DNA of 51,514 nucleotides from an uncultured Clostridia bacterium (GTDB taxonomy: Bacteria > Bacillota > Clostridia > TANB77 > CAG-508): NCBI GenBank assembly GCA_944388795.1, contig CALXKD010000009.1:1-51514 (forward strand), read 5' to 3'. The notes beneath the pieces were generated by a model, which was given only the letters and a program-made list of their open reading frames with translations, did no database searches and was not told the DNA's origin. Below are positions 1-51,514 of this stretch, in pieces. How positions within the stretch are numbered: the first letter of the stretch is position 1; every line of letters starts with the position of its first letter. The position numbers and the translations under genes were made by a program.

Positions 1-60
1 TAGCATGAAAGGAGTTGCTTTGCTACAAAGCTAAAGCTTATGCCACTACCGGCATAGCCG
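1..60 (+). ncRNA. 3' part of a structured RNA, possibly a c-di-GMP-I (GEMM) riboswitch fragment
   Basis: Two short hairpins are visible: GCTTTG-CTA-CAAAGC near 17-31 and TATGCC...GGCATA near 39-57. They are joined by an AAAGCTAAAG segment and followed by AGCCGG. The order AAAGCTA, P2-like stem, AGCCGG resembles the 3' half of c-di-GMP-I riboswitches. However, the canonical GACGCAAAGC is not matched exactly and the 5' half lies outside the window. A terminator follows directly at 79-112 and no plus-strand gene comes after it, so this would be an orphan RNA or the 3' end of an upstream transcript. Tentative. Confidence 0.25.
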
Positions 61-78
61 GAAGATTACTTACATTAA

Positions 79-117
79 TAAAGATTCAACCTTCTTGGAG
101 GTTGAATCTTTACTTTT
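79..117 (+). terminator. Intrinsic terminator, probably bidirectional
   Basis: A 13-bp stem (79-91 with 100-112) has an 8-nt loop and is followed by CTTTTTG on the plus strand. It ends the upstream plus-strand transcript and lies just past the stop codon of the minus-strand surface protein gene, so it may also stop that transcript, although the T-run on that side is poor. Confidence 0.7.
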
Positions 118-129
118 TGTCTACTTAAA

Positions 130-3100
130 CTATCCAATTGTTGGGTCTACATTAATTTCTATTGTAATATCTCCAGTAATTCCTTTAATTCCTTGAGCTC
201 TCGCAAATTCTCTAATATTAATCGTCTTTCCTACGGCATCATAATAATTTGTAAATTCATTCCATGATAATTCAAATCTAGTATTTGTATCTTCATTAGG
301 AATTGTTATAATAACATTTTGTACATATCTTGAATCCACATCAAATCCTGTATCTTTTAGTACTAAATAACCATTTTGTGTTGTTATCGTTTCATTGAAT
401 TCTGACAATATTTCTGATATTTCTTCAAAATATTCTGTTAAATCACCAATATTATTTGCTGAAGTAGAAAGTGGTGCTCCGTTTTCATCTTTACTTGCCA
501 TATTTTGCAATTTTTGTATATATGTTTGATTATCTCTTCCTATTGATAATGAAACTGTATATAATATTGCTTTATCATCTTTTAATTCATCAGCTCTTTT
601 TGCTGCTTCATTAATTCCATTACTATCATTAATTACTTGACCATGTTCTATAGATCTATTTGCTTCACCATCTGTCATTAATATTACTTGTGCACCTTTT
701 TCTTTTCCTTTAAGTATATTTTGTGCATGTATTAATCCATCCTCAATATTGGTTCCTGATGCTAATTTAGTTCCTGTATTATAAACTTTTAAGTTATCAA
801 CATCATCTCTTTCATTCCATGGAACACTATTGAACTGTGTACTCGTTAAAACATTTGCATAAGAATTTTTTGCAGCACTTATACTTGTAGTATTATCTAC
901 TAATATTTGTGCAGTTTCATTATATCCGATAATTGTTACTGTATTTTGGTTATCTTTGCCACCCATATATGTGTTTAAGAATGTATCTAGTGCTTGTTTT
1001 AACGCATACCATCTAGTTGTTCCATAAGAAGAAGCCATTGGGTCAGAATTACCATCATAATCTACTGCTTCTGCCATACTTAATGATAGGTCAATGACAA
1101 TTACTGTATTTTGTGGTTTTACTAATTTTTTGTTTACTGTAATTGATGCTTCTACATCATTTTCTGTATAAGTATTGTCTTCTCCATCTAGTGCATTTTC
1201 AACTGTATCTCCTGGTAATAGTTTACCAACTTCAACTGTAAAGGTTATTGTTACAACTTCTCCTGATTTAACTTCTGATAGAGGATATCCTCCAGCTAAG
1301 TCCCCTACGCTTATTTTTGATGAACTTCCAAGAGTTGATGAAACATTGATACATTTTGCATCATAGCTATCATTTTTACTTAAAGCATTTCCGTTTTCAT
1401 CTACCATAACTACTTTTTCAGCATCAATATTTGCTTTTAATTGTGAATCTTTTACTACTGTTTCTCCACTTATATTTCCAGTATTTTCAACTGTAATAGT
1501 ATATTCGATTCTGTCTCCTGTAGTTATAATATGATCTCCTTCAGTATTTCCAATATCCTTGCTTGTTTTACTTTGAACAATATTAGCTGCTTTATATTTT
1601 TCTAATATATCATTGTCATCTCGTTTTTCTGTTTCATTTGTGTCAATATATGCTGTATTAATTACTTTATCTCCGTTTTCACCTTCTAGTATTACATCAT
1701 CAGGAACTGTATATGTAACTGTAATTACATATGTTTCTCCTACTGCTAATGTGTCTTTACCTAATAGATTATCCTTATTGCCTTTTAGGTTTGTTGGCGT
1801 TCTAGTTCCATCTGCATTAACTTTTTCAACTTTAACAAATCTTACATCATGATCATCTGTTACTGTTACTCCTGTTAAGTCTCTGTTTCCAGCATTTGCA
1901 ACAGTGATTTCATAAGTAATTTTATCATTTTTCTTTAACTTAACATCTTCTGCATTTTGTATTTCTGTACCATTTACTTTTACTGATGTTTTATCAATTG
2001 TTGCTACTTTTCTTGGTTGTACTGGAACCTGTTCATTATCTTCTTCATTAATTGGTTGTTCTTCATCCTTTGGTGTTGCTTCTACTTTAGCTGTATTTTC
2101 AATATTCTCTACATTGTTTACATTTTTAACTTCATACTCAACAATAATTTTGAAGCTTTCTTGTGGTTCTAATGTTTTTGTAATGTCTTGTGATAATAGT
2201 TGTAATAAATCATTTCCTGCTTGTATTGTTGCCTCTCCTTCTGGTGTTACTTCACCAATCATTTCATTGTCTGCATTATATTTTATAATTTTTACAACTT
2301 TTACATCAAAATTATTATCTTTAATTTGTACATTATTTAATGTAATATTTCCTGTATTTGTTGCTGTTATTTCATATTTAATCACATCTCCAACATTTGC
2401 TATAAATGTCTTTACATGATTATCTCCATCTTTTACAACCTTTACGAACTCATCTGTTCCTACTGCTTTTATATGTGTTGCTGATTTATCAATCGTAACA
2501 TCTGGATTATCTTTTATTGGTGTTTTTTCATCATCTGGATCTGATGTTACATCGTCATTTGTTGCTGTTACAACATTTACCAATTCTGTCTTATCTTTTA
2601 CATCATCTGTCGTTACTTCATATTTTACAGTTATTGTTGTTGTTGCTCCTGGTGCTAATGTTCCTATATTTAAATCTCCAGTTACTTCTAAGCTTTCTTC
2701 TACTCTGACATTTTCTAATGTTTTATTTCCTGTATTCGTTACTGTTATTGTATATGTAATTTCGTCTCCAACAACAACTTCTGTTTGAGCTGTTATAGGT
2801 GCTCCATTTACCATAGTTGCTGTTTTCTTTACTGATAATCCTTTTTCTTCTTCTACTGGTGTTTTCTCATCGTCTGGGTTTGATGTTACATCATCGTTTG
2901 TTGCTGTTACAACATTTACTAATTCTGCCTTATCTTTTATGTCATCTAGTTTTACTGTATATTCTACTGTGATTGTCTTACTTTCTCCTGCTGCTAATGT
3001 TCCTATATTTAAATCTCCAGCTACTTCTAAGCTTTCTTCTACTCTGACATTTTCTAATGTTTTGTTTCCTGTATTTGTTACTGTTATTGTGTATGTAATT

Positions 3101-5469
3101 TTATCTCCAGTATTTACTTTTGTGTCAGCTGTTACAGCTTCTCCATTTACCATGGTTGCTGTCTTTTCTACTGATAAGCCTTTTTCTTCCTCTACTGGTG
3201 TTTTCTCATCATCTGGGTCTGATGTTACATCATCGTTTGTTGCTGTTACAACATTTACTAATTCTGCCTTATCTTTTATGTCATCTAGTTTTACTGTATA
3301 TTCTACTGTAATTGTCTTACTTTCTCCTGCTGCTAATGTTCCTATATTTAAATCTCCAGCTACTTCTAAACCTTCTTCTACTCTGACATTTTCTAATGTT
3401 TTATTTCCTGTATTTGTTACTGTTATTGTGTATGTAATTTTATCTCCAGTATTTACTTTTGTATCAGCTGTTACAGCTTCTCCATTTACCATTGTTGCTG
3501 TCTTTTCTACTGATAAACCTTTTTCTTCCTCTACTGGTGTTTTCTCATCATCTGGGTCTGATGTTACATCATCATTTGTTGCTGTTACAACATTTACTAA
3601 TTCTGTCTTATCTTTTATATCATCTAATTTTACAGTATATTCTACTGTAATTGTCTTACTTGCTCCTGGTGTTAATGTTCCTATATTTAAATCTCCAGTT
3701 ACTTCTAAGCTTTCTTCTACTCTGACATTTTCTATTGTTCTATTTCCTGTATTCGTTACAGTTATTGTGTATGTAATTTTATCTCCAGTATTTACTTTTG
3801 TATCAGCTGTTATAGCTTCATTATTTACTTTGGTTGCTGTTTTTTCTACTGACAATCCTTTAACCTCTTCAACAGGTGTATTTGTTGTAGAATCCTTTTC
3901 TTCTCCATCATAACTAGCTATAGCCGTATTTATGATTTGTGGGTTTTTCTCAATATTTTCTACATCTTTATCTGTTACTAGATATCTTGTTCTAATAACT
4001 TCTTTCTCTTCTAATGATTCTAAGTTAATTCCTGTTAATGTTATGTTTAATTTTTCATCTCTTACTGTCAATCCTTCAATTTTAGCTGTTCCTTCATTTT
4101 TCACATAAACTACATATTCAATTTCATCTCCAGCTTGTGCTTTTCCGTCCTTATTCTCAGTATTTTCTATTAATGTTGCTTCTTTTCTTATAGAAAAATC
4201 TGTTGACTCAACTTCTACTGGATTTGTTGGTTCTTCACCTATTGTTGCTACATTTTCTAAAGTAATATCTGTTCTTTTTACTTTTACTGTGAATTCTATT
4301 TTTGCTTCCTTATTTACATTTACATTTATTCCGCTTACTAAATCTTTAAGCTCCACATTTCTTGTTTCATCATCTTCATAAACTTTTACACCACTAACAA
4401 ATTCTACTGCTCCATTATTTAACATGTCTTCTATGTTTGTATCTTTTACAACTGTACTTCCTGCTACATCACCAGTATTTGTAATTGTTATTGTATATGT
4501 AATTTCATCATCCAATTTTGCTGGTGCTTGAACATTTTCTCCAGCTCTGGTTATTTTCGCTGTTTTACTTGTTGTAATAATTGCTGTTTCTGTTGGATTG
4601 CTTTCTTCTCCATTAGCAATGGCAACATTTCTAATTTTTCCTGTTGCATTTTCATCAACTGTTACTGTAAAGTTTACTGATGTTGTTGAATTTGCTTCAA
4701 TATCTACCATCCATCTTAAAGATGTTACAGCCGTTTCATTTTTGAATTCTTCTGCATTTGGTGTACTAGATACATATGTTGTATTGGTTGGTATTGTATC
4801 TGTCACATAAATTCTTTCTATTTTCTCATTAGTATTATTGGTTACTTCAATAGTATATCTAATCTCTTCTCCAGCTTGAACTAAATTATTTCCTGATTTT
4901 GTTGTAGCTGTTTTATTTACTGTAATATCAGGTGTTTGTACGCCTTCTATATTTGTATATGCACTAGCAAATGAAGCTTGTAATTCTCTTGGTGTCCAAA
5001 TTTTATCTTCACCCTCTGCTACTAATTGGTCTGGATATACAACTGTTTCTTCTCTTGAAATGGTTGTTTCTTGAATGTTGTCAGTTGTCGTAGTTGTTCC
5101 TCCTGTTGTTCCAGTAGCACCACCTGTTGTTCCTGTTCCAGCAATACCTTGGTTAGCACCAGCTGTTGTTGTATCAGCATTTGCTGTTTCAGTTGACTCA
5201 GTTGTTGCTGCTTCTGTTCCTTCTGTTGCTTGTTCCTCAGCACTTTGTGTTGCTGGTTCTCCTGATTGTTCTTGTGTATCAGTTGTTGTTTGTTCTTCTT
5301 GTGTGGTTCCTGTTGTTTGTTCATTGTAGCTTGCTAAATCTGTAGCTTCTGCAGTACCTCTATTCTTTAAGAAGGCTACAGTACCTACAATAGCTGCAAT
5401 TACTAATACGGCTATAATAATAATTGCTACTAATGTTTTCTTGTCTGGCACTTTTAACTTTCCTGCCAT
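130..5469 (-). CDS. Giant DUF11-repeat surface protein with C-terminal VWA domain
   Basis: A 1779-residue protein. Residues about 13-34 form one hydrophobic segment (signal anchor), followed by a Thr/Glu/Gln-rich linker to about residue 150. About ten DUF11-type beta-sandwich repeats follow, each with the GD-ITYTITVTNTGN signature. Residues about 1450-1650 form a von Willebrand factor A domain with an intact MIDAS motif (DLSLS), GTNI and MTDGE. Four consecutive repeats (about residues 532-983) are exactly 113 residues long and near-identical. There is no C-terminal LPXTG motif, so it is probably held in the membrane by the N-terminal helix rather than by the neighbouring sortase. It is last in an operon after the LPXTG protein and sortase. 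A GGGAGG ribosome site precedes the start. The likely role is adhesion or extracellular scaffolding with metal-dependent ligand binding. The ligand cannot be inferred. Confidence 0.9.
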   Translation of the reverse strand: MAGKLKVPDKKTLVAIIIIAVLVIAAIVGTVAFLKNRGTAEATDLASYNEQTTGTTQEEQTTTDTQEQSGEPATQSAEEQATEGTEAATTESTETANADTTTAGANQGIAGTGTTGGATGTTGGTTTTTDNIQETTISREETVVYPDQLVAEGEDKIWTPRELQASFASAYTNIEGVQTPDITVNKTATTKSGNNLVQAGEEIRYTIEVTNNTNEKIERIYVTDTIPTNTTYVSSTPNAEEFKNETAVTSLRWMVDIEANSTTSVNFTVTVDENATGKIRNVAIANGEESNPTETAIITTSKTAKITRAGENVQAPAKLDDEITYTITITNTGDVAGSTVVKDTNIEDMLNNGAVEFVSGVKVYEDDETRNVELKDLVSGINVNVNKEAKIEFTVKVKRTDITLENVATIGEEPTNPVEVESTDFSIRKEATLIENTENKDGKAQAGDEIEYVVYVKNEGTAKIEGLTVRDEKLNITLTGINLESLEEKEVIRTRYLVTDKDVENIEKNPQIINTAIASYDGEEKDSTTNTPVEEVKGLSVEKTATKVNNEAITADTKVNTGDKITYTITVTNTGNRTIENVRVEESLEVTGDLNIGTLTPGASKTITVEYTVKLDDIKDKTELVNVVTATNDDVTSDPDDEKTPVEEEKGLSVEKTATMVNGEAVTADTKVNTGDKITYTITVTNTGNKTLENVRVEEGLEVAGDLNIGTLAAGESKTITVEYTVKLDDIKDKAELVNVVTATNDDVTSDPDDEKTPVEEEKGLSVEKTATMVNGEAVTADTKVNTGDKITYTITVTNTGNKTLENVRVEESLEVAGDLNIGTLAAGESKTITVEYTVKLDDIKDKAELVNVVTATNDDVTSNPDDEKTPVEEEKGLSVKKTATMVNGAPITAQTEVVVGDEITYTITVTNTGNKTLENVRVEESLEVTGDLNIGTLAPGATTTITVKYEVTTDDVKDKTELVNVVTATNDDVTSDPDDEKTPIKDNPDVTIDKSATHIKAVGTDEFVKVVKDGDNHVKTFIANVGDVIKYEITATNTGNITLNNVQIKDNNFDVKVVKIIKYNADNEMIGEVTPEGEATIQAGNDLLQLLSQDITKTLEPQESFKIIVEYEVKNVNNVENIENTAKVEATPKDEEQPINEEDNEQVPVQPRKVATIDKTSVKVNGTEIQNAEDVKLKKNDKITYEITVANAGNRDLTGVTVTDDHDVRFVKVEKVNADGTRTPTNLKGNKDNLLGKDTLAVGETYVITVTYTVPDDVILEGENGDKVINTAYIDTNETEKRDDNDILEKYKAANIVQSKTSKDIGNTEGDHIITTGDRIEYTITVENTGNISGETVVKDSQLKANIDAEKVVMVDENGNALSKNDSYDAKCINVSSTLGSSSKISVGDLAGGYPLSEVKSGEVVTITFTVEVGKLLPGDTVENALDGEDNTYTENDVEASITVNKKLVKPQNTVIVIDLSLSMAEAVDYDGNSDPMASSYGTTRWYALKQALDTFLNTYMGGKDNQNTVTIIGYNETAQILVDNTTSISAAKNSYANVLTSTQFNSVPWNERDDVDNLKVYNTGTKLASGTNIEDGLIHAQNILKGKEKGAQVILMTDGEANRSIEHGQVINDSNGINEAAKRADELKDDKAILYTVSLSIGRDNQTYIQKLQNMASKDENGAPLSTSANNIGDLTEYFEEISEILSEFNETITTQNGYLVLKDTGFDVDSRYVQNVIITIPNEDTNTRFELSWNEFTNYYDAVGKTINIREFARAQGIKGITGDITIEINVDPTIG
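2519..3874 (-). repeat. Four in-frame tandem repeats of 339 bp within the DUF11 gene
   Basis: The phrase encoding the KTP segment recurs at 2519, 2858, 3197, 3536 and 3875, an exact spacing of 339 bp (113 codons) each time. The units at 2858-3196 and 3197-3535 are nearly identical at DNA level. The outer units are more diverged. This points to recent unequal recombination, or gene conversion, inside the gene. Confidence 0.9.
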
Positions 5470-5484
5470 CTTAATTCCTCCCTT

Positions 5485-6072
5485 TTATATAATTTGTTTT
5501 GCTTTTAGTATTAATCGTTCTCTGTTTCCGTTTGTGCATGTGATTAGCGTTACTTCTCTTATTGTTTCATCATTTGTGGCTAAAATACTAACATCATTTG
5601 GATCTGTAACAAATATATCGTAAATCTCATATTGCATTGTAGTTTGCGTTAAATCTGTTAGTTCTACAACATCTCCGATTTCTAGATTTTTTGTTTTTCC
5701 AAACATCGTTCCATTGTAGTTATTATGTCCTGCAATTGATAAATTCCCATAATCATTTACATTTCCTCCCCAGTATTTTACAATGCCATATCTCATTGGT
5801 TCTTTTGTTTCTTCTGGGTTTGAAGTTTCTATTGCTAGTATTGGATATTGAATATCAATTTTAGGAATCGTCACAACCCCTATGACATCATATCCTTTTA
5901 ATTGTACTGTTCCACTATCTTGTATTTCTATATTTGAAAAAGTTTCAAGTACTTCTTGATTTTCTTTTTCATTTTCCATGCTCTTCCATTGTTTTACTCC
6001 AATTAATGTAATTAAAACAATGGCACCTAATAACAATATGATAAATATAACTCTATAAATTTTTAGTTTCAT
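5485..6072 (-). CDS. Sortase family cysteine transpeptidase
   Basis: A 195-residue sortase. An N-terminal membrane helix (about residues 7-26) is followed by the sortase beta-barrel. Catalytic residues visible are His116 in AGHNNY, Cys179 in TLITC, and an arginine at 184 or 186 in GNRER. The TLxTC motif and size fit the class D-like sortases of Firmicutes. It would cleave an LPXTG-type signal and attach the substrate to peptidoglycan outside the membrane. The start codon overlaps the stop of the upstream LPITG protein by one base (TAATG), so the two are translationally coupled, and that protein is the obvious substrate. The surface VWA protein follows 15 bp downstream. Confidence 0.93.
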   Translation of the reverse strand: MKLKIYRVIFIILLLGAIVLITLIGVKQWKSMENEKENQEVLETFSNIEIQDSGTVQLKGYDVIGVVTIPKIDIQYPILAIETSNPEETKEPMRYGIVKYWGGNVNDYGNLSIAGHNNYNGTMFGKTKNLEIGDVVELTDLTQTTMQYEIYDIFVTDPNDVSILATNDETIREVTLITCTNGNRERLILKAKQII

Positions 6073-7073
6073 TATTTATCCTCTTTTTTGTCTAGCTTTT
6101 TCATTCTTACAAAAACAATAATCAAAGCGATTACTACCATTGCTAAAGCTACAAATAATATAATACTATCTCCTGTAATAGGTAATTTTGCTGTTTCTTG
6201 TACTGTTCTTGTTTCTTCTACATCTTCTCTTTCTTCATAAGGTGTTATTTGTGATACCATTAATTTTGCGTCTGTTGTAACAGTTCCATCTTCTGCTGTT
6301 TTTCTTATTAAAACAACATATTGATCACCGTCAATAGCATCACTAGGTTGTCTGATTTCATTATTAACAACAGCTTCCCATGTAGCTCTTTCTATTAATT
6401 GATTATATAAGGTATAGAATTCAGAGGTTAATTGAATCTTTGAATACATATCTTTTTGATCATAATTTTCAGAATTTAATTCATCTGCTAATTCGACTAA
6501 TCTACTATATGGTGTACCTTCATTTACTTTCATTAGTTGGTATTGATATGTTGCATTGTCTGTATCTGTAATTCTTAATCCTCCAACTGTAAGTGTTGTT
6601 TGAACACCATTAATTTCTTCGTTAATTTCTACTAAGTCACTAACGGTTTCTGTATCAATTCTTTTAGTTGTATTTTCAACATACTCCATGTCAGTCTTAT
6701 CTAGGGCTTTTGATAAATCAAGTTCAAGTATATCTGTTTTTTCTTGACCATCTTGGTTATATTTTACATAAAGATATGTTGGTCCTTCTGTAACAACATT
6801 TTTTAAATCTGCCACATAATTTCCTTCTCCATCTCTTGCTGTCACAAAAGTCAAATCTTGTTCTGGTGTACTTTCACTGTTAGATACAGCAGAAGCAAAA
6901 TTTGTTTGCATTAATTCTTGAATATATACTATATATTCTTTATTACCTTGCTCATCAGTATTACTGATTATTTGAATATTTTCATTTGTATCTGCTAAAA
7001 CTATCATAGGCACTAACATAATCATCATGAATAAAACAATAGCACCCGTAAGTTTTGCTCTGAAACTCTTCAT
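6072..7073 (-). CDS. LPXTG-type cell-wall anchored protein (LPITG)
   Basis: A 333-residue exported protein. It has a signal peptide (residues about 8-27, cleavage near VLA-DT), an extracellular region with no family I recognise, and a classic sorting signal at the end: LPITG at 297-301, a hydrophobic helix at about 304-322, and a Lys-rich tail (RMKKLDKKEDK). It is first in a three-gene operon and overlaps the sortase gene by one base, which marks it as that enzyme's dedicated substrate. A strong GGGGGAG ribosome site precedes the ATG. It could be a pilin-like or accessory subunit for the DUF11/VWA protein, but nothing in the sequence proves assembly into a fibre. Confidence 0.88.
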   Translation of the reverse strand: MKSFRAKLTGAIVLFMMIMLVPMIVLADTNENIQIISNTDEQGNKEYIVYIQELMQTNFASAVSNSESTPEQDLTFVTARDGEGNYVADLKNVVTEGPTYLYVKYNQDGQEKTDILELDLSKALDKTDMEYVENTTKRIDTETVSDLVEINEEINGVQTTLTVGGLRITDTDNATYQYQLMKVNEGTPYSRLVELADELNSENYDQKDMYSKIQLTSEFYTLYNQLIERATWEAVVNNEIRQPSDAIDGDQYVVLIRKTAEDGTVTTDAKLMVSQITPYEEREDVEETRTVQETAKLPITGDSIILFVALAMVVIALIIVFVRMKKLDKKEDK

Positions 7074-7116
7074 AAATACTCCCCCTAAATAATATTTTTT
7101 AGAAATTTACGCCCAC

Positions 7117-7125
7117 ATTATATCA
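7117..7125 (-). promoter_or_regulatory. Extended -10 promoter for the sortase/surface operon
   Basis: Reading leftwards, TGATATAAT (TATAAT at 7122-7117 with an upstream TG) lies about 44 bp before the ATG of the LPITG gene. No good -35 box sits 17 bp upstream, so an extended -10 type is inferred. Confidence 0.4.
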
Positions 7126-7243
7126 CAATATTTTTCAAAAGTATACCTTTTTTGGAACTTTTTTCTATTTCCGTAAGGTTTTAGCGTTTTTTTGTGTCGT
7201 TTTTTTTCATATTTTGTATCTTTGTTTCCATAAAATTATATAT

Positions 7244-7293
7244 AAAAAAAAATCACGATGCTATTTCTATTCAATTCATAACATCGTGATTTT
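7244..7293 (-). terminator. Intrinsic terminator of the cysteine synthase-like gene
   Basis: A 12-bp stem (7249-7260 with 7282-7293) with a 21-nt loop runs into a stretch of Ts on the minus strand. It lies about 90 bp past the stop at 7384. The rest of the 7074-7383 gap is AT-rich and shows only this and the promoter of the leftward operon. Confidence 0.75.
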
Positions 7294-7383
7294 ATTCTAA
7301 AATTATTCTATTTATTTTATAAAAATATCTCTTATTTCTTTATTAATATCTTATCTCTTCTTATACTTTTAGTTAAACATGTT

Positions 7384-8361
7384 TTAGACAATTTCATAAT
7401 TCAACAACTCTATTTGATTACTCATAAAGTTTGTATTTTCTATCATCTTTTTTCCTAAATCTGTAGATAAATATTTTTTATTATCATCTGCAAAAACGGT
7501 AACCATATTTCCTTCCAATTTATCTTGTGTCAATACTGCTCCTATGAAATTCGCTCCTGATGAAATTCCGACACCTAATCCCAATTCTTTTGCTAATTTC
7601 CTTGCCATATTGATAGCATCCTCGTCATTTATCAATATTATATCCTTTTCAATTATATCTTTATTTCGTTCAAATATGTCTGGTACAAAATCATCTCCAA
7701 TCCCTTCTATCTTATGTTGTCCTACTATTTTACCATTTGACAATATTGGCATTTGTTCTGGTTCTAATGCATATACTTTCATCTTATCATCTTGTTCTTT
7801 CAATCTCTTTCCTATCCCTATTAAGGTTCCTCCTGTTCCCACTCCAGAAACAAATCCACTGATTTTTTTTCCATTTAATTGCTCTAATATCTCTTTTCCT
7901 GTCGTTTCATAGTGTGCTAATATATTATCTTCATTCTCAAATTGATTTGCTAAAAATCCGTTTAACGCTTCAGCCAACTTCTTAGCTTCTTCTATACATT
8001 TTATAAAGCCTCCTTCTTCTTTTGATATTAATTTGATGTTGGCTCCATATAATTTCATTAGCTCCATTCTTTCTTTACTTGCCCAATCTGGCATAAATAT
8101 ATATACAGGATGATTATAATAAGCACCTAATGCGGCTAAGGAAATACCTGTATTTCCACTTGTTGCTTCTATAATTGGCATATTCTCTTTTAAGTTTCCT
8201 TTTTCTTTTGCATTTTTTATGATATAGTATGCTACTCTATCTTTTATACTCCCTGTTATATTATACATTTCCAATTTTGCATATACATTATTTTCTTTTC
8301 CTTTATATCTATATATAATGTTTATCATTGGTGTATTTCCTATTAATATATGCTTTTCCAT
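7384..8361 (-). CDS. Cysteine synthase family PLP-dependent enzyme
   Basis: A fold-type II PLP enzyme of 325 residues, close to the size of CysK/CysM (about 300-320). Seen: GNTP at 8-11, PLP lysine K40 in SIKDR, substrate loop SGNTG at 68-72, phosphate loop GTGGT, and a late SSGAN motif. Expected reaction: O-acetylserine plus sulfide to cysteine. A cystathionine beta-synthase-like or O-phosphoserine-using role cannot be excluded from motifs alone. The frame opens further upstream, but an AGGGGG ribosome site directly before the internal ATG at 8361 decides the start. It is monocistronic with its own terminator, and no serine acetyltransferase lies beside it. Confidence 0.88.
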   Translation of the reverse strand: MEKHILIGNTPMINIIYRYKGKENNVYAKLEMYNITGSIKDRVAYYIIKNAKEKGNLKENMPIIEATSGNTGISLAALGAYYNHPVYIFMPDWASKERMELMKLYGANIKLISKEEGGFIKCIEEAKKLAEALNGFLANQFENEDNILAHYETTGKEILEQLNGKKISGFVSGVGTGGTLIGIGKRLKEQDDKMKVYALEPEQMPILSNGKIVGQHKIEGIGDDFVPDIFERNKDIIEKDIILINDEDAINMARKLAKELGLGVGISSGANFIGAVLTQDKLEGNMVTVFADDNKKYLSTDLGKKMIENTNFMSNQIELLNYEIV

Positions 8362-8512
8362 TTCTATCCCCCTATTTCGTTTACTTTTTTGAAAATAGTA
8401 TTTCTTACTTTTGTGTATTATATTCAAAAGTTTCTTTTTTGGATACTACAAAAATCTGATAACGTTTTATATAACTAAATGATATCTCAAACAAATATAT
8501 TAATTGATTTTC

Positions 8513-8541
8513 TTGACATTTTTATATCTTAGTAATATAAT
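8513..8541 (+). promoter_or_regulatory. Perfect sigma-A promoter of a small RNA
   Basis: TTGACA at 8513-8518 and TATAAT at 8536-8541, separated by exactly 17 bp. Both hexamers match consensus. No protein start follows on this strand; instead a structured, terminated RNA does. Confidence 0.85.
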
Positions 8542-8547
8542 ATTTAT

Positions 8548-8740
8548 CGTTCTCAAGCAGTAATATCTGTTTGTAACATCATCACCCATTGGATGAAAAG
8601 GATTTTACCCAATTCTATAGTAGTCCACTGGCTTGATGCATTTGCTGTCATCTTAGTAACTATTAACTCTCGGAGGAGTTTCACCTGTTTTAATTCTTTA
8701 GATGACAGCTTTAGAGCGATACTAGTAGTATCGCTCTATT
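8548..8740 (+). ncRNA. Orphan structured small RNA, about 190 nt, family not recognised
   Basis: The transcript should start near 8548, just past a consensus promoter, and end at the hairpin at 8713-8737. Seen: a 5' domain closed by TCAAGCAG (about 8553-8560) pairing with CTGGCTTGA (near 8630); a second domain closed by GCTGTCATCT (about 8643) pairing with AGATGACAGC (about 8700), containing a GGAGGAG-rich loop; then a 10-bp terminator stem (8713-8722 with 8728-8737). No credible reading frame runs through it, and both flanking genes lie on the minus strand, so it is not a leader. Size, strong promoter and terminator resemble 6S RNA or other abundant Clostridial RNAs such as raiA. The multi-hairpin layout does not look like the single long 6S rod. 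Family unproven. Confidence 0.7.
8713..8740 (+). terminator. Terminator of the small RNA
   Basis: Stem AGAGCGATAC/GTATCGCTCT (8713-8722 with 8728-8737), loop TAGTA, followed by ATTATTAT. The T-run is weak but the stem is perfect. It separates the RNA from the convergent U32 peptidase gene. Confidence 0.6.
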
Positions 8741-8762
8741 ATTATACAAAAAAACTCCTGTT

Positions 8763-9992
8763 TTATTTTTCTCTTCTAATAATCCAATCCTTTTCACATT
8801 TGATTGGTAATTTCATGAATACCTTTTGCCCTTTTACACCTGGACTAACAGCTTGTATTTCTTCTTTGGTATCATAATCCCATAAGTTATCAATTGTAAA
8901 TTGTACAGGTTCTAATTGATATGGAATTAGAATTTCCATTTTATCTCCCACTTGAAGTTTATTTTTTATCTCAATAACAGATTTTTCTTCATCATATTCT
9001 ACTACTTTTCCACCAAATTCATATTTTTCGTTATATTGTCTTCCACCATATTCTTGTATATCTTTATTGTTTCTATCATTAAAATAAAAAGTAGTTAAGC
9101 CTCTCGTTTTCACTTTTTCCAATTCTTTTAAATATTTCGTATAATCATAATGTTCCGGGTCTTTTTCATAATCATCAATAGCATTTCTATAAGCACCTAT
9201 GACACTTGCTAAATAATATTCTGTTTTTAATCTTCCTTCTATTTTTAAGCTGTCTACACCCATATCAATGATTTCTGGTAGTTCTTTAATTAAGCATAAA
9301 TCTTTTGAAGAAAAAATACTTGTTCCATATTCACTGGTTTCAATCGGCATGAATTCTCCTGGATTATTTTTTTCTTCTGCATATAAATTATATGACCATC
9401 TACAACTTTGTGCACAATCTCCCAAATTTGCACTTCTACATGACATAAAATCACTTAAAAAACATCTTCCTGAAAATGCAAAACAAATTGCACCATGGAT
9501 AAATATTTCAATCTCCATCCCTTCTGGTTTGTTTTCCATGATGTATTTCAATTGCTCTTTATTCATTTCTCTTGCCATAATCATTCTTTTAGCTCCATTA
9601 TGGTACCAAAAGTTTGCAGCATGTAAACTTACAATATTGGCTTGTGTACTTACATTAATTGCTACACTTGGTGCATATTGTTTTAATACCTCAATAACAC
9701 CTCCATCTGCAGCAATAATTCCATCTGGATTTAATACCTCTAATTTCTTTGCCATTTCTATGATTTCTTCATATTTTTCATCCCATGCAAAAATATTTAA
9801 GGTAACATACACTTTTTTTCCAATACTATGTGCATATTTAATTGTTTTTTCTAAATCATCATCTTTCATATCTGCTCTTGTCCTTAATGATAATGATGAT
9901 GTTCCACAATATACCGCATCCGCTCCATACAAAAAGGCAATTTTTGCTTTTTCATAAGAACCTGCTGGTGCTAACAATTCTACTTTTTTCAT
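8763..9992 (-). CDS. trhP: U32 family peptidase, TrhP-like tRNA U34 hydroxylation protein
   Basis: A 409-residue member of the U32 collagenase-like family. Seen: N-terminal ELLAPAGS, GADAVYCG, the family signature with clustered cysteines CRSANLGDCAQSCRW (iron-sulfur ligand candidates), and a C-terminal beta domain. Bacterial homologues (TrhP, YrrN/YrrO) use prephenate-dependent chemistry to make 5-hydroxyuridine at tRNA position 34. The assignment is strengthened by a TrmR-like methyltransferase 2.2 kb away, the next enzyme in that pathway; in Bacillus subtilis the two are neighbours (yrrMNO). Two tandem perfect sigma-A promoters drive the gene. It starts at an ATG behind an AAGGAAGGA ribosome site. 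Confidence 0.87.
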   Translation of the reverse strand: MKKVELLAPAGSYEKAKIAFLYGADAVYCGTSSLSLRTRADMKDDDLEKTIKYAHSIGKKVYVTLNIFAWDEKYEEIIEMAKKLEVLNPDGIIAADGGVIEVLKQYAPSVAINVSTQANIVSLHAANFWYHNGAKRMIMAREMNKEQLKYIMENKPEGMEIEIFIHGAICFAFSGRCFLSDFMSCRSANLGDCAQSCRWSYNLYAEEKNNPGEFMPIETSEYGTSIFSSKDLCLIKELPEIIDMGVDSLKIEGRLKTEYYLASVIGAYRNAIDDYEKDPEHYDYTKYLKELEKVKTRGLTTFYFNDRNNKDIQEYGGRQYNEKYEFGGKVVEYDEEKSVIEIKNKLQVGDKMEILIPYQLEPVQFTIDNLWDYDTKEEIQAVSPGVKGQKVFMKLPIKCEKDWIIRREK

Positions 9993-10050
9993 ATATATCC
10001 TTCCTTACTTTTTTCTTTATCTTATTTACGTTCTTATTTTTTGCATTAAT

Positions 10051-10107
10051 ATTATACAATTCTCACTTGTTTATGTCAATTATACAATTCTCACTTGTTT
10101 ATGTCAA
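10051..10107 (-). promoter_or_regulatory. Tandemly duplicated perfect sigma-A promoter
   Basis: On the minus strand, TTGACA (10107-10102) and TATAAT (10084-10079) form one promoter. TTGACA (10079-10074) and TATAAT (10056-10051) form a second. Each spacer is exactly 17 bp. The -10 of the first and the -35 of the second share one base (TATAATTGACA). Both point at the U32 peptidase gene. Confidence 0.85.
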
Positions 10108-10108
10108 T
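10053..10108. repeat. Two tandem copies of a 28-bp unit
   Basis: Bases 10053-10080 and 10081-10108 are identical, directly adjacent 28-bp units. Each unit carries one set of promoter elements, so the duplication doubled the trhP promoter. Confidence 0.92.
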
Positions 10109-10233
10109 TATAAAATGCATCTTATTCTTCAAGTATAGAATGTTTCACAAATATTAATAAAAAATTAAAAAGGATTCTTTGAAAAGAATAGAAAAATCAT
10201 CAAAAAATACACTTACTAGCTATCTGTTTTTAT

Positions 10234-10436
10234 TTCTTTGAGTTAGATACTCTAGGAAAGAAATTATAATGAGAAACACTTGTCATTTAAAGATTATTTC
10301 CTTTTTATAAATCATTTATTATCTCAAAATATTTTTTTACTTTTTCTGCGTAATTTCTTTTATTCTTATTGCTATTCTTTATTTTTTTTGATACACTTAT
10401 TTTTGAAAAGGCACTTAGAGTATCTAACTCAAAGAA
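10234..10436. repeat. 21-bp perfect inverted repeats, each with an internal dyad, upstream of the RSH-like gene
   Basis: The arm at 10234-10254 is the exact reverse complement of 10416-10436. Each arm contains GAGT-N5-ACTC, itself a dyad. The 161 bp between them are T-rich and hold no convincing gene. They could be two operator sites for a looping repressor, or the ends of a small non-autonomous element. The remaining sequence of this 517-bp gap (9993-10509) is AT-rich, apart from the trhP promoters. Confidence 0.75.
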
Positions 10437-10509
10437 TTATTCAAGTAAAAAGATACACTAAAAAATCAATGTGAAATAAAAGAATAAATAATATAAAGGA
10501 GCTTGTATT

Positions 10510-12186
10510 ATGGAAATTCCAAAAATTGAAAAAGATTTTATAACATGGTGTAATTATATCCATCCAGATATCAATCCCTATATCTTTTTTCGAAGACATA
10601 CGAGATATTTTGATGAGTATTCTCCATTTTTAGAAGAACTAATGGTTAATCTTCACCAAGAGCTTTGTAATAAATTACCTAATATAAACTTTTCTTTTAA
10701 AGGTAGAATAAAATCTAAAAGAAGTTTCTTAATTAAATCCTTTAGAACCTTGGCAGAAAGTATTGAAAAACTTTTTCCTGATCAGTATCCTGCTGATCAA
10801 AGCGAACTAAAAATATTACAAGAAAAAAGAAGTAAGAATATTGAAAAATATTTCAAATTTTTATTAAAAGATACTCCTCCAAAAATAGAAAGATATCTTA
10901 AAATAAAAAACATGATTGAAAATACTTCACAAGAAAAAGGAACTCTTAAGGGTTTTAGAGATTTATTTGAACAATTAAGCCCTGACGAAAAAGAAAATCT
11001 TGTCATTCGATTAGGTAGAACTGAAGATACATTTGCCAATCGTATTATTGTCAATGATGTTGATTTTAATATTCAATCTATTAGAAGTAATGCTGATGGA
11101 CAATTCGAAATTTTAGATGAGAAGGGAACTATTATTCCTATTTCTTCCTCTATTCAAATTCCATCTGATAAAATTATATTAAATGAACACGATGGTAACC
11201 GATATGCTATCATTGATGATAGCCCAAAAAAGATTTCTGACCATCATTTATTATATGAAACTGACCTAACCGCTAGCAAAAGAACTTTTGAAAATGCTTC
11301 TAAAACTTCTGATGGAAAAATCACTTTATTCCAAGATTTGCTTGTGATTAATGATGAAGAACAATTTAATATTGTATCTACTTTTACAGATTCAGCTACT
11401 GGAGACATTATGGCGACTATACATCGCTCTAGAGAATCTAATAACAGTCAATACTGTGAAAGTGATTCAAATGTTATCAATTTAAGTAAACTATTATGTA
11501 ATGGAATTCCAATCAAATTAAAAAAATTTGATAAACTATATACAGAAAAAGCGCTTTATGATATTCGAGATGCCATGTACCAATATTATGACGAAATCGG
11601 TGTAACAAGGATTTGGACACGCTCCAAAGATTATGTACAATCTCCTAAAAAAGATTCAAAATACCAATCATTACATGATTCATATTTTTACGAATCCATT
11701 GGATATTGTTTAGAAACACAAATACGAGATCTAGAAATGGAAAAAGACTGTGAAAATAAACCAGCTTCTAATTCTACTGATTCCCCTTTAATAACTAGTC
11801 ATGATACTTATAAAAAGGATAAAATGAAAAAATGGTTAAAAAATCCTATATTATGTCATATACTAGAAAAAGATCCAGAAGCGTTTGACTCTTCCACTGA
11901 AATATTAGAAAAGCTTTTATATAATCCTAATGTAGCATTACCTGATTTATTAGGAAAATATATTATGACTGCTAAAGTTGCAAATAATAAGGTAGAGCCT
12001 TTTACTCCAAAGATTCCTCAAACTTTTGAACATACTTTTCAAAATCCTAAAGCATACACACCATCTCCTCAAGATTCTCTACCACCTTTAGATTTTTCTA
12101 GTTATGAACATTTTATGCATTCCAGAAAAATTCGTAATGATGCTAGAAGTAAAGGTAACTATAATATTGACTTTGATTATATTTAA
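10510..12186 (+). CDS. Divergent RelA/SpoT-type alarmone synthetase-like protein with two large insertions
   Basis: 558 residues. The (p)ppGpp synthetase signature can be traced in order: GRIK (R66, K68) with K76 eight residues on, EDTFANRII (D173), SKDYVQSPK (373-380), KYQSLHDS (Y385, H389) and LETQIRD (E402). These match the nucleotide-binding Arg/Lys, catalytic Asp, guanine-stacking Tyr and catalytic Glu of Rel/SAS enzymes. Spacing is abnormal: R66 to D173 is 107 residues (about 23 in Rel) and D173 to Y385 is 212 (about 44), so there is a charged helical insertion and a larger, apparently beta-rich one. There is no HD hydrolase, TGS or ACT domain. The C-terminal 150 residues are polar and unrecognised. 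AAAGGAG lies 8 bp before the ATG. It is a plus-strand gene set between trhP and trmR. It could make (p)ppGpp, pyrophosphorylate tRNA like toxSAS proteins, or have a new activity. Confidence 0.72.
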   Translation: MEIPKIEKDFITWCNYIHPDINPYIFFRRHTRYFDEYSPFLEELMVNLHQELCNKLPNINFSFKGRIKSKRSFLIKSFRTLAESIEKLFPDQYPADQSELKILQEKRSKNIEKYFKFLLKDTPPKIERYLKIKNMIENTSQEKGTLKGFRDLFEQLSPDEKENLVIRLGRTEDTFANRIIVNDVDFNIQSIRSNADGQFEILDEKGTIIPISSSIQIPSDKIILNEHDGNRYAIIDDSPKKISDHHLLYETDLTASKRTFENASKTSDGKITLFQDLLVINDEEQFNIVSTFTDSATGDIMATIHRSRESNNSQYCESDSNVINLSKLLCNGIPIKLKKFDKLYTEKALYDIRDAMYQYYDEIGVTRIWTRSKDYVQSPKKDSKYQSLHDSYFYESIGYCLETQIRDLEMEKDCENKPASNSTDSPLITSHDTYKKDKMKKWLKNPILCHILEKDPEAFDSSTEILEKLLYNPNVALPDLLGKYIMTAKVANNKVEPFTPKIPQTFEHTFQNPKAYTPSPQDSLPPLDFSSYEHFMHSRKIRNDARSKGNYNIDFDYI

Positions 12187-12191
12187 TTTTT

Positions 12192-12227
12192 TAAAAGAGG
12201 ATACACTTCAAAATGCATCCTCTTTTA
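12192..12227. terminator. Bidirectional intrinsic terminator
   Basis: AAAAGAGGAT (12193-12202) pairs with ATCCTCTTTT (12217-12226). A/T flanks on both sides give U-tracts in both directions. It separates the RSH-like gene (plus) from the convergent trmR-like gene (minus). Confidence 0.8.
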
Positions 12228-12232
12228 TATTT

Positions 12233-12835
12233 TTATTTAATTCTACTAACGGCTAACCCATCTCCTACTTCTAAGATTTCTGTTTCAAGATTTGGATTTT
12301 CACTAACCTCTTTTATATATTCTCTTAAGTTTCTAACAGCTGTTCTTTGTTTATGTTTATTATAATCACTCATCACATAACCTTTATATAAAATATTATC
12401 TGCAAAAATAATTCCATTCTTATTTATCATTCTTAAAGCCTCTTTTAAGAAAAATGGATATTTACCTTTAGCAGCATCTATAAATACCACATCATATTGA
12501 TTATTTAAAGTTGGTAAGATTTCTACTGCATCACCTTCATAAATACGTATTTTATCTTCTACCTCTGCTAATTTAATATTTATCTTTGCTTCTTTTACTC
12601 TTTCTTCTTCTCTTTCAATCGTATCTATGACACCATTTTCTGCTAAAAATTGTGTAAAGCATATTGCGGAATACCCAACTGCTGTTCCAATTTCTAATAT
12701 TCTATTAGGTTTGTTTTTACTCAAATATTTTTCAATGACCTCTAATGTTTCATCCATGATTATCGGTATATGTTCTTCTAATGCTTTTTGCTTTATTTTT
12801 TCTAATTCTATTGTATTCAATTCTATTTCCTCCAT
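12233..12835 (-). CDS. trmR: O-methyltransferase, TrmR-like (tRNA 5-hydroxyuridine methyltransferase)
   Basis: A 200-residue class I SAM-dependent methyltransferase of the caffeoyl-CoA O-methyltransferase type. Seen: SAM loop ILEIGTAVGYSA at about 46-57, acidic ribose-binding DTIEREEE, and the metal/catalytic strand VVFIDAAKG with a later FADNIL. Bacterial members such as B. subtilis TrmR (YrrM) convert tRNA ho5U34 to mo5U34. The nearby TrhP-like U32 peptidase supports that substrate. Start choice is uncertain: the ATG at 12835 has a poor ribosome site, while the GGAGG inside its first codons could serve a TTG five codons on. The downstream neighbour is the terminator shared with the RSH-like gene. 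Confidence 0.82.
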   Translation of the reverse strand: MEEIELNTIELEKIKQKALEEHIPIIMDETLEVIEKYLSKNKPNRILEIGTAVGYSAICFTQFLAENGVIDTIEREEERVKEAKINIKLAEVEDKIRIYEGDAVEILPTLNNQYDVVFIDAAKGKYPFFLKEALRMINKNGIIFADNILYKGYVMSDYNKHKQRTAVRNLREYIKEVSENPNLETEILEVGDGLAVSRIK

Positions 12836-12917
12836 ATCCTCTCATCATCCATTTTTTTATTTTTATAAGATTTTCTATTTATTTTTTAAGAACTGTCAAG
12901 ATGACAGTTCTTCCTTT

Positions 12918-13493
12918 TTATTGTTTATTTTTAGGGTATAACTTAAATAATTTATCATTTAATTTTTGATAAATCGGTACCATTTTGGATTCATTGGTCA
13001 CCTCTGTTGCTTTATCAATATCTATCCATTTTACACCACTATTCTCATCTTCCTTTGTTTTTAATGGTTCATTCTCATCGGTTTCAAATAAATAGCAATA
13101 ATCTAAATGTAAATGAGAAGGTACAAATTTTCCTCTTTTTATATGACTATCTACTGTTAAAATCTCTAAGCTATATATCCCATCACTTAATACTTTTAAG
13201 TGTTTTAAACCTGATTCTTCCTCAGCTTCTTTCAAAGCCACATGTAATAAATTATCATCTCCATCAGCATGTCCTCCTGTCCATGCCCAAGATTGATAAA
13301 TATTGTGATAAATCATTAACACCTTTGTTCTTTCTTTATTCACAATCCAGCTAGAAGCTGTAAAATGACACATTTTATTTTCTCTAGTGAGTACATCTGC
13401 AAATGTATTCATATATTCTAGTATCATTTCTTTGTCTACTTGTTCTTGCTCATTAAATGGTACAAAATTTTCTATTTGTTTTTGTAAATCCAT
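12918..13493 (-). CDS. NUDIX hydrolase
   Basis: A 191-residue protein with a NUDIX box at about residues 73-96 (GGHADGDD...ALKEAEEESG). It keeps the metal-binding EAEEE core but has Asp and Lys at two usually Glu/Arg positions. The N-terminal 40 residues are helical. Substrate cannot be predicted; a nucleoside diphosphate derivative is the family norm. It lies 11 bp downstream of a small unknown gene and in the same direction as typA, so the three probably share a transcript. Confidence 0.85.
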   Translation of the reverse strand: MDLQKQIENFVPFNEQEQVDKEMILEYMNTFADVLTRENKMCHFTASSWIVNKERTKVLMIYHNIYQSWAWTGGHADGDDNLLHVALKEAEEESGLKHLKVLSDGIYSLEILTVDSHIKRGKFVPSHLHLDYCYLFETDENEPLKTKEDENSGVKWIDIDKATEVTNESKMVPIYQKLNDKLFKLYPKNKQ

Positions 13494-13504
13494 TTCCTGT
13501 TCTC

Positions 13505-13816
13505 CTATCTTTCTTTTCCTTTTGTTTGTCGATTTTTAGGATATGTTCTAACAAGATTTACGATACATTGCTTTACATCTAAATTATTTTTAGTCCAATA
13601 ATCAAATTCCTTCATGATATTATCTTGCATAATCAAATCCACTGCTTCATCAAGGCTTTTACCGCATTTCATAAACTCAAGAACCTTGTCTACTACATAC
13701 CTTCTGTTTTGTGAATCTTTGTCGTATATTTTAGGTGTTCTTTCAGCTTTCTGCAACACTTCTTGATATGCAAAATTAATCCCCAATCCTGGTCTTACTT
13801 TTCTATATTTAGGCAT
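13505..13816 (-). CDS. Conserved-looking hypothetical protein, 103 residues
   Basis: I do not recognise this family. The protein is basic at both ends (starting MPKYRKVRPG, ending with KGKER), soluble, and mostly helical by composition. It has two cysteines and a central SLDEAVDLIMQDN helix. There is no signal peptide or membrane segment. It lies between typA (14 bp upstream) and the NUDIX gene (11 bp downstream), all on the minus strand, which suggests co-transcription with the GTPase. The tight packing and normal codon use support a real gene. An RNA- or ribosome-associated role would fit the context, but that is only a guess. Confidence 0.7.
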   Translation of the reverse strand: MPKYRKVRPGLGINFAYQEVLQKAERTPKIYDKDSQNRRYVVDKVLEFMKCGKSLDEAVDLIMQDNIMKEFDYWTKNNLDVKQCIVNLVRTYPKNRQTKGKER

Positions 13817-13830
13817 TTTTTACTCCTCTA

Positions 13831-15645
13831 TTATTTATTCCTATTTGCTCTTTCTCTTTCCTTAGTATCTAATATTTTCTTTCTTAATCTGATTGATTTT
13901 GGTGTTACCTCTACCAATTCATCATCTTGAATAAATTCAATAGCTTTTTCTAATGACATTTGAATTGGTGGTACCAAACGTAATGCATCATCTGAACCAG
14001 AGGCTCTTGTATTTGTTAAATGTTTTTCCTTACATACATTAATTGCTAAATCTTCTCCTCTTGAGTTTAATCCTACAATCATTCCCTCATATACTTCTAC
14101 ACCAGGTCCAATGAACAAATCACCTTTATCTTGTGCATTGTATAATCCATATGTTACAGATTTTCCCGCTTCAAATGCTACAATGGTTCCTCTAACACGA
14201 GCTTGGATATCTCCTTTATATGGCTCATATGAATCAAATATATGATTCATGGTTCCTTCTCCTTTGGTATCTGTTAAGAATTCTGTTCTATATCCAATTA
14301 ATCCTCTTGCTGGAATCTTGAATTCAATTTTTGTATGTCCGTCTTCAGCTGGTTCCATGTTTACCATTTCTGCTTTTCTTCTTCCTAATTTTTCGATAAC
14401 ATTTCCTACACAGTCATCAGGAACATTAACAACTAAATCTTCAATTGGCTCACATTTTACACCATCAATTTCTTTATAGATAACCTTTGGACGAGATACT
14501 AATAATTCAAACCCTTCTCTTCTCATTGTTTCAATTAATACAGATAAATGTAATTCTCCTCTTCCTGATACCTCAAAAGAATCTGGTGAATCTGTTTCTT
14601 TTACTCTTAATGATACATTTCTTTCTAGTTCTTTAAACAATCTATCACGAATATGACGAGAAGTAATAAATTGTCCTTCTTTTCCTGCAAATGGTCCATT
14701 ATTAACACTAAATGTCATAGATACTGTTGGTTCATCAATATCGACAAATGGTATTTTTTCTGGATGATTAAAATCACAAATCGTATCTCCAATATTGATA
14801 TCTGGTAATCCTGCAAGTTCAATAATGTCTCCAGCTTTTCCTTCTTCTACTTCTACTTTATTTAATCCAACATGTGTATATACTTTTGCTACTCTTCCTT
14901 GTGTAATTTTGTCTTCTTTTCCACAAATTGCAACTGGCATTCCATCTTTAATAATACCTCTTTCTACTCTTCCTATTGCAATTCTTCCAACATAATCATC
15001 ATAATCAATGTTAGATACTAACATTTGCGCTGGTCCTTCTTCATCACAGTTTGGTGCTTGGATGGTATTGACAATGGTTTCAAATAGGCAATGTAAATCT
15101 GTTGCATCATCTTCTAAGTTCATTTTGGCAATTCCATTTTTAGCAGAAGCATATACAACTGGAAAATCTAATTGCTCATCACTTGCATCTAATTCAATAA
15201 ATAATTCGATAACTTGGTCTACAACTTTTTCTGGAGTTGCTCCTGGTCTATCAATTTTATTAATCACTACGATTGGTTTTAATCCTAAAGCTAATGATTT
15301 TTTTAATACTTCTCTTGTTTGTGGCATTGCACCTTCAAAAGCATCAACTAATAAAAGTACTCCATCAACTGTTTTTAGTACTCTTTCTACTTCTCCTCCA
15401 AAATCTGCATGTCCAGGTGTATCCACAATATTGATTTTGATATCATGATACATAACAGATGTATTTTTAGAAAGTATTGTAATTCCTCTTTCTTTCTCTA
15501 AATCATTCGAATCCATGATTCTTTCTGCAACTTGTTCATTTTCTCTAAATACATGGCTTTGTTTTAACATGGCATCTACCAATGTTGTCTTTCCATGATC
15601 TACGTGTGCAATAATCGCAATATTTCTAATGTTTTTGTTGTTCAT
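13831..15645 (-). CDS. typA: Translational GTPase BipA/TypA
   Basis: A 604-residue ribosome-binding GTPase related to EF-G and LepA, normal length for BipA. Seen: P-loop AHVDHGKTT near the N-terminus, switch II DTPGHADFGGE, NKIDRPGA (G4), two EF-G-like alpha-beta domains and the BipA-specific C-terminal domain (TNTRASGSDDALRLVPP). It acts in 50S assembly and stress or cold adaptation. The frame opens six codons earlier, but AAAGGGAG lies 7 bp before the ATG at 15645, so that is the start. The two small downstream genes appear to share its transcript. Confidence 0.97.
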   Translation of the reverse strand: MNNKNIRNIAIIAHVDHGKTTLVDAMLKQSHVFRENEQVAERIMDSNDLEKERGITILSKNTSVMYHDIKINIVDTPGHADFGGEVERVLKTVDGVLLLVDAFEGAMPQTREVLKKSLALGLKPIVVINKIDRPGATPEKVVDQVIELFIELDASDEQLDFPVVYASAKNGIAKMNLEDDATDLHCLFETIVNTIQAPNCDEEGPAQMLVSNIDYDDYVGRIAIGRVERGIIKDGMPVAICGKEDKITQGRVAKVYTHVGLNKVEVEEGKAGDIIELAGLPDINIGDTICDFNHPEKIPFVDIDEPTVSMTFSVNNGPFAGKEGQFITSRHIRDRLFKELERNVSLRVKETDSPDSFEVSGRGELHLSVLIETMRREGFELLVSRPKVIYKEIDGVKCEPIEDLVVNVPDDCVGNVIEKLGRRKAEMVNMEPAEDGHTKIEFKIPARGLIGYRTEFLTDTKGEGTMNHIFDSYEPYKGDIQARVRGTIVAFEAGKSVTYGLYNAQDKGDLFIGPGVEVYEGMIVGLNSRGEDLAINVCKEKHLTNTRASGSDDALRLVPPIQMSLEKAIEFIQDDELVEVTPKSIRLRKKILDTKERERANRNK

Positions 15646-15758
15646 TTTATTACTCCCTTTCATTTATCTTTATCATAACTTAAGACGTTTTCCAAAGTTT
15701 TTCTTGAAAAACGCCTACATCTCTAAAAATAAGCTTATAAAATTATATATCAATTAAC

Positions 15759-16355
15759 CTATTTTGTCAACTTAATAATATTATCCATAATTTCTTTTGT
15801 TACTTTATCTAAAACTTCTTTATCTTTGCTTCCTTTATATTCGCTATAATCTAATGGTTTTCCATATGTAATGGTAATTTTATGATGGTCTTTTGTCCCA
15901 CCTTTTATACCACAAGGTACAACCTTTGCACCACTTCTTATGGCAAAGAATGCAACACCATCTTTTACTTTTTCACCCTTTTCTAATCCATTTCTAGTTC
16001 CTTCTGGGAATAAAGCAATACATTTTCCTTCTTTTAAATCCTTTAATGATTTTTTAATAGCAGATACATCCTTTTCATCTCTTTTAACTGGTATGGCCTC
16101 AAATGCCCAACCTAAAAATGCTAAAAATTTATTTTTATACAACTCCTCTTTTGCCAAAAACTTCATATCTCTTTTCGCTGTTGCTACCATTAATGGTGGG
16201 TCTATATAACTTCTATGATTTCCACAAAATATAACTGCTCCTTCTTTTGGAACATTTTCTAATCCTTTAATTTCTGTTTGATAAAAAATCTTAAACCATA
16301 TATATAAAGCTCCTCTTACTATCCATTTTATAATTCCTTTTAACACTTTTTTCAT
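15759..16355 (-). CDS. plsC: 1-acyl-sn-glycerol-3-phosphate acyltransferase (PlsC family)
   Basis: A 198-residue lysophosphatidic acid acyltransferase. It has a hydrophobic N-terminal segment (about 10-26) for membrane attachment, the catalytic NHRSYID (His47-x4-Asp52) and the substrate motif FPEGTR (116-121). It acylates the sn-2 position to form phosphatidic acid for membrane lipids. The start lies 3 bp after the cmk stop, so the two are translationally coupled. A cmk-plsC pairing is a familiar arrangement in Clostridia. Confidence 0.94.
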   Translation of the reverse strand: MKKVLKGIIKWIVRGALYIWFKIFYQTEIKGLENVPKEGAVIFCGNHRSYIDPPLMVATAKRDMKFLAKEELYKNKFLAFLGWAFEAIPVKRDEKDVSAIKKSLKDLKEGKCIALFPEGTRNGLEKGEKVKDGVAFFAIRSGAKVVPCGIKGGTKDHHKITITYGKPLDYSEYKGSKDKEVLDKVTKEIMDNIIKLTK

Positions 16356-16357
16356 GA

Positions 16358-17035
16358 CTATTTTCCTTGCCCTTCCTTTTTTCTTGTTTCTTCTATAATT
16401 TTTATAATTTTTTCTACTACTTGTTCAACACTTAAATTGGTAGAATCTACATATATTGCATCTTCTGCTTTTTTTAATGGTGCGATTTCTCTAGTAGAAT
16501 CTCTTTTATCTCTATCTTTTATTCCTGCCAAAACCTCCTCATAAGAAGATTCTATTCCCTTTTCTTGATTTTGCAAAACTCTTCTTCTTGCTCTCTCTTC
16601 AGCTGTTGCATCTAAATAAATTTTCACATCTGCATCTGGAAATACAACTGTTCCAATGTCTCTTCCCTCCATGATAACATTTTTTCCTTCAGCAATATTT
16701 CTTTGTACTTCTAATAATTTACTTCTTACGACTGGTAATACAGATACTGGTGACACCAAATTATTCACATCATTTTCTCTAATTCTATGTGTTACATCCT
16801 CTCCATTTAAAAATATTTTTCCATCAGGATGCATCTCAATATTAATTTTCGTTAACATTTTCTCTATTTTATCTTCTTCTTGTATATCAATATGTTCTTG
16901 AATCATATTTAAAGCAACACATCGAAATGTAGCTCCTGTATCAATATTTACTAATCCTAATTTTTCTCCCACCAATTTGGTTATTGTTCCTTTTCCTGCT
17001 CCTGCAGGTCCATCTATGGCTACTACAAAAGACAT
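16358..17035 (-). CDS. cmk: Cytidylate kinase
   Basis: A 225-residue (d)CMP kinase. The P-loop GPAGAGKGT is at 9-17, followed by the CMP-binding region DTGATFR, the NMP-binding insert typical of bacterial Cmk, and MEGRDIGTVVFPDA with the lid RRRVLQ. It phosphorylates CMP and dCMP for nucleotide salvage and CDP-lipid supply. It is co-transcribed with plsC, whose start follows 3 bp after its stop. Length and motifs are those of the standard enzyme. Confidence 0.96.
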   Translation of the reverse strand: MSFVVAIDGPAGAGKGTITKLVGEKLGLVNIDTGATFRCVALNMIQEHIDIQEEDKIEKMLTKINIEMHPDGKIFLNGEDVTHRIRENDVNNLVSPVSVLPVVRSKLLEVQRNIAEGKNVIMEGRDIGTVVFPDADVKIYLDATAEERARRRVLQNQEKGIESSYEEVLAGIKDRDKRDSTREIAPLKKAEDAIYVDSTNLSVEQVVEKIIKIIEETRKKEGQGK

Positions 17036-17063
17036 ATTCTTTCCTCTTTTCTATATTTAACTT

Positions 17064-17101
17064 TTCATAAGGTATTACCGTTGGGCTCATAACCCGACTG
17101 T
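17064..17101 (+). other. tRNA-Met anticodon-arm-like hairpin in the cmk leader
   Basis: In the 66-bp gap between cmk and its upstream neighbour, the plus strand reads GTTGGG-CTCATAA-CCCGAC. This is a 6-bp stem with a 7-nt loop carrying CAT, almost identical to the anticodon arm of initiator tRNA-Met. No D-arm, T-arm or acceptor stem is present. It could be a tRNA remnant or chance. Confidence 0.3.
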
Positions 17102-17959
17102 TTAATCTTGTTTTTCTGGTACATAAATATTTTTGGCAACCACATCTAATTCCACTACATTCATAGCTGTTAATTTTTCGATTTCTTTTTTTGCTCTATC
17201 TTTAAAATCCTTAATACCATTAATCACATTATATCCATACATAACGGTAACCTCTACATAAATTTTGGCACCTTCTCCATAATTTTCTACTCTTGTTCTA
17301 GATATTTTATAGATAGCTGGTGTTTGTACAGCAATATATTCTAATATTTGTCTAAATACCAAATCAGATATCGTAAATTTTCCAAGATAGCTAAAAGTTG
17401 GTCTTATGATTGACTTTTCTGATATATATGGTTTTTGTCCTTTTCCTTTTGACTTAAAGATTTGTAGTGGGTCTAATAAATAGCCTGAAAAATCCTTCTT
17501 AATTTGAAATGTTGGTACTGGTATAACATGTTTTCCTTCTGTTACCCTAATTCTTCTCGCTGTTTCCATCTCTTGCTTGGTTGCCACATCTGTAATATAT
17601 ATATATTCACTAATTTCAGGTAATCCTAGATTGGCAGCTATCTTTTGCACCATTCCATCAGAAGTTCCTAATATTAGGATACTTTGTGGTTTTTCTTTCT
17701 TTAATGCTTTTATAATTTTATCTCTTTCTTCTTTTTCATAAAATAATGCATGTTTAACAGTTCCCACTTTCGTTGGTGCCTTTTTAGCAGATTCTCCTGC
17801 AATGACTTCATTTTCTTTAATTAATAATCCATCATCAATAATATAGCTTATATTTCTTTCACTCGCTACCATTTGTGCTCGATAACTTTTTCCTGTTCCT
17901 GATGGTCCAACAAATGCATATACTTTTATTTTATTTTTAAAGATTTCATCTAATATCAT
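17102..17959 (-). CDS. P-loop NTPase fused to an Asp23/Gls24-like domain
   Basis: 285 residues in two parts. Residues 1-about 190 form a P-loop nucleotide-binding domain with Walker A GPSGTGKS at 18-25 and a Walker B-like SILILGTSD. Residues about 195-285 look like an Asp23/Gls24 (DUF322) domain: an SDLVFRQILEYIAVQTPAIY helix followed by alternating strands (AKIYVEVTVMYG) and the ending ELDVVAKNIY. Asp23 proteins are envelope-stress or cell-surface associated in Firmicutes. Joining one to an ATPase suggests energy-dependent remodelling or sensing, but the substrate is unknown. It follows the transglutaminase-like membrane protein (33 bp) and precedes cmk, all on one strand. Confidence 0.75.
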   Translation of the reverse strand: MILDEIFKNKIKVYAFVGPSGTGKSYRAQMVASERNISYIIDDGLLIKENEVIAGESAKKAPTKVGTVKHALFYEKEERDKIIKALKKEKPQSILILGTSDGMVQKIAANLGLPEISEYIYITDVATKQEMETARRIRVTEGKHVIPVPTFQIKKDFSGYLLDPLQIFKSKGKGQKPYISEKSIIRPTFSYLGKFTISDLVFRQILEYIAVQTPAIYKISRTRVENYGEGAKIYVEVTVMYGYNVINGIKDFKDRAKKEIEKLTAMNVVELDVVAKNIYVPEKQD

Positions 17960-17992
17960 ATTTTCTTGTTGTTAAAACAACATACTCCTTCC

Positions 17993-19144
17993 CTAGTTTG
18001 AATAGTTTGTATTACTTAAATTTGGATAACTAAATATCTTTCCATCATCTGTAAATTGTCCACTTGGACTATGATCTTGATCCATAACTTCTCTTCCTAC
18101 CAAGAAATATTTATATTTTGATTCTTCACTCGCTGTTCCTCCACCGACAACTACTGGATCATCCCAAGTTGTATCTACTGCATACCATGCTCCATTTAAT
18201 TGTACATAATTCCATGCATGGTTTTCTGTTTCTCCTTGTGAATTTGTAGCTGTTCCAATAATCATGACACAAGGTATGTCTAATTCATCTAACAAATATT
18301 TAAATGCTCTTGCATATCCTTCACATACACATTCCCTATTGACTAATGCACCATAAATATTATAAATATTTTGTTTTGATAAACTACTATCATAATTGAT
18401 GGTATCTACTAAATAATCATGTATCATTTTAACATCTTCATAAGTATTTCCGGTCTTATTTTGTAATATTTGATTTTTTACCTGTTCAATCTGTGATATA
18501 GCTTGGTCAATTGCTTGTTTAGAGTTAAATTCTTCTGTTAAATAATTGGCCTCACTTCCCGAATTAATATATACATTATAGGTAGAATCTCCACCTTTTG
18601 TTGTTGTTTCTATATTTAAATACATTTTTCTAGGACTTAAATAAAACACTTCTGCATTATCATATGTATATGCTTCTATTGCAGATTGATAATACTCTCC
18701 TAATTTTTCTTGCCCATTACTTTGTGATAATACATCTGAAAAACTGGTTCCCAATTCTATTTGATATGTTCCTGTCTTCATTTGCTCTTTATTACTTTCA
18801 AATGCTCGATATATAATTCTTGATTTTTCATCTAATTGATTATAAAAATACTTATCTACTTGCACATTAGAATAATCATTTGTTGTCATATTCGTTGTTT
18901 TTTCTATTTGATCAATTGGATTTTCAACAATTTCTGGTGTTTCTATATCATCCTCTACTGTTTTTTCTCCTTCAGAATTACTTATATTTTCAGAAGCCTC
19001 TGCAAATGCCAATTCTTGATTTTCACCAAAAAATTCTTGAACTGCAATAATACAAAAAACGACTAATGCTGAAAAAATCCCTATAATGATTAAAAATAAT
19101 ATTACAGAAGTAATTTTATCTTTTAATTCTTCTTTCATATCCAT
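17993..19144 (-). CDS. Membrane-anchored transglutaminase-like protein
   Basis: 383 residues. There is a single N-terminal membrane helix (about 10-33), a Glu-rich linker, then an extracellular domain ending in a transglutaminase-like fold. The triad can be placed: Cys in CVCEGYARAF near 272, His in ENHAWNYV near 306, and Asp in AVDTTWDDP near 323. Bacterial relatives are secreted proteases or cross-linking enzymes acting at the cell surface. The start is ambiguous between 19144 and an ATG two codons on, because GAAAGGAAA is very close to the first. It is transcribed towards the Asp23-type protein and divergent from the gerA operon. Confidence 0.85.
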   Translation of the reverse strand: MDMKEELKDKITSVILFLIIIGIFSALVVFCIIAVQEFFGENQELAFAEASENISNSEGEKTVEDDIETPEIVENPIDQIEKTTNMTTNDYSNVQVDKYFYNQLDEKSRIIYRAFESNKEQMKTGTYQIELGTSFSDVLSQSNGQEKLGEYYQSAIEAYTYDNAEVFYLSPRKMYLNIETTTKGGDSTYNVYINSGSEANYLTEEFNSKQAIDQAISQIEQVKNQILQNKTGNTYEDVKMIHDYLVDTINYDSSLSKQNIYNIYGALVNRECVCEGYARAFKYLLDELDIPCVMIIGTATNSQGETENHAWNYVQLNGAWYAVDTTWDDPVVVGGGTASEESKYKYFLVGREVMDQDHSPSGQFTDDGKIFSYPNLSNTNYSN

Positions 19145-19297
19145 TTTCCTTTCATTGCACTATGTTATTATTATACCATTTTTATCGTCTAAAAACTAGT
19201 ATAAATTTAAAAATTTTACGAATACTATATAAAATAGTAATAAATGACTTTTTGCTCAATTATTACAAATTAAAATCGACAAATAGGTGATTATTAT

Positions 19298-20998
19298 ATG
19301 AATTTTAAAGATTTACTTTCTTCTATGTTTACTTATACACCAGATAACAAACAAACATATCATTTCAATTTAGTAGAAGATATTCATACAAAAGCTTATC
19401 CTGAAAGTGATATTGGAAAAGATGAAAATCCTAAAACAAAAATCTTTCCTAGTCTTACTGTTAATACAGATTATTTAAAAAGTAAGTTTAATTTGTTAAT
19501 TAATTCAGATATCATTTTTCGTAATTTTGTATTAAATGCTAGAGGAAAACAATATCAAGCACTTCTAATTTTTATTGATGGTATGATTAATACAGAAATT
19601 ATGAATGAATTTATTTTAGAACCACTCATGATGCGCAATAAAAACAATTTATTTGAGGGATCTCAAAATAAAGTTATCTCAGAAGCTGTTGCCAACAATA
19701 TTACCGTTAGAAAAGTAAAAAAATTCAACTTACCTAATTACATTTCTAGTTGTTTAGTCCCTCAAAATGCTATTAAACAAGTTTCAACCTTTGAGGAGAT
19801 TATTTCTGGAATTAATTCTGGAAATTGTGCATTATTTATTGATACTTTAGATTTAGCCTTTGATATAGAAGTGAAAGGATTTAAACAAAGGGGTATTGAA
19901 AAACCAAGTAATGAAATTGTTATTAAAGGTCCTCATGAATCCTTTGTTGAAAATATAAGAACAAATACTTCTTTGATCAGAAGATTTGTTAATAATGAAA
20001 ATTTAATTATTGAAAATGTAAATGTAGGAAATATTACAAAAACCAAATGTGGTGTCTGTTACATTTCTGGTCTAGCTAATGAAGATTTAATTGCAGAAGT
20101 AAAATTTAGGATGCATAATCTAGATGTAGATGCTTTACTTTCTGCAGGACAATTAGAACAATTAATTACAGATTCTAGCAATATCAATTCTCCTCAATTA
20201 ATTTCTACTGAGAGACCTGATAAAGCGGCGAGTTACCTATTAGATGGTAGAGTCATCATATTAGTAAATGGTTCTCCCTATGCTATTATTACACCTGGTA
20301 TTTTATCTGACTTTTTAAGTTCACCTGATGATAAAAATCAAAAAGCACTATTTTCTAATTTTACTAAATTTATAAGATTACTTGCTGCTTTTATTACTTT
20401 ACTACTTCCTGGACTATATATTGCTGTTACCAGTTTTCATCAAGAAATCTTACCTACAGAATTATTATTTTCTATCTTAGCTTCACGTGCCAATGTTCCT
20501 TTTCCTATTATTTTTGAATTATTGGTTCTAGAAATATCCTTTGAATTAATTCGTGAAGCTGGACTAAGAGTTCCCTCTCCCATTGGTCCCACCATTGGAA
20601 TTGTAGGTGCTTTAGTTATGGGACAAGCAGCGGTTAGTGCAGGTATTGTAAGTCCTATCTTAATTATTGTTGTTGCAATTACAGGTACTGCTTCTTTTGC
20701 CATTCCTGATTATGCTTTTGGTTTTCATTTAAGAGTATATCGCTTTTTATTTATATTTCTTGGTTATCTTTGTGGCTTTTTAGGAATTGCACTTGGTCTT
20801 TTCACATATATGATAATGATGTGTGATTCAAAATCTTTTGGTGTTCCTTATACTACTGGCATTTCTCCTCTTGAACATGTAAAAGGCTCTTCCTATTTCT
20901 TGCCACCTGTTTGGAAAAGAGAATATCGTTCTGGTTTTCTAAATTCTAAAAAAACCAATAAACAAGGTCATATTTCTATGAAATGGAAAAATAGTTAA
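19298..20998 (+). CDS. gerA: Spore germination protein, GerA family A subunit
   Basis: A 566-residue GerXA protein. A long soluble N-terminal region (about 1-340, with FIDGMIN and the ALFIDTLDLAF motif) is followed by several membrane helices from about 350. The conserved segment around TERPDKAASYLLDGRVIILVNGSPYAIITPG marks the family. The A subunit forms the oligomeric channel of nutrient germinant receptors in the spore inner membrane. It is first gene of gerA-gerB-gerC and a tiny fourth gene. The ribosome site is AGGTGA. Expression is expected in the forespore under sigma-G, encoded at 31019 in this window, but I could not define a clean sigma-G promoter. Confidence 0.95.
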   Translation: MNFKDLLSSMFTYTPDNKQTYHFNLVEDIHTKAYPESDIGKDENPKTKIFPSLTVNTDYLKSKFNLLINSDIIFRNFVLNARGKQYQALLIFIDGMINTEIMNEFILEPLMMRNKNNLFEGSQNKVISEAVANNITVRKVKKFNLPNYISSCLVPQNAIKQVSTFEEIISGINSGNCALFIDTLDLAFDIEVKGFKQRGIEKPSNEIVIKGPHESFVENIRTNTSLIRRFVNNENLIIENVNVGNITKTKCGVCYISGLANEDLIAEVKFRMHNLDVDALLSAGQLEQLITDSSNINSPQLISTERPDKAASYLLDGRVIILVNGSPYAIITPGILSDFLSSPDDKNQKALFSNFTKFIRLLAAFITLLLPGLYIAVTSFHQEILPTELLFSILASRANVPFPIIFELLVLEISFELIREAGLRVPSPIGPTIGIVGALVMGQAAVSAGIVSPILIIVVAITGTASFAIPDYAFGFHLRVYRFLFIFLGYLCGFLGIALGLFTYMIMMCDSKSFGVPYTTGISPLEHVKGSSYFLPPVWKREYRSGFLNSKKTNKQGHISMKWKNS

Positions 20999-21022
20999 TG
21001 ATTAAATCTGAAAGGAGATTAT

Positions 21023-22139
21023 ATGGAAAACTCTAAAATAACTGCTGCTGAAGCAATTAGTATTGTCTTAGGTGTATTTGTTGCTTATACATTAGTTGCT
21101 CTTCCAAGAAGTATGTTAGAATCCACAAAAACAGCTACCCTAATCAATATCATCTATGTAGGTATAATTGCTTTATTTATTACCTTTTTAATATATAAGT
21201 TGATTATCAAATTCCCTCGGAAATGATATTGTGGATATTGCTGAATATTTAGGTGGAAAGACTTTAAAAACTTTTATTGGAATTGTTTTTATTTTTTACT
21301 TTATGTTTAGCAGTAGCATTCTTCTTAGAAATTTTTGTGAATGTTTAAAAATTGTGTATTATCCTATGACCAGTTTAATTTTTATTATTATTACTTTTAT
21401 CATCGTTATATGTATTACCCTTCACCATCGCTTTTCTTCTATTGCTAAAGTAAATTTACTTATTATACCTCTGGTAATTATTAGTATTATCTTTCTATTT
21501 GTAGCTAATATAGAAAATTTTTCTTTAGATAATATTTTCCCGATATTTGGAGATGGTTTGTTTAATACATTTGTAACAGGCTTAGGTAATTTAGGTGCAT
21601 TTGGTGGCATTACTTTATTATATTTTCTTCCACCACTTTTAAAAGAACCTCAAAAAATGAAAAAAGTCTATTTAACCTCTGTCATTTTAGGCACTATCTA
21701 TTTTTTACTATGTGTTTCTATTATCTTATTCATGTTCATTTCCTTAATGTATACAAATCAGATAATGCCCCTATATTCAGCCGCTAGACATATTGAATTT
21801 GGAAACTTTTTTCAAAGACTAGAATCTGTTTTTCTTCTTATATGGATATTACAGATGGTTTGTTATTTAAGTATTGTTTCTAAATTATCTATCTTTATAT
21901 TTAAAAAAATTACCAATATTCAAGATGAAAAGCCAATTATTCTTGTCTTTGGCTTGCTCATATTTGCTATTAGTTTATTTCCTAAAAACTATGCTATTTC
22001 AAAATTTATTGAAAATTACCTCTATCACTACATGGTAATTGGTATTTCAATAATTTTAGGCTTATCTATTTTAATACTTGCTTATTTGAAAAAAAGAAAG
22101 AAAAAGGAGTTGAATGCAAATTATGAAGAAAATCATTAA
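21023..22139 (+). pseudogene. gerAB: GerAB-type germinant receptor permease subunit, interrupted by a +1 frameshift
   Basis: A spore-germination transporter-like subunit (APC superfamily, about ten helices). The first frame (67 codons) ends ...FPRK then TGA at 21224. The rest continues in the +1 frame as GND-IVDIAEYLGG. One extra C at 21218 (CCT-C-GGA) explains it: without that base the product would be 371 residues, the normal family length, and would read FPGND. The in-frame codon at the break is CGG. Ribosome site GAAAGGAG before 21023. A GTG at 21231 could start the second part but lacks a good ribosome site. It is either a true loss of function, a sequence error, or +1 recoding. It overlaps gerC by 26 bp. 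Confidence 0.9.
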
Positions 22140-23346
22140 AAAAATTTTTGTTATTATCTTAATTCTTATGCTTCTTCTTGCTTTTTCTAAATCCTATTCT
22201 ACTTTAAATATTGATAATTTGAGTATTGTTGTTGCTATGGGAATTGATACCTCTGACAAAAATCTTTTACAAATTAGTTTTCAATTTACCAATGCCTCTT
22301 CTGTCTCAGAATCAGGAACCTCTGAACAATCTCCTTCTATTATCTATACAGTAGATGCCTCTTCAATTAGTTCAGGAATTAATCTTATCAATACGTATAT
22401 TGGTAAAGAGGTAAATTTATCTCATTGTAAAGTAATTGCTTTTTCTGAAGAAATCGCAAGTAGAGGCATTTCAGAAGAAATCTATACCTTGGTTAATGAT
22501 ACACAAGTACGTCCCTCTACGAATATTGTCATATCCAAAACCTCTGCTCGATACTATTTAGAAAATTCAAAACCTTTATTTGAAAATTTAATTACCAAAT
22601 ATTATGAGGTTTTTTCTGGTTCTAGCTCCTATACTGGATTTACTTCTAATGCAACAGTTGGTGATTTTTTTGACAGTTTAATCTGCCATTCATGTCAACC
22701 CTATGCCATTTTAGGTGGGGTTACAAATGAATCCACAAAATATACAGGAACAACAAATTCGGAAAATGATTCTAGTACCAAATCCAATTCCTCTTCTTTA
22801 ACAGGACAATCAACAGCTGAAAATACGGGACTTGCTGTTTTTAAAGATGATGTTTTAATAGGAGAATTAAATTCCATAGAAACACTTTGTTTTTCTATTA
22901 TTCGAAATCAAGTGGATGGCTTCTTAATTTCTGTTCCTAATCCTAATAAGGCCAATTCTTATATGGATTTATATATAACCCCTTTAAGTTCTCCTAAGAT
23001 AGAAGTCAATATTATCAATGGAACTCCTTATATCAATATAGACTGTCGATTTACTGGAAGAATTTATTCTATGGAGGAGGGTTCTGATTATTTAGATGCA
23101 TCTATGTTAAATCAAATCTCTGATTCTTGCAGTAGTTATTTAAAATCTGCCATTACAGAATATGTATATAAAACAGCTAAAACTTTTCAATCAGATATCA
23201 ATGGTTTTGGTAAAACTGCCAGAAAAAACTTTTTTACTTTAAATGATTTTTATGACTATAATTGGAATGAAAAATATAAAGATAGTTTTTTTAATGTAAG
23301 TATTGATTCTTCCATTCGTTCTTCTTCACTATTAACAGAAAGCTGA
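22114..23346 (+). CDS. gerC: Ger(x)C family germination protein lacking the lipobox cysteine
   Basis: A 410-residue C subunit of the GerA-type receptor. It has an N-terminal hydrophobic segment (about 5-24), then the family start (NIDNLSIVVAMGID) and the usual two-domain body. Canonical GerC proteins are lipoproteins with a Cys just after the signal peptide, before the DxxE/I-type motif. Here the region reads LLLAFSKSYSTLNID with no cysteine, so it is probably kept by an uncleaved helix. The start ATG at 22114 follows GGAG by four bases; an ATG three codons later is possible. It overlaps gerB. Confidence 0.9.
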   Translation: MQIMKKIIKKIFVIILILMLLLAFSKSYSTLNIDNLSIVVAMGIDTSDKNLLQISFQFTNASSVSESGTSEQSPSIIYTVDASSISSGINLINTYIGKEVNLSHCKVIAFSEEIASRGISEEIYTLVNDTQVRPSTNIVISKTSARYYLENSKPLFENLITKYYEVFSGSSSYTGFTSNATVGDFFDSLICHSCQPYAILGGVTNESTKYTGTTNSENDSSTKSNSSSLTGQSTAENTGLAVFKDDVLIGELNSIETLCFSIIRNQVDGFLISVPNPNKANSYMDLYITPLSSPKIEVNIINGTPYINIDCRFTGRIYSMEEGSDYLDASMLNQISDSCSSYLKSAITEYVYKTAKTFQSDINGFGKTARKNFFTLNDFYDYNWNEKYKDSFFNVSIDSSIRSSSLLTES

Positions 23347-23363
23347 TATTATGGGAGGTATTT

Positions 23364-23540
23364 ATGGTTAATTATTTGGAATTTTTATTATTTATTTTAT
23401 TTTGTTTATATGTATTAAAGGAAGCCATTAGTTATGGAATTTATGAATATAAAAATGAAAATAAATTTGGTGGTACTTGTGTCATTATTTTTTCTATACT
23501 AACAATTATTTTAAGTATTATTTCTTTATGCATCACTTAA
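23364..23540 (+). CDS. Small two-helix membrane protein at the end of the ger operon
   Basis: A 58-residue protein too short for many gene finders. It has a strong GGGAGG ribosome site six bases before the ATG and lies 17 bp after gerC. Two hydrophobic helices (about residues 4-18 and 39-57) flank a polar, tyrosine-rich loop (YGIYEYKNENK). A terminator follows within 16 bp. Position and topology resemble the small D subunits reported for some GerA-type operons, but I see no sequence signature that proves it. Confidence 0.72.
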   Translation: MVNYLEFLLFILFCLYVLKEAISYGIYEYKNENKFGGTCVIIFSILTIILSIISLCIT

Positions 23541-23550
23541 AAAACACAAA

Positions 23551-23590
23551 AAAAGTCAGGTGAATTTTTTCACCTGATTATATTTTTTCA
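23551..23590. terminator. Bidirectional terminator between the ger operon and rnr
   Basis: TCAGGTGA (23556-23563) pairs with TCACCTGA (23570-23577). A T-run follows on the plus strand, and CTTTTTTTG on the minus strand. It overlaps the rnr stop codon region. Confidence 0.8.
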
Positions 23591-25695
23591 AAATCGACTG
23601 TTCTTAATAATTTACTAGCATCTTTTACTCGAATTTGTATTTTATCTCCTATTTTGTAAGTGGTTTTTGTATGCTCACCAATCAATATTTTCCTTTCTTC
23701 GTCATAGATGAAATATTCATCTCCTAAATCATCAAATCGAATTAACCCCTCTACTGTATTTTCTAGTGCAACAAATATTCCAAATGAGGTTACCGAAGAG
23801 ATGATTCCTTCATATTCTTCCCCAATTCTATTTTCCATATATTCTGCCTTTTTAATATCTTCACTTTCTCTTTCTACTTTAGTAGCTATATTTTCTCTTT
23901 CTGAAGATTGTTTTGCTCTTTCTTCCGCTTGTTTTTTATATTCCTCCACAAAACTTTCTTCTACATCATAATTATCTTCTAAATATTTTGATATCACTCT
24001 ATGAATAAATAAATCTGGATATCTTCTAATTGGAGATGTAAAATGACAATAATATTTACTTGCAATTCCAAAATGACCTTGATTTACAGCTTCATATCTG
24101 GCTACCTTTAAAGTTCTTAATACCAAATTTGAAACGACTTTTTCTTCTTCTTTTCCTTTGGTTTCTTCTAATATTTTTGCAAATTCTTTTGGATATATAT
24201 TATCTTTATTTGCTTTAATTTTTAATCCAAAATTAAATAAAAATTTATTTAACTCTTGTACCTTTTCATAATCTGGTTTTTCATGTACTCGATATATAAA
24301 AGGTGCATCTAGCCAAAAGAATTTTTCTGCAATGGTTTCATTAGCTGTTAGCATAAATTGCTCAATAATTTCATTGGCAAAACTTGTTTCATATCTTTTT
24401 ATATTCGTTACTCTACCATCAATATCTAATTCAATTTTGCTTTCTGGAATATCCAAATTTAAATAACCTTGTTCTAATCGCTTGTTCTTTAAGATATGTG
24501 CTAATTCCTCCATTAATTTAAATTCAGAAATATATGGTTTATATCGATTTATCACATCTTCATCAGAATCATCTAATATTTTTTGTACATTTGTATAAGT
24601 CATCCTTTCTGTTACATTAATCACTGCTTTATACACATCTGAAGAAATGACTTCTCCCTTTTCATTAATTTCCATACTACAAGATAATGTAAATCTATCT
24701 TCTCCTGCATTTAAACTACAGATACCATTTGACAATTCTCTAGGAAGCATTGGAATCACTCTTCCTAACATATAGATACTTGTACCTCTTAGCAAAGCCT
24801 CTTGATCTAATAAACTATTTGGTGTTACATAATAACTAACATCTGCAATATGCACATCTAGTTTGTAATTTCCATTATCTAATCTAGTTACTTTTACAGC
24901 ATCATCTAAGTCTTTAGCATCTTCTCCATCAATTGTAAAAATGGTTTCTTCTCTCAAATCTCTTCTTCCCACAACATCCTTTTCATTAATTTGATTTCCA
25001 CATTTTTTAGCTTCTTCTACAACTGGCTCTGGAAAGGTTGATGGTAAATTATGTTCTTTTATCAAAGATAACATATCAACCCCTGCTTCATTGACATTTC
25101 CTAATACTTCTAATACTTTTCCTTCTGCCTTTTTTCCCTTTTCAGGATATTTGATAATTTTTACTAATACTTTATGATTGTTTCTTGCTTTTCCAAAATT
25201 CTTTTTAGAAATGAAAATATCTGTCCCAAAGTTTTTATCATCTGGCACTACAAATCCAAAATTTTTATTATTTTCAAATCTTCCTACAATGGTATCCTTC
25301 TCATGCTTTAAAATTTTTACAACTTTTCCCTCTGCTTTTTTTACTTTATTCTTTTCTTCAATAATCTCAATTAATACTCTATCTCCATTTAGAGCATTTT
25401 TAGAATTTTCTTTTGCAATATAAATTTCATCTTCTTGGTCCTCTATTCTGACAAAACCAAATCCTTTTTGATTTTTTCTATAGATTCCATCATAATACAC
25501 TTCTTCTACTGGTCTATATTGATTTTTTCTATTTTTTTGGATTTTCATTTCCATTTCTAATTTTCCCAGAATTCTTAAAAGCTCATTATATTCACTTTTC
25601 GGTACATGCATAATCATAGCAATTTCTTTTGCCTTCATTGGTGCATAATCTTTATCTTTTATTAAATTTAAAACCTTCAGTTCCTGTTCTTCCAT
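23578..25695 (-). CDS. rnr: Ribonuclease R
   Basis: A 705-residue 3'-5' exoribonuclease of the RNB family. An N-terminal winged-helix-like segment and two cold-shock-type OB domains (GFGFVR, NFGFVVPD) are followed by the RNB catalytic domain with the acidic cluster TIDGEDAKDLDDAV and the later HFTSPIRRYPDL. A C-terminal S1 domain (GEEYEGIISSVTSFGIFV) completes it. It degrades structured RNA and works with tmRNA in quality control; rnr is often placed by secG and smpB in Firmicutes. Here secG is directly upstream and no smpB lies in the window. Confidence 0.97.
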   Translation of the reverse strand: MEEQELKVLNLIKDKDYAPMKAKEIAMIMHVPKSEYNELLRILGKLEMEMKIQKNRKNQYRPVEEVYYDGIYRKNQKGFGFVRIEDQEDEIYIAKENSKNALNGDRVLIEIIEEKNKVKKAEGKVVKILKHEKDTIVGRFENNKNFGFVVPDDKNFGTDIFISKKNFGKARNNHKVLVKIIKYPEKGKKAEGKVLEVLGNVNEAGVDMLSLIKEHNLPSTFPEPVVEEAKKCGNQINEKDVVGRRDLREETIFTIDGEDAKDLDDAVKVTRLDNGNYKLDVHIADVSYYVTPNSLLDQEALLRGTSIYMLGRVIPMLPRELSNGICSLNAGEDRFTLSCSMEINEKGEVISSDVYKAVINVTERMTYTNVQKILDDSDEDVINRYKPYISEFKLMEELAHILKNKRLEQGYLNLDIPESKIELDIDGRVTNIKRYETSFANEIIEQFMLTANETIAEKFFWLDAPFIYRVHEKPDYEKVQELNKFLFNFGLKIKANKDNIYPKEFAKILEETKGKEEEKVVSNLVLRTLKVARYEAVNQGHFGIASKYYCHFTSPIRRYPDLFIHRVISKYLEDNYDVEESFVEEYKKQAEERAKQSSERENIATKVERESEDIKKAEYMENRIGEEYEGIISSVTSFGIFVALENTVEGLIRFDDLGDEYFIYDEERKILIGEHTKTTYKIGDKIQIRVKDASKLLRTVDFEKI

Positions 25696-25712
25696 TCACA
25701 TTCCTTTCTCTT

Positions 25713-25751
25713 TGTCCAATTGGGGACGTTTCCTGTTGAGACATTTTTATG
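25713..25751 (+). repeat. Dispersed repeat, copy A (half element)
   Basis: A 39-bp copy of a sequence with conserved ends (TGTCCAATTGGGGACGTTT ... GACATTTTTATG) and a variable middle of about eight bases. Related copies occur at 30964-31002 (inverted), 51053-51095 and 51156-51198 (inverted). It sits between secG and rnr. Confidence 0.8.
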
Positions 25752-25828
25752 TTAAGTTATGTTCCATTAGACAAAAGTTCAAAAAAAAGGAAAAATGAGT
25801 CTGTTCCCAAAATCCCTTTTTTCCATTT

Positions 25829-26077
25829 CTACGCCATATATATAATTCCTAATACAATTGTTAATATTGCAAATATGATTGACAATATGACTGTCCATCT
25901 TTTTTGTTTTCCTTCTTTAGTTCTACTTTTATTTTTTTCAAAAAAGTTATTTGTTGATGAACCTGTAATTGTTGAAGATAATCCTGAATCTTCTTTTGAT
26001 TGTATTAATGCTAATATAATGATTGCTACTGCTACGATAAAATAGATGACAACCAATATCCATTTTGCTATTTCCAT
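25829..26077 (-). CDS. secG: Preprotein translocase subunit SecG
   Basis: An 82-residue integral membrane protein with two helices (about 5-24 and 60-80). They are joined by the characteristic polar stretch with LIQSKEDSGLSSTITG, the SecG family signature. It is part of the SecYEG channel and stimulates SecA-driven export. The upstream spacer holds a clear ribosome site (AGGAGGAA). It lies upstream of rnr in the common secG-rnr order, with a 130-bp gap that contains a dispersed repeat copy. Confidence 0.95.
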   Translation of the reverse strand: MEIAKWILVVIYFIVAVAIIILALIQSKEDSGLSSTITGSSTNNFFEKNKSRTKEGKQKRWTVILSIIFAILTIVLGIIYMA

Positions 26078-26182
26078 GTATTAATTCCTCCTAACGGTTT
26101 TTAATCTCTCAAATTATACTTTGCTATTTTAACATATATTTTTTTAAAATGCAAATATTTTTCATATAAATAGCAAATATTC

Positions 26183-27139
26183 CTATTTTTCGTTAATAAT
26201 TTTGTCAATTGATTGTTTTCTCATCTCTTTGATTACTTGACAACTATGATCTAATTTTTCTTGATCTTTTTCATTTAATTCTAAGTTTACCAATTCTCTT
26301 ACACCATTTTTATTAATGATAGCTGGTACACCAATATATATATCATCTTGTCCATATTGATTATCTAAATAAGTAGAAACTGTTAAAATTGAATTTTCAT
26401 CATCTAAAATAGCTCTTACCAATCTATTTAATGCCATACCAATTCCATAATATGTTGCCTTTTTCTTTTCAATAATCTCATATGCAGCATTTACAACATC
26501 CTCATGCATTTTATTTAATGTTTCCATTGGATGATGATTATCCTTCATAACGTCAGTAATTTTCTTACAACCTACATAACAATGCTCCCAAGGCACAAAT
26601 GAAGAATCTCCATGCTCTCCCATGATATATGCATGTATATTTTTGCTAGATATTTTTAGGTATTGTCCCACAATATATCTTAATCTCGCTGTATCTAAAA
26701 CTGTTCCTGAACCAATCACTTGATTTTTTGGCAATCCTGATACTTTTGCTACAACATATGTCATTAAGTCTACTGGGTTACTTGCAACAACAATAATTCC
26801 ATTAAATCCACTTGCCATAATGCTTTTGGTAATATCTTTCATAATTTTTGCATTTACTTCTGCCAATTCTAATCTTGTTTGTCCTGGTTTTTGTGCTATA
26901 CCTGCAGTAATGACAACAATTTGTGCATCTTTACATTCATCATAATCTCCTGCTCTAATAATCATTTTTTGTGGTGCATATGGTAATCCGTGAGCCAAGT
27001 CCATTTCTTCGCCAATGGTTTTATCTTTATTAATATCTATTAGGATAAGTTCTTGTATACCTCCTCTATTTAGCATAGAATATGCCATACTCATTCCTAC
27101 AAATCCTGTACCTACTAAAACAACTTTTCCTTTTTTCAT
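26183..27139 (-). CDS. ldh: L-lactate dehydrogenase
   Basis: A 318-residue NAD-dependent L-lactate dehydrogenase. Seen: Rossmann GTGFVGMS at the N-terminus, LIDINKDKTIGEEMDL (Asp selects NAD), the arginine-bearing specificity loop AGIAQKPGQTRLEL, ASNPVDLMTYV and the catalytic histidine motif GEHGDSS. It reduces pyruvate to L-lactate, regenerating NAD in fermentation. GAAAGGA abuts the first in-frame ATG (27148), so the ATG three codons on (27139) is the more credible start. Divergent from the DUF4364 regulator, with a shared 140-bp promoter region. Confidence 0.95.
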   Translation of the reverse strand: MKKGKVVLVGTGFVGMSMAYSMLNRGGIQELILIDINKDKTIGEEMDLAHGLPYAPQKMIIRAGDYDECKDAQIVVITAGIAQKPGQTRLELAEVNAKIMKDITKSIMASGFNGIIVVASNPVDLMTYVVAKVSGLPKNQVIGSGTVLDTARLRYIVGQYLKISSKNIHAYIMGEHGDSSFVPWEHCYVGCKKITDVMKDNHHPMETLNKMHEDVVNAAYEIIEKKKATYYGIGMALNRLVRAILDDENSILTVSTYLDNQYGQDDIYIGVPAIINKNGVRELVNLELNEKDQEKLDHSCQVIKEMRKQSIDKIINEK

Positions 27140-27245
27140 ACCATTCATTCCTTTCTCTTCATTAAATTTCCTACAATAGTATACTACTTTTTTCTTGAAA
27201 TTTAAAGATTTTTTATATAATTTATTTTACTTTTTTCTATACTTA

Positions 27246-27254
27246 TGATATAAT
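27246..27254 (+). promoter_or_regulatory. Extended -10 promoter of the DUF4364 gene
   Basis: TATAAT at 27249-27254 is preceded by TGA, the extended -10 form, about 32 bp before the start codon. No good -35 box is visible at the right spacing. Confidence 0.5.
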
Positions 27255-27286
27255 TTAGCAAATAATCAAAGTAAGGAGTGCTATTT

Positions 27287-27826
27287 ATGAGTTCAAATTC
27301 AAATAATACTACTACTTTGGCTGAAAATAAGGTATTAATCCTTTATATCTTAAATCTAATTGATGGGGATATTGTACAAGATGGTTTATTTAAAATCATT
27401 TCTTCCATCAATAATATCAATTATTTTTATTTTAAACAAATTTTAACAGATTTAATGGATTCAAAGCTAGTAGGTGTTTATACAAAAGAAGATGAACAAG
27501 TTTTAAGAATTACTAGTGAAGGTAAAAATGCATATATCTTAACAAAAGATGTTATGCCTGGAATATTAAAATTAAAAGCTGATAGTGTTTTCAAAAAAGA
27601 ATTTTCTAATATTGAGGAGGCATCTTCTGTTGTTGCTGAATTTACTCCAAAGGATGAAAACAATTATACAGTAACATTGAAAATTGTAGAAAATAATGAA
27701 ACAATTTTTGAAGTAAAAACATATGCTGGCTCTAGAGAAAGAGCTAAAAAAATTGTAGAAAATTGGAAAAATCATGCCAATACCATATATCCAAATATTT
27801 TGAATACATTATTTGAAGGAAAATAA
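27287..27826 (+). CDS. DUF4364 family protein, likely winged-helix regulator
   Basis: A 179-residue protein matching the DUF4364 pattern. The N-terminal winged helix (ENKVLILYILNLID, then FYFKQILTDLMDSKLV and a wing with LRITSEGK) resembles PadR/MarR-type DNA-binding domains. It is followed by a beta-rich C-terminal half (NNYTVTLKIVENNETIFEVKTYA). Function is unknown; a DNA-binding regulator is inferred. AAGGAG lies eight bases before the ATG at 27287, so the GTG nine bases upstream is not the start. It ends at a bidirectional terminator and is divergent from ldh. Confidence 0.85.
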   Translation: MSSNSNNTTTLAENKVLILYILNLIDGDIVQDGLFKIISSINNINYFYFKQILTDLMDSKLVGVYTKEDEQVLRITSEGKNAYILTKDVMPGILKLKADSVFKKEFSNIEEASSVVAEFTPKDENNYTVTLKIVENNETIFEVKTYAGSRERAKKIVENWKNHANTIYPNILNTLFEGK

Positions 27827-27834
27827 ATATATAA

Positions 27835-27873
27835 AAAACTCGCAAATGTTTATTTTACATTTACGAGTTTTTT
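27835..27873. terminator. Bidirectional terminator
   Basis: A stem of about 14 bp (27835-27848 with 27858-27871, one mismatch) has T-runs on both strands. It ends the DUF4364 transcript on the plus strand and the tRNA-Met transcript on the minus strand. Confidence 0.8.
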
Positions 27874-27950
27874 TGGTAGCGAAGATGTGATTCGAACACA
27901 TGACCCTTCGGGTATGAACCGAATGCTCTAGCCAACTGAGCTACTTCGCC
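27874..27950 (-). tRNA. tRNA-Met (CAT), elongator type
   Basis: A complete 77-nt cloverleaf with encoded CCA. The acceptor stem is GGCGAAG/CTTCGCT, the D-arm AGCTCAGTTGGCTAGAGC, the anticodon stem TTCGG/CCGAA with loop TTCATAC, and the T-arm contains GTTCGAATC. The 1:72 pair is a G-T wobble. No three-GC-pair initiator anticodon stem is present, so the elongator type is preferred. Confidence 0.95.
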
Positions 27951-28031
27951 ATTTTTTCTAGCAAGTAATATTATACTGGTAGTTTTTCCTTTTGTCAAGT
28001 AAAAAATACAAGAATTTCAAAATTCTTGTAT

Positions 28032-28403
28032 TTATTCTCCAATTTCAAATCCTTTTGAACTATTTTTATGTGTATCTTTACTTTCCATTGCTTCTCTAGT
28101 TGGTTCTTGTGGGTGAACTGGTGTTGATATTTCATAACTTTTTTGTTTTCTTGTTCCTTTACCTTTTCCTCCAGTAGCTCCTTTTTCTGGAATTTTTTCT
28201 CTTGCTTCCCATGCCTCAATCGCTTTTTTACTTGCTTTATTATCTTCCCAAATTTGTGCAACCTCTCTATCTGCATCTGTTAATTTAGAATCAGATGAAG
28301 TTCTGACAAGTATATCACCTATTGTAGAAAAGAATGCCTTTGGATTTAAAGCAGCTTTTAAATATTCTATTACCTCTATTTGTTTCGCACTTGCATTTTT
28401 CAT
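28032..28403 (-). CDS. Small hypothetical protein, helical N-terminus and basic low-complexity tail
   Basis: 123 residues, family not recognised. The first 75 residues are charged and probably helical (KQIEVIEYLKAALN, then a DADREVAQIWEDNK helix). The rest is a Gly/Lys-rich segment (GGKGKGTRKQK) and a polar tail, so it may bind nucleic acid. No signal peptide or membrane helix. The ATG at 28403 has a weak AAGTGAG ribosome site; a GTG three codons upstream is possible. A 7-bp hairpin (about 28412-28428) lies just upstream of the ribosome site. It is isolated between alaS and tRNA-Met. Confidence 0.6.
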   Translation of the reverse strand: MKNASAKQIEVIEYLKAALNPKAFFSTIGDILVRTSSDSKLTDADREVAQIWEDNKASKKAIEAWEAREKIPEKGATGGKGKGTRKQKSYEISTPVHPQEPTREAMESKDTHKNSSKGFEIGE

Positions 28404-28477
28404 ATTACTCACTTAGAACTTTTCTAAGCTTTTCACCTCTTTTATTAATAATAACCTTACATTTAATATTATAACAT

Positions 28478-28504
28478 AAAAAGCCCTGTTAATCAAGGCT
28501 TTTT
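28478..28504 (-). terminator. Terminator downstream of alaS
   Basis: AAAAAGCC (28478-28485) pairs with GGCTTTTT (28497-28504), with U-tracts on either strand. It lies about 65 bp past the alaS stop. Confidence 0.7.
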
Positions 28505-28569
28505 TTATCTTCTTTTACAATTTCTGGATTTTTGTTTTTTTACCTATGATCCCCATAAGTAATTCAGAA

Positions 28570-30327
28570 TTATTCTTTTATTAAAACTGCTTTAATTCTT
28601 CTAATTCCTGATGAGCTAGATTCCTCTTTTTTGATTTTAAATCTTCCCATATCTCCTGTATGTGTTACATGAGGTCCTCCACAAATTTCTTTACTAAAAT
28701 CTCCGATTGTATAGACTTTTACTTTATCTCCATATTTATCTGTAAATAATCCAATTGCACCTGATTTTTTTGCATCCTCATAACTCATTTCTTCACAAGT
28801 AACTGGTAAGTCTCTTTCTATTTGCTCATTTACTAAATCTTCTACTTGCTTAATCTCTTCTTTTGTCATTTTTTGTGGATGGGTAAAATCAAAACGTAAT
28901 CTCTCTTCTGTAATATTGGAACCACTTTGTTTTACATGATCTCCTAAAACCGTTCTTAATGCTTGATGTAATAAATGGGTTGCTGTATGATAAGCAATTG
29001 TTTTTTCATTTTGGTCAGCCAATCCACCTTTAAACTTTTGTGTACTTCCTTGTCTTGATTTTTCTTGGTGGGCTTTAAACAATTCTTCAAATCCTTTTAA
29101 ATCCACTGTCATATTATTTTCATCAGCCAATTCTTTTGTTACCTCTGGTGGGAATCCATAAGTATCATATAATCTAAAGACAACATTTGCATCAATTTCA
29201 GCTTTTCCATTTTCCTTTGCTTTTTGCATTTCTTTTTGGAATTCTCTTTCACCATGTGTTAGTGTTTTCACAAATTTATCTTTCTCTTCATTGATAACAT
29301 TTTTGATTGTTTCTCTATTTTGTTCTAACTCTGGATACATCTCTTTTAGATTGTCTACATTAATATCAATTAGATTTGATAATTCTGATAAATCAATTTG
29401 CAATTTATTCATATGTCTAATCATTCTACGAATTAATCTTCTTAATACATATCCTCTATCAATATTACTTGGTCTTCCACCATCTGCAATAATCATCATA
29501 CTAGAACGTAAATGTTCTGCAATAATTCTTCTACTTTCAATACTATCTACTTTTTGAAGCTCTTGTATTTTTTCCATAACTGGTAAGAACAATTCTGTAT
29601 CAAATGGTGTTTCTTTTCCTTGTAATAACATTGTCATTCTTTCTAATCCTAAACCAGTATCTACGTTTCTTTGTTTTAATTTAGAATATCCATTTTTGTC
29701 TTTATAATATTCCATAAACACATTGTTCCAAATTTCTACATATTTTCCGCAATCACAGCTAGGTTGACAATCTGGTCCACATGCTGGTTTTCCTGTATCA
29801 TAGAACATTTCTGTATCTGGTCCACATGGTCCTTCTTCTCCTGCTATCCACCAGTTGTCATCTTTTCCATAAAAATAGATATGACCATCTAATATTCCAG
29901 CTTCTTTCCACACTTTTGCTGAAACTTCATCTCTTGGACAATCTTCATCTCCTGCAAAACAAGTAACAGATAATTTTTCTACTGGTATTTGTAATTCTTT
30001 GGTTAAAAATTCAAAACTCATTTTGATAGATTCTTCTTTAAAATAATCTCCTAAAGACCAATTTCCAAGCATTTCGAAGTAAGTTAAATGTCTATTATCT
30101 CCTACCTCATCAATATCATTGGTTCTCACACATTTTTGATAATCTGTTAATCTTGTTCCCTCTGGATGTTTTTCTCCTAATAAATAAGGTACTAATGGTT
30201 GCATACCAGCTGTTGTAAATAATACAGATGGGTCATTTTCTGGTATTAATGAAGCTGATGGAATAACAGCATGTCCATGCTTTTTAAAAAATTCTAAATA
30301 TTTATTTCTAATCTCAATTGCTTTCAT
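28570..30327 (-). CDS. alaS: Alanyl-tRNA synthetase, short form without C-Ala domain
   Basis: 585 residues against about 870 for the usual bacterial enzyme. The class II catalytic core (FTTAGMQPLVPYLLG, RNVDTGLGLERM), the tRNA-recognition region and the editing domain with HTATHLLH and CGGPH are all present. The protein stops right after GIRRIKAVLIKE, where full-length enzymes continue into the linker and C-Ala domain. I see no frame that continues it downstream, so it is a natural short form, not a frameshift. It should charge tRNA-Ala and clear Ser-tRNA-Ala. C-Ala normally helps tRNA binding, so this enzyme must manage without it. Confidence 0.92.
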   Translation of the reverse strand: MKAIEIRNKYLEFFKKHGHAVIPSASLIPENDPSVLFTTAGMQPLVPYLLGEKHPEGTRLTDYQKCVRTNDIDEVGDNRHLTYFEMLGNWSLGDYFKEESIKMSFEFLTKELQIPVEKLSVTCFAGDEDCPRDEVSAKVWKEAGILDGHIYFYGKDDNWWIAGEEGPCGPDTEMFYDTGKPACGPDCQPSCDCGKYVEIWNNVFMEYYKDKNGYSKLKQRNVDTGLGLERMTMLLQGKETPFDTELFLPVMEKIQELQKVDSIESRRIIAEHLRSSMMIIADGGRPSNIDRGYVLRRLIRRMIRHMNKLQIDLSELSNLIDINVDNLKEMYPELEQNRETIKNVINEEKDKFVKTLTHGEREFQKEMQKAKENGKAEIDANVVFRLYDTYGFPPEVTKELADENNMTVDLKGFEELFKAHQEKSRQGSTQKFKGGLADQNEKTIAYHTATHLLHQALRTVLGDHVKQSGSNITEERLRFDFTHPQKMTKEEIKQVEDLVNEQIERDLPVTCEEMSYEDAKKSGAIGLFTDKYGDKVKVYTIGDFSKEICGGPHVTHTGDMGRFKIKKEESSSSGIRRIKAVLIKE

Positions 30328-30415
30328 TTAAAATTCTTCCCTTCTTTTCTCTTCTTTTCGTTATTCCATTATACTTTAAAAAGTCCAAAAAATCAATAGC
30401 AGAGATACAATTCCT

Positions 30416-30652
30416 TTATATCTCTACTAAAATCAAATCTTCCCCTATACACTTTACATTTTTCCATGGAATGGAAATTTCATTATTGGTTTTAAAAATA
30501 TTCATTAATTTATTTCCAGAGCCTGGAACAATAATATGGGTAATATTTCCTGTTTCTAAATCTGCACATACATCTTGTACATATCCTAATCTTCTTGCGT
30601 CATTAATATTAATCACTTCTTTATGCTTAAAATCTAATCCTTTTTCTGGCAT
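30416..30652 (-). CDS. ylmC: YlmC/YmxH family sporulation-associated PRC-barrel protein
   Basis: A 78-residue single PRC-barrel protein. It has the typical pattern KEVININDARRLGYVQDV, then THIIVPG and a closing IPWKNVKCIGEDLILVE. The family is conserved in endospore formers and is often found next to sigE/sigG or mother-cell genes, but its biochemical role is unsettled. The ribosome site GGAGGT lies just before the ATG. In this window it lies between sigG and alaS, in the same direction. Confidence 0.88.
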   Translation of the reverse strand: MPEKGLDFKHKEVININDARRLGYVQDVCADLETGNITHIIVPGSGNKLMNIFKTNNEISIPWKNVKCIGEDLILVEI

Positions 30653-30841
30653 TCCGTACCTCCTCTATTTTCTAAAATTTATTATTAACAGTATATTCAT
30701 AAAATTGTAAAAATTGACAATGCATTTTTCTTATTTTTAATTAAATATTCTCTATACATTATTTTAAATTTTTAAAATCTCAAACAATATTTATAACTAG
30801 TCATAAATATTATATAAATCTATCCCCATAATATTAAAAGA

Positions 30842-30859
30842 ACAAACCTTAGGATTTGT
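30842..30859 (-). terminator. Possible terminator in the 30653-31018 gap
   Basis: ACAAACC (30842-30848) pairs with GGATTTGT (30852-30859), with TTCTTTTAAT following on the minus strand. It is weak. Apart from this hairpin and repeat copy B, I see nothing in this 366-bp AT-rich gap. Confidence 0.3.
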
Positions 30860-30963
30860 CCTTCTATCCAATTTTTTAAATATTTAAATATATTATTATA
30901 AATCTATCCATATCACACCTGACTTGATACGTTTTATTATTCCTTTTCAATTTTTAAAATTAA

Positions 30964-31014
30964 CATAAAAATGTCTCAAAGAGAAACGTCCCCAATTGGA
31001 CACCCAATTGGACA
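30964..31014 (-). repeat. Dispersed repeat, copy B with a partial end duplication
   Basis: A 39-bp inverted copy of the repeat (30964-31002), followed directly by a second copy of its CCAATTGGACA end (31003-31014). It abuts the sigG stop codon region. Confidence 0.8.
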
Positions 31015-31018
31015 TTTT

Positions 31019-31792
31019 TTACTTATATAATCTTTTTATATGCTGTATAGCAGTTTTTTCTAATCTTGAAACTTGTGCTTGTGATATACCAATTTCTTCT
31101 GCTACCTCCATTTGTGTTCTTCCATCAAAAAATCGTTTATTAATAATCATTCTTTCTTTTTCATTTAATTTTTCCATAGCACCTTTGATGGTCATTTTTT
31201 CTGCCCATAATTCATCTGTATTTTTACTGTCTTTTACTTGATCCATGATGTAAATGCTTTCAGATCCATCATTATATACTGGTTCTTGTAAGGATACAGG
31301 ATCTTGGATGGCATCTAAACTAAAAGCAATATCTTCTTTCGTTACATCTAGTTCTTTGGCAATTTCTTCTACATTCGGTTCTTTTCCATTCTCCTTTGTA
31401 TATTTTTCTTTAAATTGTATTACTTTATATGCTAAATCTCGCACTGACCTACTGACTCTTATACTATTATTATCTCTTAAATATCGTTTTACTTCTCCAA
31501 TAATCATAGGAACTGCATACGTACTAAATTGTACATTTTGACTTAAATCAAAATTATCGATTGCTTTTATTAAACCTACACATCCTACTTGAAATAGGTC
31601 ATCTGCATTTTCTCCTCTTCCGTAAAATCTTTGTATAACACTTAATACCAATCTTAAATTCCCATTGATAAATGTATTTCTTGCTTCCTCATCTCCTGCT
31701 TTTATTTTTATAAAAAGTGCTTCCTTTTCTTCTTTACTTAATAATGGTAAATTTGATGTATTCACTCCACAGATTTCAACTTTATTTAGCAA
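31019..31792 (-). CDS. sigG: RNA polymerase sporulation sigma factor SigG
   Basis: A 257-residue sigma-70 family factor. The N-terminal MLNKVEICGVNTSNLP is the SigG hallmark. Region 2 contains NLRLVLSVIQRF and FSTYAVPMIIGEVKRYLRD. Regions 3 and 4 follow, with the helix-turn-helix TQMEVAEEIGISQAQVSRLEK. It directs late forespore transcription, including germinant receptor operons like the gerA locus at 19298. It belongs to the classic spoIIGA-sigE-sigG cluster, here with an XRE gene inserted between sigE and sigG. Confidence 0.96.
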   Translation of the reverse strand: MLNKVEICGVNTSNLPLLSKEEKEALFIKIKAGDEEARNTFINGNLRLVLSVIQRFYGRGENADDLFQVGCVGLIKAIDNFDLSQNVQFSTYAVPMIIGEVKRYLRDNNSIRVSRSVRDLAYKVIQFKEKYTKENGKEPNVEEIAKELDVTKEDIAFSLDAIQDPVSLQEPVYNDGSESIYIMDQVKDSKNTDELWAEKMTIKGAMEKLNEKERMIINKRFFDGRTQMEVAEEIGISQAQVSRLEKTAIQHIKRLYK

Positions 31793-31909
31793 AAAGAAAA
31801 CCTCCTTTTATTGTACTTACTATAAGTATTTCCTAAAAAGCATTTTCTATTCGTTAAACAAATCAAGAAATCTGAATTTTAAAAACAACTTTTCATTTGT
31901 CAAAGAAAA

Positions 31910-31935
31910 AAGTGATGACTTTGTTTTCATCACTT
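31910..31935 (-). terminator. Terminator of the XRE regulator gene
   Basis: AAGTGATGA (31910-31918) pairs with TCATCACTT (31927-31935), followed by TTTTTTC on the minus strand. It would separate the XRE transcript from sigG. Confidence 0.75.
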
Positions 31936-31950
31936 CATTCCTCACTATTT

Positions 31951-32463
31951 CTATTGCACTGCAATTTCCAAGAGCTTTAAGGCTCTTTCAATATTACCAT
32001 CTTTTTTCAAATATTCCTTCAATATATGATTTAGTCTTTTCTGTTCTTCAGGTAGTATTTCTTTTATAGTTTCTTTTTTACTTGTTGTTACAGTTTTTAT
32101 TCTCGTTTTTTCATAAGCAAGTATTTTGTCTATTTTTTCTAATAAAGAAATGTACATTCCTTCATAGTTTTTATTGCTTATGTCTTTTAATTCTTTTTCA
32201 AAAAATTTCGTTCCTGTATGTCTTTTTATTATACTAAGAAGCTCCTCATTTCTGTTATCTATCCATTTGAAGATTCTGCCAAAACCAATATCGATTCCAA
32301 AAAATTCATATGCTCTATATAACTCTATAACCCGAATTGGTCTCGTATCTGACTCCATATATGAAATTAGTCCATTTGAACAACCTAATGCCTTTGCAAT
32401 CTCAGATTGTTTTAATCTCAGCCGTATTCTTTCCTCCCTAAATCTCTCTCCATAGTCTTTCAT
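31951..32463 (-). CDS. XRE-family transcriptional regulator inserted between sigE and sigG
   Basis: 170 residues. The N-terminal helix-turn-helix (residues about 8-62: RIRLRLKQSEIAKALGCSNG, then SYMESDTRPIRV) is of the Cro/C1 type. The remaining 100 residues are helical, charged and unrecognised. It has its own promoter (32521-32549) and terminator (31910-31935), so it is an independent unit within the sigE-sigG cluster. Codon use differs from its neighbours: it holds two CGG arginine codons (RIRL and PIRV), which I found in no other intact gene of the window. That suggests a different origin. GAGGA ribosome site before the ATG. Confidence 0.85.
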   Translation of the reverse strand: MKDYGERFREERIRLRLKQSEIAKALGCSNGLISYMESDTRPIRVIELYRAYEFFGIDIGFGRIFKWIDNRNEELLSIIKRHTGTKFFEKELKDISNKNYEGMYISLLEKIDKILAYEKTRIKTVTTSKKETIKEILPEEQKRLNHILKEYLKKDGNIERALKLLEIAVQ

Positions 32464-32520
32464 GTTTTATCCTCTTTGTTTAAGTTACGATTATACCTCA
32501 ACCATTTATTTTCTATTTAG

Positions 32521-32549
32521 GTTATATCATATTTTATGTAAATATGCAA
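32521..32549 (-). promoter_or_regulatory. Sigma-A-like promoter of the XRE gene
   Basis: On the minus strand TTGCAT (32549-32544), a 17-bp spacer, then TATAAC (32526-32521), about 57 bp before the XRE start. Confidence 0.5.
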
Positions 32550-32573
32550 CCTTTATGTATTGTTTATCCATCA

Positions 32574-33311
32574 TTATCCAATTTTGCTCACAATATCTTT
32601 TTTCATTTTATTAATAATCTTTTTTTCTAGCCTTGATATATAACTTTGTGAAATACCTAGTTCATCTGCTACTTCTTTTTGTGTTTTTTCTTTACCTGTT
32701 TTAAATCCAAATCGCATTTCCATGATATTTTTTTCTCTATCATTTAGTTTTAAGACAGCTGCTCGAAGCAATGTTTTATCTACTTCATCTTCTAAATTTC
32801 TAGATGTTACATCTGGTTCTGTTCCTAATATATCTGAAAGTAATAATTCATTTCCATCTCCATCTTTATTTAATGGTTCATCAATAGAAATTTCTCCCTT
32901 TATTCTATTACTTTTTCTTAAATGCATTAAAATTTCGTTTTCAATACATCTAGAAGCATATGTTGCCAATTTTATTTTCTTCTCATTATTAAATGTATTT
33001 ACACCTTTCATAAGGCCAATCGTTCCAATAGATATTAAATCCTCTATTCCAATTCCTGTATTTTCAAATTTTTTAGCAATATATACAACTAATCTTAAAT
33101 TTCTTTCTACTAAAACCTGTCTTGCTTCTAAATTATTTTCTTCTGATAATTTTTTTATATACATCTCCTCTTCTTCTGGTGGTAATGGTGGTGGGAGTGT
33201 TTGACTTCCTGCTATATAAAATATGGGTAAATATTCTATCTCATTATGATCATTTAAATATTTCGCACATATTGTATGGATACTATTTTTCACAAAATCT
33301 ATAATTTTCAA
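32574..33311 (-). CDS. sigE: RNA polymerase sporulation sigma factor SigE (pro-form)
   Basis: About 245 residues. The N-terminal 25-30 residues form the pro-sequence that SpoIIGA removes. Then come region 2 ([30 protein letters not shown] is its core; [20 protein letters not shown] follows) and region 4 with the helix-turn-helix [21 protein letters not shown]. It controls early mother-cell transcription. AAAAGGAG abuts the first in-frame TTG (33320), so a second TTG nine bases on (33311) is the better start. It is directly downstream of spoIIGA (15 bp), as in most endospore formers. Confidence 0.96.
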
Positions 33312-33326
33312 TCTAACCAACTCCTT

Positions 33327-34214
33327 TTAAATCAATTCGATTCCTAATAAAGCTCTATATTCTCCCCTTTTGGTTAATGATTTATTATATATTCCAATGA
33401 TTACATTCTCTGTCTTTTTTTCTTCTTCTCCACTTTTTACAATAACTTTTTCCGCCTTTATTCCTAATAACATTCCATTTTGTTTACCTAAAGATGAAAA
33501 TGGAATTACTTTTAATCTTGAAACATATTCTTCCTTAACCTGACCAGGTATTTCACTAAAATCACCTCCTAATATACTTTCCATATGATTTAATATTTCT
33601 TTTGGAATACAGTCATATAAAAGTGTATGTTCTACTACTATAACAGGTGTATTGGTAATCGGTTCTTTCAAAAAGTTTCCTGTATCAATCATTGCTTTGG
33701 TTTCTATATTTTTATCATTTATTTTTATTTTTAAATCACAATACATATCTTTGGCTGATATTTTATTTTTTACAATCTTAAATCCAATAATCACAACGAT
33801 AAAAGCAATTATCGCAGAGATAAATATCACCTTTAATGAATTTGAATTTAGCACAAGTCCATTATTTTCTAGTATTTCTTGTGGTTTTACAATATATATT
33901 AATGCAAATGCCGCCCCTCCAAAAACAAATGAGGTTAAATAAAACATTAGTGTATATTTTAATAATTTTTTTAATTGATTAGGATTAAATGCTATATATA
34001 TGATAATGACAGATAATATAAGTTTTAGAAAAAAATTAGAATATATTTTTAATTCTGAAATATAAGCAATGATTGTATATATAGCTCCTACAAAACTTGC
34101 TAAAATTAATCGTACATGTTTTATATGTATTTTTAAAATAACGCCTGTAGCAAATAATATAATATAATTCATTAGTAAATTTTCTATTAATACAATATCT
34201 ATATAAATTGTCAT
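33327..34214 (-). CDS. spoIIGA: Sporulation sigma-E factor processing peptidase SpoIIGA
   Basis: 295 residues. Five hydrophobic segments in the N-terminal half (about 10-150) anchor it in the forespore septum membrane. The C-terminal half is an aspartic protease-like domain with the catalytic motif AMIDTGN (Asp177) and a later GIKAEKV region. It dimerises and cleaves pro-sigma-E on a signal from SpoIIR. It is paired with sigE immediately downstream and lies after ftsZ, the textbook order. Length is normal (about 290-310). Confidence 0.95.
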   Translation of the reverse strand: MTIYIDIVLIENLLMNYIILFATGVILKIHIKHVRLILASFVGAIYTIIAYISELKIYSNFFLKLILSVIIIYIAFNPNQLKKLLKYTLMFYLTSFVFGGAAFALIYIVKPQEILENNGLVLNSNSLKVIFISAIIAFIVVIIGFKIVKNKISAKDMYCDLKIKINDKNIETKAMIDTGNFLKEPITNTPVIVVEHTLLYDCIPKEILNHMESILGGDFSEIPGQVKEEYVSRLKVIPFSSLGKQNGMLLGIKAEKVIVKSGEEEKKTENVIIGIYNKSLTKRGEYRALLGIELI

Positions 34215-34278
34215 TTCCTAAATCACCTGTATATTTATTCTACTACCTCTTCTTTAAAAAAAATGTCCTTTCTTATTG

Positions 34279-34320
34279 TAAAAAAAAAGAAATAATCGGT
34301 AAATTCCGATTATTTCTTTT
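34279..34320 (-). terminator. Terminator of ftsZ
   Basis: A 15-bp perfect stem (34285-34299 with 34306-34320) followed by a long T-run on the minus strand. It isolates the ftsA-ftsZ transcript from spoIIGA. Confidence 0.9.
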
Positions 34321-34357
34321 CGTTTATAGAGTTGTTTCTATTTTATTTGATAGTTCT

Positions 34358-35479
34358 TTACATATTTTTATTTTTATTTTTTCTCAAGAAAGATGGGATA
34401 TCTAAATCATTTTGTGAGTTATTTACTTCTGAACTTGCTGGAATAGAATTAATTTTCTTTTCCCAAGTTTTTGAAACAATATTATCTACACCTATACTTG
34501 ATATTGGTTCATTTTTTTCAAATCCTGTTGCAATAACTGTGATTTGGATTTCATCTTCCATTGAAGGATCTGTTACTGTACCAAAGATAATGTTTGCTTC
34601 AGGATCAACACTACGTTGAACTAATTCTGCTGCTGTATTTACTTCATGTAATCCTAAATCCTCTCCACCAGTAATATTGATAATAACACCTTTAGCACCT
34701 TCAATTGATGTTTCTAGTAATGGACTTTGGATAGCTTCTTTTGCAGCATCTTCTGCTCTATTCTCTCCTGAAGCTCTACCAACTCCCATATGTGCCATAC
34801 CTTGATTTAACATGATTGTTTTTACATCTGCAAAGTCTAAGTTTACAAGTCCTGGAATAGCTATTAAGTCTGATATACCTTGTACACCTTGTCTTAAGAC
34901 ATCATCAGCCATTTTGAAGGCCTCTATAATTGATGTTTTTCTATCAATAATTTGTAATAATTTATCATTTGGTATAACCACCAATGTATCTACTTTTCCT
35001 TTTAGACTATCAATTCCTCTTTCAGCTTGAGAAAGTCTTTTCTTTCCTTCAAATGTAAATGGTTTTGTAACAACACCAATGGTTAATATTCCCATTTCTT
35101 TCGCAGCTTGTGCAACAACTGGTGCTGCTCCTGTACCTGTTCCTCCACCCATTCCGGCTGTAACAAATACCATATCTGCTCCTCTTAAAACTTCTGCTAA
35201 TTCACCTTTGCTTTCTTCTGCTGATTGTGCACCAATATCTGGATTTGCACCTGCTCCTAATCCTCTTGTAATTTTTTCTCCAATTTGAATTTTTGTATTT
35301 GCTTTTGAAGTCTGAAGAGCTTGTCTATCTGTATTAACAGCAATAAAGTCTACTCCTTTAATTCCTGCATCAATCATTCTATTAACAGCATTATTTCCTG
35401 CTCCCCCAACACCTATAACTTTTATTGTGGCTGTTCCATCCATCATTGTAATATTGTTATCATCATTGTAATCCATCAT
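34358..35479 (-). CDS. ftsZ: Cell division GTPase FtsZ
   Basis: A 373-residue tubulin homologue. Seen: [12 protein letters not shown] near 24-35, the tubulin signature GGGTGTG at 111-117, the T7 loop with NLDFADV, and a short variable linker ending in the conserved C-terminal peptide ([10 protein letters not shown]) that binds FtsA. A basic tail (NKNKNM) follows. It polymerises into the Z-ring at mid-cell and at the polar sporulation septum. It is 46 bp downstream of ftsA. Normal length. Confidence 0.98.
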
Positions 35480-35525
35480 TTAGTTTTTTCCTCCCTTATC
35501 TTTTATATATTTTAAAATTAATATC

Positions 35526-36755
35526 TTATGTATAGAAAAATTCTTTTATTTTTTCTATGATTGTTTTCAAGAAATTTTCATTATTTTGTGTATCTATACT
35601 GCTTGAAACAGTTTTTGCAAATGGTCTTGCTGCAATATATCTAACTAATGCATAACTTGTTCTGTATGCTGGTTTTACAGTACTTATTGCCCTTCCTGTT
35701 GAAATCTTTACTGGAATATTTAAATTGATTTTTCCTGCAACATCACTTTTATTGATATTGACAATTCCTTGACCAGTTAAAACAACATTATTAATTTTTT
35801 GCTTAATTCCATTATTGGTTATATCTTTATTAATAATTGAAAACATTTCCTCTATTCTAGCTTCAATAATTTCTATCAATTCAGAACTTTTGATAATTCT
35901 ATTTTTATTCTCATCTTTTGAGGTATTTAATATAATATCATTATCATTATCTATAAATGACTTTAATGCTAAACCATATTGTCTTTTTAGTTTATCTGCT
36001 TCTTCTTCTGATATATTTAATACTAATGCAATATCATTTGTGATGTTGTCTCCTCCTAAGGGAATTGAATTTGTGTAAATAAAGCTACTTCCCTCAAATA
36101 CACCAATATCTATATTCCCTGCGCCTATATCTAAAAGCATAATATTATCATGTAATTCATTACTATCTAATATTAAATTTCTTTCTGCTAATGTTGTTGG
36201 CACAATTCCATCTATTTCTAAGCCTGCTTTTTTAAAAATATTATGTAATTGTCTTACATAATCTTTATCTGCTAATATAATTTGTGCACTAATTGTAAAA
36301 CTTGAACTTAAGTTTCCTACAGGATCTGTTACAACTGTTCCATTATCTAGCGTTATTTTATCTGGAACAATATCAATTAATGTCTTCCCATCAGGTATTT
36401 CTATATCTTTTACTTGCATAATGGCATTTTGTACATCTCTAACTGCTATTCCAGAATACTTGTCTTTTACTTCTTTTGTTATCATATTCTGTACAATTGT
36501 TACATATTTACCTGGAATAGTTACATATGCTGAATTGATTTTTAAATTTGTTTCTTCTTCAGCATCTTTTATTGTTTTGGCTATACTTAAACTTATTTCA
36601 TCTTCATTTATTATCTTACATTTTTTTAGTCCACTACATTTATATGAGGTATTGCTTATAATTTCTATTTGACCAAAGTTATTAACTTCTCCAACAACGG
36701 TACAAACCTTACTTGTGCCTATGTCAATACCCACTATGATATCACCTATTGCCAA
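35526..36755 (-). CDS. ftsA: Cell division protein FtsA
   Basis: A 409-residue actin-like protein. The N-terminal VGIDIGTSKV phosphate loop, the 1C subdomain, LLDIGAGNIDIG (phosphate 2) and VVLTGQG (adenosine motif) are visible. A C-terminal amphipathic helix (ETIIEKIKEFFYT-like) attaches it to the membrane. It tethers FtsZ filaments. A GGAGG seven bases before the TTG at 36755 decides the start; the frame continues 23 codons upstream without a ribosome site. It precedes ftsZ. Confidence 0.95.
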   Translation of the reverse strand: MAIGDIIVGIDIGTSKVCTVVGEVNNFGQIEIISNTSYKCSGLKKCKIINEDEISLSIAKTIKDAEEETNLKINSAYVTIPGKYVTIVQNMITKEVKDKYSGIAVRDVQNAIMQVKDIEIPDGKTLIDIVPDKITLDNGTVVTDPVGNLSSSFTISAQIILADKDYVRQLHNIFKKAGLEIDGIVPTTLAERNLILDSNELHDNIMLLDIGAGNIDIGVFEGSSFIYTNSIPLGGDNITNDIALVLNISEEEADKLKRQYGLALKSFIDNDNDIILNTSKDENKNRIIKSSELIEIIEARIEEMFSIINKDITNNGIKQKINNVVLTGQGIVNINKSDVAGKINLNIPVKISTGRAISTVKPAYRTSYALVRYIAARPFAKTVSSSIDTQNNENFLKTIIEKIKEFFYT

Positions 36756-36917
36756 GTTAATTCCTCCATTTATTAGTATATTTTTTCTAAAAGTATATAT
36801 ATTACATTTTAAAAAAAAAGTCAATAGTAATTGTAATATTTTTGTAATATTTTTGCAACAATGTTGTAATACTAAACAACTTTTTTTATTCTACTTTTTT
36901 TCATATTTTATTGAAAT

Positions 36918-36962
36918 AAGAGTCTATCTTAAACCAAGCATTTATTTTCTCAGATAAACTCT
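36918..36962 (-). terminator. Imperfect hairpin between sbp and ftsA
   Basis: AAGAGTTTATCT and AGATAGACTCTT (minus strand) can pair with one G-T or mismatch across a 20-nt loop. The T-run is poor, so this may be an attenuator or processing site rather than a full terminator. Confidence 0.35.
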
Positions 36963-36978
36963 TTGGATTATGATTTTT

Positions 36979-37392
36979 CTATTTCTCTTCTACTTTTGCT
37001 GTCTCTTCTTCTTTTCTATTTTTACTTTTTTCAGATGCTTTCTTCTTTATGATTTCTGACCATTTTTCTACATAATATCTTCTGATGGTTCCTAAATTCA
37101 TAAACATTCTCCAAACAAATACAACAATAGCTGCTAAATATATGTCAACATTTAGTTTTTGTCCTAATATGGTCAATAATATTGCTAAAATCGCATTTCC
37201 AAAAAATCCTGAAATAAATATTTTTAAGTCAAAATTCTTTTTAATAACTGATGCGATGCCTCCAAAAACAGAATCTAGTGCTGCTATAATGGCAATTGCT
37301 AAATAACTTGAATATGTATATGAAATCATTGGTGCATTTAATCCTAAAATGGCACCTAATATACATCCAATTAGTATGGCAATAAATATCAT
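36979..37392 (-). CDS. sbp: Small basic protein Sbp (DUF1290)
   Basis: A 137-residue integral membrane protein with three to four helices (about 2-20, 27-45, 57-80, 83-100). The conserved core ALDSVFGGIAS and GNAILA are visible, followed by a charged, coiled C-terminus. The family sits with ylxW/ylxX upstream of ftsA in many Firmicutes. Its exact role in envelope or division biology is unclear. Here it lies 12 bp after the second DUF881 gene, so it is co-transcribed with the divIB-DUF881 group. Confidence 0.92.
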   Translation of the reverse strand: MIFIAILIGCILGAILGLNAPMISYTYSSYLAIAIIAALDSVFGGIASVIKKNFDLKIFISGFFGNAILAILLTILGQKLNVDIYLAAIVVFVWRMFMNLGTIRRYYVEKWSEIIKKKASEKSKNRKEEETAKVEEK

Positions 37393-37404
37393 TTTATTTT
37401 CCCC

Positions 37405-38097
37405 CTATTCTATATATTTCGTTTCAATCTCTCCATTGTATTTTCCGATTGTTATATCATTATCCTTTTCTATTGTTGCTGTATGACCTAAGGTTTGTAG
37501 CTCTTCTACCTTTCCACCATTTCCTGTTACTGAACTTTCTAAGTGAGATTGATTTCCGATTACCTTTATCACATAAGGTTCTAATATTCTTTGTCCATTT
37601 ACTTTTATAAAAGATCCATCTAATATATCCACAATATCTGTTGTATTAATGATTCTTTCATCATTTATGGAAATTGCTTCTGCCCCTGCAAATTTTAATG
37701 CATTTACAATAATTAATAAATCATCTGCACTAATTGCTGCAGCATCGCTTCCACTTTTTAATGTGATAACAATTCCCTCTCCATGGACATCTGTTAATCC
37801 TAATAATGTATTCGTCTGTTCCAACTCTTCTTGTACTAATCGACTTGCTTCATTGTTTGATGCCTCATCATTTTTATATTCCTCTATTCTTTGTGTGGTT
37901 TCTTGATATTGTGCATCTATTTCTTCATATCTCGTTTTCCAATTTGCTAATTCTGTTTTCAATTCTGATTCTTGCATATCTTCAATTGCTGTAATATCTG
38001 TTTCATTTACAACTTTAAATTGCATCATCATGACAGTTACTAAAGCAAAGCAAGCAATTCCAATTGTAATTGTCATGGCTATTTTACCTTTTTTCAT
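37405..38097 (-). CDS. DUF881 family protein (YlxW/YlxX-like), second copy
   Basis: About 230 residues. An N-terminal membrane helix is followed by a coiled-coil (about 30-80) and a C-terminal extracytoplasmic DUF881 domain. That domain has GEGIVITLKSGSD, DDLLIIVNALKFAGAEAISINDERI and the closing strand AVTGNGGKVEEL-like. It is a paralogue of the gene upstream. Start uncertain: in-frame ATGs lie at 38127, 38109 and 38097. AAAGGG sits best, though rather far, before 38097. DUF881 proteins accompany division genes (ylxW, ylxX in B. subtilis) and probably act at the division site or envelope, but their activity is unknown. Confidence 0.88.
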   Translation of the reverse strand: MKKGKIAMTITIGIACFALVTVMMMQFKVVNETDITAIEDMQESELKTELANWKTRYEEIDAQYQETTQRIEEYKNDEASNNEASRLVQEELEQTNTLLGLTDVHGEGIVITLKSGSDAAAISADDLLIIVNALKFAGAEAISINDERIINTTDIVDILDGSFIKVNGQRILEPYVIKVIGNQSHLESSVTGNGGKVEELQTLGHTATIEKDNDITIGKYNGEIETKYIE

Positions 38098-38135
38098 CTT
38101 TTCTATCATCCCTTTCTCAAGGTACATCTTATTTT

Positions 38136-38855
38136 TTATTCTTCTACATTTTGTAGATATTCAAAATTAATAACACCTGAATATTTTGGTATAGTAATAC
38201 TATTTGATTTTTCTAAAGTCACACCAACACCATCTCTTTTCATATATTCTAAATATCCGCCTACTCTTTCTAATCCAGCTAAATATTCAGGTAATCCAAT
38301 TGCCTTTATAATAAATGGTGCTCCTATTCTTTCTCCATTGATATCAATTGTATTTCCTCTACAAGAAATCGCTGTCGTTGATACCCATCTTTGATCATTT
38401 ATGCATATTGCTTCTGCTCCTGCATTAATCAATTCATTTACAACACTTAACACATCTAAATCATGTACAATTAATTGGCTTGGATTTAATGTTGATGTTG
38501 CAATTCCTTTTCCGTCTGACAAAGTAATGGTTACACCTGGACCTGTTACTTCTGTTATCCCTGTTATTTTATTTCCCGCTGTAATTTTTTGTTGTGCCTC
38601 TTCTAATTCAGAATTATTCTGAGTTGCTTCTTCTCTTTGTTTTTCTAGTTCTTGCTCAGCCTCTTCTAATTCCTTAAATCGATTATCATATCTTTCTTTA
38701 TATCTTAATATTTCATCTCTTAATTCATTGGCCTCTTGATTTTGACCAATAGTCGAATTGGTACTTCTAATAGTTCTAACTTGTACACAAATTCCTAAAG
38801 TTAATGCAAAACACATAATTCCCAGAATGATACTGATTGTCTTTTTATTTGACAT
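38136..38855 (-). CDS. DUF881 family protein (YlxW/YlxX-like), first copy
   Basis: 239 residues. A membrane helix at about 6-26, a long coiled-coil (about 40-92, rich in Glu, Lys and Gln with ELEEAEQELEKQREE) and a DUF881 domain (VTGPGVTITLSDG, NELINAGAEAICINDQR, RGNTIDINGERIGAPF). It shares this architecture with the next gene, so the two arose by duplication and may form a heteromeric complex. It follows divIB/ftsQ by 13 bp. Confidence 0.92.
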   Translation of the reverse strand: MSNKKTISIILGIMCFALTLGICVQVRTIRSTNSTIGQNQEANELRDEILRYKERYDNRFKELEEAEQELEKQREEATQNNSELEEAQQKITAGNKITGITEVTGPGVTITLSDGKGIATSTLNPSQLIVHDLDVLSVVNELINAGAEAICINDQRWVSTTAISCRGNTIDINGERIGAPFIIKAIGLPEYLAGLERVGGYLEYMKRDGVGVTLEKSNSITIPKYSGVINFEYLQNVEE

Positions 38856-38868
38856 GCTTTCACCTCTT

Positions 38869-39873
38869 TTATGTAAGTTTTTCTCTAAAATACACTTTAA
38901 AGTTACTGTTTAAATCTCCATTAGCAAATATATCCCCTTCATTATCCTTTTCTTGTTCTATGATTGCTACTACATAAAGCATTTTATTACTTAAATTTGA
39001 AGCATCTCCTAAATGTATTGTTTTCTTCTCTTCTTGCATATATATACTATAATCATTTTTATTACTAATGTCAATATTGGTAACCTTATCATATAATCCG
39101 GAATCATTCATAGCATTCATAATCTTTAATATGGTTTCTAAAGAAGTTAAATCCTCTTCGCTTATTCTATTTCCAACAGTAATATTTTCTTCAGCAGTTT
39201 GTAAGCCATAAATGATTGGTAAATTTAGCTCGTTATGAGCAATTTCTAATATATAACCCTGTGTGCTTATATATGCAAATTCTCCTAAAATAGGTATGCT
39301 AAATTTAGGTTCTCTTTCTGTTACCTCTATTTGTATCTTATTTGGTATCACTCTTCTGATTTTTACCTCTTCTATATAAGCATTTTGTTTGATATCGTTC
39401 ATAGCTTTTGTTGCAACAAATCTGAATATATTTTCATTTTTATTAATTCCTGATAAACTTATAATCGTTTCACTAGATACTCTATTATTATCTATTACTT
39501 CTATGTCCTGTATATTAAATATTGGTGAACAGGTTGCAAAAATGATGGCTCCTATGATTAGCCCTAATAAGATAACAATCTTTATAATTCTTTTTATTCT
39601 TCTTATCGTTCTGTTTCTTTTTCTTTGTTGTTTTGTAAATTCTCTCTTTTTTTCTTCCTCTTGCTTCATTTTATTTTTATTGGTCATCCCTATAACAGTT
39701 TCTGTATCAAAGTCAAATTTATCATCAAATTCTTGTCTTTTTCTCTCTTCTATTCTTTTTTCTCTTTCTTTTGCTTTTTTTCTTTTCATTATGTCATCAA
39801 TAGTTTCTTCCTGCTCTTGTCCATTATCAAAGTAATATACATTTACTTCTTGCTCTTTTTGTTTTTTTGACAA
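38869..39873 (-). CDS. divIB: Cell division protein FtsQ/DivIB
   Basis: 334 residues: a highly charged cytoplasmic N-terminus (about 1-92, Lys/Glu/Arg-rich), one membrane helix (about 93-115), then a POTRA domain (NIQDIEVIDNNRVSSETII, SGINKNENIF) and a beta domain (EREPKFSIPILGEFAYIS). It is a scaffold of the FtsQLB/DivIB-DivIC-FtsL complex that activates septal peptidoglycan synthesis. It lies downstream of murA (45 bp) and upstream of the DUF881 pair, the murA/murB-divIB-ylxW-sbp-ftsA order common in Firmicutes. Confidence 0.93.
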   Translation of the reverse strand: MSKKQKEQEVNVYYFDNGQEQEETIDDIMKRKKAKEREKRIEERKRQEFDDKFDFDTETVIGMTNKNKMKQEEEKKREFTKQQRKRNRTIRRIKRIIKIVILLGLIIGAIIFATCSPIFNIQDIEVIDNNRVSSETIISLSGINKNENIFRFVATKAMNDIKQNAYIEEVKIRRVIPNKIQIEVTEREPKFSIPILGEFAYISTQGYILEIAHNELNLPIIYGLQTAEENITVGNRISEEDLTSLETILKIMNAMNDSGLYDKVTNIDISNKNDYSIYMQEEKKTIHLGDASNLSNKMLYVVAIIEQEKDNEGDIFANGDLNSNFKVYFREKLT

Positions 39874-39918
39874 TTTGATACCTCCTTTTCTTATGTTTTA
39901 TTTTTCTTAAGAGAAGTG

Positions 39919-41172
39919 TTAATTCACTTCTCTTAAGATATTTCCATGAATATTTTGTATCTTATTTTCAAAATTATCATATCCTCTTAAAATATATTCT
40001 ATATTTTCCACTTTTGATTCTCCTTTTGTGGATAATGTAGCCATTACCAAGGCTGCTCCGCCTCTTAAATCTGTTGCCTTCACATTTGCACTATACAATT
40101 TTCTAACACCTTTTATAATAGCTGTTCTTCCTTCTATTGTGATTTTTGCTCCCATTCGAATTAATTCCTGTGTATATTTATATCTGTTTTCAAAAATATT
40201 TTCTACTATAACAGATGTTCCTCTGGCTATTGTCAATGCTGTTGCAAATATAGACTGCATATCTGTTGGAAAACCTGGATATGGCATTGTTTTGATATCT
40301 ACTGCTTTCAATCTCTTGGGCGTATTTATTTCTAATGTATTTGCCTGAATATCTATTTTACATCCACATTCTTCTAATTTATTGACAATTGGTACAATAT
40401 GTGCACTATTAATATTTTCTAGAATCAAATTTCCATTTGTCATTGCTGCCATACATAAAAATGTACCTGTTTCAATTCTATCTGGCATAATATTATAGCT
40501 AACATCCTTTAAATGCTTTACACCAATTACTTCAATTTTATTAGAACCTGCTCCTTTTACTTTTGCACCCATTTTATTTAAGAAATTTTGTAAATCGATG
40601 ATTTCTGGTTCTCTTGCTGCATTGGTAATAATGGTAGTTCCTTCTCCCAAACAACTCGCAAGTATAGCATTTTCAGTTGCTCCGACACTTGGAAATTCAA
40701 AGTCAATTTTTTCCCCATTTATTTTATCACAACTACATGCTATTTTTCCATAGTTTTTATCAATATTTATTCCTAATTTTTCAAATGCTTTTAAATGTAA
40801 ATCAATTGGTCTTGTTCCAATATCACATCCTCCGGGATAAGATAAGGTACATTCTCTATATTTCCCTAATAAACTACCTGCAAAAATCACAGAAGATCGC
40901 ATTTGTCTCATTAAATCTTCTGGTATTTCATATTTATTGATGTTTCTTGTATTAATAATTACCTTATTCTTCTTTTTAGTAACCTTTCCTCCTATTTTTC
41001 TTAAGATTTCAAACATCATTTGTGTATCATGAATATTGGGTACATTATATAATGTGGTTTCTCCACCATTTAATATGGTTGCTGCTATAATCGGTAAACT
41101 AGAATTTTTCGAACCTGATATTTTTACTGTTCCTTCTAGCCTATTTCCTCCTTGTATTATGTAGCTAGACAT
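39919..41172 (-). CDS. murA: UDP-N-acetylglucosamine 1-carboxyvinyltransferase
   Basis: A 417-residue EPSP-synthase-fold enzyme, normal length. The N-terminal ISGSKNSSLP, the catalytic loop YPGGCDIGTRPID with Cys116 (the fosfomycin target), and the C-terminal TDLRGGAALV are all present. It transfers enolpyruvate from PEP to UDP-GlcNAc, the first committed step of peptidoglycan synthesis. It is first of a tightly packed division group (murA, divIB, DUF881 x2, sbp). AGGAGAG ribosome site. Confidence 0.97.
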   Translation of the reverse strand: MSSYIIQGGNRLEGTVKISGSKNSSLPIIAATILNGGETTLYNVPNIHDTQMMFEILRKIGGKVTKKKNKVIINTRNINKYEIPEDLMRQMRSSVIFAGSLLGKYRECTLSYPGGCDIGTRPIDLHLKAFEKLGINIDKNYGKIACSCDKINGEKIDFEFPSVGATENAILASCLGEGTTIITNAAREPEIIDLQNFLNKMGAKVKGAGSNKIEVIGVKHLKDVSYNIMPDRIETGTFLCMAAMTNGNLILENINSAHIVPIVNKLEECGCKIDIQANTLEINTPKRLKAVDIKTMPYPGFPTDMQSIFATALTIARGTSVIVENIFENRYKYTQELIRMGAKITIEGRTAIIKGVRKLYSANVKATDLRGGAALVMATLSTKGESKVENIEYILRGYDNFENKIQNIHGNILREVN

Positions 41173-41237
41173 TTTCTCTCCTCCTTTTATGTTTTTGTTA
41201 TATTTTATGTTTTCTTTACATAAAAGGTGTATAGATA

Positions 41238-41280
41238 ATCTAAAAATGAGTTATTCTAAGTTTTCGAATAACTCATTTTT
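41238..41280 (-). terminator. Terminator between ldcA and murA
   Basis: A 15-bp stem (41242-41256 with 41266-41280) and a 9-nt loop, followed by Ts on either strand. It ends the upstream ldcA transcript, so murA has its own promoter. Confidence 0.85.
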
Positions 41281-41284
41281 CTTT

Positions 41285-42214
41285 TTATTTCGTTTCTTCA
41301 TTTACAATCTTTTCTAATATTTCTACTTCACAATTGATTGCATCTAATCTAATCTTTCCACCAATTGGAATCACTACATTTTCACAATTATGTCCAAAAT
41401 CATCACATTTTAGTATTGGAAATTTATAGTCTTTTAAATTGTTCATAACAACATCTTCAAATTTAGCATTTTCTGTATCCCCATGATAATGTCCTATCCA
41501 TAACCCTTTTATTTTTTCAAATACTTTATGATATTTTAGGACTGATACATAACAATCCACCAATTCTAATGGTGTAGAACTAGCATATGCTTCTAGAAAT
41601 AAAATTTTATCTGTTACATCTGGCATATATTCTGTATTTAATAAATTTATTAGTGATTTCAAATTTCCTCCAACAATGATTCCTTCTGCCATCCCCTCTC
41701 TTAAACATTTCCACTCAGAATTTTTATGTATCTTTCCTATTTCTCCATCGATTAATCTTCGTTTAAAATCTTGAAATTCAAAACTATTTTTATCTATCCA
41801 TGAAAAACTTTTTACATCTGACTGATGAAATGTAATTAAGCCTGTTTTAACATATATAGCATTTAGATAATTGGTCGCATCACTAATTCCATATACAATT
41901 TTCGGATTCTTCTTTATATTTTCATAATCAATTAATCCTAAGCAAGTAAAACTATTTTCTCCTCCTTTCGAAGAAAACACACCTTTTATGTTTTTATCAG
42001 AAAACATGTTATTTATATCTTCTGCTTTTTCCTCTTTTGTCGCAGAATACCCTAATGTATTTTTATTAACATACCTTCCCTTTATACTATTAATTTCTAT
42101 TTCTTCTAATAATTGTCTTCCCTCATTTAATGCCTCTTCTCTATCTCCTATAATAGGTGTAGAAGGTGATACAATTCCTATAGTATCTCCTATTTTTAGT
42201 TTATTTGCTAACAT
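41285..42214 (-). CDS. ldcA: S66 family LD-carboxypeptidase (LdcA/MccF-like)
   Basis: 309 residues with the S66 fold. The N-terminal GDTIGIVSPSTP, the nucleophile motif YGISDAT (Ser), LFLEAYASS (Glu) and GHYHGD (His) give the Ser-Glu-His set. Family members trim the terminal D-Ala from murein tetrapeptides during recycling, or cleave microcin C-like peptides (MccF). Location beside cell-wall and division genes favours a wall function. It is the last gene of the run rsmA to ldcA before the terminator at 41238-41280. Confidence 0.88.
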   Translation of the reverse strand: MLANKLKIGDTIGIVSPSTPIIGDREEALNEGRQLLEEIEINSIKGRYVNKNTLGYSATKEEKAEDINNMFSDKNIKGVFSSKGGENSFTCLGLIDYENIKKNPKIVYGISDATNYLNAIYVKTGLITFHQSDVKSFSWIDKNSFEFQDFKRRLIDGEIGKIHKNSEWKCLREGMAEGIIVGGNLKSLINLLNTEYMPDVTDKILFLEAYASSTPLELVDCYVSVLKYHKVFEKIKGLWIGHYHGDTENAKFEDVVMNNLKDYKFPILKCDDFGHNCENVVIPIGGKIRLDAINCEVEILEKIVNEETK

Positions 42215-42228
42215 ATATGCCTCCGAAT

Positions 42229-42921
42229 TTATAAAATTTCTTTTAATTCTAATAAGTTTTCTATTTGATAATCTGGTTGTATGTTAGTACAATTACTTTT
42301 ATTATCAGGATTATACCAAATGGTATATATACCTGCATCTATTGCACCTTTTATGTCTTTTTCTAAACTGTCCCCTATCATAACTGCTTCTTCTGGTTTT
42401 ATGTTTATTTTATTTAAAAGAATATTGAAAATTTCTGGATTAGGTTTTGCAACTCCCACTGCTTCTGATATGATAATATCAGAAATATATTCCGCTATTT
42501 CACTATTTATAATTCTAGGCTTTTGTAATTTCACCAATCCATTTGTAACTATATATAACGAATACTGTTTATGTCTTAAATATTCTACTATTTCTTTCGC
42601 ATTTTGTATGACTGCTGTAGAATTAGCTAATCCTTCTTGGAATAGTATGTTTGCTTTTTGATAATCTGTAATTTTTAAATCTATCTCATCAAAAAATTTT
42701 TTAAATCTATATTCTGGTATTTCTTCTTTTGACACAACATTTGTTCCTTTAGCTACACTATCCCATAAATTTCTATCTAATGGTCTAAATATGTTTTGGT
42801 ATTCTTCCTTATATTCTTGTTTTAACCCTTAAAATACATTTATTAATGCTTCTTTTTCACATGCTTTATGGTCTATCAATGTATCATCTGCATCAAATAT
42901 GATGGCTTTTATATTCTCCAT
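42229..42921 (-). pseudogene. HAD hydrolase (YjjG/YfnB-like nucleotidase) with an in-frame stop
   Basis: The frame from the ATG at 42921 begins MENIKAIIFDADDTLIDH, the HAD motif I (DxDDT). It meets TAA at codon 31 (42831-42829) and then continues in the same frame for 200 codons with motif II (YIVTNG), motif III lysine and motif IV (VMIGDSLEKDIKGA). One TAA-for-sense change restores a 230-residue protein of the YjjG/YfnB type, which dephosphorylate (non-canonical) pyrimidine nucleotides. A GTG at 42735 could restart translation but would lack the nucleophile aspartate. It follows the VOC gene by nine bases. Either a real nonsense mutation or a sequence error. Confidence 0.85.
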
Positions 42922-42930
42922 TTCTATCTC

Positions 42931-43314
42931 CTATCTCTCATAATTGGCAACTTCTATCATATTTCCATCTAAATCTAACATTCCAAAACAAGTGTATTTA
43001 TATGGACTATCTGGTACATAAGTTGGCTCATATAAAATGGTGGCTCCTAATTTTTTGGCTTTTTCAAAAGTCTCCTGTATATCTTCTGCATAAATTCCTA
43101 ATACCGCATTATTTCCAACTATTATCTTTTCATCTATTGCTTTTTTATTTAGTAATCCAAAATACATCCCTTCTTGTCCTTCTATTTCAAAATCAGCCCA
43201 TCTGTCTTTTTCTCTATGTGTTGCTTTTGTATCTAAAAAAGTTTCATAAAAATTAACCGCCTTTTCCATATTCTCTACAAAAAAATATATATGATCCAAT
43301 TCTATTTTCATCAT
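42931..43314 (-). CDS. VOC (glyoxalase/dioxygenase) superfamily protein
   Basis: 127 residues with two beta-alpha-beta-beta-beta modules. They start LDHIYFFVENMEKAVNFYE and end TCFGMLDLDGNMIEVANY, the C-terminal metal-binding Glu being visible and the N-terminal His in DHIYF. Members include glyoxalases, antibiotic-binding proteins and epimerases, and substrate cannot be told. It lies between the Cof-type phosphatase and the broken HAD gene in a run of small metabolic genes. AAGGA ribosome site before ATGATG. Confidence 0.85.
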   Translation of the reverse strand: MMKIELDHIYFFVENMEKAVNFYETFLDTKATHREKDRWADFEIEGQEGMYFGLLNKKAIDEKIIVGNNAVLGIYAEDIQETFEKAKKLGATILYEPTYVPDSPYKYTCFGMLDLDGNMIEVANYER

Positions 43315-43336
43315 TTTTATTCCTTCCTAAAAAATT

Positions 43337-44158
43337 CTATTCACTTTTTAAAATATATTTTTCAATCGCATTAGCAACACCATCTTGGTTATTGGATGTG
43401 GTTACATCATTAGCAAATTTCTTGACATCATTTCTCGCATTTTCCATAGCAATTCCTAATCCTGCAAAGCTTAACATTTCCACGTCATTTTCACCATCAC
43501 CAATCGCCATAACCTCTTTTTGTTGAATACCATATTTATTCATCACAAATTTAATTGCTTCTGACTTTTTAGTTCCTTTTTTTACAATTTCTAAATATTC
43601 TGGAACACTACTAGTCATCTCATACTTTTCCATCATCTCTTTTGAAATTTCTTTTCTTTTTTCTATAATTGTTTCAGGCTTATCAATAAAACAAACTTTA
43701 TAAATATAATTTTGTTGTTCTTTAAAATTCAATTCATCAAAATTTACTAATTTTAAGCGCATACCTTTTAAATTTTTCTTGTTTTTTTCTACGACCTCTG
43801 GTACTTTTTCTACATAATGTGTATCTTTTGCATATATCATAATGGGTAATTTAAATGATTTTCCTAATCGAATTAATTCCTTTACTTCTTCTGCCTCCAA
43901 ATTTTTTGAGTATAAAATTTCTTTACTGGTGTTATCTACAATCATTCCCCCATTGAAACAAATGGTACATTGATTTTCTTTTCTCAAACCTAGTGCATCA
44001 ATAAATTTTTCTAATCGATAAAATGCTCTTCCACTTGATATCATAATCTTTACACCTTTTTTTGATGCTTCTTTAATTACTTCCACGGTCTTTGTCGTTA
44101 GTTCTTTGTTATCTGTTACTAAAGTTCCATCTAAATCAATTGCCACTAATTTATACAT
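43337..44158 (-). CDS. Cof-type HAD-IIB sugar phosphatase
   Basis: 273 residues of the Cof/YidA type. Motif I is AIDLDGTLV, motif II MISSGR, and a C2B cap domain lies between about 85 and 190. Motif III is the Lys before SEAIK, and motif IV is AIGDGENDVEML. These enzymes dephosphorylate sugar phosphates, flavin or pyridoxal phosphate precursors; the substrate is not predictable. The start overlaps the stop of the upstream NUDIX gene by eight bases, so they are translationally coupled. Confidence 0.92.
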   Translation of the reverse strand: MYKLVAIDLDGTLVTDNKELTTKTVEVIKEASKKGVKIMISSGRAFYRLEKFIDALGLRKENQCTICFNGGMIVDNTSKEILYSKNLEAEEVKELIRLGKSFKLPIMIYAKDTHYVEKVPEVVEKNKKNLKGMRLKLVNFDELNFKEQQNYIYKVCFIDKPETIIEKRKEISKEMMEKYEMTSSVPEYLEIVKKGTKKSEAIKFVMNKYGIQQKEVMAIGDGENDVEMLSFAGLGIAMENARNDVKKFANDVTTSNNQDGVANAIEKYILKSE

Positions 44159-44666
44159 TTTTCTTCTCCTCTTCTTTTATTTTTTCTATAAAATACATAC
44201 ATTCTTGTAAACAATCATAATGACATTCTAAAAATGCATTTTTTTCCTTCAGTGTCTTGATTTCTTTTAAGCTTATCCATTTTACAGTTTCTACTTCTTC
44301 TTTTTCTAATTTTAAATTTACCAGTTCTACTTCCTTTTTGGTATAATATATATCTACAAAGCAATCATATGCTCTCTTAGAAAATACCAATTCTATTTTG
44401 CTTTCTTCTAATTGTAATCCTAATTCTTCTTGTACTTCTCTTAAGATAGCATGTACACTCTCCTCTCCTGAAATAACATGACCACCTGTTAATGCCCATT
44501 TTCCATTTTTCTTCTGTGCTCTTTTTTGAATTAAAAATTCATTTTTCTCATTTTGAATGCATATAACAACAATTTGGACATATTTTCCTTCTAATATATT
44601 ACTCTCTTTTGTTGTTACTTCTCCTATTGGTTGTCTATTTTTGTCTACGAAATCTCTCTCCTCCAT
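44151..44666 (-). CDS. NUDIX hydrolase (isopentenyl-diphosphate isomerase-like subgroup)
   Basis: 171 residues. A NUDIX box GGHVISGEESVHAILREVQEELG (about 61-83) has all canonical residues. The preceding EFLIQKRAQKKNGKWALT and the N-terminal DKNRQPIGE resemble the Idi-like NUDIX branch often annotated as NTP pyrophosphohydrolase. Substrate unknown. It is coupled to the Cof-type phosphatase by an 8-base overlap and lies 62 bp downstream of rsmA. Confidence 0.9.
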   Translation of the reverse strand: MEERDFVDKNRQPIGEVTTKESNILEGKYVQIVVICIQNEKNEFLIQKRAQKKNGKWALTGGHVISGEESVHAILREVQEELGLQLEESKIELVFSKRAYDCFVDIYYTKKEVELVNLKLEKEEVETVKWISLKEIKTLKEKNAFLECHYDCLQECMYFIEKIKEEEKKNV

Positions 44667-44728
44667 ATTTCCTCCCAGTATTTTTTTCTCCAGTTTCTTT
44701 TTACAATCTAAAAATTGTATAAATATTT

Positions 44729-45595
44729 TTATTCATCTATCAGTATCTTGTTGGTTATCTCAGCAAAATCCTTTAATGTTAACTTTTCTGCTCTTACGTT
44801 TTCATCTAAATTAAGCTCTTTTAATATTTTTAGTCCCTCCTCTTTATTCATAAATACTTTTGTATTCGTTAAAGCATTTAGCAATGTTTTTCTTCTTTGC
44901 ATAAAGGCACTTTTAATAATTTTAAACATAACCCCTCTACTTTTCACCTCTACTGGCGGTTCTTTTCTTAAGGTCAATTTAATAACTTTTGATGTAACCT
45001 CTGGTTCTGGTATAAAGGAATCATTTGGTACCTCCATAATTCCTTCTGCACTTGCATAATAATATACTGAATATGTAATTGCACCTGTTTCTTTTTCCCC
45101 TGGAATTGCAATTAATCTGTCCGCTACCTCTTTTTGTATCATTACTGTTATACTTTCTAAATCTAATCTGTCTTCTAATAATTTCATAATAATTGGTGTT
45201 GTTATATAATATGGTAAATTGGCTACAATCTTTGCACTTTTAAAACCATTTTTTTCTTTTTCTTCTTTTATTATCTTATTTAATCTTACTTTTAACACAT
45301 CTCCATGAATAACTTCAAAATTCTCGTATAAAGAAAATCTATCTGCTAAGATTTTTATCATTTTTTTATCTAATTCAATACAAATCACTTTTCCTGCATT
45401 TTCTAATAGTTCTTTTGTTAAGGTTCCCAATCCCGGTCCTATCTCAATAACTACATCTTGTTTTGTAATATGACTACTTTCTACAATCTGATCAACCACA
45501 TTTTGATTGATTAAAAAATTTTGTCCTAATGCTTTATTTGCTTTTATTTTATATTTTTTCATTAGGAATTGGGTATCTTCTAAAATATTACTCAT
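44729..45595 (-). CDS. rsmA: 16S rRNA (A1518/A1519-N6)-dimethyltransferase RsmA (KsgA)
   Basis: 288 residues. KANKALGQNFL is the family start. The SAM-binding loop is VVIEIGPGLGTLTKELL, and the catalytic motif is NLPYYIT. The C-terminal helical domain binds 16S helix 45. It makes the conserved m62A pair at the 3' end of 16S rRNA; loss gives kasugamycin resistance. A GTG two codons upstream is in frame, but AAAGGA is spaced best for the ATG at 45595. Divergent from the PBP gene across a 190-bp promoter region. Confidence 0.96.
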   Translation of the reverse strand: MSNILEDTQFLMKKYKIKANKALGQNFLINQNVVDQIVESSHITKQDVVIEIGPGLGTLTKELLENAGKVICIELDKKMIKILADRFSLYENFEVIHGDVLKVRLNKIIKEEKEKNGFKSAKIVANLPYYITTPIIMKLLEDRLDLESITVMIQKEVADRLIAIPGEKETGAITYSVYYYASAEGIMEVPNDSFIPEPEVTSKVIKLTLRKEPPVEVKSRGVMFKIIKSAFMQRRKTLLNALTNTKVFMNKEEGLKILKELNLDENVRAEKLTLKDFAEITNKILIDE

Positions 45596-45786
45596 ATACA
45601 CATTTTCCTTTCTCTTTTTTACATATATATTATATGGTATAGCTATATATTTTTCAACACTTTACATAAATTATTTTTTACTTGATTTATCTCGTATTTT
45701 ATTGTGAAATTTGTGTGTCTTTATTGCTTTTTATCTGTTTTTAATATACAATATACTTGCAAATTTTTAACAAAAGAGGCGAATTT

Positions 45787-48144
45787 ATGGATACAAATAA
45801 AAAAGATATAAAAAATAAAAAACCAAATAAATCTGATAAAAAAAATACAAAAAAACAAACTGTTAACATATCTAAAAACACTAAGAAAAATAATGATTCT
45901 AATGTTATTAGTTTACACCGTAATTTTGATTCTAAAAATCTAATTTATACCCCAAAGTTACGAAATACATTTATTATTATTATTTTAGTTCTTGTTTTAC
46001 TTCTAGGAAGGATTGGCTATTTACAATTTGTAGAAGGTGCCTATTTAACAGAACTAGCTTATCAACAACAAACGATTAACCAAATTCTTAGTCCTAAAAG
46101 AGGAAATATTTATGATTCTACAGGAAAAGCCTTGGCTATTAGTGCTCAAGTAGATACTATAACCATTAATCCTACCAGAATCGTAGGAGATACTGATGAG
46201 GAAACAAAAACTTTAAAAGAAACTGTTGCTAAAGGTCTTTCTGATATATTTGAATTAGATTATAATGAAACATTTGAAAAAGTAAATAGTTCTTCCCAAG
46301 TAGAAACAATTATTAGAAAAGTTGAACAAGAAAAAGTAGATGAATTAGAAGCTTGGATGGATGAAAATGATATATCTGTAGGTATCAACATAGATGAAGA
46401 TACGAAACGATATTATCCTTATGGTGAACTTGCTTCTAGTGTAATTGGTTTTTGTGGAAGTGATAATCAAGGATTAAGCGGAATTGAATCTAAATGGGAC
46501 TCTGTTTTAACTGGTACTCCTGGAAAAATTGTTAGCTCTCAAGATAGTAGCCAAAAAGAAATTCCAAATGCAGAAGAAACTTATATATCTGCTGAAAATG
46601 GTAGTGATATTGCTCTTACAATTGATTTTTATATCCAATCTACTATTGAAAAATACTTGGAACAGGCTGTCGAAAAATATGAATGTGAAGATGGCGGTAA
46701 TGTTATTGTTATGAATCCACAAACTGGTGATATTTTAGGAATGGCATGCTACCCAGATTACGACTTAAACTCACCATATACACCAAATTCTACACTAGCC
46801 AAAACCTATGATTCTTTATCTGCTGAAGAAAAAAATGAAGCCTTATACAAAATGTGGTCTAATAAATCTGTTGCAGAAAGTTATGAACCAGGTTCTACCT
46901 TTAAAATTATTACAGCAAGTGCCGCTTTAGAAGAAGGAATTACCACTACTGATAAAGCTGGAGACTTTTATTGTAAAGGATATGAGGAGGTTGAAGATAG
47001 AACCATTAAATGTTGGAGAGATTATAACCCTCATGGATCTCAAACTTTAAGACAAGCTCTATGTAATTCTTGCAACCCTGCCTTTATCCAATTAGCTCAA
47101 AGAATTACTGCACCTACTTTATATAAATATTATCAAGCTTTTGGATTATTTGAAACAACTAATTCTGGATTATATGGTGAACAAAACAGTATTTTCCATG
47201 ATTTAGATGAAATTGGACCTGTTGAACTTGCCACTTATGCTTTTGGACAAAGATTTCAAGTAACACCTCTTCAAATGATTACTGCTATTTCTTGTGTAGC
47301 AAATGATGGTGTTTTAATGAAACCAAATATTATAAAATCTATTACCAATACAGATACAGGTGCTGTTACCGAAACACAACCTACAGAAGTTAGACAAGTT
47401 ATTTCAAAATCAACTGCTGCACAAGTAAAATCTATGATGGAATCTGTTGTTTTGGAAGGAACTGGTAAAAATGTAGCTGTTTCTGGATATTCTATTGGTG
47501 GTAAATCTGGAACTTCTGAACCTACAGAAGCTAATAAAGATGATGGCTATGTTTCATCATTTGTTGCAATATCTCCTGTTGAAGATACACAAGTTGTCAT
47601 ATTACTTACATTATATGATCCTCAAAATGAAAAATATGGTTACCAAGGAGGTTCTGTGGCAGCACCTGTTGTTTCTCAGATGTTATCTGAAATCTTACCT
47701 TATTTAGAGATTCCTTCTGACTCTATAGAGGAAGATAATAATTCTGAAAACTTAATTACAGTTCCTGATATTCGAAACAAAACAATAACAGAAGCAAAGA
47801 AAATTCTTTCTGATGCTGGATTTACATGTAAGGTTTCTTCTTCTGGAGATGAAAATTCTACTTTAGTCGCAAACCAAAATCCAAAACCAGGTTCAAAGTT
47901 ATCTGCAAATTCTATCATTATGTTATATGGAGAAGATAATACAATAGAAACTTCTGTAAGTGTTCCTGACTTATCTGGGATGAATTTATCTCAAGCAACA
48001 AACGCTTTACGTGCTAAAAATTTAAATATTAGTGTATCTGGTTCAGGAATTGTTACCACACAAGATTATGCAAAAGATGAATTAGTCCCTGAAGGTACCA
48101 TCATCAATGTCACTTTAAAGCCAACATTAACAGATGCACATTAA
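45787..48144 (+). CDS. Class B penicillin-binding protein with two PASTA domains (SpoVD/FtsI type)
   Basis: 785 residues: a Lys/Asn-rich cytoplasmic N-terminus, a membrane helix (about 62-84), a PBP dimerisation domain beginning at SPKRGNIYD, and a transpeptidase domain. The catalytic SxxK is in EPGSTFK near 369, SCN near 427 and KSGT near 573. Two PASTA domains lie at about 657-715 and 723-779. It cross-links peptidoglycan. Two C-terminal PASTA domains and the sporulation setting fit SpoVD (cortex) or the vegetative division FtsI/PBP2B; I cannot separate these. AGAGGC precedes the ATG at 45787. It is outside the leftward division block and read divergently. Confidence 0.93.
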   Translation: MDTNKKDIKNKKPNKSDKKNTKKQTVNISKNTKKNNDSNVISLHRNFDSKNLIYTPKLRNTFIIIILVLVLLLGRIGYLQFVEGAYLTELAYQQQTINQILSPKRGNIYDSTGKALAISAQVDTITINPTRIVGDTDEETKTLKETVAKGLSDIFELDYNETFEKVNSSSQVETIIRKVEQEKVDELEAWMDENDISVGINIDEDTKRYYPYGELASSVIGFCGSDNQGLSGIESKWDSVLTGTPGKIVSSQDSSQKEIPNAEETYISAENGSDIALTIDFYIQSTIEKYLEQAVEKYECEDGGNVIVMNPQTGDILGMACYPDYDLNSPYTPNSTLAKTYDSLSAEEKNEALYKMWSNKSVAESYEPGSTFKIITASAALEEGITTTDKAGDFYCKGYEEVEDRTIKCWRDYNPHGSQTLRQALCNSCNPAFIQLAQRITAPTLYKYYQAFGLFETTNSGLYGEQNSIFHDLDEIGPVELATYAFGQRFQVTPLQMITAISCVANDGVLMKPNIIKSITNTDTGAVTETQPTEVRQVISKSTAAQVKSMMESVVLEGTGKNVAVSGYSIGGKSGTSEPTEANKDDGYVSSFVAISPVEDTQVVILLTLYDPQNEKYGYQGGSVAAPVVSQMLSEILPYLEIPSDSIEEDNNSENLITVPDIRNKTITEAKKILSDAGFTCKVSSSGDENSTLVANQNPKPGSKLSANSIIMLYGEDNTIETSVSVPDLSGMNLSQATNALRAKNLNISVSGSGIVTTQDYAKDELVPEGTIINVTLKPTLTDAH

Positions 48145-48159
48145 TCAAATATAAATCAT

Positions 48160-48202
48160 AAAAGAAGAATGAAAATTTTTATAAATATTTCATTCTTCTT
48201 TT
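48160..48202. terminator. Bidirectional terminator
   Basis: A 15-bp perfect stem, 48160-48174 with 48188-48202, A-rich on one side and T-rich on the other. It separates the PBP gene (plus) from the convergent Rpn-type gene (minus). Confidence 0.88.
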
Positions 48203-48205
48203 GGT

Positions 48206-48835
48206 TTATTCCATTACCTCCTGTCTCCAATATTTTTTTAATAAATCATCTAATTTTTTTATATTCTCACTTTTCTCTATTGCTCTTTCTATATCCTCTC
48301 CTTTTAAATAACTAATCCATGCTTCTTTTAAGTTAATCTCTTTATTTCTATTGACTTTAAATTTGGGCAATTCTAAAATATGAATTTCTAAATAGTCATT
48401 TAATATATCTGTCATTTCTTCCTCTTTTGCTATCATTCTGCTATGATAATTCATTTCTTTTGTAAAAGTAAAATCTAAAATGTTTATGGTTATCGTCTTT
48501 GCCACTTCTCTGTTTTCTTCATATTCTAATTGATTTGTATGAATTTGTGCAAAGTATAGAAACATTTTCGTTAAGATATGTTCTCCATCAATTATCTGTA
48601 TGCCTATATTCAATTCTTCATTTTCTGTCGTTTTAATTCTCAAATCTGCAATTCCAAAATTTTCTTCTGCTGGTAAATTATTTTTCTTTTTTTCTAGATA
48701 AGGATTTATCTGTGCCTCTTCTATATGAAGATCTAATATTACCTCTATAAACTCTTTTAATATATCTATATTCTCTTTTGTATTCAAAACTCTTCTTAAA
48801 ACAAAATTACTTTTGGCTACAAATTTTCTATTCAT
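48206..48835 (-). CDS. Rpn-family PD-(D/E)XK nuclease / putative transposase-like protein
   Basis: 209 residues. The pattern FVLRRVLNTKENIDILKEFIEVIL, then FGIADLRIKTTENEELNIGIQI and TKMFLYFAQIHTNQ, matches the Rpn recombination-promoting nuclease family. The Asp of the PD motif is visible (ADLR), but the place of the usual Glu in EIQ reads GIQ, so activity is uncertain. It is also shorter than typical 280-300-residue members. Such genes are often multicopy in Clostridia and linked to recA-independent recombination or phage defence. It is isolated, with no partner gene; the 245 bp to the left hold only the ispH terminator. Confidence 0.8.
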   Translation of the reverse strand: MNRKFVAKSNFVLRRVLNTKENIDILKEFIEVILDLHIEEAQINPYLEKKKNNLPAEENFGIADLRIKTTENEELNIGIQIIDGEHILTKMFLYFAQIHTNQLEYEENREVAKTITINILDFTFTKEMNYHSRMIAKEEEMTDILNDYLEIHILELPKFKVNRNKEINLKEAWISYLKGEDIERAIEKSENIKKLDDLLKKYWRQEVME

Positions 48836-48993
48836 AAAATATTTTTAGTGCACTAAAATTAACCTCCTTTTTGGACTTTTCTTTTTATTAAATGATGGAA
48901 TTTATGACTTGAACAAAATTCAAAAATAAGTCATAATAGATAGAAATTTCTATTGAAAAAAATTATATAATTTCTTACAGTATACTGTCAAAA

Positions 48994-49017
48994 AAAGAAC
49001 TTGTCAACAAGTTCTTT
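48994..49017 (-). terminator. Terminator of the ispG-ispH unit
   Basis: AAAGAACTTGT (48994-49004) pairs with ACAAGTTCTTT (49007-49017) with a 2-nt apex, followed by eight Ts on the minus strand, about 65 bp past the restored ispH stop. The rest of 48836-49080 shows nothing else. Confidence 0.85.
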
Positions 49018-49080
49018 CTATATTTCTCCACTTTTCATCGCAAAGTTCGACAAAGATAATATACCTTAGTTAAATTAGAG

Positions 49081-49942
49081 TTAAGAGGAAAATTGTTTTA
49101 ATCTTTCAATAACCCCCTCTACGCTTTTCTTTGGAGTTGAAGCCCCTGCCATAATTCCGGACCTTATCATCTGGTTTTATCTTGTCAAGCTCTAATTCTG
49201 TTTCATTTTCTATCAACAAAACGGTTTCACAATATTGTTTGGCAATTTCATTTAATTTTTTCGTATTAGAACTATTTTTTCCTCCAATAACAATCATGCA
49301 ATCCACTTTTTTTGCCATCTCTTCTGTCTCTTTTTGTCTAATTTCTGTTGCTTGGCATATAGTATTTTTTATAACCAATTCTACATTTCTTGGTAATTCA
49401 TTTTTTATCATTTCTTCTATGATATAAAATTTTTCTAAATTATATGTTGTTTGTGAAATTACTAATAATTTTTTGATTTGTGACTTCTCAAGTGCTTCCA
49501 ATGCCTTTATTGTATCATCTTCTTTTTCTATTACAAATTTATTTTCTCCACAATAACTCAATGTTCCTATATTTTCTGGATGCTTTTTATTTCCCAAAAG
49601 AAAGATATAATATCCTTTATTAGCATATTCTTCTGCAATTTGATGAACTTTTAATACTTTTGGACAAGTATAATCTATTAATTCTATCTGGTTTTGTCTT
49701 GCTTCCTCATAAACCTGTTTTGGAATACCATGTGCACGAATAATCGTCTTTCCGTTTGCTTCTCCTATATTTTCAATAAATTGCATTCCTAATTCTTCTA
49801 ATTCTTTAATAACTTCTTGATTATGTACAATTTCTCCTAATCCGTATAAGATTTTATTTTGTTTTAATGCTTCTTTTGCACCATCAACTGCTCTTTTCAC
49901 TCCATAGCAAAAACCAGCTGTCTTTCCTACGATAATTTCCAT
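49081..49942 (-). CDS. ispH: 4-hydroxy-3-methylbut-2-enyl diphosphate reductase IspH, with a +1 frameshift near the C-terminus
   Basis: The last MEP-pathway enzyme, a [4Fe-4S] reductase. Cluster cysteines are Cys12 (GFCYGV), Cys93 (DYTCPK) and Cys196 (NTICQAT). The uninterrupted frame ends at 49106 with an aberrant tail after DDKV. Skipping one C at 49159 (GTC-C-GGA) restores GIMAGASTP, the conserved substrate-binding end, and a stop at 49081, giving 286 residues, the normal length. The in-frame codon at the break is CGG. IspG lies directly upstream and no second copy is visible. As the pathway is usually essential, recoding or a sequence error is more likely than true loss. Confidence 0.92.
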
Positions 49943-49960
49943 ACAAACCTCTTTTCCTTC

Positions 49961-51016
49961 CTATTTTATCATTTCTAAAATTTCTTGCTTTAATACTTCT
50001 ACTATATTTTCCTGTGGCACTTTTTTAATAATTTCACCCTTTTTAAATAATAGTCCCTCTTTCACACCACCTGCTATTCCAATATCTGCTTCTCTTGCTT
50101 CACCAGGTCCATTTACTGCACATCCCATCACAGCAACAGTAATATCTGATTCTATCGTGCTCAAAAATGCTTCTACCTCTTTGGCTATTGGAATTAAGTC
50201 AATCTGTGTTCTTCCACAAGTCGGACAAGCCACTAATGTTGGTACTTTATGATATAAATTACAATCTTTTAATATTTCCTTTGCCACCTTAATTTCCTTC
50301 ACTGGATCATCTGAAAGAGAAACTCTCATAGTATCTCCTATTCCATTTCTTAACATATATCCTAATCCAATACTAGATTTTACAGTTCCACTAAATTCTG
50401 TTCCACTTTCTGTAATTCCTAAATGTAATGGACAATCAAATGCTTTTGCTGCTTCTTCATAACTTTCTATACATAAATCTAAATTAGATGCTTTTAAAGA
50501 AACCAAATAATCCTTAAAATCTAACTTTTCTAATATCTCTATATGTCTTCTTGCACTTTCTACCATTGCCTTTGCTGTTGGTTTTCCATATTGTTCTAAC
50601 AAATCCTTTTCTAAAGAACCTGCATTCACTCCAATTCTAATTGGTATATGATGTTCTTTACATTGATCCACCACTGCTTTTACTTTTTCTTCACTTCCAA
50701 TATTTCCAGGATTAATTCTAACTTTATCAACACCTGCTTTTATAGCCTCTAAAGCAATCTTATAATCAAAATGTATGTCTGCAACAATTGGAATATGAAT
50801 TTGTTTTTTAATTTCTTTTATCGCTTTCGCATCTTCCATATCTAACGCAGCTACTCTAATAATTTCACAACCTGCTTTTTCTAAATCTAATATTTGCTTT
50901 ACAGTTGCCTTCACATCTTTTGTTTTTGTATTACACATAGATTGAATGACTACTTTATTTTGTCCGCCTATTTGTACATCTCCTACCATAACTTTTCTTG
51001 TTTTTGTTCTATCCAT
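49961..51016 (-). CDS. ispG: 4-hydroxy-3-methylbut-2-en-1-yl diphosphate synthase IspG
   Basis: A 351-residue flavodoxin/ferredoxin-dependent MEP-pathway enzyme. A TIM-barrel half ([19 protein letters not shown], then [10 protein letters not shown] and [10 protein letters not shown]) is followed by a [4Fe-4S] domain with cysteines in [11 protein letters not shown] and [12 protein letters not shown]. It converts MEcPP to HMBPP, the substrate of IspH encoded 18 bp downstream. The two form an operon ending at 48994. AAGGAAGG ribosome site. Confidence 0.96.
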
Positions 51017-51052
51017 TTTTAATTCCTTCCTTCTCTATTTTTGTTCGGTTGG

Positions 51053-51198
51053 TGTCCAATTGGGGACGTTTCCTTCTGGGACATTTTTATGTAAAGCTTC
51101 AAAGCATATTTCTAATATTAAGAATATTATATGATTAAAAGTACAGGACTATAAATTTACATAAAAATGTCCCAGAAGGAAACGTCCCCAATTGGACA
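51053..51198. repeat. Dispersed repeat, copies C and D: perfect 43-bp inverted repeat element
   Basis: 51053-51095 is the exact reverse complement of 51156-51198, with 60 bp between. The 43-bp arm is the same family as copies A (25713) and B (30964). Together the arms could form a long hairpin in RNA. There is no coding content. It resembles REP/MITE-type palindromic elements mobilised in trans by Y1 (RAYT) transposases; none is in the window. Confidence 0.85.
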
Positions 51199-51241
51199 AA
51201 AAAGGAAAACATGGATATCTCCAGGTTTTCCCTATCATACT

Positions 51242-51514
51242 TTATTTAGAAGCTATATAATATCCGACTCCTCTTTTAGTTATTAATATTTTTGGTGATG
51301 ACGTATCTTTTTCAATCTTTTCTCTAATTCTTCTTACAGTTACATCTACTGTTCTGATATCTCCATAATACTCATATCCCCAAACTTTTTCTAATAATGT
51401 TTCTCTTGTAACCACTTGTCCTGGTTGTGATGCTAAAAATTTAATAACCTCAAATTCTCTTACTGTTAAATCTATAATTTCTCCTCTAATTTTTACTTCA
51501 AATTTATCTAAATC
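51242..51514 (-). CDS. OmpR/PhoB-type response regulator, C-terminal DNA-binding part (WalR-like)
   Basis: Only the last 90 residues are inside the window. The sequence is a winged helix-turn-helix: GEIIDLTVREFEVIKFL, then LLEKVWGYEYYGDIRTVDV and RGVGYYI. The YYGDIRTVDVTVRRIREKIE stretch is close to WalR (YycF), the essential cell-wall regulator of low-GC Gram-positives, but other OmpR family members cannot be ruled out. The receiver domain and start lie beyond position 51514. Confidence 0.9.
   Translation of the reverse strand, partial: DLDKFEVKIRGEIIDLTVREFEVIKFLASQPGQVVTRETLLEKVWGYEYYGDIRTVDVTVRRIREKIEKDTSSPKILITKRGVGYYIASK

What the first reader, a model, noticed from the sequence alone, without database searches (positions are those of the whole stretch)
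10510..12186. RelA/SpoT-type synthetase core split by two large insertions
The protein keeps R66, K68, K76, D173, Y385 and E402 in the order of the (p)ppGpp synthetase fold, with SKDYVQSPK...KYQSLH...LETQIRD an unmistakable match. The gaps of 107 and 212 residues between motifs are far longer than the roughly 23 and 44 of Rel/SAS enzymes. It lacks HD, TGS and ACT domains and has a long unknown C-terminus. I know of no described subfamily with this layout. It may be a new alarmone synthetase or a nucleotide/pyrophosphate transferase with a different target.
Basis: partly seen in the sequence, partly recalled or inferred. Interest (0 to 1): 0.85.

Follow-up and report, generated by a model that had tools for sequence, protein, structure and literature searches.

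The report
RelA-like enzyme at a swapping locus
A Clostridia bacterium carries a RelA/SpoT-type enzyme whose catalytic core is interrupted by two large inserted stretches, and in sister species the same chromosomal spot usually holds a differently built RelA-like protein, a pattern that could reflect an evolutionary arms race.

Summary
Window 10510-12186 (+) encodes a 558-aa protein with a full set of RelA/SpoT (RSH) synthetase active-site residues, interrupted by two insertions (roughly 70-85 and 157 aa). Pfam RelA_SpoT E 9e-6, 26.4 bits against a cut-off of 27; the class profile hits a Rel structure at E 2.5e-8. dN/dS is 0.15-0.25.

The surroundings are the larger surprise. The gene sits antisense between a TrmR-like and a TrhP-like tRNA-modification gene. 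There, 38 of 51 assessable genomes of the genus carry an RSH-superfamily gene of very different kinds: compact (~290-370 aa), the query type, and a 516-766-aa class without a Pfam match in the 4 members scanned. Near relatives swap kinds, with 86-91% identical flanks and no DNA similarity detected inside.

Activity is undetermined. I favour a self-contained, CapRel-like pyrophosphokinase (tRNA or nucleotide acceptor) in conflict with phage; a regulated alarmone synthetase is the main rival. Strong query-type matches came only from this genus in the genomes searched. New variant of a known kind.

The parts
10510..12186 (+). RSH-superfamily protein, 558 aa (class B)
10675..10779 (+). core segment 1 (residues 56-90): GRIKSKRSFLIK with R66, K68, K76
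   Evidence: 86-97% identical in 6 orthologs
10780..10989 (+). insertion 1 (about residues 91-160), absent from compact relatives at the same locus
   Evidence: 57-84% identical; helical only in the unusable model
10990..11067 (+). core segment 2 (161-186): RTEDTFANRIIV, D173 and R178
   Evidence: 88-100% identical in 6 orthologs
11068..11538 (+). insertion 2 (about 187-343); least conserved part in 5 of 6 orthologs
   Evidence: boundaries from the alignment to Rel 8acu; 187-340 is 50-70% identical; weak hint of internal duplication
11539..11754 (+). core segment 3 (344-415): helix, RSKD (371-374), SPK, KYQSLH (Y385, H389), LETQIRD (E402, Q404)
   Evidence: 341-415 is 76-91% identical
11755..12183 (+). 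C-terminal extension (416-558), no family match
   Evidence: 67-82% identical
12192..12227 (.). inverted repeat between the convergent genes, possible two-way terminator
   Evidence: I8, 88% complementary; the terminator scan found none
12233..12835 (-). COMT-type O-methyltransferase, TrmR-like by operon context; right border of the cassette
   Evidence: no NCBIfam model over its cut-off
8763..9992 (-). U32-family protein, TrhP-like; left border of the cassette
   Evidence: NF011996, 334 bits, under its cut-off of 534
10231..10439 (.). MITE-like element with 24-nt inverted ends, upstream of the gene
10051..10107 (-). 28-bp tandem duplication carrying two perfect sigma-70-type promoter matches directed towards the trhP-like gene

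Best explanation
Shown: the protein belongs to the RelA/SpoT (RSH) superfamily, keeps its pyrophosphate-transfer residues, is under purifying selection, and lies in a cassette between trmR-like and trhP-like genes that has repeatedly been exchanged for other, very divergent RSH-superfamily genes. Inferred: it is an ATP-dependent pyrophosphokinase held inactive by its own inserted domains. A cue, most likely phage infection, is read by the fast-evolving insertion and frees the active site. The enzyme then pyrophosphorylates an acceptor, tRNA 3'-CCA ends or a purine nucleotide, and stops growth. In logic this is a CapRel-like self-contained toxin plus sensor, but with the candidate sensor inside the synthetase domain instead of behind it. 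The confidence is for the whole statement; for the shown part alone it is about 0.9.
For: RSH homology and intact catalytic set. dN/dS against six orthologs 0.146-0.251, versus 0.030-0.087 for COMT (six) and 0.011-0.047 for U32 (five) of the same genomes; core segments 1 and 2 86-100% identical, insertion 2 50-70%. Occupancy 38 of 51 with different kinds. A host tree of 59 rows needs 31 changes of occupant (least possible 9, shuffled mean 37.4). Clean swap between near relatives. No second gene beside the query in the cassette; three orthologs have only 180-188 bp upstream before the trhP-like gene. Two compact relatives match PADLOC family PDC-S33 at 5e-9 and 1e-9, the 673-aa and 389-aa relatives at 8e-6 and 1e-4. 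The N-terminal half of the compact-class profile touches FaRel2 structures (E 1e-4). Precedent: CapRel is triggered by a phage capsid protein and pyrophosphorylates tRNA (PMC9712102, passages).
Against: The query and the three larger class C/D proteins scanned have no PADLOC hit. No relative was confirmed in viral contigs (pattern scans that reach close relatives only), phage records or plasmids. Apart from a MITE-like element I recognised no mobile or defence gene nearby, by eye on the ORFs. dN/dS below 1 gives no sign of positive selection. The occupant type keeps some inheritance on the host tree (only 1 of 200 shuffles as low). No CapRel-type YXXY in residues 416-558 (by eye). RSKD fits RXKD, which a survey ties to long RSHs and GTP preference (PMC3153485, passages). 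That the insertions inhibit or sense anything is untested.
Confidence: 0.42

Rival explanations
1. A regulated alarmone synthetase: it makes (p)ppGpp or (p)ppApp as a signal, and the insertions sense a metabolite or stress; rapid change reflects lineage-specific regulation.
For: All synthetase residues plus the Rel-like RSKD motif; the nearest solved structures by sequence are Rel enzymes; purifying selection; no mobile relatives found.
Against: All 58 genus genomes searched have a RelA_SpoT match over the cut-off, for most of them in a Rel-sized frame of 650-780 aa (own genome 746 aa), so a basal function is covered. Repeated replacement by very different genes at one locus is unusual for a housekeeping signal enzyme.
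Confidence: 0.27
2. A tRNA-directed enzyme that works with the neighbouring TrmR/TrhP wobble-uridine pathway, not in defence.
For: The gene lies between the two genes in the window and in eight other class B loci (L040, L041, L044, L045, L046, L048, L050, L052); RSH-type ORFs stand beside the COMT gene in other genera too. trmR, trhP1 and trhP2 form one operon in B. subtilis (PMC6599085, passages). Some RSH enzymes act on tRNA (PMC11782079, passages).
Against: It is on the opposite strand, and the two genes stand 17-92 bp apart without it in five genomes, so it looks inserted. The pathway genes stay conserved while it changes kind. L042 has an extra gene between it and the U32 gene, and in G078 the class B pieces lie beyond U32.
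Confidence: 0.12
3. An exported or interbacterial effector of the exported-alarmone-synthetase kind.
For: Exported RSH enzymes exist in many bacteria (PMC12691689, abstract and section 9); diversification fits antagonism.
Against: No signal peptide visible by eye (no predictor was run); Pfam gave no secretion domain; no separate immunity gene in the cassette.
Confidence: 0.05
4. A decaying or catalytically dead RSH relative kept as a scaffold.
For: Some class B relatives are split or truncated (L050, L051, L052). Class C has Phe at the G-loop Tyr position in nearly all rows, a change that impairs FaRel2 (PMC11782079, passages).
Against: The query and its six close orthologs keep every catalytic residue examined, with dN/dS 0.15-0.25.
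Confidence: 0.09
5. The motifs are a chance resemblance and the protein is not an RSH.
For: The Pfam hmmscan score is just under its cut-off.
Confidence: 0.02

Closest known systems
Rel / RelA / SpoT (long RSH) synthetase domain, PF04607
   Same: R-x-K...K, D with R at +5, RxKD, PK, YQSLH, ExQIR in the same order; best PDB sequence matches
   Different: No HD, TGS or ACT match; gaps 107 and 212 instead of 23 and 44; own N- and C-terminal extensions
Small alarmone synthetases (RelP, RelQ)
   Same: Synthetase core without a hydrolase
   Different: 558 aa with two insertions; the small GTP pyrophosphokinase chains are 209-255 aa long
toxSAS toxins FaRel2/PhRel and the fused sensor-toxin CapRel
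   Same: RSH synthetase core without hydrolase; extra, faster-evolving region in the same chain, as in CapRel
   Different: Candidate sensor lies inside the catalytic domain; no antitoxin gene found; no C-terminal YXXY; activity untested
PADLOC PDC-S33 (read, from recall of the naming, as a candidate phage-defence family)
   Same: Matches two compact relatives, P0002 and P0003 over the RSH motif region
   Different: No match to the query; no paper with this name found
Exported alarmone synthetases (EAS)
   Same: Diverse RSH proteins with extra domains
   Different: No visible export signal; fixed chromosomal locus

Membership tests
RSH superfamily (RelA_SpoT synthetase domain) | Significant profile match | tested here: met
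   E 9e-6, 26.4 bits, cut-off 27; 27.5 bits
RSH superfamily (RelA_SpoT synthetase domain) | Catalytic residues R, K, K, D, Y, E in order | tested here: met
   11 of 13 positions invariant in five divergent members, Y385 and R178 not
RSH superfamily (RelA_SpoT synthetase domain) | One nucleotidyltransferase pocket in three dimensions | tested here: inconclusive
   AlphaFold pLDDT 38.5
RSH superfamily (RelA_SpoT synthetase domain) | Canonical spacing of about 23 and 44 residues (usual, not strictly defining) | tested here: not met
   107 and 212; compact relatives at the locus have 19-37 and 73-114
Long RSH (Rel/RelA/SpoT) | HD, TGS, ACT domains | tested here: not met
Long RSH (Rel/RelA/SpoT) | RXKD or EXDD motif | tested here: met
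   RSKD 371-374; role from passages of PMC3153485
Small alarmone synthetase | Single short synthetase domain | tested here: not met
   558 aa
toxSAS toxin-antitoxin module | Antitoxin gene in the same operon | tested here: not met
   No candidate ORF beside the query; three orthologs have only 180-188 bp upstream
toxSAS toxin-antitoxin module | tRNA pyrophosphorylation or (p)ppApp toxicity | not testable with these tools
   needs biochemistry
CapRel | C-terminal pseudo-zinc-finger with YXXY | tested here: not met
   by eye: no YXXY in residues 416-558; the fold itself could not be tested

The most novel reading that the evidence does not exclude
One bacterial family keeps a variable locus inside its trmR-trhP tRNA-modification neighbourhood that functions like an immune-receptor slot: interchangeable, mostly single-gene cassettes, each a self-contained RSH-fold pyrophosphokinase with its own sensor insertions, including a large 516-766-aa class not recognised as RSH by the libraries tried.
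Probability: 0.35. Interest if true: 0.87.

Novelty: new variant of a known kind. Interest (0 to 1): 0.72.

Why it matters
RSH enzymes are mostly described as conserved stringent-response proteins or as toxins paired with antitoxins. Here one chromosomal slot shows the same catalytic core rebuilt repeatedly, with insertions inside the catalytic domain and exchange between kinds. If these are sensor-effector enzymes, the locus offers a natural series for learning what RSH enzymes can sense and modify, and the 516-766-aa class would extend the superfamily beyond what Pfam detects in the members scanned.

Tried and rejected
AlphaFold on the five eligible sequences: pLDDT 38.5, not used, no fold search made. 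The second structure job was not spent: the tool states that it takes only the window and loci fetched by certain tools, and the deeper relatives came from the genome search and the fetch from genomes. Viral-contig scans for the query, a 716-aa class C member and a compact member confirmed no relative. Rfam over 8500-13500 gave one chance-level match. An upstream antitoxin or leader ORF was looked for; nothing convincing. Internal duplication of insertion 2: score about 21 against 7-13 for controls, E about 0.001-0.002, only a hint. In one search the four Sas rows are invalid (no Sas protein was found, so the script repeated the previous result) and are ignored. Class D as RSH is tentative: hhalign 40 to class A and 66 to class C, but 18-21 to Rel, which is inside the control range; Pfam E 0.08. 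Class C against Rel directly scores only 38-39, and its link rests mainly on class A (72.6).

Full report
OBSERVATION. The ORF at 10510-12186 (+) is 558 aa. Pfam RelA_SpoT matches residues 354-415 with E 9.2e-6, 26.4 bits against a curated 27; the same family scores 27.5 bits in the whole-genome scan. NCBIfam gives only a weak GTP-diphosphokinase hit (E 0.074). The single-sequence PDB search finds only GTP pyrophosphokinases, E 0.85 and 0.87. With the class profile A2, 8 PDB sequences pass E 1; the five best are Rel-type synthetases (8acu, 2.5e-8; recalled as B. subtilis Rel), and the other three, of other kinds, are at E 0.37 or worse.

ACTIVE SITE AND LAYOUT. Compact proteins at the same locus in other species of the genus (class A, 16 proteins) align with the query at R66, K68, K76, D173, R178, Y375, K380, Y385, H389, E402 and Q404. 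The spacings R to K to K, D to R, Y to H and E to Q are identical; PK to Y differs by one, and Y to E is 16-22 against 17. Their large gaps are 19-37 and 73-114, against 107 and 212 in the query. Exceptions in class A: one K for R178, two Q for H389, one F for Y375, one D for E402. Among five divergent class B proteins, query included (24-32% identical except one pair at 61.7%; one, L050, is cut short by stops), 11 of 13 chosen active-site columns are invariant; R178 and Y385 vary. The alignment to Rel places insertion 2 between the D-strand and the following helix. The query carries RSKD, the RXKD form that a survey links to long RSHs (PMC3153485, passages).

SELECTION. Against six orthologs (68-80% identical), dN/dS is 0.146-0.251; for COMT 0.030-0.087 (six) and U32 0.011-0.047 (five). 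Core segment 1 is 86-97% identical, core segment 2 88-100%, core segment 3 76-91%, N-terminus 65-80%, insertion 1 57-84%, insertion 2 50-70%, C-terminus 67-82%. In one of the six (L044) insertion 1 is less conserved than insertion 2.

LOCUS. The left neighbour is TrhP-like (NCBIfam NF011996, 334 bits, below its cut-off of 534); farther right lies TypA/BipA. No NCBIfam model passes its cut-off for the COMT gene; I infer TrmR from the B. subtilis operon yrrM (trmR), yrrN, yrrO (trhP1, trhP2) (PMC6599085, passages). Of 58 genus genomes, 54 have the COMT gene. I read its 3' side in all 54; 3 contigs end too soon (L125, L137, L145). Of the other 51, 38 carry a convergent RSH-superfamily ORF beside COMT: class A 13, class B (query type) 4, class F (~390 aa) 1, class C (516-766 aa, one cut by a contig end) 16, C plus D 3, A plus C 1. 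Five of the 38 hold two such ORFs. Eleven have none and two another arrangement (L110, L149). In five of the eleven the trmR-like and trhP-like genes are directly adjacent (17-92 bp); in the other six no U32 gene was found in the stretch fetched. Classes come from BLAST single-linkage clusters; cluster 0 was split by me into A, B and F by layout. RSH-type ORFs also stand beside the COMT gene in other genera of the family.

SWAPPING. A host tree from COMT and U32 (59 rows; of 64 loci, four without a label and one without COMT were dropped; 47 had U32) needs 31 changes of occupant type, against a minimum of 9 and a shuffled mean of 37.4; 1 of 200 shuffles is as low, so some inheritance remains. 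The window's clade of 12 (support 94, not starred) holds seven class B and five class C rows. Between the window and those class C genomes (L100, L102-L105), flanking DNA is 86-91% identical up to 10014-10029 and again from 12230-12240, with no match inside at E 1e-3 except 22 bp at the border of one.

CLASS C. Pfam gives no RelA_SpoT hit for the four members scanned. Profile comparison with class A scores 72.6 (controls 11-22) and with Rel 38.8; all four PDB sequences under E 10 are RelA/SpoT-type synthetases, best E only 0.029. R, K, the last K and E are invariant and D nearly so in 13 rows, but the last K stands at +13 from R instead of +10 and the G-loop Tyr is Phe in nearly all, a change that impairs FaRel2 (PMC11782079, passages). 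Class D (3 proteins) is weaker.

DISTRIBUTION. Query type: in 287 genomes of the order, matches over 170 bits come only from the window's genus (13 genomes, including split, truncated and class F members); 1 of 398 across the phylum, the window's own genome; four close relatives in 84,980 species genomes, a pattern scan that reaches close kin only. Class C: 5 of 391 in the class, 21 of 243 in the family. No relative confirmed in viral contigs, phages or plasmids.

PRIOR WORK. Searches showed no description of such a locus or layout in their listings; the library holds only open-licence PMC papers. Seen as passages: PMC6599085, PMC9712102, PMC11782079, PMC3153485; abstract and section 9 of PMC12691689; others in listings only.

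JUDGEMENT. Membership in the RSH superfamily with an internal-insertion layout is well supported by sequence. The swap locus is directly shown. That it is a conflict enzyme triggered through its insertions, and its acceptor, are inference.

Noticed in passing
window 10231-10439: MITE-like element with 24-nt inverted ends, about 70 bp before the RSH gene; two other places in the genome (C18, C53) have paired ends at the same spacing, two mismatches allowed. Similar sequence stands upstream in three of six orthologs by eye.
   Followed up: partly
window 10051-10106: Tandem 28-bp duplication that doubles a perfect consensus promoter match directed towards the trhP-like gene.
   Followed up: no
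L100, L102-L105, L108, L109 and others: A 516-766-aa protein class with an RSH-like active-site layout but no Pfam RelA_SpoT match in the 4 members scanned.
   Followed up: partly
L149 2699-4405: At the same locus in one genome, a same-strand 568-aa Rel-like protein whose synthetase motif looks degenerate by eye.
   Followed up: no
L152 (G078) 1683-5447: RSH genes on both sides of the trhP-like gene: a compact one and a class B gene split into two overlapping ORFs.
   Followed up: no
genus genomes, e.g. G009:C10, G075:C17, G016:C14: Further weak RelA_SpoT matches in frames of about 205-218 aa, away from this locus.
   Followed up: no
window 130-6072: A 1779-aa surface-type protein with many near-identical repeats, next to a sortase-like gene (naming by eye).
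   Followed up: no
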